Translations under genes and position numbers: made by a program | Source of the DNA: a virus | Direction: 5' to 3' (one strand) | Length of the DNA: 39,784 bases | IMG/VR virus record: IMGVR_UViG_3300020156_000303 | Span: 1-39,784 of that record | Shown here: piece after piece, positions 1 to 39,784 of the stretch | Layout: every line of letters starts with the position of its first letter | Position numbering within the stretch: position 1 is the stretch's first letter | Notes under the pieces: generated by a model | What the model saw: only the letters and a program-made list of their open reading frames with translations | What the model was told of the DNA's origin: nothing | Database searches by the model: none

Positions 1-1544
1 CGGTCTGCAGCGTCATCAAAGAAACGGAGAGATGAGGAAGCGGTAGTGGTGTTGATGGCGAGCGTGCCGTCAGCCGCGATGCTTGGGTTGGTGCTATTGG
101 GAATGCCGAGCCATGAACCGGCACTGAACGCCGTGGAGGAGGCGTTGGTCAGGGTTTGCAGCCCCGCCCAGGTGTTCGAGGTGGTGGTGCCGAAGGCGAG
201 TGAGAGCGTTCCCGTGGTGTTGATAGGCCCGCCAGTGAGAGGGTATGTGGTGTCAATCTGCGTGACGGTTCCCGCGCCAGTTGAAAGGCACGTCCCGTTG
301 ATCGAGAAGCAGCCGCCTGCAAGGTCGATACCGCCGGTTCCGTAGAAGGTGCTGGTTGCTGCTGTGAAGTTCGCGATGCCATTGAGAGAGAGAAGAGAGC
401 CAGGAGTGGTAGTCCCGATGCCAACGTTACTTGCTGGCGACAAGATGAGACTGCCCGCGCCGGTAGAGATAACACCGTTGGTTTGGTCGTGAGTGAGTCC
501 TAGCCAGTGCGTTGTGTTAGTGCTATCGCCATGAAGGAAGATGGTGGGGTTGGTTTGAACGGCGTGCGCGAAGTCGGTGCCGACACGGTCTATGTTGTTG
601 ACCACGAGTGCGTTGGAGTCGTTCGAGAGCGCAAGGAAGAGACTATCGGGTGTCTGTGTCGTGCTGTAGTTGAGCGATGCGTCGCTGCTGGTGCCGAAAA
701 ATGCCTCTGCGTTGTCGTTGAAACGTGCGCCGGTGGAGGCAGAGAAAATCGGTTGTGAGGAGAACGTGTTCACGGCTGAAATCGTTTGCGTGACGTTAAT
801 ACCAGCGACCGTGAAAGACGCCCCGCCAGGGATTGTGACGGTGCGGTCGGCCGTAGGTGTGGCGAAGGTGAGCGCGGTTTGGAACCCGTCTCCTGCGGTT
901 GCGCCTTCGCACAGAAGCCCCAATGTGCCGAAGATGCACTCATGCGCGCCCATTGTTGACGCATCAGCAAGCCCCTTTGAATAGTCGAACTGGAGACTGC
1001 TGCTGGTCGTGCTTGCCGCAAGTCCTTGCCCCGTGAGGCTGGTGAAGTAGCCCGCCCCTACGGATAGTGCCGTAGTAGAGGCGTTAGCGACGGTGATGCC
1101 TGAGAAGAGGCCGTCGCCGTGAACAGACAAGAGATGGGAAGGAGAGGTAGTGCCGATGCCAACATTCCCGCTTGCGTAGTCGTAGACGAACCCGCCGCTT
1201 TCAATGTTAAGTCCGCCCGCAAACGTGCTTGTGGCAGTTGTTGAAGTGGCCGAGAAAGCGGTGCCTTCTATCGCGCCCACGTTCGTAAGTGAAAACCCTC
1301 CGCCGTCAATTGCGGATGTCCAGGGCGTTTGTGAGCCGCTGCCTGCGGTAATGCCAAGAGAAGAGGTTGCAGTGAGCGTGTAGGTGCCAGTGCTGTTCCC
1401 CACAAGAACCTGGCCGTAGCTTGGAGCGGTGGAGGTTCCTGTGCCTCCCCCACGTGGAAGAAGAATTGTTTGAGCTTGCACGGCCGTAAAAGAAACCCCG
1501 ACGACGAGGGCGGCAAGAATTCCTACGATGGTTAGGTATTTCAT
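1..1544 (-). CDS. Secreted/fibre-like surface protein, N-terminal part (gene crosses the junction)
   Basis: An open frame starts at ATG 1544 and runs without a stop off the left edge; its 3' part is at 39784..39433, in the same frame if the window is circular (631 codons). It opens with a Sec-type signal peptide (about residues 1-24, ending VQA-Q). It continues with low-complexity Thr/Ser/Gly-rich sequence and two copies of a GNVGIGTTSP / NVGIGTTTPGSLLSL motif (near residues 135 and 375), typical of trimeric fibre and surface proteins and common, as I recall them, in Parcubacteria proteins. It starts 2 bases after the upstream gene stops, so it is in the late operon. Role inferred: receptor-binding fibre or displayed surface protein. 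The signal peptide is odd for a cytoplasmically assembled virion protein, so lysogenic conversion is the alternative. Confidence 0.8.
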   Translation of the reverse strand, partial: MKYLTIVGILAALVVGVSFTAVQAQTILLPRGGGTGTSTAPSYGQVLVGNSTGTYTLTATSSLGITAGSGSQTPWTSAIDGGGFSLTNVGAIEGTAFSATSTTATSTFAGGLNIESGGFVYDYASGNVGIGTTSPSHLLSVHGDGLFSGITVANASTTALSVGAGYFTSLTGQGLAASTTSSSLQFDYSKGLADASTMGAHECIFGTLGLLCEGATAGDGFQTALTFATPTADRTVTIPGGASFTVAGINVTQTISAVNTFSSQPIFSASTGARFNDNAEAFFGTSSDASLNYSTTQTPDSLFLALSNDSNALVVNNIDRVGTDFAHAVQTNPTIFLHGDSTNTTHWLGLTHDQTNGVISTGAGSLILSPASNVGIGTTTPGSLLSLNGIANFTAATSTFYGTGGIDLAGGCFSINGTCLSTGAGTVTQIDTTYPLTGGPINTTGTLSLAFGTTTSNTWAGLQTLTNASSTAFSAGSWLGIPNSTNPSIAADGTLAINTTTASSSLRFFDDAAD

Positions 1545-1546
1545 GT

Positions 1547-2422
1547 TTAGTATGAATAGTCTGCTACGAGTTTTTCTCCTTCTGAAAGAGAGTGAGCGAG
1601 CGTGATAACGTCATCTGCGATTGTGTAATCCTCTCCCCTTACCTGATACGCCCCGCCCCTAAACAGCCGGACACTTCCCGCTACTGGTTCGTTATCAAGC
1701 GTGAACTCGGTGCCTGGGCCTTGTGACGAGAGGTCTTCACCCCACACAGGCGTCCCCCCTCCTCCTGCGGGAGTTACTGGCCTCCAGTAGACACCTGTCC
1801 ATTCGAGTGTCTGCCCTGCGGTGATACCAGACACATCTACGTCCGCAAGATTCCAGAGGTTCGTTACTCCTCCTGCATGGTTGTGCGTAACCGTAGGCTT
1901 AGGAAGGTTCTTTATGTGGCTCGCGTCTATCTTGTTTTCGTCGCCCTCAGTAGGCAGGGAGTTAATCTTGTCTACGATTTCTTCTGCTGTTTCCTTGGTG
2001 ATTTCCTGCTGAGGCACGAGAGCTGCGGCTTCCTGCGCTAAAGCTTCGAGGTTGGGGATTTCTTCCAGGCGAGCATCCACACGCGCGAGAGCTGCGGTGT
2101 TCTCTTTCTCTAGGGCTGCGAAACGGTCTTGTATGCGGAGGCGGTTGAAGAGAGAGTCAATACTCTCTAGAGACCGCTGCTTAAGCGTTGCGAAGGTTTG
2201 GTTATTAGCTCGGGTAGTCTCTTCAGCTACGCGAGAGCGCATCTCGTCGTAGATTTCCTGAAGTCTCTTTTCCTGCTTACTCGTAAGCGCAAGCTCGGAT
2301 TTAGCGATGACTTCCATCGCAAGCTTGAAGGCTCTGGTGAAGTCCTCTCGCGTTATTGCATCGTCTTCGAGGACGGAGCGGAGCTTAGTGAGGAACTTGA
2401 GTGATTTTTCTTGTTCGTCCAT
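1547..2422 (-). CDS. Coiled-coil tail fibre/collar-type protein
   Basis: 291 residues. Residues 1-150 are charged and helical with heptad-like spacing (a trimerising coiled coil). A linker follows, then a beta-rich end with NLADVDVSGITAGQTLEWTG (near 190), a repeat style common in phage fibre adaptors, and a final VRLFRGGAYQ...DYTIADDVITL block resembling the short C-terminal domains of tail fibres. It lies directly upstream of the secreted fibre gene with a 2-base gap. No Shine-Dalgarno sits at normal distance: the -10-like CGCTATGCT ends 6 bases before ATG, so the mRNA may be leaderless. Confidence 0.7.
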   Translation of the reverse strand: MDEQEKSLKFLTKLRSVLEDDAITREDFTRAFKLAMEVIAKSELALTSKQEKRLQEIYDEMRSRVAEETTRANNQTFATLKQRSLESIDSLFNRLRIQDRFAALEKENTAALARVDARLEEIPNLEALAQEAAALVPQQEITKETAEEIVDKINSLPTEGDENKIDASHIKNLPKPTVTHNHAGGVTNLWNLADVDVSGITAGQTLEWTGVYWRPVTPAGGGGTPVWGEDLSSQGPGTEFTLDNEPVAGSVRLFRGGAYQVRGEDYTIADDVITLAHSLSEGEKLVADYSY

Positions 2423-2424
2423 AT

Positions 2425-2532
2425 TTAGAGCATAGCGTTACCTCCTTTGCTTCTATCCACAGCACGTCCATTCGCTCTCGGGAATCCGTGATAGGGTTTC
2501 TGCATGGCCGTTCTAGGTTTCATTCTCTTCAT
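2425..2532 (-). CDS. Possible 35-residue basic peptide
   Basis: A short frame from ATG 2532 to TAA 2425 fills the gap between the 895-residue gene (stop 2544) and the coiled-coil fibre gene (start 2422). The product is basic (MKRMKPRTAMQKP...) and ends SKGGNAML. There is no clear ribosome-binding site, and the promoter of the next gene lies inside the frame. It may be a small virion protein or chance. Function unknown. Confidence 0.3.
   Translation of the reverse strand: MKRMKPRTAMQKPYHGFPRANGRAVDRSKGGNAML
2429..2461 (-). promoter_or_regulatory. Promoter, class TGTGGATAG-N15-nGnTAnnnT
   Basis: On the minus strand TGTGGATAG (2461-2453) is followed after exactly 15 bases by CGCTATGCT (2437-2429), whose TATGCT fits TAnnnT; only the first base departs from TGnTAnnnT. 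ATG 2422 is 6 bases further. Seven other sites in the window share this arrangement. Confidence 0.55.
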
Positions 2533-2543
2533 AATCGTCGTAG

Positions 2544-5231
2544 CTATTGCTGCTTTCCACGCCCCCCAGTGACCTTGTTGTAGAAGTCGGTGAGGTCAAT
2601 CGGGTTGAGCCTGTTTATCGACTCAGGAAATACAACGGTCTCTCCTCGATTGAAAAGCTCTACTCCGTCGAAGCCCTCCGATAGAAGAAGGCGGCGGTAT
2701 TCGGCTACGGCTTTGTCCGGGTCGTTGATGCTTGTGGCTTTCTGAGCTTCCTCCAGGAAGTCCATTTTGTCGCTCACCATCTTGAACTTCAGCTTTGAAG
2801 TATCGAAGGCCGTGATGTTGGCTGTCACGCCTTCACCGCGTTGGACGCCACTGCCGTCGAGCTGTTTAGTCTGCCGTGTGAAGCGACGCGCCTTCTCTTT
2901 GGTTTGCGTGAGGTAGAAGCCAGCGCCGAGCGTGCCGCGCGTGCTTGGGCGAAGCTCGCCAGTTAGCTTCTCAGGAGCGGAGTGGAACTGAATAAGAGTC
3001 TGCTCCGTTTGTTTGCCGAAGCCACCCGTTTCAACATTCAGTGAGAAACCTTCGAGGTCTCGGTTCCGCGCCTCCTTCGCCAGCGGTGCTAGCTCTTTGG
3101 GGATGGAGGGGGAGGATGGCTTTATCTCTCCAGTGCGTGCTGTGAATACACCATCGCCTTTGTAGTCGAGGTCGGCTGGGTCGGCCTTCACCTCCATGAT
3201 AGTAAACTTACCAGCTTTAGACGCAGATTGGCCGCTGTAGTTTTTCTCTACGAGAGAGCGGTCAGCCGCGAAGTAGGTACCTGATTTGAACGCCCCGCTC
3301 TCGTTGATGGCGTCAGCGGATTGCGTGCCGTGGTAGAGCGTAACCGTCCCGTCAGGATTGATGAGGTCTGGGCGGTCTTGCTTGATGTGGCCTGTTATGA
3401 TGTCGCGCAGTTCTTGGCGCGTCATACTCTTTACTAAACTGTCTGGGCCATCACGGAGAACACCACCCTCAAAAGGGACCGACGTATCTGCTTTCCGTGC
3501 AGACACGCCCCCCCTTTCTGTAAGTGCGCTGCCAGTAGAGGTATTTCCTGCCTTTGATGTTTTTGACGCAGTAGTAGGCCATGCGCCAGATTTAGCCGTA
3601 GCCGCCGCGTTTTTTCCAGTTGCGGACGGTATGAGACGCCCCGAGTCGTCGTATTTGGTCACGTCGCGCATAGACAAGCCCGGAGCGTTATTTAGGCTTT
3701 TTTTTACCTCGGTGCCTATGGCCTGCGCTGCTTTGGTTTCAAGGAGTCGGTCGCCTGGAGAAATTGCCCCGCCCTTCGGGAAGAACTTCTGAAGCGCAGG
3801 GAACGTGCGGAATAGAGCATTGACCTGTTCAGGAGACTTCTTGGAAAGAACGGCTGCAAGACGTGTCTTGAAGCCAGGAGATGCGGCGAGTTTATCGAGC
3901 ACGCCAGCACCGACACCCAAGAGGACTGCGGGAAGTGCGGAGCCGCCACTTGCAACGAATGTAAGGATGGCGGTGCCGAAACCAGCCATCTGCGGAGAGA
4001 GTCCCGAAAGGTTCGAGCGCTGCACAATCTTGTCTCGATACTTCGTAGCGATTTCCGCCGAGGTGAGGTCGCTGTAGCGTTCGGTGAGTTTGCGGAAGTC
4101 CTTAGCGAGTTCGGGATTCACGCCGTCGGCGGCGTCTAAGGTGCGTTCTTTGATTTCTCCGTAAACTGCTTTGAGCGCGGAGTTCACCGCTTTATCGTCT
4201 GAAGGGTTGCCGGTGAATTGCGTGATGTCTCCCACTTGGCGCAACACGTCGCGTGCCTCGGAGAACGTCAGGCCGTCTAGTTTTCGTGCGCCTGCTTCCT
4301 TGATGATGATGTTTCCTGCGTCGTCCACGCCTGGTTCCAGCTTGGTGTTGATAGCTTGCTTGACGCTTTGAAGCCTGCTTAGTAGGGTGGAGTTATTCTG
4401 CTCGGCCGCTGTCCGCATAGCGTCGTCCAGAGGACTCAATGAATCAACTAGAGACACTACTGGTGCTGTGCTTAGCTTACGGCCTAACGCGCCTATTTCT
4501 TGCCCGGTGGTCTGGCGAGCTTGATTAATCTTAGTCGCGAGCTCATCGAAGTCTCCGGCAACTATCTTTAGCTCGGCGACCGCGCGGCCGGGGTCTTTTC
4601 CGTAACTAAAATCTTTTGCAAGCGGTTTTATCAGGCTGTTGATGATGCGGGGTGCTTGGTCGTTACCGAAACGAACCGCAGCGTTTTTAGCCACACCCAC
4701 ACCAGGAATCGCACCACCAATAAGCGCTCCTGCGCCAGGCGTGAAGACATCGCCGCCTGTCTTGCCTTCTTGCAAGTTAAGGGAAATATCAAACAGCTCT
4801 CCGGTTGCGGCACCCGAGCCAATTTTCCCTATTGCTGACGCTCCCTTTTGAAGCCCCGCCGTTCGCGCAGCTCCAGTGATGCCGGTGGCGATACGCCCGA
4901 CAGGGGCAAAGAGCGCAGCGGACTGAAGCGCGGAGCCTGCAATCGCACCTGCGCTTGGGCCGGGGGTCACACGCGCTTCCGCGTCTGGCGATAGGTCACG
5001 CCCCACCACTGCCTTCTGAACGGTCTTACCTAGCTTGCCCTGCGCGATAGCTGTGCCGATGGCTTCGCCTACTTTTCCGCCACCAAAGAAGGCGTCGGTT
5101 AGCCCCGCTGCACGCTGCATCCCGGTAGGCTTAGGAGGAGCGTCCATAATGGCGCTGTCAGGAATGAAGTCTTTTACCTTTCCCTGCTGCTCCAGCTCGG
5201 CGAATTCTTCGTCTGAAATGAACTTCGCCAT
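2544..5231 (-). CDS. Large virion protein with two ADP-ribosyltransferase-like domains
   Basis: 895 residues; I infer an internal, possibly ejected virion protein. Residues 1-200 are Gly/Ala-rich with amphipathic helices; 200-400 are helical; about 405-440 is a hydrophobic glycine-rich segment that could enter membrane; 500-590 is low complexity. The C-terminal third holds two blocks of the ART type. The first has LYHGT near 631, then GTYFAAD and VEKNYSG. The second has FHSAPEKL near 747, GAGFYLTQ near 769, SEGFDGVEL near 854 and ETVVFPESI near 866; the pattern GxGFYlT...GfDGv...vvFpe matches the ART-PolyVal group in phage proteins. Phage T4 Alt is a precedent for an injected ART. It lies 2 bases after the preceding gene. 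The substrate cannot be read from sequence. Confidence 0.65.
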   Translation of the reverse strand: MAKFISDEEFAELEQQGKVKDFIPDSAIMDAPPKPTGMQRAAGLTDAFFGGGKVGEAIGTAIAQGKLGKTVQKAVVGRDLSPDAEARVTPGPSAGAIAGSALQSAALFAPVGRIATGITGAARTAGLQKGASAIGKIGSGAATGELFDISLNLQEGKTGGDVFTPGAGALIGGAIPGVGVAKNAAVRFGNDQAPRIINSLIKPLAKDFSYGKDPGRAVAELKIVAGDFDELATKINQARQTTGQEIGALGRKLSTAPVVSLVDSLSPLDDAMRTAAEQNNSTLLSRLQSVKQAINTKLEPGVDDAGNIIIKEAGARKLDGLTFSEARDVLRQVGDITQFTGNPSDDKAVNSALKAVYGEIKERTLDAADGVNPELAKDFRKLTERYSDLTSAEIATKYRDKIVQRSNLSGLSPQMAGFGTAILTFVASGGSALPAVLLGVGAGVLDKLAASPGFKTRLAAVLSKKSPEQVNALFRTFPALQKFFPKGGAISPGDRLLETKAAQAIGTEVKKSLNNAPGLSMRDVTKYDDSGRLIPSATGKNAAATAKSGAWPTTASKTSKAGNTSTGSALTERGGVSARKADTSVPFEGGVLRDGPDSLVKSMTRQELRDIITGHIKQDRPDLINPDGTVTLYHGTQSADAINESGAFKSGTYFAADRSLVEKNYSGQSASKAGKFTIMEVKADPADLDYKGDGVFTARTGEIKPSSPSIPKELAPLAKEARNRDLEGFSLNVETGGFGKQTEQTLIQFHSAPEKLTGELRPSTRGTLGAGFYLTQTKEKARRFTRQTKQLDGSGVQRGEGVTANITAFDTSKLKFKMVSDKMDFLEEAQKATSINDPDKAVAEYRRLLLSEGFDGVELFNRGETVVFPESINRLNPIDLTDFYNKVTGGRGKQQ

Positions 5232-5233
5232 AG

Positions 5234-6733
5234 CTATATTTCTTCCCAGCCTCCAGACACTTTCTTATACGTCTTGCCGTTGATGACTTTCGTGGAAGGC
5301 GTTGCCGCGTCACCGCCGCCCTGGTTAGTGATGAAGTTGTCAATCGCAGCTACTTGGGCGCTATTGTCAAGCGAGCTTATGGAGAGCTTTGTGGGGTCTG
5401 GAATGATGCTCTCGATAAGTCGCTGCACGCCAAGGTCGAGCGTTCCTAGTTTCTCCTGTTGCTTGTATTCGGCGGTTATCTGGCCGCGCAGGGTGTCAAG
5501 CAGCGTCTTGTTCTGTGGGAAGTTAGCGGTAAACCAGTTGAGGCCGTCCAGTCTGTTTCGATACTGCCCAAGAAGACCGAGAAGTGTCTGTTTGCCTGTG
5601 GCCTGTGCCTCAGCGAGCACCTGGGCGCGATACTCTTTCGGCACCTGCGTGAGCGGGATTTGGCCGTTCTTGTAGGCCATCGCGTAGGCCATCGCGTCTG
5701 CTGGGTCTGCTGTGCTGACTCTGTTCCGCTCTTCTATCTGGCTTTGAATATTGGCGCGCTGTAGAGCGTCCGTTGCAAGAGCAGAAAGTTTGACCTGACG
5801 GCCAAGCATGTCAGTTCCGTATTGTCCTGCTGCGGCGATTGCTGCTTCTGGTGTTTGAGCGGCTTGGATGGCATTGAGCGTTGCTGGGGGCGCATTGTTA
5901 CCCTGCGCCAACTGCATAAGCTGGAGCTTGGTATCAGAAAGAGTCTTGAGTGACTCGCGCTGCTCTTCGTATTTGCGCGTGTTGTCTTGAATGAGAAGTT
6001 GAAGCTGATTGTCTTCTGCCTTAGTGAGACGGCTTTGGTTCTGCTCGTAGAAGAGACTTTGGAACTGAAGAAGTGTTTGCAGCGGTTCGAGTTGCATCTG
6101 TATCTTCTTGTCTGCGGTCTGTTGTGCCGCTAGGTAGTTTCTGTTTGAAACGTCGAGCGCGATAGCGAGGTCTGCCTGCTCGAAAGCGTAGCGGCGGTTT
6201 ATCTGCTGCACCGTTTGTGCTGCGCCCTCCTGGAGTCCTCCGGCCGCGTCGATTGCCTGCTGCACTTCCACTTGCTGCGCCCGCTTTGAAGCCTGAAGCG
6301 CGGTGAAGGCGTCGTTATTCATCTGCCCTAACTCGTCTACGTTCAGCGAGTCTTCTACGGCTCCACGAGAAGCTTGCACGCCGAGGATGCGTTGCATGGT
6401 AGCTTCGAGACTTTCAGTGCTTGCGTCTGCTGCCTGCCGTCGTGCATCCACGTCCGCGCTTACGCGAGCGGATACAGCATTGAAAGAGTCGAGTGAGGCG
6501 TCAGCGGCTCCGGTAAGTGCTCCTGCGGTGGTGCTGGGCTGCACGGGAGGCACTGCAAGCGGCGCGATGGGATTGGCGAGCTGCGCTGCTGGGATCGGAG
6601 TGGGTGGAGATGACAGCGCGGTCTGAGGCGCGTAGGCGAAGCCGGAAGACTGAAGAGACGCAATCGCTTCTTGCTTGGTGTTGCCTGTTACGGTTTGGAC
6701 GCCCTTATCTGTATTTATTTCGTAAGTCTTCAT
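5234..6733 (-). CDS. Gln/Ala-rich coiled-coil virion protein (unknown)
   Basis: 499 residues, very rich in Gln, Ala and Leu, almost wholly helical, with long coiled-coil stretches (about 110-300). The N-terminus (MKTYEINTDKGVQTVTGNTK) and C-terminus (KVINGKTYKKVSGGWEEI) are short beta-like caps. It is coupled to the 895-residue gene by a 2-base gap and follows the beta-rich tail protein. In a short-tailed phage this position and composition suggest an internal virion (ejection) protein; it is too short and not repetitive enough for a typical tape measure. Function inferred from context only. Confidence 0.5.
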   Translation of the reverse strand: MKTYEINTDKGVQTVTGNTKQEAIASLQSSGFAYAPQTALSSPPTPIPAAQLANPIAPLAVPPVQPSTTAGALTGAADASLDSFNAVSARVSADVDARRQAADASTESLEATMQRILGVQASRGAVEDSLNVDELGQMNNDAFTALQASKRAQQVEVQQAIDAAGGLQEGAAQTVQQINRRYAFEQADLAIALDVSNRNYLAAQQTADKKIQMQLEPLQTLLQFQSLFYEQNQSRLTKAEDNQLQLLIQDNTRKYEEQRESLKTLSDTKLQLMQLAQGNNAPPATLNAIQAAQTPEAAIAAAGQYGTDMLGRQVKLSALATDALQRANIQSQIEERNRVSTADPADAMAYAMAYKNGQIPLTQVPKEYRAQVLAEAQATGKQTLLGLLGQYRNRLDGLNWFTANFPQNKTLLDTLRGQITAEYKQQEKLGTLDLGVQRLIESIIPDPTKLSISSLDNSAQVAAIDNFITNQGGGDAATPSTKVINGKTYKKVSGGWEEI

Positions 6734-6735
6734 GT

Positions 6736-8508
6736 TTAGGTAAGGGGTTCGCCTGGTGTATTTATAATACCCACCTCATGCAGCTCGTTCTCCCCAGTGA
6801 AGAGCATCGTTACCTTGAGTTGGATGCGTTCTGACTGCGCTCCGAGGCTGCGTTTAACACTCTCGCTCGTCTGGTCATCTACCTCAAAGAGTTTCGTCCA
6901 GTTCTGCACGCGAGCTTTCGCGGTTCCGGTCGTCACTCCCGTCACCGCCTCATCTGTCGTCACGGTGTAGGTGCCGCCAGACTCGGAAATAGCGCTTATG
7001 TGCGCCGTCTTTCCACTGCCCGTGCCCTGGATAACTTCCACTTCGTAGCCCTGCATGTCTGATACGTCGGTTGTGGTAGTAAAGCTGGTGGTGTTAACCC
7101 ACGTTATCGAGATGTAGGTTGGTTCTGCTTCTCGTGTTCGATACTTCACGGTGATTTTGTCGGTGGAAGAGAGGAGCTGTTTGTATTTCAGCCACACCTT
7201 CTGCCACACATCACTCAGGTTCGCTGATTGAATCCACGTCGTTACGAGATAGCCGAACTTCTGCACGGTGTCGTTGCTGTCGTCTATGAAAATCCCTGAG
7301 TCCAGTTCGGAGGCGTTGAGGTAGAAGCTCGCTCCGAGCATGAGCGTGCCGTTTCTGCCGTTTTCAGCAGAGACTACGCTGGCGTCAAACAGTGCTCCCG
7401 CGATACCGATGCGGTTTTGGCCGTAGTCGGTGATGGTGGAATTGCCTGCGGGGTTGTATGAGATGGAATACTTGTGTGTAAATCCGTAGTCAGAACTCCA
7501 CTCCCACACGCCTGACGGGAGGTTTTCGTTTATCGTCTCGTCAAAGTCCTCGTTGACGTTGTTTATGAACGCGAGGATGGTGCCGTTTCTTGTGGCAACA
7601 AGCCCATTGGGATGAATCAATCCCTCGTTGATGTAGTTGTTGATGCTTGAGAGGTTTGTTGCGGGGAGGCGAGCGACTTCCTGGAAGCTGGAGCCTGAGA
7701 ACGCGAGCAGCGAGCCATTAGAGTCCATTGCATACGGGACATTGTTCTGCACACACATAGCTGGAACTGCGTTGGCGTTGACGATGTATTCCGCTATGGG
7801 CTGGGCTGATATCCCGTCCCACTGGTAGATACGTCCCTTGCCTGTGAGGGAACCAAGAAAGCCTGTGCCTATCCAGATGTATTCCTGGGTGCACACCATT
7901 GAAAGGATTTGATACTGGCCTCCCGTGCCGAGGTCGAGGGAGTAGTCTGCGGCCGGAGCTGAAGAGAGCGAGTAGGAAGTGTTAAAGCTGCGGATAGTCT
8001 CTTTTGCGTCACGCACATACAGCCTGTTGAACTTCTTGAAGTATTTGAGAATGTGGAAGTAGTCAATGCTCAGCGGGTTGGCGCCGCCGCGAAGCGTCCA
8101 CGTTCCTCCTGTCTCATCCAGGCTGTAGATTTCATCCTCAGTGGTGGAGAAAAGCTGGCCGTTAAACACCTCCAGATCTGATTTCCGAGAGTCGTAGGTG
8201 AAGACTGGGTCAGTTACCGTCAGGTCTTGTGCGAACGCTACTTCTGGCGTGTCGCCTCCCTTGAGCACGCCTCCTGAGGTGGAACTGAAGCTGCACACTG
8301 CGTAAAAGGCGTTATCGAAATACTCGAATGCTGAGGGGTAGCTGTGTAGGTCGGAGGTGTCTGCTGTCGTGGTGTTTGCTTTGAGCCTGGGAGAGACGCG
8401 AGTGACGCCCAGGTTGCTCTGTAGGTCGATGTTGAAAGTGCTCCAGAGATTCCCGAGCACGTTGCTTCGGTTTGTCTGAAACCACTTCTTTCCAGGGAGG
8501 CGAATCAT
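6736..8508 (-). CDS. Large beta-rich tail protein, possible propeller (tail nozzle candidate)
   Basis: 590 residues from ATG 8508, which overlaps the upstream stop as ATGA; an in-frame GTG at 8529 is less likely. The body has many short beta-strand blocks with Trp, Tyr and Gly (YIWIGTGFLG, GRIYQWDG, NVPYAMDSNGSLLAFSG, GVWEWSSDYGF), like beta-propeller blades. A jelly-roll-like region follows (WVNTTSFTTTTDVSDMQGYEVEVIQG). With no tape measure present, it could match the propeller-bearing tail tubular/nozzle proteins of T7-type phages. That is a fold-level inference. Confidence 0.5.
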   Translation of the reverse strand: MIRLPGKKWFQTNRSNVLGNLWSTFNIDLQSNLGVTRVSPRLKANTTTADTSDLHSYPSAFEYFDNAFYAVCSFSSTSGGVLKGGDTPEVAFAQDLTVTDPVFTYDSRKSDLEVFNGQLFSTTEDEIYSLDETGGTWTLRGGANPLSIDYFHILKYFKKFNRLYVRDAKETIRSFNTSYSLSSAPAADYSLDLGTGGQYQILSMVCTQEYIWIGTGFLGSLTGKGRIYQWDGISAQPIAEYIVNANAVPAMCVQNNVPYAMDSNGSLLAFSGSSFQEVARLPATNLSSINNYINEGLIHPNGLVATRNGTILAFINNVNEDFDETINENLPSGVWEWSSDYGFTHKYSISYNPAGNSTITDYGQNRIGIAGALFDASVVSAENGRNGTLMLGASFYLNASELDSGIFIDDSNDTVQKFGYLVTTWIQSANLSDVWQKVWLKYKQLLSSTDKITVKYRTREAEPTYISITWVNTTSFTTTTDVSDMQGYEVEVIQGTGSGKTAHISAISESGGTYTVTTDEAVTGVTTGTAKARVQNWTKLFEVDDQTSESVKRSLGAQSERIQLKVTMLFTGENELHEVGIINTPGEPLT

Positions 8509-8801
8509 GACGAGGTGACGGCCTCCCACGCAGAGCCGGTGTAGACGTTGAGTTTGTTGGTGGTGGTGTTGTATATCTCTAGACCCGCCACAGGATTAAC
8601 GATGTTATTGCGCTGGGTGGTGGTCATTCGGGGCAGGACGATTCCCTTATTCACGGAAGTGAACGCCACGAGAGCTGAAGCGAGTGACGCTGTTTCTCCT
8701 GCTGTGCCTATTTGAAGCGGGCGTGTTCTAAGAGCGCGTTGCACGGCTTCGAGCACGTCGAAGTCTGTCTTTAGGCGGAGTTCGTTCGGTGCGTCGTCCA
8801 T
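8505..8801 (-). CDS. Small fibre-tip-like protein
   Basis: 98 residues. The second half reads NKGIVLPRMTTTQRNNI.. NPVAGLEIYNTTTNKLNVY, a block I recognise from the ends of many phage tail fibres and bacterial surface proteins (kGhlpPRMTtaqR..I..p..Gl.iYNTtt.kl..y.gs.W). The N-terminal 45 residues are helical. The frame ends with TGA inside ATGA, so translation is coupled to the tail gene at 8508. Confidence 0.65.
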   Translation of the reverse strand: MDDAPNELRLKTDFDVLEAVQRALRTRPLQIGTAGETASLASALVAFTSVNKGIVLPRMTTTQRNNIVNPVAGLEIYNTTTNKLNVYTGSAWEAVTSS

Positions 8802-8802
8802 A

Positions 8803-9147
8803 CTAGCGGTTGTTTACATACGCCACTCCTATCCTTTGCGCGTTGTTGCTTGCGAAGTAGTGGGTGCCGCTTTGCGCTCCTGAGGTGTCTATTGCAGTTC
8901 CATCTCGTGTTGCGGAGACTTTGAAGGTGTTATCCGTGACGTAGATGACGTAGTAGAAGGTGTCGGCTGAAAGTCCGGTGGGTAGAGCGCCCGTGGTAAA
9001 GAGTTTGATGGTGTCGTTGGTGATTAGCCCATGACCGTCAGAGGTAAAGACTGCGGGAGACGCAATCGTTACGGAGACGGCTTTGTAAGCCCTGGACGCA
9101 TACCAGTTGTCGTTCTGCGCCTCGATGAAGTTAAGCGGCGCGGCCAT
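8803..9147 (-). CDS. Small beta-rich tail protein
   Basis: 114 residues. Residues 30-100 carry HGLITNDTIKLFTTGALP, then FYYVIYVTDNTFKVSAT and DGTAIDTSGAQSG, a small beta-domain seen repeatedly in phage tail and head-fibre proteins. It ends 1 base before the next gene starts, within the late operon. Exact role unknown. Confidence 0.6.
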   Translation of the reverse strand: MAAPLNFIEAQNDNWYASRAYKAVSVTIASPAVFTSDGHGLITNDTIKLFTTGALPTGLSADTFYYVIYVTDNTFKVSATRDGTAIDTSGAQSGTHYFASNNAQRIGVAYVNNR

Positions 9148-9150
9148 GTT

Positions 9151-9588
9151 CTATTGAACGTAGTCCTTGACGGTGATGGCGGTGGCCGTGTTGTCAGTGG
9201 AAGACGCGGTGATGGAGCCGGAGTAGGCGTTTCTGTCCGTTATCTCGTAGCACACGTCGTATCCTGCGGCTGCGGCAATCCAGACGGTTATGTTTCCGTT
9301 GGCGGCGTTCGCTGCCTTGTCGCCGTCGAGATTGAGTGCGACGGGGTTTGCGTTCGCGTTACAGATCGAAGCGTAGACGCGGGTGTAGCTCGTTCCAAGA
9401 ACGCTCGTCGTGCTGGCAAGAACCCGTGTAGAGCTGGTTACGGAGAACCTGGCGCTGGTCGTAGCGGTCGAGATGACGTTAGCGAGCGGGGAAGACTGCG
9501 CAAACGAAGGAACCAAGAGAACGGAAGAGGAAGCAGCAAGGAGTGCGATTGCTACGAATCCTCCGATGGCGAAAGTAAGTTTATTCAT
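9151..9588 (-). CDS. Secreted/membrane-anchored beta-rich protein
   Basis: 145 residues with an N-terminal hydrophobic signal segment (about 5-30, SFAQ as likely cleavage site) and a Thr/Ser-rich beta domain containing SVLGTSYTRVYASICNANA, where Cys may pair with a later Cys (DVCYEI). The composition matches the other signal-peptide proteins of this genome. It sits among virion genes, so it may be displayed on the particle or on the host surface. I do not recognise a family with certainty. Confidence 0.55.
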   Translation of the reverse strand: MNKLTFAIGGFVAIALLAASSSVLLVPSFAQSSPLANVISTATTSARFSVTSSTRVLASTTSVLGTSYTRVYASICNANANPVALNLDGDKAANAANGNITVWIAAAAGYDVCYEITDRNAYSGSITASSTDNTATAITVKDYVQ

Positions 9589-9600
9589 GTGTGTTTATTA

Positions 9601-9640
9601 CGGGTCTACCCGACCCTACCCTTCCCCCGTAAAGGGGAAG
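9601..9640 (-). other. Intercistronic hairpin pair
   Basis: In the 62-base gap between the two signal-peptide genes, CTTCCCC (9640-9634) pairs with GGGGAAG (9627-9621), and CGGGT/ACCCG forms a small palindrome at 9601-9612. No T-run follows, so this looks like an mRNA processing or stabilising structure rather than a terminator. Confidence 0.4.
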
Positions 9641-9650
9641 TAAGGAGCGA

Positions 9651-10181
9651 CTAGTCTGCGGGGATGCTTTCGTCCACACGGCACACGACATCGCTGCTTG
9701 CCTCGCGGAAGCAGGTAAGCCATGCGTAGTTATCAATACCGATAACAACGTTCTGGCCGTCTGGTTCCTGAAGGTCAACGCCCGTGCCTGCTGCAACTGT
9801 CGTAGTGGTAGCTGCGGCGGTGAACGGGTTTTCGATTACCCAAGAGCGATACGCACCAGCGTGCGTTCCGAGTGGGAACGTGGTGGATGCAGGCAACGTC
9901 ACCGTAAGTGCAGGCATCGTTGTGGATGCCGTGAACGAGACAATGTTGCTGTCTACCATCTCACTGTGTGTGAGCGTGTGCGTTGCGTCTTCTGGCGTGA
10001 CGGTTGTAAGACCGCCTCCCTGAGAGAACGCGCCGTGCACGTTCATGTAGGACTGCACGTCAGGACTTGAAACAGCGCCGAGGTTGCTGATGGGTGCTGG
10101 TGCCTTCGGAAGAAGGATGAGCGCTGCCATCACCAGAACGAACGCCGATACGGCCGCAATCGCTATGCTTTTAAAGTTCAT
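9651..10181 (-). CDS. Membrane-anchored beta-rich protein downstream of capsid genes
   Basis: 176 residues. Residues 7-25 form one strong hydrophobic segment with no obvious cleavage motif, so it may stay anchored. The rest is Thr/Ala-rich beta sequence (SFTASTTMPALTVTLPASTT, RSWVIENPFTAAATTTTV) and ends with two Cys (LTCFRE, VVCRVDE). The position after the capsid gene would suit a decoration protein, but the membrane segment argues for surface display. Family not recognised. Confidence 0.5.
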   Translation of the reverse strand: MNFKSIAIAAVSAFVLVMAALILLPKAPAPISNLGAVSSPDVQSYMNVHGAFSQGGGLTTVTPEDATHTLTHSEMVDSNIVSFTASTTMPALTVTLPASTTFPLGTHAGAYRSWVIENPFTAAATTTTVAAGTGVDLQEPDGQNVVIGIDNYAWLTCFREASSDVVCRVDESIPAD

Positions 10182-10186
10182 AGCGG

Positions 10187-10516
10187 TTACTTCTTAAGTG
10201 CTGCGAGCTTGCGGTCAAACTCTCCGCTTTCCCGCTTCAGTTTTGCTTTAACAGGATTACGCTTCTCGTATTCTGCGAAGTGCTTGCGGAAGTCAGCCTG
10301 TGAAGGCGTTTCCACGGAAGCTGCAGCGAGCTTTGCCTGCTCTTCGACTGCCTTGAAGTGGCGGTCCTGCTCTTCGCGAGCAATCTCGACATCTTTGAGT
10401 GCAGCCTGCTTCTTGAGCGCGTCAGAAGTTTGTGCAGCGAGCTTTGCCTGCTTCATCTGCTCTACACGCTGCTTGTCGGCTTCCTTCTGCGAGATACCTT
10501 CTTTTTCTTTTGCCAT
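10187..10516 (-). CDS. Small charged helical protein (unknown)
   Basis: 109 residues, one third Lys/Glu/Ala, predicted as a single long helix (KEADKQRVEQMKQAKLAAQ, RHFKAVEEQAKLAA). It follows the capsid gene across a large hairpin. No catalytic motif is visible. It could be a head-associated or scaffolding accessory protein. Confidence 0.5.
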   Translation of the reverse strand: MAKEKEGISQKEADKQRVEQMKQAKLAAQTSDALKKQAALKDVEIAREEQDRHFKAVEEQAKLAAASVETPSQADFRKHFAEYEKRNPVKAKLKRESGEFDRKLAALKK

Positions 10517-10538
10517 GGTGGTTTGTTAGTTCCTTTCG

Positions 10539-10588
10539 GGGGGAGTGCAAGGGCGTAATCCGGTGGGACCAAGCCCCTGCATTCCCCC
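10539..10588 (-). other. Stable hairpin after the capsid gene
   Basis: A 16-position stem (10588-10573 with 10554-10539; one mismatch, one G.U) closes an 18-base loop just after the capsid stop. No T-run follows. The loop contains CCCACCGGATT, exactly complementary to AATCCGGTGGG in the hairpin loop region of the capsid leader (11504-11494). It probably stabilises or delimits the capsid mRNA. Confidence 0.6.
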
Positions 10589-10606
10589 AAAAAGGAGGGT
10601 TAGTAA

Positions 10607-11473
10607 TTACGCAAGCGTGATGTCAATAGTGAGGTCGCTGGTAGGCGTCCACTGCTTGAATCCTGCGTAGCAGATTGCGACGATTTCCTTGCCCGTCACA
10701 CCCGATACGCCCTTTTCCTCGAAGCGGAAGCCTCCAGGTGCTGCGTAGGTAGCGACCTTCTTGACGCCGCCAACACGGTGGCCTGCGTTCGTCCAGGTCT
10801 TTGTGCCGATGGTGCCGTCAATGAAGGTGCCGGAACGCACGACGTAGATGTCTACGCCCATGATGTTGCCGAAACCGCCATTGGTGAGGTGTTCGTCTGC
10901 GAAGCGGAAACCTGCGGTGGTGACTGCGCCAAGGATGCCCGTAAGGTCGGTGTTCTCTACCACGAGGTAGGTGCTGCCAGCAGCGGCTGCGTTGGCATAG
11001 CCAGCGTTCTTGGAAATCATCGAGCCGATGATGCCAAGCACGTTTGCAGCAGTCGTGAAGCCACCTGCGGGGGTTGTGAGGGTGCCAGTGCCGTTCTCGC
11101 ACAGTTCGTTGAGAACCCACTGGTCAACTTTCACCGCCATTGCGTTAGCCATCGCTCGGTGCGCTTCATAGAAGAGGTCGAAGTCAGAAAGAACCTGCTC
11201 GAAGTCTTTGATTTGTGCCGGAACGATGAACTCATCAGTCACCGTGAGCGTGTCATCGGTGGTGGTGAGGTTTTGCGGGGTGTAGGTGCCCGTAAGCGCC
11301 TGAACCGTTACGGTAGGCGTGGTGATATACGGGGCGCTGATAGTCTTTGCGCCGCTGCGGTCTACGATGCAGATTTTCTCTGCGACCACTTGGGTGCGGA
11401 GTGCCTCGTTGAACTGACCTTTGCGGATTTTGTCTCGATACGTTTTGTCCGAGAGGCTGTTAGTAGTAGCCAT
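10607..11473 (-). CDS. Major capsid protein (HK97-like fold)
   Basis: 288 residues. It follows the scaffold gene, as in HK97/P22-type head modules. Visible features: an N-terminal arm with charged residues (SDKTYRDKIRKGQFNEALR), a P-domain-like stretch (QIKDFEQVLSDFDLFYEAHRAMANAMAVKVDQWV), an A-domain-like Gly/Ala section (GGFTTAANVLGIIGSMISKN) and LVVENTDLTGILG, GVDIYVVRSGTF and GKEIVAICYAGFKQW. No maturation cleavage site is visible. The leader contains a hairpin, and TAATTT ends 6 bases before ATG. Identity rests on gene order and capsid-like character. Confidence 0.85.
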   Translation of the reverse strand: MATTNSLSDKTYRDKIRKGQFNEALRTQVVAEKICIVDRSGAKTISAPYITTPTVTVQALTGTYTPQNLTTTDDTLTVTDEFIVPAQIKDFEQVLSDFDLFYEAHRAMANAMAVKVDQWVLNELCENGTGTLTTPAGGFTTAANVLGIIGSMISKNAGYANAAAAGSTYLVVENTDLTGILGAVTTAGFRFADEHLTNGGFGNIMGVDIYVVRSGTFIDGTIGTKTWTNAGHRVGGVKKVATYAAPGGFRFEEKGVSGVTGKEIVAICYAGFKQWTPTSDLTIDITLA

Positions 11474-11488
11474 TTTGGTAAATTACGT

Positions 11489-11514
11489 TTAACCCCACCG
11501 GATTTTTGGGTTAA
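11489..11514 (-). promoter_or_regulatory. Capsid gene leader hairpin
   Basis: TTAACCC (11514-11508) and GGGTTAA (11495-11489) form a 7-base-pair stem 15 bases upstream of the capsid ATG. Its loop region holds AATCCGGTGGG (11504-11494, the last two G entering the stem), the complement of the loop behind the gene. Confidence 0.5.
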
Positions 11515-11536
11515 GTAATCCACCGCTTACTTCTCC

Positions 11537-12073
11537 CTACTTCTGCTTTGCTTTTGCTTTGATGAGGCGCTCTATCTCCTCCTCGCTCTCGGGAAGTTGT
11601 CCCTTTGATGCTTTGGCGAGTAGCACGTCATCTGACACTGTTGTTGGTCCGCGTCGAACGTTAGATTTGTTCGATGCTTGAGCCGTGTCGCGCTGCTCTG
11701 CTCTCACTTCGAGAGTTGGTTTGAGCTGCTTGTATGCCTCACTTACAGAGACTTTCTTGAACTTTGCCCAGTCAAGGACTTCGTCCAGGTCGTCTTCGTG
11801 AATGTCGGCTTTTGCGAGGAACAGCACGTCTTTATTTGAAAGACCGTCTGAAGCTTCTGCTTTAGGGGCGTCTTGCTTCTTTAGCCGTTCGTAGAGCTGC
11901 TTATTCTTTTTCTCGGTCTCTTCACGAGCCTTGCGCTCTTCTTCAAGACGAGACCTAAGCTCCTCTACTGACTCCTCCTGTTGTGGCTCGGAGGTATCCT
12001 CAGTCGTCTCGGTGACTTCTTCCGTTGACTCTGTTTCAAGGACTTGAGTCTCGTCCTGTTGGTTATCGTCCAT
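11537..12073 (-). CDS. Capsid scaffolding protein
   Basis: 178 residues, very acidic at the N-terminus (about 1-40, Glu/Asp/Thr) with a long coiled coil (40-70, ELRSRLEEERKAREETEKKN), a helical middle and a basic C-terminus (RRGPTTVSDD..., IKAKAKQK). The acidic-to-basic polarity and the slot between portal and capsid genes are typical of scaffolds. It has its own promoter of the TGTGGATAG class. Confidence 0.75.
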   Translation of the reverse strand: MDDNQQDETQVLETESTEEVTETTEDTSEPQQEESVEELRSRLEEERKAREETEKKNKQLYERLKKQDAPKAEASDGLSNKDVLFLAKADIHEDDLDEVLDWAKFKKVSVSEAYKQLKPTLEVRAEQRDTAQASNKSNVRRGPTTVSDDVLLAKASKGQLPESEEEIERLIKAKAKQK

Positions 12074-12102
12074 TTTTAGAGATGGTTACTCTGATGATTT
12101 AA

Positions 12103-12135
12103 GTAATAGCACCTGCCTGCTCTCGACTATCCACA
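12103..12135 (-). promoter_or_regulatory. Promoter for scaffold/capsid genes
   Basis: TGTGGATAG (12135-12127), 15 bases, then TGCTATTAC (12111-12103) on the minus strand. The final T of TAnnnT is shifted by one base. The bases around TGTGGATAGTC closely match the portal promoter. Confidence 0.5.
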
Positions 12136-12136
12136 G

Positions 12137-12700
12137 CTACTGCGAGGAGTTCTTGTCCTGGCGCTTCTTTATCTCGTCGGGCGTCAGGTTGTTCTCTTTA
12201 GCGTGGGTGCGTAGCTGGGTAAGCACGTAGGGGATGTAGTTGATGACTCGCAGATACACGGTTACGTCGATGAACTTGTCTAGCGCGGCCTTACCTTTAA
12301 GTGTTCGCATTTCTGCGAGCGTGATAGGCTGCGGGGCTTCGAGGTCGCGCAAGACTTCGAGCTGCTGCTGTAGGTAGTCCATTTCGAGCTGGATAGCATC
12401 GAACTGCACCGCCATGTCTTCGACAGACTTGGTTCTCACGCCCTCATAGAGCGTCTTGAGGAAGTCTGGGTATTGCGCCAAGGGATACTGCGGTCCCTGG
12501 TCGGGCAGAATCATCGTCTTGAGAACGTTCCACACCTCGGGGTTGATGGTGGTCTTCAGTAGTCCCTTCTCCACTTCAGAGAGCGGGAACTGCAAAAACA
12601 CCTTCCGTATCGTGTAGATGAGCGTGTCGTTGTCGAACGTGTTCTTGATTAGCTCTAGCTGCCCTGAATTGAATATTGTGACCTGGTCTTTGTCTGGCAA
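12137..12700 (-). CDS. Conserved-looking head-module protein (unknown)
   Basis: 187 residues, mostly helical, ending in a charged tail (LTPDEIKKRQDKNSSQ). The start is TTG at 12700, one base after the portal TAA, since no ATG or GTG lies nearby in frame before the conserved-looking sequence. Its place between portal and scaffold suggests a head assembly or completion role. No motif recognised. Confidence 0.6.
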   Translation of the reverse strand: MPDKDQVTIFNSGQLELIKNTFDNDTLIYTIRKVFLQFPLSEVEKGLLKTTINPEVWNVLKTMILPDQGPQYPLAQYPDFLKTLYEGVRTKSVEDMAVQFDAIQLEMDYLQQQLEVLRDLEAPQPITLAEMRTLKGKAALDKFIDVTVYLRVINYIPYVLTQLRTHAKENNLTPDEIKKRQDKNSSQ

Positions 12701-12701
12701 A

Positions 12702-14615
12702 TTATTGTTGGGTTACGGCTGGTAATCCTTGAGCGGGTGGCCCCACCGAAGGTTGCACTGGTGGAGTAGGCGGGGGCATAGCGGCGAGTTCAAGCGGAGA
12801 GATAACACCAGTCGCCGACAGAATCTTGGAGACAACGAGCTGCGCCTGAGGGTTGGTTGCATAGAGAGGATTTGCCACGGCTTGTAACGCGGTCGAGAGG
12901 GTAGTAAGAATCGTCTGCTTATCCGCTGCTTCCCCGCTGATATTCACTTCGAGTTCCCATTCGAGGTCTTTCACTACGTCTTTCCATGTCTTATCGGAAA
13001 CGTCGTCAGGAACGAAGAAACGCTGGTTACCCCAGGCGGTCATCTCGGCTTTCACCTCCTGCTGCGCTACGTCTGGCTGATACGGGGACGGAATTTTGCC
13101 GCCACCTGCGTAGATAGGCGACTTGTAAGGCTCACCGTCTTCGTCATAGAGAGTCTCGAACTTGCCTGTAGGCTTACCGATTAGGTCTTCTATGACTTTG
13201 CGGTTGTATCGCCGTGCTGCCTCGGCGGGGATGTACATGGAATCTATCTTGGTGATGTTGTGCGCTTCGAGCGTTGCTCCTATCTCGTCTGCGGTATCCA
13301 TCTTCTTCTTTAAATGCGGGATGACGTAGGTGCGTAGCATCTTCTCTATTGCAAGTGCCTTGTTTTCGGTCATAAGCTCAAACAGCGAATGAGACTCTTG
13401 TAGCTTCTCTCGTTCGAGAGCCCATGCAGTACCAGCCGGAGGGTTCATGCCGAGCATGGATTCACTGATGCCGTTTATCTCTGCGGAAAGGGTCTTCCAC
13501 ATCTGGCCGAAATTCTGCTGGGAAGCGATGTCATGTGAACCGTTATTCACCTGGGTGAGCGGCATGTTTACCGCGTGAATGAGGATGTCGCCCTGCTCTA
13601 TAGCTGAAAGGACGTTTCTTCCTACGAATGTTCCATCTGCCGTCTGGAAAATGAGCTTACTTGCCACGTCGCGCTGGTCTTTGATGGACTTAACCGTGTG
13701 GTTCATCATCCACTGAGCGTCAAAGAGGTTCTTCACTGCCCCATTAAGTGAAATGGAGCCGTCTGTGGCTGGCAGGAGGCTCGTGAGCATGTAAGGGTCG
13801 CGGGATTCACGGCCTGATACCAGGGTGTAGTCGTCGTATTCGCCCTCCTCCTTCCCTTCCAAGAAGGAAATGACGTGCATCTGCTGTTCAAACTTATCTG
13901 CGTCCTTGTCTTTCCCCGTGAGATACGAGACAGGGAACAGACCGTGCACTTCGTAGAGCTTGATGTAGTTGGCCTTCTGGTCTTTCTCTTGTCCGTCTGT
14001 AGTTTCTCGTGCTTCGAGAGAATCGCAGAGGTTGTAGACAATCTTCTTGTCGTAGCCGTGCGTTTTTACCCGTCGCTTAAGTTCTCCCTGCGTGAGTTCG
14101 AGTATTTCAATCTTTGGGTTAGCATCGAAGTTCACCTGGTCAACGATGAGGCGAGACCACGGCACCACCATAGGATGTAGTTCGCCATTGCTTTCGACGT
14201 GCTTCACCACTGCGGAGTTAAAGGCTGCGAGCTCCATTCCCCAGTCGTTAAGGAAAGCGCCATAGTTCTCCTTGCGCATCCAGTTCTGAAGGTGAACGGT
14301 TGCGAGAAATGCAGGAACGGTGTCGCTAGACTTCGTTGCTTTTACTTCGATGTTCTTGCGGTCTATGTCTGTGGCGCGGTAGTAGATGTTTCGAGCCGCG
14401 ATGACGATATTGAAAAAGGGCTTATCACGTCCTAGAGAGTCCGTGTCTCCTGAAATGTGCTTGCTTTCGAGGTATGCGTAGATGCGGTTTATGTCTGAGT
14501 AGAGGTCGGTGGTGACATACTTGGACATCAGCGTCCCGCCGCCACTGGTAAATGCAGACTCCGCTTCTCTTACAAGCTGCCCTATGTCTTTATTCTCGGT
14601 GAGGTAGCGTGCCAT
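12702..14615 (-). CDS. Portal protein
   Basis: 637 residues, the length of P22-type portals. The N-terminal half has the mixed alpha/beta portal body (DKPFFNIVIAARNIYYRATDIDR, LHPMVVPWSRLIVDQVNFD). The middle has the long stem/clip helices (ESMLGMNPPAGTAWALEREKLQESHSLF, an arrangement common in portals). The C-terminus is Pro-rich (AAMPPPTPPVQPS). It follows TerL and precedes scaffold and capsid. A TGTGGATAG-class promoter lies 11 bases upstream. Confidence 0.85.
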   Translation of the reverse strand: MARYLTENKDIGQLVREAESAFTSGGGTLMSKYVTTDLYSDINRIYAYLESKHISGDTDSLGRDKPFFNIVIAARNIYYRATDIDRKNIEVKATKSSDTVPAFLATVHLQNWMRKENYGAFLNDWGMELAAFNSAVVKHVESNGELHPMVVPWSRLIVDQVNFDANPKIEILELTQGELKRRVKTHGYDKKIVYNLCDSLEARETTDGQEKDQKANYIKLYEVHGLFPVSYLTGKDKDADKFEQQMHVISFLEGKEEGEYDDYTLVSGRESRDPYMLTSLLPATDGSISLNGAVKNLFDAQWMMNHTVKSIKDQRDVASKLIFQTADGTFVGRNVLSAIEQGDILIHAVNMPLTQVNNGSHDIASQQNFGQMWKTLSAEINGISESMLGMNPPAGTAWALEREKLQESHSLFELMTENKALAIEKMLRTYVIPHLKKKMDTADEIGATLEAHNITKIDSMYIPAEAARRYNRKVIEDLIGKPTGKFETLYDEDGEPYKSPIYAGGGKIPSPYQPDVAQQEVKAEMTAWGNQRFFVPDDVSDKTWKDVVKDLEWELEVNISGEAADKQTILTTLSTALQAVANPLYATNPQAQLVVSKILSATGVISPLELAAMPPPTPPVQPSVGPPAQGLPAVTQQ

Positions 14616-14626
14616 TCGTTACTCAC

Positions 14627-14659
14627 ACGCTAGCACCTCACGTCAATAGACTATCCACA
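14627..14659 (-). promoter_or_regulatory. Portal promoter
   Basis: TGTGGATAG (14659-14651), exactly 15 bases, then TGCTAGCGT (14635-14627); the portal ATG follows after 11 bases. Confidence 0.55.
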
Positions 14660-14660
14660 G

Positions 14661-14873
14661 CTACTCTGAAGGCGGCGGGTTGAGGATGGATTGGAAGTAT
14701 TGCTCCTCGATGACGTGCTTGGCGTTGAGAATGAGTTCCTCAGCGGTAAACCCCGCAACGAAGCCCATGTTCGCGAACATGTTGATGAGGTCGGTTAGAT
14801 TCTCGTCAGGCGTGGTCATTGATACTGTGACGGTGCGACGCTGGACGGTCGTTCCAGGCTCAATAGGTTCCAT
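14661..14873 (-). CDS. Small protein between TerL and portal (unknown)
   Basis: 70 residues: an acidic N-terminus with a beta block (TVQRRTVTVSMTTP) and a C-terminal amphipathic helix (AEELILNAKHVIEEQYFQSIL). It starts 2 bases after TerL stops. The location suggests a packaging accessory role, but nothing diagnostic is visible. Confidence 0.55.
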   Translation of the reverse strand: MEPIEPGTTVQRRTVTVSMTTPDENLTDLINMFANMGFVAGFTAEELILNAKHVIEEQYFQSILNPPPSE

Positions 14874-14875
14874 AG

Positions 14876-16261
14876 TTACTTGTTACTTCTAAGCTCCGCC
14901 CGTGCTTCGTTCGTGCGGAACTGATTGACTACCCGCTCGTGAATGCGTGCCATTTCCTCGCTCTGGTAAGGCTGGAGGGCTGCGCGTATCTCGAAATACA
15001 TCCTCATAATCAGGGTATCGCTGAGGTCGGGACTTCTGCCTAGCAATTCGCGTATGTCTTCCTTCTGCGTAGCCATGCGCTTCCCGTCCCCTGTAGAAGC
15101 GTCCTGGTAAAGAGCCAGCTCCTCGATGATGCGTTCCTTTACGCGAACGTCAGAGACGCGGCAGGCTATCTGGTGGTCGTTTACGAGTCTTGCGAGGGTG
15201 AAGACGCACTGGCTTCTGAGGTTTTTGTATTCCGTGATGAGCGGCGCGTCTTTGGTGTAGTGGACGTTAGGAAGCCTGGTCGGGTCGGCGTCGGTTCTAA
15301 TAGCGCCATAGCTACTTTTAAAGCTAACGATTCCATCGAGAAGCGATGACGAAGCAACTCCTGCGCCGACGCCAATAGCATCCACTGCGATTTGCGAGTA
15401 AGGGATGCGTTCTTGCGCCGCATACTCTCTAGCTTGGTTAACAATCCCCTCTGTGTTGAGCCTTTCGAATTGCTCGATGCGGTAGAGTTCGAGCCCTTGC
15501 CAGAACGAGAAGACGGTCTTGTCGCTTCCGTCGTCCGCAACGTCGATGATGAGATATTTTTCATTTGATTTAGTTATGGTGTTACTAAACATGTCCACGA
15601 GCGCGGTGTATTTGAAGAGCGAGCCTGCGTTATCTACATACTCCGCCATGATTTCCTGGCGGTAGGTATCCGCGTCCATCTCTGCCCTAGCCTGCTCAAG
15701 CTCGTGCCTGGGAAGCGTGGGGTTATCCCAGCTCGTGAAGTGGAATACGTCCCACTGCGGGTCGTTCGCGGCCTCCTTCTCCAGTCTTCTAAGGTTCGGG
15801 TTCTCCTTCTTAGGAGTGCCAATAAAGTCGGCCTTCCCCCCTGTGTCCATGAGTGCAGGACGGAATATCTCCTGCCAGCCGATGAAAAAGTCTTTCATCG
15901 TGTCCGTTTCATCGAACGTGATGTGGTGGGCCTTCTGTCCACGAAAGTTCTCGCGGTTCTCCCAGCCAGCCACTTTCACTATCGAGAAGCCACCATCAAG
16001 CGATGGAACACGCATCTCCAGCCGTTGCTCGTTAGGTTCGGCTACTTGAGCGAGGCGGCTTTTAAGTGATTCCCAGATAATCGAGCGGGCTTGAATCTGG
16101 GTGGGCGCGATGTAGAAAACATGGCGGTCCTTCTGTGCCATTGCACGAGCCGCCAGAACTTCTGTTTCGAGGGAAGTCTTACCGCCGCGTCTACCGCCAC
16201 GGATGACTCTGAAACGGGCTCTACTCTCCGCTATCTGTTCCTGGTGAGGATGGAAATTCAT
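14876..16261 (-). CDS. terL: Terminase large subunit
   Basis: 461 residues from ATG 16261 (a TTG 8 codons upstream is also open). ATPase domain: Walker A GGRRGGKTS at 22-30, Walker B ITFDE at 114-118. RNase H-like nuclease: acidic residues in IIDVADDGSD (about 240-246), IAVDAIGVGAG (D294) and PDLSDTLIM (D415). It cuts and pumps phage DNA into the prohead with the portal. It overlaps the 171-residue upstream gene by 41 bases, indicating coupled translation. Length is normal. Confidence 0.95.
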   Translation of the reverse strand: MNFHPHQEQIAESRARFRVIRGGRRGGKTSLETEVLAARAMAQKDRHVFYIAPTQIQARSIIWESLKSRLAQVAEPNEQRLEMRVPSLDGGFSIVKVAGWENRENFRGQKAHHITFDETDTMKDFFIGWQEIFRPALMDTGGKADFIGTPKKENPNLRRLEKEAANDPQWDVFHFTSWDNPTLPRHELEQARAEMDADTYRQEIMAEYVDNAGSLFKYTALVDMFSNTITKSNEKYLIIDVADDGSDKTVFSFWQGLELYRIEQFERLNTEGIVNQAREYAAQERIPYSQIAVDAIGVGAGVASSSLLDGIVSFKSSYGAIRTDADPTRLPNVHYTKDAPLITEYKNLRSQCVFTLARLVNDHQIACRVSDVRVKERIIEELALYQDASTGDGKRMATQKEDIRELLGRSPDLSDTLIMRMYFEIRAALQPYQSEEMARIHERVVNQFRTNEARAELRSNK

Positions 16262-16736
16262 GCTGGAGCGCACGGGAGAACTCAACTACTACCGCCCCTC
16301 CATCAGGCCCCGTGATGGCCTGTGGTGCCTTACCTAGCGCTCTGTCCCACAGCTCCTTAGCTGCTGGCGTCTCTGGCTTCTCTGTAGTGATGTAGTAGTA
16401 GGTTGCCGCGGGGTCGTTCTGGTCGTCTGCATCCCCTTCTTCGATGAGTCCGGCCAGGTAGTTCTCTATCTCGTATTCGTTCGTCACGAGCTTTGGCCGT
16501 TCGGCCCTGTAGCTAATGCCACCCTTCGGCCCGATGACCTTCGTTTTCTCAATCTTGTAGAGATACGAAACACCACGAGCGTTAGTGAGCTGGCCGTTCA
16601 CAAGCACGTCTGTAGCCTCGAACACGCGCTGCCTTATGCGCTCTAAAGCTAGCTCTCTCTCAAGAGTCTTGTTGTTCTTGCGGCCTTTCGGTCTGCCGCC
16701 TTTTATTCCGTTTTCGATTGAAGTGTTACCTGCCAT
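16221..16736 (-). CDS. Terminase small subunit-like DNA-binding protein
   Basis: 171 residues. The N-terminus is basic (GIKGGRPKGRKNNKTLERELALERIR), a pattern I associate with small terminase or TerL-adjacent proteins. The C-terminal part contains KELWDRALGKAPQAITGPDGG, a tail common in proteins just upstream of TerL. It overlaps TerL by 41 bases. The next gene upstream also resembles a small terminase, so which one recognises the packaging site is open. Confidence 0.6.
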   Translation of the reverse strand: MAGNTSIENGIKGGRPKGRKNNKTLERELALERIRQRVFEATDVLVNGQLTNARGVSYLYKIEKTKVIGPKGGISYRAERPKLVTNEYEIENYLAGLIEEGDADDQNDPAATYYYITTEKPETPAAKELWDRALGKAPQAITGPDGGAVVVEFSRALQHEFPSSPGTDSGE

Positions 16737-16765
16737 AAAAACCTAAAAAACCTACTGGTGTGTAT

Positions 16766-16975
16766 TTAAGCGGTCGTGTCATGGTTCGTTGGATTTATAG
16801 TGTTCTCTACTTTCTGCGTAATGCGTGTGTAGTCTTCGTGCGTCTCGTATTCAGCCCACGTTGAAGTGTCTATCTCAAGCGCGCGTAGGAGTCCTTCCTT
16901 GCTCGGCTCCGTAGTGGCGGTGAAGTAGTCGTAGCAGGCTGTCTCTAACTCTTCTGGGGTGAATTTAAGTGCCAT
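16766..16975 (-). CDS. Small terminase/gp3-type HTH protein candidate
   Basis: 69 residues: ELETACYDYFTATTEPSKEG then LLRALEIDTSTWAEYETHED then a helix. The pattern (YF..t..P...GLl.aLgid..tw..Y) resembles the helix-turn-helix part of P22/HK022 gp3-type packaging proteins. It could recognise pac or help the next gene do so. ATG 16975 lies inside the end of the upstream 54-residue gene. Confidence 0.55.
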   Translation of the reverse strand: MALKFTPEELETACYDYFTATTEPSKEGLLRALEIDTSTWAEYETHEDYTRITQKVENTINPTNHDTTA

Positions 16976-17129
16976 ACGCCTGTTGAATGAGATTCTTATA
17001 AGCTGCGAGCAGTGCGCTCTTCACTCCCTCATCATCTACACTTTCAATTAACACCACAGTCATTTCCGAGAGGATTCCTCCTTCTTCATCGTGTATTTGC
17101 ATGACGATGTTGTGGTAGCCAGGGTTCAT
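16965..17129 (-). CDS. 54-residue protein (unknown)
   Basis: ATG 17129 overlaps the stop of the upstream gene as ATGA, and its TAA at 16967-16965 lies inside the next gene. The product is acidic with a beta-beta-alpha look (NIVMQIHDEEGG, SEMTVVLIES, then a helix to NLIQQAYGT). Both-sided overlap supports it as real. Function unknown. Confidence 0.55.
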   Translation of the reverse strand: MNPGYHNIVMQIHDEEGGILSEMTVVLIESVDDEGVKSALLAAYKNLIQQAYGT

Positions 17130-17341
17130 ACAACGTGCAGGTCTTTCCAGCCCTTCTCCCCTTTGAATCTAAGCGTGAGCTTCCAATCATTCGAGAGAAT
17201 GTGCGACATGCTGCGGCCGTTACCATCCTTCATGTAGCTGAACGTGCGCTCGGGAATCGAGAGCCACATGGTCTTATAGCCTTCGGGAATCCACGGCTCT
17301 GCTACGAAGCGTGTGTATAGGAATGTGATGAGTCGCTTCAT
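17126..17341 (-). CDS. 71-residue protein (unknown)
   Basis: Small, Trp/Tyr-rich (FVAEPWIPEGYKTMWLSIPE) and basic at the C-terminus (KLTLRFKGEKGWKDL). TGCTAGATT ends 6 bases before ATG with no Shine-Dalgarno, so a leaderless message is likely. It starts the chain leading to the terminase genes. Confidence 0.55.
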   Translation of the reverse strand: MKRLITFLYTRFVAEPWIPEGYKTMWLSIPERTFSYMKDGNGRSMSHILSNDWKLTLRFKGEKGWKDLHVV

Positions 17342-17347
17342 GTATTC

Positions 17348-17381
17348 AATCTAGCATTACTCCCTAGGTGCGCTATCCACC
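17348..17381 (-). promoter_or_regulatory. Promoter of the packaging gene cluster
   Basis: GGTGGATAG (17381-17373), 16 bases, then TGCTAGATT (17356-17348), with ATG 17341 after 6 bases. It lies in and just after the end of the 40-residue frame. Confidence 0.5.
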
Positions 17382-17479
17382 GCAAACTTGAGTGCTGCCA
17401 AGTTAGCTCGCAGCTCGTCCAAGACAATCTTTTCGCGCCAGTGATTCAACCAGGCCCTTAGCTCTATTTCGCGCTTCAT
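17357..17479 (-). CDS. 40-residue helical peptide (unknown)
   Basis: ATG 17479 to TAA 17357. The product is a single amphipathic helix (ELRAWLNHWREKIVLDELRANL). TGCTAGGTT (17494-17486) ends 6 bases before ATG, which supports a real leaderless gene at the head of the late region. Function unknown. Confidence 0.45.
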   Translation of the reverse strand: MKREIELRAWLNHWREKIVLDELRANLAALKFAVDSAPRE

Positions 17480-17485
17480 ACTTCC

Positions 17486-17494
17486 AACCTAGCA
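17486..17494 (-). promoter_or_regulatory. Extended -10 element TGCTAGGTT
   Basis: It stands 6 bases from ATG 17479 and directly after the tandem terminators. No TGGATAG box lies 15-16 bases upstream, because that stretch is the terminator T-run. Confidence 0.45.
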
Positions 17495-17513
17495 CCCCCT
17501 ACCAAAAAGAAAA

Positions 17514-17530
17514 CCCCGTTTCAGGCGGGG
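17514..17530 (-). terminator. Rho-independent terminator
   Basis: Minus strand: CCCCG, 7-base loop, CGGGG, then TTTTCTTTTT. Second of two terminators between the DUF932-like gene and the late genes. Confidence 0.7.
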
Positions 17531-17547
17531 CTGTGGACAAAAGAAAA

Positions 17548-17563
17548 AGCCTCCGAAGAGGCT
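17548..17563 (-). terminator. Rho-independent terminator
   Basis: Minus strand: AGCCTC-TTCG-GAGGCT followed by TTTTCTTTT. It lies downstream of the DUF932-like gene (stop 17631) and insulates the late operon. Confidence 0.8.
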
Positions 17564-17630
17564 CTTGCGCTCGTTTGCAGATTTACTGCCTCTCGGCATC
17601 CTCCCCCAAAGCGCTTGCCACAAAGAGAGG

Positions 17631-18347
17631 TTAGTGAAGCCTTCGGCACACGCCGTCCAGGGTTCTATGAAGCTGGCGGGTGAGATGTGGAGCTTCTGCT
17701 ACCTTGCCCGTGAGACTGTGCGTGACGCAGTTGAAGAGTCGCCATGCCGTTTCGTCGCCCCAGTCGTGCGGCGGCTTCTCGTAGGCCGCGAGCACTTCAG
17801 GTATCCGTTGCTGATTGAGCACGCCGTCCTTGTAGAGCTGGATGATGGCGTGGTGTGCGAACAGCTCGGGCAGTAACGTCTCTTTGTATTTCTCGAACGT
17901 CTGGTGCTGTTGCCAGCGTTGGGTTGAGAGCGGCTCGATGAGGTCAGCCATGAGCGCGTGGATGTCTCGCAGCGCTTTGGCCGTGTGCTTGCGCTTTATG
18001 ACGTGGTCGCCTGCAAAACTTAAATTATCGCAAACGAACACGCGGCTGCCGTAAGACACGCCTACGGGGAAAGACTTGTCGTGGCTGTTGCGTAAGCCCA
18101 CAGTGTCCGTGTAGTCCCCGTATTCGCTCTTCAGCATCATGACCCCGAAGAAGCGTGCGCCGTCTTTGGTGACGCCGAACTGCTCTTCGGTGACTTCGTG
18201 GCCGTAGAACGTCAGAGAGTGTCTCAGCATCTCTACGATGCGGTGGTGCGGGATGGGGTGGTGCGTCGGTGTTGCCTGGGGGATGGGAAGTGCGCGGAGT
18301 GCGTCGAAGTCCACGGGCTCAGCACCCGCATGGAGAATCAAGCTCAT
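17631..18347 (-). CDS. DUF932-like phage/plasmid protein
   Basis: 238 residues. The central block (ARFFGVMMLKSEYGDYTDTVGL then RNSHDKSFPVGVSYGSRVFV, CDNLSFAGDHVIKRKHT) matches the DUF932 (TIGR03299) family found on phages and plasmids, of unknown function. A strong ribosome site (AAGGAG, 5 bases from ATG) and its own TGCTACCTT promoter are present, and tandem terminators follow, so it is a single-gene unit. Confidence 0.7.
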   Translation of the reverse strand: MSLILHAGAEPVDFDALRALPIPQATPTHHPIPHHRIVEMLRHSLTFYGHEVTEEQFGVTKDGARFFGVMMLKSEYGDYTDTVGLRNSHDKSFPVGVSYGSRVFVCDNLSFAGDHVIKRKHTAKALRDIHALMADLIEPLSTQRWQQHQTFEKYKETLLPELFAHHAIIQLYKDGVLNQQRIPEVLAAYEKPPHDWGDETAWRLFNCVTHSLTGKVAEAPHLTRQLHRTLDGVCRRLH

Positions 18348-18383
18348 GGCTGCTCCTTGAGAAAGGACGGGCTGTCCTCTCCC

Positions 18384-18415
18384 AAGGTAGCATTCGTCTA
18401 CTGCTGACTATCCCC
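18384..18415 (-). promoter_or_regulatory. Promoter of the DUF932-like gene
   Basis: GGGGATAG (18415-18408), 15 bases, TGCTACCTT (18392-18384). A leader of about 30 bases with AAGGAG precedes ATG 18347. It overlaps the end of the zinc-knuckle gene. Confidence 0.5.
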
Positions 18416-18574
18416 TTTCTTGGGGCAGGTGCGTGCGGTGTGGCCAGTCTCACCACAGTTGCCGCACTTGATTTCCTTGCGCTCCTTTCCGTTGGTGAAG
18501 ATGCTCTGAAGCTCGGCGTCTATCTTGTCTCTGGCGTCGAGGAGTTCTCTAACCTTTGTGGTGTCGAGGTCCAT
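18398..18574 (-). CDS. Zinc-knuckle (CCHC) protein
   Basis: 58 residues. The start at 18574 overlaps the previous stop as TAATG. An N-terminal helix (VRELLDARDKIDAELQSIF) is followed by one CX2CX4HX4C knuckle (CGNCGETGHTARTC), a single-stranded nucleic-acid binding motif best known from retroviral and RNA-binding proteins and unusual in phages. Likely role: RNA or ssDNA binding. Confidence 0.65.
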   Translation of the reverse strand: MDLDTTKVRELLDARDKIDAELQSIFTNGKERKEIKCGNCGETGHTARTCPKKGDSQQ

Positions 18575-18738
18575 TACCACCACCCGCTGCTCTTCTTCTT
18601 GAACATCGGCCGAGAGCGGCGCTTGTCTTGCGCCTTGTGGTAGTAGCGCTCTTTGGCTTTGTTACCGGACTTGAACGCTTTGTTGGCTCTGCGGTTTTCG
18701 TGATACGCGGCTCCGAAAAAGTGCTTGAGTCCCATCAT
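18574..18738 (-). CDS. Small basic protein (unknown)
   Basis: 54 residues from ATG 18738, which overlaps the upstream stop as ATGA. Strongly basic (ENRRANKAFKSGNKAKERYYHKAQDKRRSR), ending KKKSSGWW. Nucleic-acid binding is plausible. Middle gene of a three-gene run with the zinc-knuckle protein. Confidence 0.5.
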   Translation of the reverse strand: MMGLKHFFGAAYHENRRANKAFKSGNKAKERYYHKAQDKRRSRPMFKKKSSGWW

Positions 18739-18905
18739 CCACCCCGCTTCGGATTGGCACGTTTCCACTCGCGGATGTAGCGCCGCGCTTCGACCATCCT
18801 TTCGTCAACGCGCGGACTCTTGCGATAGAACTTCTTGTGACCCCACGCCTTCGCAATGCTCGCGCGAACCCTAGCTCTTTCTGACTTCTTCCAAAGTCCC
18901 ATCAT
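18735..18905 (-). CDS. Small basic helical protein (unknown)
   Basis: 56 residues. A good ribosome site, AAGGAG, precedes the ATG ATG pair at 18905/18902; the longer upstream frame to 19073 has none. Basic (KKSERARVRASIAKAWGHKKFYRKS). Like its neighbour it begins MMGL, which may mark a shared origin. First gene of the run. Confidence 0.5.
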   Translation of the reverse strand: MMGLWKKSERARVRASIAKAWGHKKFYRKSPRVDERMVEARRYIREWKRANPKRGG

Positions 18906-18999
18906 CGTCTCCTTGTTACCTCGAAGTGAGGCGATGACTAATCTATGCGCCTGAATATGAAAAATCACTTCGCGGACAAGGTGGACGGTATGAAACAAG

Positions 19000-19039
19000 C
19001 AAGCCCCCGAAAGGGCTTGAAAAGGCAGGTGGCTGCCTT
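19000..19039 (-). terminator. Tandem hairpin terminators
   Basis: Minus strand: AAGGCAG-CCAC-CTGCCTT then TT (19039-19022), followed by CAAGCCC-TTTCGG-GGGCTTG then CTTGTTT (19019-19000). They end the transcript of the 48-residue secreted protein. Confidence 0.55.
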
Positions 19040-19096
19040 GAGGAGACTGTTTACGTGCCGTCTTACGCGACACGAGATGGGTTCACCTCACTTTCT

Positions 19097-19243
19097 TTAG
19101 TGGACGGTGCGGGCGGCCGTGACGAGATTGTCGAGCGGCATGTCGGACAGGATGATTTCCATATCCAAGTCTTCGTCTTTCGTCGCGTCGGCGGCGATGC
19201 CGAGTGCGAGTAACAACACGAATGCTGCGAGAGTGAGCCTCAT
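19097..19243 (-). CDS. Tiny secreted protein
   Basis: 48 residues from ATG 19243, fixed by a strong AAAGGAGG four bases upstream; the longer frame to 19291 is not needed. Residues 1-20 form a clear signal peptide (MRLTLAAFVLLLALGIAADA). The mature part is acidic (KDEDLDMEIILSDMP). It could act in superinfection exclusion or on the envelope. Function unknown. Confidence 0.6.
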   Translation of the reverse strand: MRLTLAAFVLLLALGIAADATKDEDLDMEIILSDMPLDNLVTAARTVH

Positions 19244-19375
19244 GTTTCCTCCTTTAAGAGCTGCCTGACGGAAGAATTGAACTTCGCGCACCTACTCCCT
19301 GTGAACGGTTTAAGTGGCTACCAGCCCAGGCGTTGAGGTTGAAGTGAAGCGAGCAGGGGTCGGGCGGTTTGTAAT

Positions 19376-19663
19376 TTAGATACCGACGACCGTAGGCAGA
19401 CCGCCCCAGCCGATTCCTGCGTCGCGTGTTTTCCTTAGCGCGTCGTTCAGGAAGTCGCCGCCGATTTGCGGCTGCCCGTAAAGCTGATGGATGATTCTGC
19501 GGAGCTGACTCTTAATTGCTTGTTCTTGCTTTTCTGCGAATCCAAGCGTCTCAATGAGCGTAAGTAACTCGCCCTCTGTGCGCTGGATGTCGTAGTCGTA
19601 AAGCGCGTAACCTGACATTGCGATACCTGGTGGCACCTCTGGTGCTCTTTGTTTTTTGGACAT
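19376..19663 (-). CDS. 95-residue protein (unknown)
   Basis: Helical (RTEGELLTLIETLGFAEKQ, EQAIKSQLRRIIHQLY) with a Gly-rich end (GIGWGGLPTVVGI). First protein gene downstream of the structured RNA locus, possibly on the same transcript. Confidence 0.5.
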   Translation of the reverse strand: MSKKQRAPEVPPGIAMSGYALYDYDIQRTEGELLTLIETLGFAEKQEQAIKSQLRRIIHQLYGQPQIGGDFLNDALRKTRDAGIGWGGLPTVVGI

Positions 19664-19738
19664 GACATTTCTTAGCTAGACCTAACCCCTGCTTGCTGCA
19701 CTCCAACGAATGACGAAGAGCTAGTGAAGTGCTCAGTA

Positions 19739-19894
19739 GCGCGGACGAGGATTTGCACCTCGCATGGTGTTAGCAGCCACTTCTTATCAGCGTCCTTTCG
19801 GACCGAGGTCGCTCACGGCGACTGCCACCTTGTAACCGCGCGTATTTCGTAAGCCAATACGCACGCAAAGCGTTTACCTATTCCGCCACCGCGC
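19739..19894 (-). ncRNA. tRNA-like element with an enlarged middle domain
   Basis: Minus strand, 156 bases. The 5' end GCGCGG pairs with the 3' end CCGCGC. GGCGGAATAGGTAAACGC is an almost exact tRNA-Leu-type D arm, and CGAGG-TGCAAAT-CCTCG is a T arm with one loop change (T55 to G). The middle is not a normal anticodon arm: a 9-base-pair stem with an 11-base loop, GTCGC-CGTGA-GCGAC and GTCC-GAAA-GGAC hairpins. No CCA is encoded and no convincing anticodon can be placed. Options: intron-bearing or degenerate tRNA, or a tRNA-mimic RNA. It lies 17 bases after the long-stem RNA, probably on one transcript. Confidence 0.5.
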
Positions 19895-19911
19895 AACCAA
19901 ACACTCCACCT

Positions 19912-20043
19912 GTGAAGCCCTACAGGGGAGGCAGAATCACGGGAGGACCAAAGCGCGCAATCTTTCGATTGAATACTTCTCCAACGATTCGCCGCCCCTT
20001 ACGGCGGACGGGGGCATTGCGCCCCCTGTAAGGCTTCACGTCC
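19912..20043 (-). ncRNA. Structured RNA closed by a 17-base-pair helix
   Basis: Bases 20039-20023 and 19928-19912 pair over 17 positions. The only non-Watson-Crick position is G.U in the minus-strand RNA but C.A on the plus strand, which points to a minus-strand transcript. Inside are a GGGGGC-GCAAT-GCCCCC hairpin (competing with the closing stem), a GC-rich CCGCC/GGCGG hairpin and CAATC-GAAA-GATTG. A promoter of the shared class ends just upstream, placing the 5' end close to 20043. Confidence 0.6.
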
Positions 20044-20049
20044 TCTTAC

Positions 20050-20082
20050 AACCTAACACCCAGGCGCGAGGCGATATCCACT
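20050..20082 (-). promoter_or_regulatory. Promoter of the structured RNA locus
   Basis: AGTGGATAT (20082-20074), 15 bases, then TGTTAGGTT (20058-20050). The predicted start 7 bases later coincides with the first bases of the long-stem RNA. Confidence 0.55.
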
Positions 20083-20100
20083 GTCCCCAGGCAGAAGAAA

Positions 20101-20120
20101 CCCCCCGCCGAAGCGAGGGG
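20101..20120 (-). terminator. Rho-independent terminator
   Basis: Minus strand CCCCTCGC-TTCG-GCGGGGGG (8 pairs, one T.G) then TTTCTTCTG. It ends the primase-fragment transcript and separates it from the RNA locus. Confidence 0.75.
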
Positions 20121-20156
20121 CGGAACGAGCAGTTTCCTACTCGCTCTCGGGAAGTG

Positions 20157-20729
20157 TCAGCTCGCGCGCTTTAGCGGAGTGACGGTAGCCTTGGGAAGCT
20201 GCAAACCTTGAACGGCTGCATAACAAAGGAACTCCCCTGTCGTGCAATCGTATAAAGGGACCACCACGCCTTTCAGCGCACCCCTCGAACTGACTCCGAT
20301 ATCCGCGCGTTCGATGAGGTCGGCGGGAATGTCCTTCAGCAGCTCGTGAGCGCGTTCGAGACCCGCCTGGTATTTGGCGCGGTCGAAGCCGCCCTTCGGT
20401 GTCAACGCGGGTGCGGGTTCGGGCGTTGGAACTTTTACGGTATTTACCGTATTTGTATTTACCGTATCGTTCCCCAGGAACGCCGCCGCATCCTTCACTG
20501 ACACGTCGAGGATGTGGGCTGCAAGCCCTATCACGTCGCCGCCTTTCTTGGCCGCGAAGCAAAAGTAGCCCTTTCCTTCGGTCATCACGAGCGCTCTGTC
20601 CCCGCCCTCGTTACATCTTGTGCAGGGTGCGCGAAGCTGAGTGCCGCTTTGCTTTACTTCTAAGCCGAGCTTGCTGGCGGCATCTGCGAAAGATACTGAC
20701 CGCTTAATTGCGTCGAAGTCGTAGAACAT
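20157..20729 (-). CDS. CHC2-type zinc-finger primase fragment
   Basis: 190 residues. Residues 1-85 resemble the N-terminal zinc domain of DnaG-type primases: CTRC, then GKGYFCFAAKKGGDVIGLAA, where the usual CFxCgxgGD is degenerate in its last Cys. The rest is a Pro/Thr linker and a short domain (FDRAKYQAGLERAHELLKDIP, GVVVPLYD) that could be the start of a TOPRIM-type region, but no catalytic EGxxD/DxD is present. Possibly a regulatory or initiation factor, or a truncated primase. AGGAGG precedes ATG, and a palindrome overlaps promoter and leader. Confidence 0.6.
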   Translation of the reverse strand: MFYDFDAIKRSVSFADAASKLGLEVKQSGTQLRAPCTRCNEGGDRALVMTEGKGYFCFAAKKGGDVIGLAAHILDVSVKDAAAFLGNDTVNTNTVNTVKVPTPEPAPALTPKGGFDRAKYQAGLERAHELLKDIPADLIERADIGVSSRGALKGVVVPLYDCTTGEFLCYAAVQGLQLPKATVTPLKRAS

Positions 20730-20740
20730 AGCCGCCTCCT

Positions 20741-20797
20741 GTAAGTGAACGAATCCACTTACCAGAGTAGCAAGCCGCTGCCAGAGGTTATCTACAC
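20741..20797 (-). promoter_or_regulatory. Promoter with overlapping operator-like palindrome
   Basis: GTGTAGATAA (20797-20788), 15 bases, TGCTACTCT (20772-20764). Directly after it GTAAGTG/CACTTAC (20762-20756 and 20747-20741) form a perfect 7-base inverted repeat with an 8-base gap, next to the AGGAGG ribosome site. It could be a repressor site or RNA hairpin. Confidence 0.5.
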
Positions 20798-21604
20798 CAG
20801 GCCGTCCAGCACGTCCTCGTAGATGGGCGGCATTCTCCAGGGAGTAGCGAAGTCCTCTCTAACCTGGATGTGGATTTTCCTTCCGGCCAACTTCTTCATA
20901 GTTTCCGCACGGGCACGATTCGTTGTTACAACTAAGCAGTGTAGATTCTTTCTTCCCCACTGTTCCTCATACGGGCGGTCTTCAAAGATTTCCTCATACG
21001 CCGAGAACATATCTTCGATAGTTTTACGGTTGCGGTCGCTTTCGATTTTCTCCGTGCCCCTATCTATCTCTACCGCGTAGTAGTGCTTCTGCTGCTTGTC
21101 TTTGAAGTGAAGCCCAAACACTTCGTCTGGTTCGAGAAAGTCCCTGTTTTGTTTTCGGGAGAGCTGGAAGCGCATCGAGCCGCCCCCTGTTACTTCTTCC
21201 CGTGAAATGAAGCCGATGTCCTTTGCCTTGCACGCGAGTTCTATGGAAGCCATCACGCAAGAGCACATGAGCCGGTGAATGGCGTGGTCGGTGCGGGTGA
21301 TACCTGGCTTACCTAGAAAAGCGAGAGCTTTGGGGGTGAGGTCGTAGACGAGAGGTTGATACGCGGCGTTGTAGCACTCCCAGTATTCCTTGGGGCGCGT
21401 GAGGTAGCCGAAGTCGTAGAGCTTGCCGAGGCGATTTAGAAACTTGCTTTCATCTCCACCATGGAACTTATAGAGATGCTTAGAAGTGAGCGGGCCGTGC
21501 GTGCGAAGCGGGGCAAAGATAAGCTTGTCTCGCTCTTGAGGAACGAGCGTGCCTATGGGCGTAGGTTCGCGGAAGCGAATGCGCCTTGAACGTGAATCGA
21601 GCAT
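20792..21604 (-). CDS. Replication-relaxation family protein
   Basis: 270 residues. N-terminal winged helix (RTHGPLTSKHLYKFHGGDESK then FLNRLGKLYDFGYLTRP) and a C-terminal alpha/beta domain with EPDEVFGLHF and YYAVEIDRGTE. The layout fits the Replic_Relax family, which sits beside TraG/VirD4-type ATPase genes on mobile elements and is linked to plasmid replication and mobilisation. The nuclease-like core (E..D...H...EID.GTE) may be active. It follows the ATPase gene by 12 bases, and TGATAGCGT ends 6 bases before its ATG. Confidence 0.7.
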   Translation of the reverse strand: MLDSRSRRIRFREPTPIGTLVPQERDKLIFAPLRTHGPLTSKHLYKFHGGDESKFLNRLGKLYDFGYLTRPKEYWECYNAAYQPLVYDLTPKALAFLGKPGITRTDHAIHRLMCSCVMASIELACKAKDIGFISREEVTGGGSMRFQLSRKQNRDFLEPDEVFGLHFKDKQQKHYYAVEIDRGTEKIESDRNRKTIEDMFSAYEEIFEDRPYEEQWGRKNLHCLVVTTNRARAETMKKLAGRKIHIQVREDFATPWRMPPIYEDVLDGLV

Positions 21605-21610
21605 GTCTAA

Positions 21611-21644
21611 ACGCTATCATGCGTCCTCCCCATAGCTATCCACT
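21611..21644 (-). promoter_or_regulatory. Internal promoter before the relaxation-family gene
   Basis: AGTGGATAG (the box at 21644-21636), 16 bases, TGATAGCGT (21619-21611), then 6 bases to ATG. It lies in the last codons of the ATPase gene. Confidence 0.45.
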
Positions 21645-23026
21645 CCTTTGCTGATTTTCTTTGACGATGCGCTGCTACGCCCTGGAACGCTATAGACGAT
21701 ATTAGACGCTGTGGGTGCGTGAGTTCTTTTTGGCCGAGACTCTAAAAGGCCGTATTCCACCTTCACATCGTTAATCTTTCCTTCTGTGGCACAGGTGAAC
21801 GTAAGCGGCGTGCGGCTGATGTATTCCGTTCCCATCGCCTTGCTCATGGTGGTGCGGTCATCGAAGTTGGGGCAGGACACAAGCTTGATGGCGCACTGCA
21901 TAAGAGCGTCTCGTAGCGAACCCTTGGTTTGATTTAGGAAGTGGTGCGCTAACACTACGCCCAGTTTGTATTTCCTGGCCTGCGTTAAGAGGTGCTCGGT
22001 CTTCTGGTCGAAGTATTCCTGCGCTTCGTCTACATAGAGAAACGCGGGAGTTCGATACTGCTCCCTAACTCTTGCGCGTTCGAGTGCAGCCCTAAGAATG
22101 AGGGAGATAAACAGCCTCCCAAACATCTTGCTGTCGTCGCCCTGCAAATACGCCTGGTCTGTGTCAATAAGGATGAGCTGGCGCTTGTTCAGCTCGTCGT
22201 AGAAGTCGATGGTGTTTTCTTTCTCCGTGAGGAGCTTCTGAAACGTCGGGGAATGTATGAGTGCTTCTACCCTGTGCCCAATGTCGTCTTTCGTTGTTTT
22301 GTAGGGGCCACCCGAACCCAACATCTTCGTTTGGAAAAACTTTCTCGGAAGTTCTGGGAGCGCGTCTATGTGCTTCTTGTAGGCGGCGGGCTTATCGAGG
22401 AAGTCAATGACATCACTGAGCGTCGAATCAAACGAGAACATGAGGCGGCACATGGGCTTAAACAGCCCCTTCATCTTTCCTGACAAATCCATCCCCAGGC
22501 CGGAGAAGAGGTATTCGAGCGTCTCTATCGCGGCGGTGATTGAAGGTTCGGGGTCGCCGCCACGATTCTTTACTCTGAAAATGTTTACTGACGGTGGACT
22601 CCTGGGGTTGATGTAGAGCGGCTCAAACGGAAGGTCGAGGTTGCGGAGCTTATGAATGATGTCGCCCTGGCTGTCTACCACTACAACCGTGGGGCGGTTC
22701 TCTCGCTCTAAGTCCGCGAGAATCATACTTTGCAAGAGCTGTGTCTTTCCCGAACCGGGGGAACCTAGAACATGCGTGTGCGCGTATCTTGTCTGGAAGT
22801 CAGTGTTGTAAACACTAAACGGGGCTGGTTCGTTCTTCTTCGCTTCTGCAAGCTGCGCCTCGTAAGCCACACGCTCCTCCTCCATCTTGCGCTGCCGCTC
22901 TTCGAGCGCAATTGCCTGCCGTTGCTCGTAGGAGAGAAACGAATATACGATACGCTCAAGCGGCTTCCCCTCCTCCTTCGGCCGCCATGAATCAACGACC
23001 CGCTTCTTTATCGCGTCCCAGTCCAT
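21617..23026 (-). CDS. VirD4/TraG-HerA-type DNA-pumping ATPase
   Basis: 469 residues. Walker A LGSPGSGKTQ at 87-96, a conserved VVVDSQGDIIHKL strand (near 125), Walker B LYVDEAQE near 330, and downstream ALMQCAIKLVSCPNFDD, as in type IV coupling proteins and HerA/FtsK relatives. The N-terminal 65 residues form a charged coiled coil rather than the usual membrane domain. It would move or remodel DNA at a membrane or pore. This is plasmid/conjugation machinery, not packaging (TerL is elsewhere). It sits between a P-loop-less partner and the relaxation-family protein. Confidence 0.8.
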   Translation of the reverse strand: MDWDAIKKRVVDSWRPKEEGKPLERIVYSFLSYEQRQAIALEERQRKMEEERVAYEAQLAEAKKNEPAPFSVYNTDFQTRYAHTHVLGSPGSGKTQLLQSMILADLERENRPTVVVVDSQGDIIHKLRNLDLPFEPLYINPRSPPSVNIFRVKNRGGDPEPSITAAIETLEYLFSGLGMDLSGKMKGLFKPMCRLMFSFDSTLSDVIDFLDKPAAYKKHIDALPELPRKFFQTKMLGSGGPYKTTKDDIGHRVEALIHSPTFQKLLTEKENTIDFYDELNKRQLILIDTDQAYLQGDDSKMFGRLFISLILRAALERARVREQYRTPAFLYVDEAQEYFDQKTEHLLTQARKYKLGVVLAHHFLNQTKGSLRDALMQCAIKLVSCPNFDDRTTMSKAMGTEYISRTPLTFTCATEGKINDVKVEYGLLESRPKRTHAPTASNIVYSVPGRSSASSKKISKGVDSYGEDA

Positions 23027-23044
23027 TCTCGCTCTCGGGAATCG

Positions 23045-23827
23045 TTACTTCATGCACTCGTTAACGTATTCGGCGTAGCCGTTTGTCCCTCTCGGGAACT
23101 CGCAACAGTAGTCTGCCAAAGTTTCAGCATCTTTGGCGGTAGTTTTTGCACCTATCTTATGCTCGATAGAGAAAAGCTCGTCCTGGAACGGCACTTCGGC
23201 AAGAGAGTTCACCCCTGCAATGAGACGATTTTCCCGCAGTAACGTGCGGTGAATGTCGCAGGCATACTGTCCCAGGTCAGTAATGATGACCTGGTGCGGG
23301 TAGGCGCTTGCCAGAATGTTTGCCAGTAAGATGCGGTCAAAGCGGGTGAGACGGGTATCGAGACGGGCTAACACTACGCCTGATAGGGAGAAGTTTGTAG
23401 GACCGGAGAGGAACGAACTCAGGACAGGAGAAAGGAAAATGCGCTGCATCTTTCCGTATGCTGCATGGTGTCCGTTAGAGTCTGTCTTTTTAGGTTTGCG
23501 TATGAGTGTGTCCAAAGACTTTGGCTCACTTACTAGGGACTCCAAAAAGACAATGCCGGACTCCTGCTTTTGTAGGGTGGTCGGCCCGCCAGGAAAAGAC
23601 GCCTCGAAAGCGTCCGCGTAAAGTGACGCTCGTTCGTAGGTGATGTCTTTTAAAAGGTCGAGACGATTTTTTGAAAAGTCGAGCCGTTCGATGTGCCAGT
23701 TTTTTGGGAAGAAAAGTTTGTTGATAACGTCTCCGTTATCCAACAGTAAGTAACGAGTAAGGCGTTTTATCCCTCGTAAAAGGTTAAGTATGGGCGTCTT
23801 GTCGCGCCCTACATTGAGTAAGTTCAT
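23045..23827 (-). CDS. P-loop-less companion of the VirD4/HerA-type ATPase
   Basis: 260 residues. YLLLDNGDVINKLFFPKNWHI resembles the VVVDSQGDIIHKL strand of the next gene. LARLDTRLTRFDRILLANIL, VIITDLGQYACDIHRTLL and RENRLIAGVNSLAEVP look like the second half of a RecA-like ATPase with a Walker B-type Asp. No GxxGxGK[ST] is present, and the N-terminus is too short to hold one. I infer a degenerate paralogue that may pair with the active ATPase 18 bases downstream. Ends Cys-rich (DYCCEFPRG). Confidence 0.55.
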   Translation of the reverse strand: MNLLNVGRDKTPILNLLRGIKRLTRYLLLDNGDVINKLFFPKNWHIERLDFSKNRLDLLKDITYERASLYADAFEASFPGGPTTLQKQESGIVFLESLVSEPKSLDTLIRKPKKTDSNGHHAAYGKMQRIFLSPVLSSFLSGPTNFSLSGVVLARLDTRLTRFDRILLANILASAYPHQVIITDLGQYACDIHRTLLRENRLIAGVNSLAEVPFQDELFSIEHKIGAKTTAKDAETLADYCCEFPRGTNGYAEYVNECMK

Positions 23828-23946
23828 GGGGCTGGTGCAGTAGAGCCGCGCGCCTTTGCACGGGTGCTGCCGCCAGCCCGCGAAAAAGGTGCAGCTCCAA
23901 GTAAATTGTATGAAATGTCCGTTAGGCGTTGTCCCCTGTTAAGGAC

Positions 23947-24082
23947 AGGTATCCGCACTCGTTCGTCTGGCTCGCTAGAGCTGACCACGGGGGTTTCTCC
24001 TGCGTAAGCATGGTCGCCCCGAGTAAATACGAGGGTGCAGAAAGCACCGTGGTCAGCTCTATGAGCTGCGAACGATGTGCGG
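23947..24082 (+). ncRNA. Structured element A (long hairpin, divergent region)
   Basis: In the 352-base gap between genes, TAGAGCTGACCACGG (23976-23990) pairs perfectly with 24047-24061. Outside it CCGCAC-TCGTTCG (23953-23965) pairs with 24069-24082 with one bulge. Inside are CTGC/GCAG and TTTC/GAAA pairings. CAGGTATCCG (23946-23955), 19 bases, then CTAGAGCTG (23975-23983) recurs in element B at 31.9 kb with 18 bases between. Lying ahead of a plus-strand gene, it is probably a leader RNA; a DNA-level site is possible. The remaining gap holds GGACAT/ATGTCC (24133-24161) and no gene I can see. Confidence 0.5.
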
Positions 24083-24179
24083 AATAAGTGAATGTATACC
24101 GTGCATTACCGCGTGTTGCGCGTATATGCAGGGGACATAGATAATGTTCAGTCGCATGTCCATCCGTTAGGAGTGAACC

Positions 24180-24659
24180 GTGCGTGAGCTAGCCGACGTA
24201 ATGGCTCGTAACTGGGTGTGGGTGCTCGGTCTACTAGTGGTAGTGGCTCTTGTTACGCTCGTGATTCGCCTGTTCGTTTCGGACAGGAAAGGTGAGACGT
24301 TTCAGTATCTCGTAGTGTTGGTTCTGGTAATTGTGATTGTCCCGCAAGTGTGGGTGTGGGTTGCTGACTTGTTTACGAGTCCAGCTCGACCCTCTGTGGC
24401 ACAGCCGACATCAGGAAAGATGCAACTAACACTTCCACCTTTCGGGAAAAGTGAGCGCATCATTCAGCCGCCAGGAATGCGCGTGATGGTGGGTGGTGTT
24501 GGTTGGCGCATCCATTGCGTTTATGCAGACGGGAGAGAGATTTCGTTTACAAGCGGTCAGACTCCCTGCCCCGCAGGGCACATGCCTTACGTTTACTTCT
24601 CAAACGAAACAGGTCACATCAACACCCTGACCTACATGCTCGAACCGTTGAGGAAATAA
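24180..24659 (+). CDS. Membrane protein with extracellular domain (unknown)
   Basis: 159 residues from GTG 24180, with TAGGAG about 5 bases upstream. Two hydrophobic segments (about 13-33 and 42-65) are followed by a soluble part with GMRVMVGGVGWRIHCVYADG and CPAGHMPYVYFSN containing two Cys. The only gene transcribed rightward in this part. It may be an early membrane or exclusion protein; no family recognised. Confidence 0.55.
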   Translation: MRELADVMARNWVWVLGLLVVVALVTLVIRLFVSDRKGETFQYLVVLVLVIVIVPQVWVWVADLFTSPARPSVAQPTSGKMQLTLPPFGKSERIIQPPGMRVMVGGVGWRIHCVYADGREISFTSGQTPCPAGHMPYVYFSNETGHINTLTYMLEPLRK

Positions 24660-24663
24660 AAAA

Positions 24664-24681
24664 GGGCACCCGAAGGTGCCC
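24664..24681 (-). terminator. Rho-independent terminator
   Basis: Minus strand GGGCACC-TTCG-GGTGCCC then six T. It ends the alpA-like transcript; read rightward it has no T-run. Confidence 0.8.
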
Positions 24682-24695
24682 TGTGAAAGCTCCCG

Positions 24696-24932
24696 TTAGG
24701 GACGGCTTTCAAATCTCACGATTCTTCCCAGTCTTTTTCTTTCTGCGTTCCATTCCAACACCTCTGCCTCATCCCACGCAATGCGGCCAGTGAGCTGTCC
24801 CTTGCGGTTTACCTTCCTCTCACCGAGGGCGTAAGGCGCGGGGAACGTTCCTTCGGCCACTTTGCGGCGAATCGTTGCGCGAGCGAGCGAGGTAAGAGCG
24901 CAGACCGCCTTTTCAGAAATGAACCTAGACAT
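24696..24932 (-). CDS. AlpA-like excisionase/regulator
   Basis: 78 residues: SEKAVCALTSLARATIRRKVAEGTFP followed by RIAWDEAEVLEWNAERKRLG, the MerR-like winged-helix pattern of AlpA/Xis-type proteins. Lying near the integrase, it is the likely excisionase or lysogeny regulator. Translation appears controlled: its GGAG ribosome site is the 3' arm of a hairpin. Confidence 0.75.
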   Translation of the reverse strand: MSRFISEKAVCALTSLARATIRRKVAEGTFPAPYALGERKVNRKGQLTGRIAWDEAEVLEWNAERKRLGRIVRFESRP

Positions 24933-24938
24933 GATGCA

Positions 24939-25002
24939 GTCTCCTGGTAGGGAGACGTGGCACCACGCCTCGGTTAATGCCTAAGGCGCGACTAGGATAG
25001 CA
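24939..25002 (-). promoter_or_regulatory. alpA leader: promoter plus ribosome-site hairpin
   Basis: TGCTATCCT (25002-24994) is a -10-like element. The leader then contains CGTGG-TG-CCACG (24967-24956) and GTCTCC-CTACCA-GGAGAC (24956-24939), whose GGAG is the ribosome site 8 bases before ATG 24932. The two hairpins share base 24956 and may compete. Confidence 0.5.
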
Positions 25003-25018
25003 GAAGTGTTTGGAGCAA

Positions 25019-25300
25019 CTAGTAGTTCTTATACTTCTTCTTCTTTAGGTTCCACGGCTCCGCAAGCGGTTCCAGCACAGGGTCGGGGCGGGGTTCGAGG
25101 ACGTTTTTAGGGGCCTGTGTAAGTGCCGCGTTTAGTGGCGGCTGTGGTTTCGCACGAACGTAAACACGCTCCCTGTCTGCCGCGTCAGAGCCGTCGCTAA
25201 TGCGCTCGAAGATAAACTCCACGCCGAGGTGTTCAGCGAGCGCGTCGAACTTTGCATCAAGGTCTTCTAAGTCTTGCTCGCTCCAATTTTCGTAGTCCAT
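25019..25300 (-). CDS. 93-residue protein between int and alpA (unknown)
   Basis: Acidic helical N-terminus (WSEQDLEDLDAKFDALAEHLG), then a beta section (VEFIFERISDG, RERVYVRAK), then a Pro-rich, basic tail (LKKKKYKNY). TGATAGTGT ends 6 bases before ATG, so it is probably leaderless. It could be a directionality or regulatory factor by position only. Confidence 0.5.
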   Translation of the reverse strand: MDYENWSEQDLEDLDAKFDALAEHLGVEFIFERISDGSDAADRERVYVRAKPQPPLNAALTQAPKNVLEPRPDPVLEPLAEPWNLKKKKYKNY

Positions 25301-25306
25301 ATCCTC

Positions 25307-25315
25307 ACACTATCA
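25307..25315 (-). promoter_or_regulatory. Extended -10 element TGATAGTGT
   Basis: It stands 6 bases from ATG 25300; no TGGATAG box lies 15-16 bases upstream. Confidence 0.4.
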
Positions 25316-25331
25316 AACAAAACGCCGCTGA

Positions 25332-26357
25332 CTAGGCGGCTGTGGTGGATAACTTTCGTATGTGGTTCTCGTAGGCAAGCAGGGCTTCTTTCACCTCTAA
25401 TAAGTAGGTGTGTCTGTTGTAAACACCCGCAACGCCAGGAATCGCGTGCCCCAAGATTCGCTCGATTACCACGAAGCTCGTTCCCATCTGGGCTAACTTC
25501 GTCGCCAAGGTTCTGCGGAGGTCGTGGTGGCGGAAGTCCACCCCGCAGTCCCTATCGAACCTGTCTTTGGCGTTCGTCCAGTTGTTGAACGTAAACGGTA
25601 AGACCAAGTTCTCTTCTACCAATGGCGTAACGGGTAAAACATTGGTGCGGTCGCCTTTCGTGCGGAAGGTGATTAAACCGTCCGCTACGTCCTCGGGCTT
25701 TAAGTTCCTAACCTCGATCCGCCGCTGCCCCGTGAGGATGAGGAGGCGGAGGATTCGCCCGTAAGTGTCGTCGCCCGTGCACCTCCAGATTCTTCCGAGT
25801 TCCGTGTCTGTAAGCACGCGGTCGCGGGACTTTGTTTTATTCGGAGGCTGCTTTCTAAAGAGCGGGGACTTTTCTATGTAGCCGTGCTCCAAGCACCAGT
25901 TAAGGAAGTTTCGTAAGGAAGCGTAGGCGTAGTTCTGTGCAAACGGCTTCCCCTCCCACTTTCTAAGTTTCTCCTGCACTTCAGGAAACGTCATGGTGAG
26001 CGACGTAAAATCCATCTGGTTAAGGTAGGAGAGATACTGGTTGAGGGTGTCGGGCTTCACTCTACCTTTTAAAGCCTCGCCAAAGGCTCTAATTGCCTCT
26101 GTGGGGCGAGTGATGGGCGTTTGCGTGGTGCGGGTCAATTCCTGCATTGCGCGTGTCCTGGCGTCTTTTAATGCCAGGTGTGGAAAGCGGCCGAGCGTCG
26201 TAACCTTGCGCTCTTTCCCTTTCATCACGATGAAGGTTTTCGTCCCCTTGGGAGAAACTCGTAACCCAAACCCAGAAAGGCCGGAGTCCCAGGCGGTGTA
26301 GAGCTTCGGTTCGGGCTTTAATGATTCGAGCGTGCGGGCTGCGAAAGAAAGTCTCAC
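25332..26357 (-). CDS. int: Tyrosine recombinase (integrase)
   Basis: 341 residues from GTG 26357, chosen because AAAGGAGG lies 5 bases upstream; the frame is open further to 26423. N-terminal arm-binding domain of the P4-type (GFGLRVSPKGTKTFIV, VTTLGRFPHLALKDAR), a core-binding SAM-like domain, and a catalytic domain with Arg in LTGQRRIEV (near 211), HxxR in HHDLRR (near 279), His in GHAIPG (near 303) and a Tyr in GVYNRHTY (near 312-318). It integrates the phage into the host chromosome, so the phage is temperate. The attachment site could not be identified. Confidence 0.92.
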   Translation of the reverse strand: MRLSFAARTLESLKPEPKLYTAWDSGLSGFGLRVSPKGTKTFIVMKGKERKVTTLGRFPHLALKDARTRAMQELTRTTQTPITRPTEAIRAFGEALKGRVKPDTLNQYLSYLNQMDFTSLTMTFPEVQEKLRKWEGKPFAQNYAYASLRNFLNWCLEHGYIEKSPLFRKQPPNKTKSRDRVLTDTELGRIWRCTGDDTYGRILRLLILTGQRRIEVRNLKPEDVADGLITFRTKGDRTNVLPVTPLVEENLVLPFTFNNWTNAKDRFDRDCGVDFRHHDLRRTLATKLAQMGTSFVVIERILGHAIPGVAGVYNRHTYLLEVKEALLAYENHIRKLSTTAA

Positions 26358-26392
26358 ATTTGCCTCCTTTTGGCGCTGGAACAGGGTGAGCG

Positions 26393-26410
26393 GGTATGGA
26401 CGGTATGGAC
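26393..26410 (+). repeat. Tandem 9-base repeat upstream of int
   Basis: GGTATGGAC occurs twice head to tail, 36 bases before the integrase start. It could be an arm-type integrase site or operator. Confidence 0.5.
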
Positions 26411-26560
26411 AGGGCAAAATCACCTAAGTATCAAGGAACACAAGGGTTTTCTGATTCCGTGCCCAGTATAAACCAGCACTCGCCTCTAATGCAGCACTAT
26501 TTACGGCGGTAAGGAAATCAGAGACTTACAGAACGTAGTCTCTTTTTAGTCGCAAAAAAA

Positions 26561-26583
26561 GCCCCGCCTACAGAAAGCGGAGC
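26561..26583 (-). terminator. Rho-independent terminator
   Basis: Minus strand GCTCCGC, 9-base loop, GCGGGGC (one mismatch) then seven T. It overlaps the stop codon of the coiled-coil gene and separates the middle genes from int. The bases up to int (26411-26560) show no gene. Confidence 0.75.
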
Positions 26584-26822
26584 GCGGCTATCACTGCGCC
26601 TGCGGCGGCGGCGAGCATGGCACCGAAACGGACGGTGAGGCGAAGGCCGAGATTGTCCATCGCGGTCTTCAGCTCGTCTTTGACGGCCTGGATGTCGGCG
26701 CGAGTAGCGACTTCCGAAATCACGTATTTCTGCACTGCCTCTGCGTGAGCTTCGGCCTGTTTACGGTCGAGGCCGGAGGATTCAAGGTGCCTAGTGTAAG
26801 CCAGACTATCGAACGCGAACAT
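26568..26822 (-). CDS. DUF1640-like coiled-coil membrane protein
   Basis: 84 residues: FDSLAYTRHLESSGLDRKQA, a coiled coil (RADIQAVKDELKTAMDNL) and a C-terminal membrane segment (GAMLAAAAGAVIAALRFL). This order matches DUF1640/CCDC90-type proteins, which occur in bacteria and phages with unknown role. Ribosome site GGGAGGG. Last gene of the middle minus-strand block. Confidence 0.65.
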   Translation of the reverse strand: MFAFDSLAYTRHLESSGLDRKQAEAHAEAVQKYVISEVATRADIQAVKDELKTAMDNLGLRLTVRFGAMLAAAAGAVIAALRFL

Positions 26823-26854
26823 ATGCCCTCCCGTGAAGAATGGGAAAACAGGAG

Positions 26855-27238
26855 CTACGCGGTGCGTTCTGCCATGCCGTGATGCTTGCTACAGAGCCAG
26901 CGAACTTCAAGGGGTTTCGAGTAGTCCTCGTGGTGGCCTTGCGACTTGGGGTCGCCGCAAAGTTCGCACGGAAGCCGCTTTATCTTTCCCCGGTAGGCGT
27001 AGTCCTTGAGAAGTGACCGCGCCTTGTGTTTCTCGGGGTGTTCGGCTCGTGCTTTGGCCTTTACCTGCCTGATTCGTTCTTTGTTGGCCTGGTAATACTT
27101 TCGGTCGTATTCGCGCTTGTTCTTTTTGTATTCGGGCCGCGATTGCGTCTTGTAGCAAATCCTCAGCTTGTGGTCGCGCCTGCGACGATAGTATTCCCTG
27201 AAGTATTCACGGCGTCGGATATTCTCTTCCGTCGCCAT
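26855..27238 (-). CDS. HNH-type zinc protein
   Basis: 127 residues. Very basic helical N-terminus (about 1-75), then CELCGDPKSQGHHEDYSKPL and VRWLCSKHHG: paired CxxC and CxxH with a central HH, the layout of small phage HNH nucleases. TGCTAATGT ends 6 bases before ATG. Likely nuclease or nicking protein; activity not certain. Confidence 0.7.
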   Translation of the reverse strand: MATEENIRRREYFREYYRRRRDHKLRICYKTQSRPEYKKNKREYDRKYYQANKERIRQVKAKARAEHPEKHKARSLLKDYAYRGKIKRLPCELCGDPKSQGHHEDYSKPLEVRWLCSKHHGMAERTA

Positions 27239-27244
27239 GCCTTC

Positions 27245-27253
27245 ACATTAGCA
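27245..27253 (-). promoter_or_regulatory. Extended -10 element TGCTAATGT
   Basis: It stands 6 bases from ATG 27238. The flanks (TTGG.G, 4-5 bases, TTTGCTA, then GTGAAG.CATG) closely match those at the repressor gene 31768. Confidence 0.45.
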
Positions 27254-27271
27254 AATAACTCCAATTTTTCC

Positions 27272-27401
27272 ACCCTCCACGGTCGTGAAGAGTAGGTGGC
27301 GGAGAGAGTATTCGGGATTACTGTTCCCCGGAAATGCATCCCGGTTGATAACCGATTCGCATAGCGCTGATACGTCTCTCTCCCATCTACCCTCCACGGT
27401 C
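27272..27401 (-). ncRNA. Cloverleaf-like structured element between direct repeats
   Basis: A 13-base direct repeat, ACCCTCCACGGTC, borders the element (27272-27284 and 27389-27401). Inside, minus strand GGAGAGAG (27383-27376) pairs with CTCTCTCC (27308-27301), and the latter is followed by GCCA, as at the end of tRNA-Ser. Internal arms: CGTA/TATG, GGTT/AACC and GGGAT/ATCCC. It lacks a D-loop GG, a usable anticodon loop and a TTC T-loop, so it is not a standard tRNA. TGCTAGGGT at 27417-27409 could drive it. Likely a structured leader of the HNH gene or a small RNA. Confidence 0.45.
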
Positions 27402-27408
27402 TGATTTC

Positions 27409-27417
27409 ACCCTAGCA
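27409..27417 (-). promoter_or_regulatory. Extended -10 element TGCTAGGGT before the cloverleaf-like RNA
   Basis: Same nonamer as at 31775 and 38021, but here it faces no start codon; the predicted transcript begins inside the direct repeat at about 27402. Confidence 0.4.
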
Positions 27418-27873
27418 CAGAGAATCGAGAATGTTTTGCCAATCCCCAGCGACCATATGGTGCGGGGATTTGTCTTTCTCCCACGCTTCAATCTTGCCCC
27501 AGCGCTCCTCCCCGATGTGCCGCCTAATGATGTCCCAGTAGAGCGCCCCGCACTGCTGCTTGAAAAAGAAGTGGTGGCGCAGACAGATGAGGACGATGTT
27601 GTCCATGTCGGCATAGGAACGGCTGTTGGCGCGTCCGACTAAATGTTCTGCCTGTAGGATGAGCCGCCCGTCCTTCGTGTAGTTGCCGCACAAGCGCCAC
27701 TGGTCGGGAAGAGAGTCTAGGTGCTGGCCGATAACGCACATCCCATCCCGCTCGATAGCCTTCTCGCGGAGCTTCGCTTGGAGGAGCTTCTTTATCTTTG
27801 AGGCGGTTGGCTTTTCAACGCGCGGTTTGCCCCCTGTCATCCCCGTTGGTTTTTTCTTTTTGGGAAACCCCAT
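27412..27873 (-). CDS. HNH/NinG-like endonuclease
   Basis: 153 residues. Basic N-terminus, then CVIGQHLDSLPDQWRLCGNY, QAEHLVGRANSRSYADMDN and LICLRHHFFFKQQ. The H...N..lC..H pattern is that of HNH nucleases, with similarity to NinG/Rap-type recombination proteins in layout. Likely DNA processing or recombination. AGGAGG lies almost on the ATG (1 base), so initiation may rely on coupling to the upstream zinc-protein gene (stop 27879). Confidence 0.65.
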   Translation of the reverse strand: MGFPKKKKPTGMTGGKPRVEKPTASKIKKLLQAKLREKAIERDGMCVIGQHLDSLPDQWRLCGNYTKDGRLILQAEHLVGRANSRSYADMDNIVLICLRHHFFFKQQCGALYWDIIRRHIGEERWGKIEAWEKDKSPHHMVAGDWQNILDSLC

Positions 27874-27878
27874 ACCTC

Positions 27879-28091
27879 CTATACGTTATAGCGGCAGTCG
27901 TAACACATCCTCCCTTCCTCAGTGTCGTAGGCTACTTTCATCGTGATACCGCAAATGTCGCAGAGATAGTTTATGGAATACTCGTCTATCTTCTTCCTTG
28001 TTGCTTCGATGGTTTTCTCAGTGCAGATAGGACAGAAATCAGAATCAACATCTAAGACATCATTCTTGCACGAGCCTCTAGAGCATCGCAT
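27879..28091 (-). CDS. Double zinc-ribbon protein
   Basis: 70 residues with four Cys pairs: C3/C8, CPIC, CDIC and CYDC, enough for two zinc sites. Such small proteins usually bind nucleic acid or RNA polymerase. TGCTATGTT ends 7 bases before ATG. Confidence 0.6.
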   Translation of the reverse strand: MRCSRGSCKNDVLDVDSDFCPICTEKTIEATRKKIDEYSINYLCDICGITMKVAYDTEEGRMCYDCRYNV

Positions 28092-28098
28092 TCTCTAC

Positions 28099-28107
28099 AA
28101 CATAGCA
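28099..28107 (-). promoter_or_regulatory. Extended -10 element TGCTATGTT
   Basis: It stands 7 bases from ATG 28091; AAAGAG-TTG-CTCTTT lies just upstream and may be a weak terminator of the replication genes. Confidence 0.4.
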
Positions 28108-28146
28108 TGGACAAAAGAGCAACTCTTTACTGTTGTGTGTTGATAA

Positions 28147-28428
28147 CTAGAGGCTGCGGAAGAAGGACGTTTGATTGAGTCGCTCTTGCCGCTTCCTCAT
28201 TTCACGAGTCGCTTGGCTCTCGTTCACCACCTTGTCTTTTTCTTCCATGAACGTGGTGGTTTTGCAGTCGGGGTTAGTGCATTGATACCAACGTGAGTAG
28301 TAGAACGGTTGCCCTAGAAGTTTTGGTGTTATCTCTCGGTGGTAGCGAAGCTCACTAATCCACCCACAATGGCAGCGAACGCCCTTGCCTGGTTCGCATA
28401 CCCGATTCGCGCTTCCTTTGCGGCTCAT
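28147..28428 (-). CDS. Zinc-binding phage protein (unknown)
   Basis: 93 residues with HCGW/C and CTNPDC pairs (VRCHCGWISE, YQCTNPDCKTTTF) forming a likely zinc ribbon, and a charged helical C-terminus. ATG overlaps the stop of the initiator gene as ATGA, so both are made together; a replication or transcription accessory role is plausible. Confidence 0.55.
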   Translation of the reverse strand: MSRKGSANRVCEPGKGVRCHCGWISELRYHREITPKLLGQPFYYSRWYQCTNPDCKTTTFMEEKDKVVNESQATREMRKRQERLNQTSFFRSL

Positions 28429-28943
28429 ACGCGCGCCCGTTTAACGAAGCGCTCCCGAATATCTTTCTTAATCTCCTCTACCTTCTCTGTGTTTACAGGA
28501 TTAAGAGTCTCTATATTTATCTTATCTTTACTTAACTTAACTTGCGGCGCCAACTGGTTGCCAACTGGTTGCCGTTTGGTTGCCAGAGACTTCCCTTCCT
28601 TTGAAAGTGTATAGGCGTGATTCTCTTTGAGGTAGAGGGTGTCCTTCTCTTTCCGATAAGTGGTGGTGCTAAATCTATCCATGCGGATGGTGTTGTGCAT
28701 CCGCCAGTGTTTGATTACCACCACGCCGCTTTCAAACTCAATGATGAACTTCTTGGCGAGGAGGATTTTCATATCGTCGTCGCTGGTTCCAATCATGCGG
28801 GTAATACGTTTGGGGTTGCCTATAAACCCCTCATCGTCTGCTCTCATACCTAAGTGAACGTAGAGGAGCTGCGAGGTTGGCGGCATATCAAGGAAGGCGT
28901 CGGAATCCATTATTGCCATTGAGAACATTCTGCGTGCTGCCAT
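28425..28943 (-). CDS. Replication initiator (replisome organiser N-terminal type)
   Basis: 172 residues. RRMFSMAIMDSDAFLDMPPT, LYVHLGMRADDEGFIGNP, RITRMIGTSDDDMKILL and GVVVIKHWRMHNTIRMDR form the winged-helix domain of phage O/DnaD-like organisers. The tail is charged (VEEIKKDIRERFVKRARV) and lacks a full DnaD domain. It should bind the phage origin and recruit the host helicase. A pseudoknot-capable leader lies 15 bases before ATG, and no Shine-Dalgarno is evident. Confidence 0.75.
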   Translation of the reverse strand: MAARRMFSMAIMDSDAFLDMPPTSQLLYVHLGMRADDEGFIGNPKRITRMIGTSDDDMKILLAKKFIIEFESGVVVIKHWRMHNTIRMDRFSTTTYRKEKDTLYLKENHAYTLSKEGKSLATKRQPVGNQLAPQVKLSKDKINIETLNPVNTEKVEEIKKDIRERFVKRARV

Positions 28944-28958
28944 ATCTGTGGGTTAACG

Positions 28959-29040
28959 AATAAAGAGCCATCAGGCAGGGGCTTCCGATTTCTCGGCAGC
29001 ACCCACCTCACGGCTCTTTATTCTGGGTAGCTGCCCTGCC
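28959..29040 (-). promoter_or_regulatory. Pseudoknot-capable leader of the replication initiator gene
   Basis: Two perfect inverted repeats interleave: AATAAAGAGCC (28959-28969) with 29012-29022 (11 pairs) and GGCAGGG (28974-28980) with 29034-29040 (7 pairs). This order gives an H-type pseudoknot. A competing local hairpin GGGTAGCTGCCC (29025-29036) allows switching. The 3' side ends 15 bases from ATG 28943. Confidence 0.55.
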
Positions 29041-29058
29041 ACGCTTGCGCGTCTATAC

Positions 29059-29067
29059 ACACTAGCA
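29059..29067 (-). promoter_or_regulatory. Extended -10 element TGCTAGTGT for the replication leader
   Basis: It would start transcription about 7 bases downstream, just before the pseudoknot. Confidence 0.4.
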
Positions 29068-29104
29068 CGGGCAGCTCTGCAAACTCTTCGCAGCCTGTGG
29101 ATAG

Positions 29105-29182
29105 TCAAATGAAGAACACCCACCCCCAAAAAGCCGCCACTACCCAGGCGATGTTTAAGAGGATGATGAGGCTAGTTTTCAT
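29105..29182 (-). CDS. 25-residue membrane peptide
   Basis: ATG overlaps the upstream stop as ATGA. The product is one hydrophobic helix (SLIILLNIAWVVAAFWGW) after MKT. Coupling and composition support it as a real micro-protein; target unknown. Confidence 0.5.
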   Translation of the reverse strand: MKTSLIILLNIAWVVAAFWGWVFFI

Positions 29183-29484
29183 TTTCGGCGCAGTTGCTCT
29201 AACGTATTCACTAACGCTGTGATGGCGCTCCAAACGTAGCCGCGTTCAAGTGGCTCGCCGACTTTCTTCATTAGAAACGGCTCTGTTGTGTCTTGGGCGT
29301 ATCTGATTAGTTCGTCCACTACCCGCTCCCGCTCTTCCTGCCGTGTCTTGGTGAGGAGTTGAGAGATGTGTGCTTTAAGTTCGTCGTAGCTGGTTGCGAC
29401 GCCTAGAGAGGCGCGGGCGGTCTGCTTAATTGGTTGTGGGGGGAATGTGCGCTCAAACTCCTTAGTCCATTCTTCATTGTCCAT
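29179..29484 (-). CDS. 101-residue helical protein (unknown)
   Basis: Start at ATG 29484 (MDNEEWTKEFERTFPP), overlapping the previous gene by 11 bases; the frame is open to 29535. Helical and charged (SYDELKAHISQLLTKTRQEE, RERVVDELIRYAQD), ending LVNTLEQLRRK. No motif recognised. Confidence 0.5.
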   Translation of the reverse strand: MDNEEWTKEFERTFPPQPIKQTARASLGVATSYDELKAHISQLLTKTRQEERERVVDELIRYAQDTTEPFLMKKVGEPLERGYVWSAITALVNTLEQLRRK

Positions 29485-29830
29485 ATAGGTTTGGTGAGGG
29501 ATTAGTAATGCCGCGCTTCCACCATAGATTCTCAATCGCCTTCTCGCGCTTTTCTGGTGTGAGGTCGTAGCGTCGGTGGCAGCTTCGGCACAGCCACAAG
29601 TAATCGTCGGGGTCGTGGCTGTAATTACGTCCGGTCTTTAGGCACCATTCGTAGATAGTGCTTTTGCCTTCGCAGCCAGGATTTGAGCAATGGGTGGGAT
29701 GGCCGTAGTGCTCGTGAAGATAACGGTGTTTCGCACCTTTACTTGCACTCTCTCCCTTCCATCGCGGCGTATCTTCTCCCTTCCTGTTCTGCATGGATTC
29801 CCAGTATCGTTTTTGTGCTTCTGTCGCCAT
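29474..29830 (-). CDS. HNH-like zinc protein
   Basis: 118 residues: GEDTPRWKGESASKGAKHRY, HCSNPGCEGKSTIYEWCLK and WLCRSCHRRYDLTPEKRE. The two Cys pairs with the intervening D.Y and terminal H match small HNH-type phage proteins. A nuclease or nucleic-acid binding role is likely. Confidence 0.65.
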   Translation of the reverse strand: MATEAQKRYWESMQNRKGEDTPRWKGESASKGAKHRYLHEHYGHPTHCSNPGCEGKSTIYEWCLKTGRNYSHDPDDYLWLCRSCHRRYDLTPEKREKAIENLWWKRGITNPSPNLYGQ

Positions 29831-29833
29831 ACT

Positions 29834-30499
29834 TCATTTGCTAGGCTCCTCCCACTCGGTTTCTTGTTTCCACCTTGTCTTCCAGTCCTTACCCCACTCA
29901 CCTTCCACAACCGCATCTATGTTTTCGGGAGTTATAGTTCCTTTCGGTGGCTCGGTGTCTTGTTTCTGCATGTTGTTGCCGTCCCACGGCGCTTTCTCTT
30001 CTCTCTCCAACTGCTCGCGGGTCTTCCACTCTCTACCATCCCAGAACTTCTCGGTGTCTTGTTTCGGCTCGTCCTGGTGACACGCGCAATAGTCGTTATT
30101 GCACGCCTTTTTTTGTCCTGCTTGCACGCCACAGCTTTCACAGGCGGTAGGGTGCGCCCGCAGACCCATCACTACTAAGCGTTCGTCGTAGCCGAGGTTG
30201 CTAATGCGAACAGTGTCTTGTTTCGGCTCGAAGTGTTCGCAGTAGCCGTTGCGGTGGCTGAATAGTTCGTCATGGCGAGCGGAGGTGTCTTGTTTCGGCT
30301 CGTGGCACTCGTGCTTGAGTCCGTAACTCGTTCCTTCTGGTGAGGTGTGGACGCAGGTTTCAGCAGGGGTGTCTTTCTGGTGGTCGTCCGGCTCTTGTAA
30401 ATAGGAGATGAGGGCGTTGAGGGTGGAGCGAGCGAGGTTGTCTCCCTTGGGGTTTGGATGCAGCTTCTCCGGCAGCTTTGCTGGTTCTTTCATGGTCAT
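29834..30499 (-). CDS. Repetitive Cys/His modular protein with EPKQDT spacers
   Basis: 221 residues. EPKQDT occurs three times, plus the variants QKDT and MQKQDT, always in frame, splitting the protein into short modules. Some modules carry Cys/His (CVHTSPEG..KHECH, HRNGYCEHFE, CESCGVQAGQKKACNNDYCACH). It begins MTMKEPA, close to the MKEPA start of the upstream gene (17 identical bases). It may have grown by joining short genes. Zinc or nucleic-acid binding is possible; function unknown. ATG overlaps the upstream stop as ATGA. Confidence 0.55.
   Translation of the reverse strand: MTMKEPAKLPEKLHPNPKGDNLARSTLNALISYLQEPDDHQKDTPAETCVHTSPEGTSYGLKHECHEPKQDTSARHDELFSHRNGYCEHFEPKQDTVRISNLGYDERLVVMGLRAHPTACESCGVQAGQKKACNNDYCACHQDEPKQDTEKFWDGREWKTREQLEREEKAPWDGNNMQKQDTEPPKGTITPENIDAVVEGEWGKDWKTRWKQETEWEEPSK
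29955..30302 (-). repeat. Interspersed 18-base repeats within the EPKQDT gene
   Basis: Plus-strand GTGTCTTGTTTCGGCTCG is exact at 30054-30071, 30213-30230 and 30285-30302, partial at 29955 and weaker near 30369. Distances (99, 159, 72, 84) are all multiples of three, so each encodes the same peptide. Confidence 0.8.
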
Positions 30500-30624
30500 A
30501 TAAGAAAGCTAGACGCGCACTTTGGGCAATACCCCTGATACGCCTTTGGGCTGCTTTCGTCGTAAGCACTCCCGCAATCCTTGCAGTGTGTTTGCTTCCT
30601 AGCCTCCTGTGCTGGTTCTTTCAT
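30496..30624 (-). CDS. 42-residue zinc-ribbon protein
   Basis: ATG 30624 overlaps the upstream stop and the TGA overlaps the next ATG. HCKDCG and GYCPKCAS give one four-Cys zinc ribbon. The start (MKEPAQEARKQ) repeats that of the next gene at DNA level. Confidence 0.6.
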   Translation of the reverse strand: MKEPAQEARKQTHCKDCGSAYDESSPKAYQGYCPKCASSFLI

Positions 30625-30788
30625 GGTGTGGCACGGAACTTCTCGCACATACAATCACCAACCATCTCGTTAATAAACACCTCGCATCCAATTTCGTCGC
30701 TGTGGCTAGATTCGAGATGGCCGCATAGACAGGTGCGGTCTACAGCCTCCTCCTCGTCTTCAAAAGCGTCGTAGCCAAGGTAGGTCAT
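30621..30788 (-). CDS. 55-residue Cys/His protein
   Basis: Start chosen at ATG 30788 (MTYLGYDAFEDEEE), 4 bases after the previous stop, rather than the longer frame. CLCGHLESSH, GCEVF and CMCEKF are a CxC..H..C..CxC set, likely a zinc site. Acidic otherwise. Function unknown. Confidence 0.5.
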   Translation of the reverse strand: MTYLGYDAFEDEEEAVDRTCLCGHLESSHSDEIGCEVFINEMVGDCMCEKFRATP

Positions 30789-30792
30789 GTTT

Positions 30793-31104
30793 CTAGTTAT
30801 TAGTTTGCTTCCTAGCCTCCTGTAATTGACTGATGAAGTCAGCGAGGGCGTCTGTCTCCTCTGGGTAGTAGCAGCGCGCCACCAAAACTTTCTTTGCCAT
30901 CTCCTCTGCACGTTGCCAAGTGCGCTGTTCGGTGGCGGCAGTAGAAGCGTCGAGTCCAGATAAGTAAGCGGAGTCGATTATGTCTAGTGCAATCGCGGGA
31001 AACGTCTGTAATGCCGAGAGAAGCCCCTGCCGTTGCTCTGCCCAGGGTTTCTCCCGTAGCTCCTCCAGTGTCTCGGCGTGTGGGTGTTCTTTGTCGGGGT
31101 TCAT
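30793..31104 (-). CDS. 103-residue helical protein (unknown)
   Basis: Helical throughout (ETLEELREKPWAEQRQGLLS, QRAEEMAKKVLVARCY, ADFISQLQEARKQ). ATG overlaps the end of the HNH-AP2 gene. No motif recognised. Confidence 0.5.
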   Translation of the reverse strand: MNPDKEHPHAETLEELREKPWAEQRQGLLSALQTFPAIALDIIDSAYLSGLDASTAATEQRTWQRAEEMAKKVLVARCYYPEETDALADFISQLQEARKQTNN

Positions 31105-31649
31105 ATTGTCTTTGCTTTAGACGAACTTGTGAGCGTGTAGCCCAACCGCTCTCTTTGTATGCTCGGCCAGTGGATAACGTTCAGGCGAGCGAACTCTCCG
31201 TGATACTTCCTTGCTGCCTTGTTATAGGCTAAGGCCGCTTCGACATCGTCGTTGAAGTAGCCCAGAGAGATTATCTTGCGGTTCAAGGTAATGGCTGCAT
31301 ACCAGCTTTGAGTTTGCGTCTTCCAGCTCACTCCTTTAAACCGCGAGGTGCTGCCGCTCATGCCACTACGATTAAGGTTGCTTTGCGCGTAAGTCACTAG
31401 CCGTAAGTTCTCCCGCCGGTTATCGAGACGGTTTCCATTGATGTGGTCTCGAACGAATCCTTTTGGGGCATCAGGAAGAATCAAGTAATGCATCTTCGTG
31501 GTCGAGTTCCTCCACCCAGTGCTGGCATAGCCCAAGCTGTCTAAGCACCACTTGTATTTCGATATCAACGGATAGTCCTCGTCACTAACCAATGCATAGC
31601 CGCGCAGTGGACTATCTTTTCTGTGTCCGCCGAGCTGCACACGCTTCAT
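31101..31649 (-). CDS. HNH homing-type endonuclease with AP2 domain
   Basis: 182 residues. HNH core FVRDHINGNRLDNRRENLRL at about 65-84 and an AP2/ERF DNA-binding domain at about 103-156 (SRFKGVSWKTQTQSWYAAI, LGYFNDDVEAALAYNKAAR). This pair is typical of free-standing homing endonucleases in phages. ATG overlaps the repressor gene as ATGA. Probably a selfish insert now in the early operon. Confidence 0.85.
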   Translation of the reverse strand: MKRVQLGGHRKDSPLRGYALVSDEDYPLISKYKWCLDSLGYASTGWRNSTTKMHYLILPDAPKGFVRDHINGNRLDNRRENLRLVTYAQSNLNRSGMSGSTSRFKGVSWKTQTQSWYAAITLNRKIISLGYFNDDVEAALAYNKAARKYHGEFARLNVIHWPSIQRERLGYTLTSSSKAKTI

Positions 31650-31768
31650 ACACTAAGCATTTCGTTGAGCACGCGAATAATCTTTGACTTCTTTTTGAAC
31701 GCTTCTTTTCGTAGGAGCTGATACGCGCGTTCGGATATGCGTATCGTCCGCGTCTTTGTTTTAGGCAT
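31646..31768 (-). CDS. Ribbon-helix-helix repressor
   Basis: 40 residues: a basic beta strand (KTKTRTIRISERAYQLL) and two helices (KKKSKIIRVLNEML), the Arc/CopG fold. First gene of the leftward middle operon, opposite the rightward early operon, so it likely controls both. TGCTAGGGT ends 6 bases before ATG, predicting a leaderless mRNA and autoregulation close to the start. Confidence 0.7.
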   Translation of the reverse strand: MPKTKTRTIRISERAYQLLRKEAFKKKSKIIRVLNEMLSV

Positions 31769-31774
31769 GTCTTC

Positions 31775-31819
31775 ACCCTAGCAAACCCTCGCCAAAACGC
31801 AAACATGTGGTTATCCACA
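31775..31819 (-). promoter_or_regulatory. Repressor promoter with DnaA-box palindrome
   Basis: TGCTAGGGT (31783-31775) is the -10-like element. At 31811-31819 stands a perfect DnaA box, TTATCCACA, inside the palindrome CATGTGGTTATCCACACATG (arms CATGTG/CACATG). It may be a replication origin element, a DnaA-regulated site or a distant promoter box. Confidence 0.45.
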
Positions 31820-31855
31820 CATGCCGACTTGCGGCCTTGCAAACGAAAAACGGCT

Positions 31856-32097
31856 TGTTATTGTTAGTGCAGGTGATAGGACAACGGCAGCCAGGTATCC
31901 GCTCGGCTGTGCGTCAGTCCTAGAGCTGTCCTCGGATGAGGACGGGTGGATGGGAAGGTTGGACGCGACCTATAGAACGTGAGGCGCACCGGATACCGCT
32001 CACGTCTGGCCCTGTCCACTCGCCCTCACCGGAGGGAACTTACAAAGCTAATCCGTTCCTTGCCGTTTTCGTGAACCCCTGTCGGTTCGTGATTAGC
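31856..32097 (+). ncRNA. Structured element B (leader of the early operon)
   Basis: In the 375-base gap between divergent genes. TGTTATTGT (31856-31864) could be its -10. GGTATCCG (31894-31901) pairs with 31990-31997, and GTGCGTC (31909-31915) with 31983-31989. GTCCTC-GGAT-GAGGAC (31928-31943), CCCTC-ACCG-GAGGG (32023-32036), GCTAATC/GATTAGC (32047-32053 with 32091-32097) and GAACC/GGTTC inside it follow. It shares CAGGTATCCG...CTAGAGCTG with element A. Leader or small RNA ahead of the rightward early genes. Confidence 0.55.
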
Positions 32098-32143
32098 GGC
32101 TGACGTGGAGCCACACGAGGGCGGCAAGGAGCGACAAAACAAA

Positions 32144-32329
32144 ATGAGCAAAACACTCGAAACACTCAACGAACAAAAAGAGAAAGCAGTGTTCTTCGCG
32201 GCCGATGAAGCCGCACATGAGAGGGAGATAGACGCGATAGTTGAAAAAGCACTGTGGGTCGAGGCAGTCGCTTACGAAGACCAGCGAGAGGAAGGCGCAG
32301 GTGAGGATTACGAGCCGCTTACTGACTAA
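32144..32329 (+). CDS. First early-operon protein, acidic helical (unknown)
   Basis: 61 residues from ATG 32144, with AAGGAG 12 bases upstream; an earlier GTG frame at 32105 is not needed. Acidic (REIDAIVEKALWVEAVAYED, EGAGEDYEPLTD). No family recognised. Confidence 0.55.
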   Translation: MSKTLETLNEQKEKAVFFAADEAAHEREIDAIVEKALWVEAVAYEDQREEGAGEDYEPLTD

Positions 32330-32331
32330 CC

Positions 32332-32508
32332 ATGACTCTAAACATCAACATTGAAGTGGAGATGATTGAGGGCGGTGACGTTACAGACGCTTTCAAGCTC
32401 CAGACTAAGACGATAGACGACGCGATTGCGGAGCTGGGGAGTATCGAGCGGAAGATTGCGGAGATAGAAAGACGGCGGGCATTAAAAATGGACGAGGAAG
32501 TTATATGA
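32332..32508 (+). CDS. 58-residue coiled-coil protein (unknown)
   Basis: ATG 32332 follows the previous stop by 2 bases; TGA overlaps the next ATG. Beta start (MTLNINIEVEMIEGGD) then a coiled coil (AELGSIERKIAEIERRR). Confidence 0.5.
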   Translation: MTLNINIEVEMIEGGDVTDAFKLQTKTIDDAIAELGSIERKIAEIERRRALKMDEEVI

Positions 32509-32597
32509 CACGCATCCTCTTCTACGTCTGGGCGTTCGTCATGTTCGTGGTGGCGGTGCCGTGGATTATTCACCCGATGATGTATAGCGGCTTATGA
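32505..32597 (+). CDS. 30-residue membrane peptide
   Basis: Both ends overlap neighbours as ATGA. One hydrophobic helix (ILFYVWAFVMFVVAVPWII). Possibly early membrane modification. Confidence 0.5.
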   Translation: MTRILFYVWAFVMFVVAVPWIIHPMMYSGL

Positions 32598-32749
32598 GCT
32601 TCCCGATGTTCCTGTTCCTTGTTGCGACGTGGGCAGTGCCGTTCGGCATCTGGAAGAAGAACTTTTGGGCTGGCCTGTGGATGTCAATGGTCGCGGCAAC
32701 CGTTTGGGCGGCAATACAACTGCTTGGGGGAGTAATACAACTGCTATGA
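32594..32749 (+). CDS. 51-residue two-helix membrane protein
   Basis: Starts in ATGA and ends in ATGA. Two hydrophobic segments separated by WKKNF. Small early membrane protein of unknown role. Confidence 0.5.
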   Translation: MSFPMFLFLVATWAVPFGIWKKNFWAGLWMSMVAATVWAAIQLLGGVIQLL

Positions 32750-32946
32750 ATCTCGTAAAACAGCGCCTAGAGCAACTAAGCCGCGTCGCCGACTTTGTAG
32801 AAGACCGTATTAAAGAGAAGGTCGAGCGCGAGGACTTAGAAGATTGGGGTCAGCGTCCCCCCATAGAACAGAAGATGACTATGAGCGTGCTGTCAGTGCC
32901 GAGTGAGTCAATTATTAGAAATGTGAAAGGAAGCCTAACCCCGTAA
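32746..32946 (+). CDS. 66-residue helical protein (unknown)
   Basis: ATG 32746 overlaps the previous stop. N-terminal helix (LVKQRLEQLSRVADFVEDRI), acidic middle, and a beta end (MTMSVLSVPSESIIRNVKG). Confidence 0.5.
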   Translation: MNLVKQRLEQLSRVADFVEDRIKEKVEREDLEDWGQRPPIEQKMTMSVLSVPSESIIRNVKGSLTP

Positions 32947-32949
32947 TAC

Positions 32950-33378
32950 ATGGACAAATCACTACAAGAAAAAGCCGTCTCGATTAAGGGCAAGTCTTAC
33001 GTCTTGGTGTCAGACCGCGTGCTCTACTTCAATGAGACGTATCCAGAGGGTTCGATTACCACCGAACTGCTCTCGGCACCTGACGCGCAGCGCGTTGTAG
33101 TCAAGGCGACGGTTTCTCTTCCGATAGGAAGAACACCAGACGACGAGAACCGCGTCTATCTCGGAGTCGCTATGCGAACCTTCACCGGACACTCCCAAGC
33201 CGTTATTGGTGAGGGAATGGTGAACAAGACCGCCGCGCTAGAGAATGCAGAGACGAGCGCGGTAGGTCGAGCCCTTGCGATGATGGGAATAGGGGTCATT
33301 GAGAGCATCGCCAGTGCTGATGAGATTAAGAAAGCTAGCACAACAGTAGCGGCGAAAGACGAGGATGACTTCCTATAG
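32950..33378 (+). CDS. Sak3/Erf-like single-strand annealing protein candidate
   Basis: 142 residues: KSYVLVSDRVLYFNETYPEG, SITTELLSAPDAQRVVVKA, then GEGMVNKTAALENAETSAVG and RALAMMGIGVIESIASADE. The N(K)T/S..lE.aETSAvGRALA signature is that of small Erf/Sak3-type recombination proteins of phages. The C-terminus, KDEDDFL, resembles the acidic tail by which SSB proteins recruit partners. It would anneal single strands in replication and recombination. Confidence 0.65.
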   Translation: MDKSLQEKAVSIKGKSYVLVSDRVLYFNETYPEGSITTELLSAPDAQRVVVKATVSLPIGRTPDDENRVYLGVAMRTFTGHSQAVIGEGMVNKTAALENAETSAVGRALAMMGIGVIESIASADEIKKASTTVAAKDEDDFL

Positions 33379-33380
33379 CC

Positions 33381-33587
33381 ATGCGTGTCCAGCTCTGGAA
33401 AAACCCAAAGGAGAAAGAAAATGAGCCTGACTTCATCGTGATGCAGCGGCAACGCCTAGACGATGGAACCACGGGTTACGTCACGGTCCAGGTGGGAACG
33501 GGCTACACAATGGAAGCACCGAGTGGAGAGAAATACATCGACGTAACGATTAAAGGATTCAACAACAATAAACCTAAAACAACATGA
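33381..33587 (+). CDS. 68-residue small beta protein (unknown)
   Basis: Beta-rich (FIVMQRQRLDDGTTGYVTVQ, KYIDVTIKGFNNN). Between the annealing protein and the acidic-tailed protein, so probably DNA metabolism. TGA overlaps the next ATG. Confidence 0.5.
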   Translation: MRVQLWKNPKEKENEPDFIVMQRQRLDDGTTGYVTVQVGTGYTMEAPSGEKYIDVTIKGFNNNKPKTT

Positions 33588-33841
33588 CCGACCCAATCTT
33601 TCCGAAAGGAATCATCTTTAAGAAGCCGAAGGAAGGTGCGCCCGAGTGGATACGCGGCCATCTCTCATTCAAGGTGGACGAGGCCGTAGAGTTCCTAAAC
33701 GAACACAAGAAAGCGGATGGCTGGGTAAATATCGACATTAAGAAGAGCAAGGAAGGAAAGCTGTATCTCCAAGTCGATAAGTGGGAGCCGGAAGGAAGCA
33801 CGCCATACACTCCGCCAGTGGTTGAAGACTCGCCGTTCTAA
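33584..33841 (+). CDS. Acidic-tailed single-strand-binding-like candidate
   Basis: 85 residues: GIIFKKPKEGAPEWIRGHLS, DGWVNIDIKKSKEGKLYLQV then WEPEGSTPYTPPVVEDSPF. The alternating strands suggest a small OB-like fold, and the end VEDSPF resembles the DDDIPF tip of SSB. I infer ssDNA binding; the fold is not certain. Confidence 0.5.
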   Translation: MTDPIFPKGIIFKKPKEGAPEWIRGHLSFKVDEAVEFLNEHKKADGWVNIDIKKSKEGKLYLQVDKWEPEGSTPYTPPVVEDSPF

Positions 33842-33843
33842 CC

Positions 33844-34140
33844 ATGGAGAGCTTCGCGGACTTGTTCGGGCGGATGCGGAGTGCGTTGCCGAAAGGCAAA
33901 GTCCTCTCGGAACGCGCGGAGCTGGTGAAGTGGTTGTGCGAGAAGCTAAAGAAGGAACCGAAAGTCATAGGTATTCGAGTAGCACACCTCTCGCTCGACC
34001 ACCTGTATGTCATTCAGAGCGAATACAAGGACATCTCACGACGTAGGGGGGTTGAGGCGGCCCGTAAATTTCTATGGGCCATTACAAGAACACGAACCAT
34101 CCATGAAAACAACGACAGTAAGCATATCGCTAACAATTAG
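33844..34140 (+). CDS. 98-residue protein (unknown)
   Basis: RAELVKWLCEKLKKEPKVIG, IRVAHLSLDHLYVIQSEYKD and VEAARKFLWAITRTR: helical and basic, plausibly nucleic-acid binding. Starts 2 bases after the previous stop. Confidence 0.55.
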   Translation: MESFADLFGRMRSALPKGKVLSERAELVKWLCEKLKKEPKVIGIRVAHLSLDHLYVIQSEYKDISRRRGVEAARKFLWAITRTRTIHENNDSKHIANN

Positions 34141-34294
34141 CTACGAACACGATAAGGAGATTCCAGCGACGGTGTTCATTGCCTTGATTGAGCATGAGAT
34201 GCGAACGCCGGAACTACAAAAGGAACTGGAAGCGGTGCTTAAAAAAGCAGTCGAGCGCGTGGACGAGCAGATCGGCAGCTTAAAGAGGCTATGA
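34103..34294 (+). CDS. 63-residue protein (unknown)
   Basis: ATG 34103 lies inside the previous gene. A beta strand (TTTVSISLTISYEHD) and a long helix (ELQKELEAVLKKAVERVDEQ). TGA overlaps the next ATG. Confidence 0.5.
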   Translation: MKTTTVSISLTISYEHDKEIPATVFIALIEHEMRTPELQKELEAVLKKAVERVDEQIGSLKRL

Positions 34295-34569
34295 AAAAGG
34301 AGACTCAACTATCGTGGGTTAAATCCCAGCTCCGCGAGAACGGGGAGATAACACGTAACACCGCACTACAGCATTACGTGTCGCGGCTTTCAGCTCTCAT
34401 ACAGCGCTTGGAAGGTGAAGGTTATGAGTTCGAGGCGTTCGGGAGAGATTCTGACTATGTGTATCGCGTGAAGACCGCGCCGAAGAAGATGGTTCCGAAG
34501 TATGAGCCGATTATCGAGAACGGGAGGCAGGTAGGGATGCGGAAGGTTGCGAGTTATGTGGAGGTATGA
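34291..34569 (+). CDS. Helix-turn-helix protein
   Basis: 92 residues: LSWVKSQLRENGEITRNTAL, QHYVSRLSALIQRLEGEGYE then a wing FGRDSDYVYRVK, matching the small phage HTH domain that reads L..GsIT...A...y...RLsarI..L...G. Likely a regulator of the early operon or late switch. Confidence 0.65.
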   Translation: MKKETQLSWVKSQLRENGEITRNTALQHYVSRLSALIQRLEGEGYEFEAFGRDSDYVYRVKTAPKKMVPKYEPIIENGRQVGMRKVASYVEV

Positions 34570-34865
34570 GCCATCTCCTCACACTCCTTGAAGCAGTCAA
34601 AGAGGACTCGCTGACGAAAACGCAGCTCGAAAACTACCATACCCAACTCTCCGGCCTCTACGCAGACCTCATGGTGCAGATTGCTGACTTAAAGAAAGAG
34701 AAAGCACTGTTTGAGGCTGCTGACCCGAACCTTAGTGTTGCGAAGTCGAAGGTGTTATGGAAGGCGAGCGAACGCGGCCAGCGCCTCATACAGTTGGAGG
34801 GTTACGCCCGCGCGACTAGCACGCAGCTTAAAAGCTTACGCAACAGGTTGTATGCCACTTATTAG
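34566..34865 (+). CDS. 99-residue coiled-coil protein (unknown)
   Basis: Helical (QLENYHTQLSGLYADLMVQI, ADLKKEKALFEA, LIQLEGYARATSTQLKSLRN). ATGA overlap with the HTH gene; the end overlaps the next start. Confidence 0.5.
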   Translation: MSHLLTLLEAVKEDSLTKTQLENYHTQLSGLYADLMVQIADLKKEKALFEAADPNLSVAKSKVLWKASERGQRLIQLEGYARATSTQLKSLRNRLYATY

Positions 34866-35154
34866 TTACGAACTCGCAAAGGAGCTTAAAGCTGCGGGGT
34901 TCCCGCAAACAGGCGACAACTGGAACTGCTACCACGATGCGCCTGAGAATATAAACGGCTGCTACGTCCCCTCTCTCTCTGAACTCATCGAGGCGTGTGG
35001 GGACAGATTCTTCGCTTTGCGTCGAGACTTCCGTGCAGACAATAACCAGCCGTTCTTTTGGGCTGAAACAAACCACGCGACAACATTCGACGGTGTAGCA
35101 AGCTCCACCCCCGAAGAAGCCGTAGCCCGCCTCTATATCGCGCTTAAAGGGTAG
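34852..35154 (+). CDS. 100-residue protein (unknown)
   Basis: Start ATG 34852 (MPLISYELAKELKAAGFPQ), inside the previous gene. GCYVPSLSELIEACGDRFFA then FWAETNHATTFDGVASSTPE and EAVARLYIALKG: a small alpha/beta domain seen in many phage genomes without known function. Its last 22 bases overlap the convergent lysozyme-like gene. Confidence 0.6.
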   Translation: MPLISYELAKELKAAGFPQTGDNWNCYHDAPENINGCYVPSLSELIEACGDRFFALRRDFRADNNQPFFWAETNHATTFDGVASSTPEEAVARLYIALKG

Positions 35155-35498
35155 GCACCCAATCGCTTAGAACAGTGCCACCAATGACCGCTGCCGCCGT
35201 TATCGAGCATGTGTCTCGCGACCTTCTTTTGAAGTGTCGAGCTGCTGATGTTCTCTCTCGTGGCTCCAAAGGGCTTTCCATACGCTAACCACGTTTGTTC
35301 TTGAAACATGAGTGCGCCGTAACTTCTACGACCATTCGTGTCCATGATGCTCGGGACGTTGCGGGGATTTTCACACTGGTGCAGTTTCTCTATCCAGACT
35401 TCCTTAGGGCCTGGTGCGACTCGTAGCATTTCAGGTGGAACGGTTAAGACTGGCGAGGTGGTGGTCGCCATACCTATAACAAACAAGAGCGCGAGCAT
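35133..35498 (-). CDS. Secreted lysozyme-like protein
   Basis: 121 residues. Hydrophobic N-terminal segment (about 1-20), then WIEKLHQCENPRNVPSIMDT, NGRRSYGALMFQEQTWLAYG and HMLDNGGSGHWWHCSKRLG. Pattern: cat-Glu after Cys (CE), D.NG..SYG..QFq..TW and a second Cys, as in small lysozyme/transglycosylase-like domains. It should cut peptidoglycan. Last gene of the lysis block, convergent with the early operon. Confidence 0.7.
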   Translation of the reverse strand: MLALLFVIGMATTTSPVLTVPPEMLRVAPGPKEVWIEKLHQCENPRNVPSIMDTNGRRSYGALMFQEQTWLAYGKPFGATRENISSSTLQKKVARHMLDNGGSGHWWHCSKRLGAYPLSAI

Positions 35499-35518
35499 AT
35501 CGCGCGGGAGTTAGTGCA

Positions 35519-35713
35519 CTAGCGTTTCTTTGCTCCTAGCGCGTTAATGTCTCCGTCCTGGTAACGGCGCACCATAATCCACACTTGGGCTGCGATAACT
35601 ACGAACGTCTGCACTGCTGCTGTGAGCTGGTCGGTTCCAATCTGAATACCAATCATCGGAAGCACTACTACTAAGAGCGACACGAGGGCTGCGGTGTATT
35701 GATGTGAAATCAT
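35519..35713 (-). CDS. Holin candidate
   Basis: 64 residues with two hydrophobic segments (about 7-26 and 32-48), a short turn, and a charged tail (RRYQDGDINALGAKKR). Size, topology and neighbours (two lysozyme-like genes) fit a class II holin. Confidence 0.65.
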   Translation of the reverse strand: MISHQYTAALVSLLVVVLPMIGIQIGTDQLTAAVQTFVVIAAQVWIMVRRYQDGDINALGAKKR

Positions 35714-35718
35714 GCCTT

Positions 35719-36351
35719 CTATACTACCAAGTCCTTTAGCTTGAATTTCTTGCTATCCACACCCAGGATTCTTCCCATCTCTTTGGCGTAGCTTTCTGGG
35801 TCGTTGTGGTCTTCTTTTGGCGCGTAGCCGCTATACACGTCCTTCTTGCCCGCGAAGAACTCGTAGAGGGTTAGGTTGGGATATTTCCGAGCGAGTCCCC
35901 GCACCATGTTGTTGAGGTAGAGCCAGCCCGTCGCATAGTCCCTAAAGATGGCAAAGTTGCCTGGGCTTCTAAGAACATTCCCATACATCGGGTGGTATCC
36001 GCCTTCATAGAAGCGAACGTTGCCAGGATTGTTGTTGCGGTAAGACGCTGAGCCATTGGGGTATCGCCTTCCGCTCCAGTCCACTCCTCCCGGCAGTATC
36101 CAGCCTTCATGCCCCTTAATACCCAGGCAAAGGAGCGTGGCCTTAGAAGGGGTCTGTGGGGCTCTAGGAGGCTCTACAGGCGGTTTTGGCGGCTCAGGCG
36201 GGGGTTGAGGTGGACCTTTCGGCTCAGGCGGTTTTACGGGCTCGTTTGGCTTTGGGGGAAACGGGTCTACGGGGTTATACATTCCTCCTTTGCGAAAGAG
36301 CCAGTAAGTTATTGCCGCACCTGCGAACACCAGAAAGGCTAGGATTTCCAT
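35719..36351 (-). CDS. Membrane-anchored lysozyme-like protein
   Basis: 210 residues. N-terminal membrane segment (2-19), a 50-residue Pro-rich spacer, then a catalytic domain: GIKGHEGWILPGGVDW, SYRNNNPGNVRFYEGG, FAIFRDYATGWLYLNNMV, LYEFFAGKKDVYSGYAP and YAKEMGRILGVD. E in HEGW with the RNNNPGN..F motif marks this lytic glycosylase-like family of phages. Signal-anchor plus rigid spacer places the enzyme at the cell wall. It overlaps the peptidase gene by 13 bases. Confidence 0.75.
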   Translation of the reverse strand: MEILAFLVFAGAAITYWLFRKGGMYNPVDPFPPKPNEPVKPPEPKGPPQPPPEPPKPPVEPPRAPQTPSKATLLCLGIKGHEGWILPGGVDWSGRRYPNGSASYRNNNPGNVRFYEGGYHPMYGNVLRSPGNFAIFRDYATGWLYLNNMVRGLARKYPNLTLYEFFAGKKDVYSGYAPKEDHNDPESYAKEMGRILGVDSKKFKLKDLVV

Positions 36352-37397
36352 AGGCCGGAGAATAATCTTTGAATAAGTAGCACCAGTGCCCCATACGGCG
36401 TCTCGTTGATTTTCGTCTCCCTGTTCATCGCGTATCGTGTTCGAGGTCCGAAGTGCGAGCCGTCATCCTCTATGCCGTTGCGAGCCTGGAACTGCGCAAG
36501 AGCTGTTTTCGTCTCGGTTAAGAAGAAGTCAGTCACGGCGTGGGGGATTTTGTAGCCCAGAGACACGAGGGCTTTTTGTAGCTCTTCTACGTCTGGGTGC
36601 TGCTGGCCGTAGTAGAGGTTATTTAGGAAGACGAACGCTTTTTTTTTGACAGGCGCGAGGTAGTAGACCTTCGCCAGAGCGTAGTCGTAGTTCGGAGTCA
36701 GGTCTTTGAGGTAGGTGTCGTAGGAGTCGAAGATTCTGTCTTTGGTCGAGAGAATCTTGCCCACCTGCGTCCAGTGCCCGTCAATCGCACCCTTCGGCTT
36801 GTAATACAGCCCGTTCTTTTTGAGCCAAGCGTAAACCGATACGCAAACGCTGCCTCGCTTAGCCGCTTCCTTCAGAAGCTCGCGTTTCACTTTCGGGTCG
36901 AGATTGCGGTCAGTCCACACCCACTCGTGTTCAAACTTCCATTCCTTATACCAAGCCGGTCCTTCTTTTAAGAGTTCGGCGAGGTCTTTGAGCGCGTAGT
37001 AGTCGTCAACGGTCTGAACGTCGTCACCCCACGGTGCCTTGTCTTCTGCCAGGTTTCCCGTAACCGTTCGTATGAGTTCTGCTATCTGGTGCGGGTCGGC
37101 ACCATAACGCGGGTCGAGGATGCCGCGCTGTTTGGCGACGTTCGCTACATAGCGGTCGCTGTAGTTGACTTTAATGCCGGTATGAAAGAAGACGAGCGTT
37201 TCGATTGCAGAGAGAGTCCCATAAACTGTGCAGGCACTCGTCTCGACATTTTTAATGTTCTGCGGCTCGCGGTCAGGAAGGTGGGGAAGCCAGTCTCCCT
37301 TCTCGTTGATGATGGGCTTTACAGCGCTTCCTAGAACGTGCTCTACGCCTTCTTCTCTCGTGCAAATTTCAGGAACAATTAACCCGAAATTCTTCAT
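36339..37397 (-). CDS. Papain-like peptidase with peptidoglycan-binding domain
   Basis: 352 residues. Probable catalytic Cys56 (ETSACTVYGTLSAIE), His208 (IDGHWTQVGKI) and Asp224 (IFDSYDTYL) in papain order. The C-terminal PG_binding_1 domain lies at about 265-325 (VEELQKALVSLGYKIPHA, ETKTALAQFQARNGI, FGPRTRYAMNRE). Likely an endolysin or peptide-crosslink hydrolase. No signal peptide, so it depends on holin or acts from the virion. ATG overlaps the stop of an 18-residue peptide. Confidence 0.65.
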   Translation of the reverse strand: MKNFGLIVPEICTREEGVEHVLGSAVKPIINEKGDWLPHLPDREPQNIKNVETSACTVYGTLSAIETLVFFHTGIKVNYSDRYVANVAKQRGILDPRYGADPHQIAELIRTVTGNLAEDKAPWGDDVQTVDDYYALKDLAELLKEGPAWYKEWKFEHEWVWTDRNLDPKVKRELLKEAAKRGSVCVSVYAWLKKNGLYYKPKGAIDGHWTQVGKILSTKDRIFDSYDTYLKDLTPNYDYALAKVYYLAPVKKKAFVFLNNLYYGQQHPDVEELQKALVSLGYKIPHAVTDFFLTETKTALAQFQARNGIEDDGSHFGPRTRYAMNRETKINETPYGALVLLIQRLFSGLWKS

Positions 37398-37450
37398 ACC
37401 AGTCTAAGTATGAGGATTAAAAGAATGATGACGATGAGTAGATTTATCAT
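37394..37450 (-). CDS. 18-residue membrane micro-peptide
   Basis: A frame of 18 hydrophobic codons with both ends in ATGA overlaps (start with the coiled-coil gene, stop with the peptidase gene). It may assist lysis or serve as a translational linker. Confidence 0.4.
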   Translation of the reverse strand: MINLLIVIILLILILRLV

Positions 37451-37968
37451 GCTCCTTGTGGTTTAACGGGTGTTCTCATAACTTCTCCCTGGTGCGCTGC
37501 GCTTGCGGCGTCTATCTTTTCGTCTCGTGTCTCGCGGCCTTCCAGCATCTTGGTCTGCTTCTCTAGCTCCTCCCTGTTCTGAGTGTGCATGAGCTGCATG
37601 AACGACATGATTTCCACTAGCGCTTTCTTCAGTTCCCCGAGCATTTCAATCATCTCTGGGTTTCTTCCCTGAAGAACGGTGGTGAGGGAGGCGATGTGTT
37701 TGTCCTTCTCGGCATTAGTGGCTTCGAGTCCTGCTACGCGCGCACCTAGGGCTTTTATCTCCTCGTCACATTTCTTATTCTTCTCCTCGATTTTCTTTTC
37801 TAGCTCTTCTATCTGCTCGTTTTGCTGCTTTCTTCGTTCCTTGTATACGCGGGTTACTTCGTCCTGCACGTCTGCTACGCCTGTCTTCCTTCGCTCGTAA
37901 AGAAGCCACGCGACCAACGCGAGTGTTCCGGCGAGTGACGTGAGGGAGGCGAAGGATTCAAAGTTCAT
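37447..37968 (-). CDS. Membrane-anchored coiled-coil protein, spanin-like role
   Basis: 173 residues: one membrane segment (about 8-24, LTSLAGTLALVAWLLY), then 110 residues of charged coiled coil (EQIEELEKKIEEKNKKCDEE), then a flexible tail. First gene of the lysis block. TAAGTT ends 6 bases before ATG. The topology fits i-spanins, but no partner lipoprotein is visible. Confidence 0.5.
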   Translation of the reverse strand: MNFESFASLTSLAGTLALVAWLLYERRKTGVADVQDEVTRVYKERRKQQNEQIEELEKKIEEKNKKCDEEIKALGARVAGLEATNAEKDKHIASLTTVLQGRNPEMIEMLGELKKALVEIMSFMQLMHTQNREELEKQTKMLEGRETRDEKIDAASAAHQGEVMRTPVKPQGA

Positions 37969-37974
37969 ACCTAA

Positions 37975-38029
37975 AACTTAGAAGACATTGGGGACAAGCG
38001 GCACTGCCCCACTTCGCACATGCTAGGGT
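37975..38029. promoter_or_regulatory. Divergent promoters: lysis block and methyltransferase
   Basis: Minus strand TAAGTT (37980-37975) lies 6 bases from ATG 37968. Plus strand TGCTAGGGT (38021-38029) lies 7 bases from ATG 38037. GGGG/CCCC arms lie between them. Confidence 0.45.
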
Positions 38030-38036
38030 GGAAGTA

Positions 38037-38633
38037 ATGAAGACCATCCATGACTTTGTGGCGGGCGATGTGCCGCCTTTCGTTAAAGGAAAGATGCTTG
38101 ATGTCGGTGGAGGTTGGGGACGATGGAAGAATGAGCTTGAGCGCTACGCGGAGAGCTACACGATTGCGGACTTGCCGGAAGAGGACGCACGAGCGCTCTC
38201 CTTTAGAGATGCGAGTTTCGATACCGTGGTGTGCTTTGAGGTCTTGGAGCATGTGGACGACACCCGCAAAGTCATTTCCGAGATGTATCGAGTGTTGAAG
38301 CCTGGAGGATTTGCGATAGCCACAGCCCCATTCACGTATCCCGAGCACGCGAACCCTGGCGACTACTACCGCTTCACTCCCCAAGGCTTTCGGTTCTTGT
38401 TTGAGCAGGCTGGATTTACGGTGAGAGAGGTGCGCAGTATCGGAAACATTTGGACGGTGCTGGGGGTGATTCTCAAGGCCAAAATGAAAGAGCACGGAAG
38501 AGCGGGACATCGTGTGCGGGCAAACGGGCATCGCGTTCTCCATGCCGCGTGCTGCTTCTTGTCCGAGCGTGCCCTGCCCGACCCTCACTTCTTTACTCAT
38601 TCCGCGATTGTGGTGCAGCGTCATACTAGTTGA
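38037..38633 (+). CDS. Class I SAM-dependent methyltransferase
   Basis: 198 residues from ATG 38037, set by the TGCTAGGGT element; an upstream GTG is open too. Motif I LDVGGGWG at 21-28, acidic residue in IADLP (D45), FDTVVCFEVLEHVDD (61-75), VLKPGG and a C-terminal substrate part (YRFTPQGFRFLFEQAGF). It resembles small-molecule or glycan methyltransferases rather than DNA methylases (no NPPY). It is the lone plus-strand gene inside the late region, so probably a cargo gene altering host surface sugars or lipids. Its end overlaps the LamG-like gene. Confidence 0.8.
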   Translation: MKTIHDFVAGDVPPFVKGKMLDVGGGWGRWKNELERYAESYTIADLPEEDARALSFRDASFDTVVCFEVLEHVDDTRKVISEMYRVLKPGGFAIATAPFTYPEHANPGDYYRFTPQGFRFLFEQAGFTVREVRSIGNIWTVLGVILKAKMKEHGRAGHRVRANGHRVLHAACCFLSERALPDPHFFTHSAIVVQRHTS

Positions 38634-39429
38634 AGAAGATAAGGTCAGGCACCTTAATCAATGGCTCTTCTACCGCGCACGAAAACGGGTAGGAACAGCC
38701 AGAGCCAGCGTTGTAGAGTTCCTCTATCTCGGCGCTTGATAGCGCACGGCTCCACAGGCCGTATTCGTCGGCCATGCCGTCTATGAAGTTGCCCGCCCCA
38801 CCTGCCGAGGAGACGTATATATCCGCAGAGCCATTGAAGATGGTGCCGTTAGAACCGGAGCCGCTTGCTCCAACGGCGTTCACGTAGGCGGTGACTGAGG
38901 TGCCCGACTTCGTTACTGCGAGGTGATGCCAGGTGTCAGCATCGAAATGCGTGCCGCTTTCAATAGCTACTTGGTTGGTCGAACCACCTCCCGCTCCTGT
39001 TGTTGACCAGGTGACGGTGAAGCGAATGTTCCCAGTGTCAACGGCAGGCGAAACTAACGCTTCGTATGACCGCTGGTTTCCACTGGCAAGCCACTTATTC
39101 AAGAACACGATTGACGCTACTGGAACGCTCTCCGGCTTATACCAAAACGCTACCGTGAACTCGTCAGAGAAGTCGAGCCCGCTCTGAGCCGCGTCTGTGA
39201 TGGAGAAGGATTCAGCGTCAGCGTCTTCGAAGTCCGCGCCGTTGTTTATCTTCCCCGCACTGAAAGGAACGGTGTTGTTGTTGGTGAGAGTGTTTGAGCC
39301 TACTGAGTCCGCTGCGTTTCCGCTTGCCTCGTCTAGCTTCCAGTAGGAGACAAGGTTATCGGTAAGCGCCGCCTGTGCTGAAAGCGGGCTTAGGAAGAGG
39401 AGCGCAAGGACAACGAGTGCGTATCTCAT
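38626..39429 (-). CDS. Secreted LamG-like (concanavalin-fold) protein
   Basis: 267 residues with a signal peptide (1-20, LSAQA). LVSYWKLDEASGNAADSVGS, FTVAFWYKPESVP, TWHHLAVTKSGTSVTAYVNA and DEYGLWSRALSSAEIEELYN are the hallmark strands of LamG/Laminin_G_3 domains, which bind glycans. Lies 3 bases after the junction-spanning fibre gene, so the two are made together. Role: receptor or cell-surface binding, on virion or host. Confidence 0.85.
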   Translation of the reverse strand: MRYALVVLALLFLSPLSAQAALTDNLVSYWKLDEASGNAADSVGSNTLTNNNTVPFSAGKINNGADFEDADAESFSITDAAQSGLDFSDEFTVAFWYKPESVPVASIVFLNKWLASGNQRSYEALVSPAVDTGNIRFTVTWSTTGAGGGSTNQVAIESGTHFDADTWHHLAVTKSGTSVTAYVNAVGASGSGSNGTIFNGSADIYVSSAGGAGNFIDGMADEYGLWSRALSSAEIEELYNAGSGCSYPFSCAVEEPLIKVPDLIFFN

Positions 39430-39432
39430 ACA

Positions 39433-39784
39433 TCAATCAGCATCCTCCCTAATAAGCACGGAGCATGAAATGTCGCGCGTTACCGTTGTTTCTTGGCGTA
39501 TCTGCACGCTCGCCGCCTCGCCCCTTACGAACGTGTTGTTTGTCGAGAGGTCAATGATGGTCGGCGTTGAGGTAATGGCAACGTAGTCCATCCAGTTCGT
39601 GCCGTCGCCGAATCTGAGTCCTCCGGTTCCCGAGTTCGAATAGCACTGCACGCTCGTCCACGTTTCCGGTCGGAAGGCCGCGCCTAGAGGGATGGTGGTG
39701 GTTGCCCCAGTGCCGCCGTAGTAGGCCACAGTGGAAGTGGCGAAGGTGAAGGTGCGGGGCTTCTCAGGATAGAGGGCACGTTCT
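39433..39784 (-). CDS. Secreted/fibre-like surface protein, C-terminal part (continues at base 1544-1)
   Basis: This frame is open from the right edge to the stop at 39433. Joined to base 1 the split codon becomes CGA (Arg) and the protein reads ...FFDDAAD-R-ERALYPEKPR... without interruption. The C-terminal 117 residues form a compact domain (AYYGGTGATTT..., RPETWTSVQCYSN, FVRGEAASVQIRQET) that looks like a beta-sandwich tail; I have seen similar ends on Parcubacteria secreted proteins. An internal GTG at 39729 could be read as a start, but the upstream frame stays open and coherent. The LamG-like gene starts 3 bases downstream of the stop. Confidence 0.8.
   Translation of the reverse strand, partial: ERALYPEKPRTFTFATSTVAYYGGTGATTTIPLGAAFRPETWTSVQCYSNSGTGGLRFGDGTNWMDYVAITSTPTIIDLSTNNTFVRGEAASVQIRQETTVTRDISCSVLIREDAD

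Follow-up and report, generated by a model that had tools for sequence, protein, structure and literature searches.

A phage locus of the minus strand encodes a member of a large, unannotated RNA family with a tRNA-Leu-like core

A promoter that faces a long helix, followed by a short element with tRNA-type arms and no protein-coding frame, raises the question of what such a phage locus encodes and whether it occurs elsewhere. The locus was analysed within the window, which is the whole stretch of 39,784 nt (positions 1 to 39,784 of IMG/VR record IMGVR_UViG_3300020156_000303). The parts of the locus given below all lie on the minus strand. The upstream transcription unit, which holds a primase-like gene (20729-20157), is closed after that gene by an intrinsic terminator (20121-20100), and a promoter of the class GTGGATA-N16-TGTTA is located at 20054-20081. 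Four exact copies of the class GTGGATA-N14-18-TGYTA were present in the window, against 0.03 expected; the remaining three (12107-12134, 14631-14658 and 17352-17380) are located toward the structural genes, and a variant with GTAGATA was found at 20768-20795. The original prediction had the promoter pointing at precisely the helix's first base. The promoter class was borne out, while the predicted start at ~20043 placed the aim within a few bases of the helix, which begins at 20039.

The helix consists of 17 pairs, formed by a 5′ arm at 20023-20039 and a 3′ arm at 19912-19928; the only unusual pair is U.G for RNA of the minus strand and would be A.C for RNA of the plus strand, as had been described. 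The 143-nt helix domain gave a folding z of -3.5. No ORF of at least 60 aa overlapped positions 19669-20136, which agrees with the earlier statement that no protein frame explains the locus, and searches of the locus with ARAGORN and Rfam returned zero calls. A minus-strand terminator search between the tRNA-like element and the next gene (19663) found none, and the large terminase gene lies downstream at 16285-14876. Elsewhere in the window, positions 20792-23026 hold replication-relaxation and coupling-protein-like ATPase genes typical of conjugative elements, in the same tailed-phage genome that also has a terminase and an integrase; a search through the ATPase (21617-23026) found no relatives of the window among viral contigs.

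The tRNA-like element begins 17 nt past the 3′ arm of the helix and occupies positions 19738-19895 (156 nt without the terminal U.U). The 5′ strand of the acceptor (19889-19895) is followed by U8 (19888), by a D arm of the tRNA-Leu type (19870-19887; GGCGGAAUAGGUAAACGC) that is almost invariant across the family described below, and by a hypervariable middle of 106 nt (19764-19869) that replaces the anticodon arm. The T arm (19745-19763; GCGAGG-UGCAAAU-CCUCGU) has a 6-bp stem and a G at position 55, and the 3′ strand of the acceptor (19738-19744), which pairs as GCGCGG/CCGCGC, ends without an encoded CCA. Within the middle, a hairpin of 10 bp (arms 19865-19856 and 19846-19837) is followed by a domain that GGUG and CACC (19829-19826 with 19769-19766) close; AU comes next, and the register of this closing stem is supported by the family. 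As the element alone gave a folding z of only -1.95, its strength comes from the family.

The obtained results showed that the window locus is not a one-off; the element is a member of a large, widespread and unannotated phage RNA family with a tRNA-Leu-like core, hundreds of copies of which were found in very different phages. A covariance model, R1, was built from 60 aligned members whose middles are dissimilar, the window being excluded, and it recovered the window element with 58.9 bits (E 1.1e-14) on the features of the family: a 7-bp acceptor, U8, the D arm, the UGCAAAU T arm and AU before the T stem. The predicted arrangement of tRNA-type acceptor, D and T arms around a non-anticodon middle was upheld. 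The covariance check that had been proposed was also passed by the tRNA-like part, as 14 of the 16 core pairs showed two-sided compensatory changes in the 60-member alignment. Compensatory cells numbered 223, against 57 in shuffled alignments, with none of 500 shuffles as high; structures slid out of register collapsed, and 98% of the core-pair cells were paired.

A test based on the D arm alone led to the same family. All 18 bases of the D arm GGCGGAATAGGTAAACGC were found unchanged in more than 119 viral contigs, and among 92 distinct loci picked by the D arm, 72 had TGCRAAT at a distance of at most 350 nt, against an expectation of about 3 or 4. A perfect 6-bp T stem was found in 69 of these 72 loci and a perfect 7-bp acceptor in 62; the acceptor positions were paired in 97% of cases, compared with 56% when partners were shuffled, and acceptor pairing had played no part in choosing the loci. 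The T-arm pattern occurred at more than 120 viral loci and at 91 bacterial loci, most of them in Firmicutes. When 148 Lactobacillales genomes were searched with R1, nine had matches of at least 55 bits, while the next-best matches reached at most 39 bits and were ~85 nt long, as ordinary genes for class II tRNAs are. The family was absent from Rfam 15, in line with the novelty claimed at the outset, and no description of it was found in the open-licence literature, subscription journals and preprints being largely outside the reach of the search. The observation of the locus was confirmed, and its interpretation as a structured RNA was supported.

The family core, in which the acceptor, D arm, T arm, U8, A14, A15 and U48 are kept, is under strong structural selection. 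It consists of a 7-bp acceptor, U8, a tRNA-Leu-type D arm and a 6-bp T arm with the loop UGCAAAU, and the anticodon arm is missing. The near-invariant bases were U8, the D arm, A14, A15, G18, G19, the U ahead of the T stem and the T loop; these are the bases that build the core and elbow of a tRNA, and their retention suggests a folded tRNA elbow. The middle domain is 20-220 nt long and differs in nearly every phage; of 229 middles compared, 202 had little in common with any other. What the middles generally have is a closing stem, and the 3′ strand of this stem stops exactly two bases short of the T stem, where class II tRNAs have their variable arm; the stem had at least 7 bp in 34% of members compared with 4% after shuffling, and in one lactobacillus clade both the closing stem and an inner hairpin showed compensatory changes. 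An H-type pseudoknot in the middle seemed convincing on inspection, yet it did not rise above shuffled loops. At the ends of the element, the first acceptor base was G in only 33% of members, base 73, which follows the acceptor, was A in only 59%, and CCA occurred within 5 nt in 6 of 220.

A second form of the RNA contains an extra hairpin domain within the T loop, between G55 and C56 (GGUGACUAUACGAG...CUCGUCAAAUCC). Seventy complete copies of this form were parsed, and its signature was present in 103 viral contigs (L330-L425). Its linkage to terminase was weaker, and a blastn search with one such member against the named phages gave zero matches.

The long upstream helix of the window is an instance of a recurrent arrangement. 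A helix of at least 15 bp within 200 nt upstream was found in 10 of 203 members, compared with 1 of 203 shuffled 200-nt stretches, and in eight of these ten, the window included, the helix ends 9-18 nt ahead of the element. Five copies from Bacillaceae and Paenibacillus share a three-hairpin domain upstream of the element; for the sequence of the window helix itself, no relative was found.

Members occur in two settings: some are flanked by a late activator and the terminase genes, and others belong to tRNA arrays. Late activators were prominent among the ORFs directly upstream (n=108; phrog_36 in 22, phrog_248 in 13 and phrog_2198 in 10), and terminase was not seen among the top upstream families. 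Downstream, the two longest ORFs of 68 loci gave ~31 matches to the large terminase. A tRNA was located within 150 nt of the element in 28 of 220 members, and all 37 such tRNAs were on the strand of the element; nine of 24 downstream tRNAs start 1-9 nt past it, and another member lies 3 nt ahead of an odd tRNA. The family thus combines a hypervariable domain with co-orientation and tight spacing to tRNAs and with placement at the start of late transcription. No protein family was common to the neighbours of the members, which points to a host partner. Furthermore, the RNA was absent from the flanks examined in 57 phages whose terminase is 57-76% identical to that of the window, and it is therefore accessory.

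Copies were identified in named Firmicute phages, and in many prophages. The SPP1 copy lies in the head operon between genes 9 and 11, those of phi3T and the SPbeta relatives ahead of the yonK late region, that of Geobacillus phage PK3.5 after a RinA-family regulator, that of Lactiplantibacillus phage H1-Guo before a P27 terminase and that of Lactobacillus phage Lenus between two tRNA-Arg genes; Lacticaseibacillus phage R24.2, Paenibacillus phage Pd_22F and Leuconostoc phage Ln-9 carry further copies. The RNA was annotated in none of these named-phage records. The element of SPP1 and that of Lenus are each followed directly on the 3′ side by another tRNA-like sequence, which is degenerate but has a normal T arm (L426 3541-3590 and L433 5104-5185). 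Other copies have further RNAs as neighbours: a phage-encoded tmRNA adjoins a family copy in a tRNA array (L047 2276-2715), and an abiF RNA match barely at threshold lies directly downstream of another copy (L036 74-110, minus strand). One lactobacillus-phage copy is matched over its T arm and acceptor by a CRISPR spacer of Lactiplantibacillus plantarum (L136 ~6727-6760), which makes that locus a CRISPR target. In the SPbeta-like phage Goe14, the position that the tRNA-like RNA occupies in phi3T and BUCT082 is taken by a sub-threshold skipping-rope RNA (L502 1880-1989), and a DUF3800-VIII RNA lies further downstream in Goe14 and BUCT082 (L502 3186-3251); this suggests a hot spot of RNA exchange.

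Taken together, we favour, though with somewhat less than even confidence, the explanation that host tRNA-processing enzymes cut a late or tRNA-operon transcript down to a stable RNA that acts in trans and has a tRNA core and a lineage-specific domain. The RNA would be transcribed late or together with tRNAs, excised by RNase P and 3′ trimming, and would then persist as a free, stable molecule acting in trans. The tRNA-like elbow could provide processing, stability or docking onto a factor of the host, and a separate target or partner would be set for every phage lineage by the variable domain. Within the window, the RNA would be initiated from the promoter at 20081-20054, with the 17-bp helix just 5′ of the element, and transcription may continue into the late genes. 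This explanation is favoured by the covariation of the core, the D-arm test, the independent model match and the adjacent same-strand tRNAs, as well as by the placement between tRNA-Arg genes in Lenus, the late activator and terminase context, the dissimilar middles and the lack of a shared neighbour protein. Against it, the variability at acceptor position 1 and base 73 and the absence of CCA mean that tRNA-type end processing is not strongly marked; G55 in place of U55 and the T-loop insert of the second form are changes expected to upset the elbow recognised by RNase P. A more specific proposal, which we put forward as a possibility of rather low probability, is an invariant tRNA-derived scaffold that displays a hypervariable RNA domain in trans, i.e., a per-lineage specificity module (for a host target, antisense or decoy) on a host-recognised chassis, of which the T-loop-insert form would bear two.

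A site before the late operon also fits a cis-acting leader of the late transcript, and this is the main rival, which we consider possible but doubtful. Such a leader would act on the polymerase or on its own mRNA through antitermination, RNase cutting or 5′ protection, comparable to the lambda late leader and the HK022 put RNA. The position between late activator and terminase is what it would predict, as is the order in the window, where the promoter comes after the upstream terminator and the search for a further one ahead of the next gene found none; several members have the long upstream helix, and terminators followed the element in 25 of 196 members and in none of the shuffled sequences, as for a leader with a terminator to overcome. 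However, many copies lie in tRNA arrays or, in SPP1, inside the head operon, phages with a terminase 57-76% identical to that of the window do without the RNA, and the role does not require tRNA-like folding. Unlikely, in our assessment, is a trans-acting tRNA decoy or counter-defence RNA, which would occupy or escape host enzymes or tRNA-targeting defences while its variable domain took part in an arms race. The complete change of the middle around a constant tRNA core, the accessory distribution and the different RNA at the same locus in one SPbeta-like phage are consistent with it, but the missing anticodon arm leaves nothing for anticodon nucleases, and a link to defence or counter-defence genes was looked for among the neighbours and none was found.

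The remaining readings were given far less weight. A true but aberrant or intron-bearing tRNA that is aminoacylated would account for the identity of the D arm to the tRNA-Leu type and for the weak R1 scores of ordinary ~85-nt tRNA genes; it is nevertheless very improbable, as the anticodon arm, a conserved base 73 and CCA are absent, the acceptor sequence is free, and the window was called neither by ARAGORN (default settings, and also with introns allowed) nor by the Rfam tRNA and tmRNA models. Scarcely credible is an element acting as DNA, such as an integration site remnant, a packaging signal or a decayed tRNA pseudogene. One member is close to an integrase and many are near terminase, but compensatory changes preserve base pairs, G.U pairs included, and most members are not near an integrase, that of the window being 5.4 kb away.

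An RNA present in model phages (SPP1, phi3T and SPbeta relatives) and in hundreds of phages and prophages is missed by tRNA finders and Rfam, and it joins a conserved fold to an extremely variable middle at the start of late expression or in tRNA arrays. As phages of B. subtilis carry it, its transcription, processing, partner and function are directly testable. With this family, phage biology would gain a large class of tRNA mimics; the family also bears on the old question of the role of stable non-tRNA RNAs within phage tRNA clusters.

Several known RNAs resemble the family in part. Skipping-rope RNA (RF02924; PMC7779021) is likewise a phage sRNA with a part of variable length and shares a site with the family in one SPbeta-like phage, but its model matched none of the elements in 29 records at E up to 10, while it did match the Goe14 RNA. 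The T4 species 1 and 2 RNAs (rnaC and rnaD) are also stable phage RNAs in a tRNA cluster, and rnaC has a tRNA-type T arm; they lack the D arm of the family and gave no match to its model, and for species 1 RNA neither sequence nor structure homology to it was found. ROOL and GOLLD are accessory, structured phage RNAs that are often found near tRNAs, but they are far larger and their fold is unrelated; a ROOL RNA was observed beside one family member. The bacterial Y RNA YrlA (RF02553), which is reported from phages too, is a tRNA mimic without a decoding anticodon. It is, however, circularly permuted (T arm, acceptor hairpin, D arm), has the T loop UUCGA and goes with Ro60, whereas the family is unpermuted; alignment of true YrlA (L436-L438) showed the different order, and RF02553 had no match in the window record. 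The Ro60 domain (TROVE, PF05731) was found in one of 78 member records other than that of the window, and in L173 a Ro60 gene lies near a phage-type tRNA array that includes a family copy.

Two further parallels are with tmRNA and class II tRNA. The tmRNA (RF00023) shares tRNA-like ends and a foreign body where the anticodon arm would be, but the family has a full D arm, a free acceptor sequence and neither a tag frame nor a fixed body, and the RF00023 model had no match in the window. A functional tRNA was rejected, as neither an anticodon arm with a readable anticodon nor a canonical acceptor with conserved discriminator and CCA was found, and the lack of conservation in acceptor identity, CCA and base 73 argues against aminoacylation. 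The family differs from class II tRNA in the absence of the anticodon arm and CCA, the 20-220 nt middle, the T loop UGCAAAU with G55, and 13 rather than 12 stacked pairs in the acceptor and T stem. What it shares with tRNA-Leu is the D arm GGCGGAAUAGGUARACGC, U8, A14, A15, G18, G19, U48, the T arm, the acceptor and, two bases ahead of the T stem, a stem where the variable arm would be.
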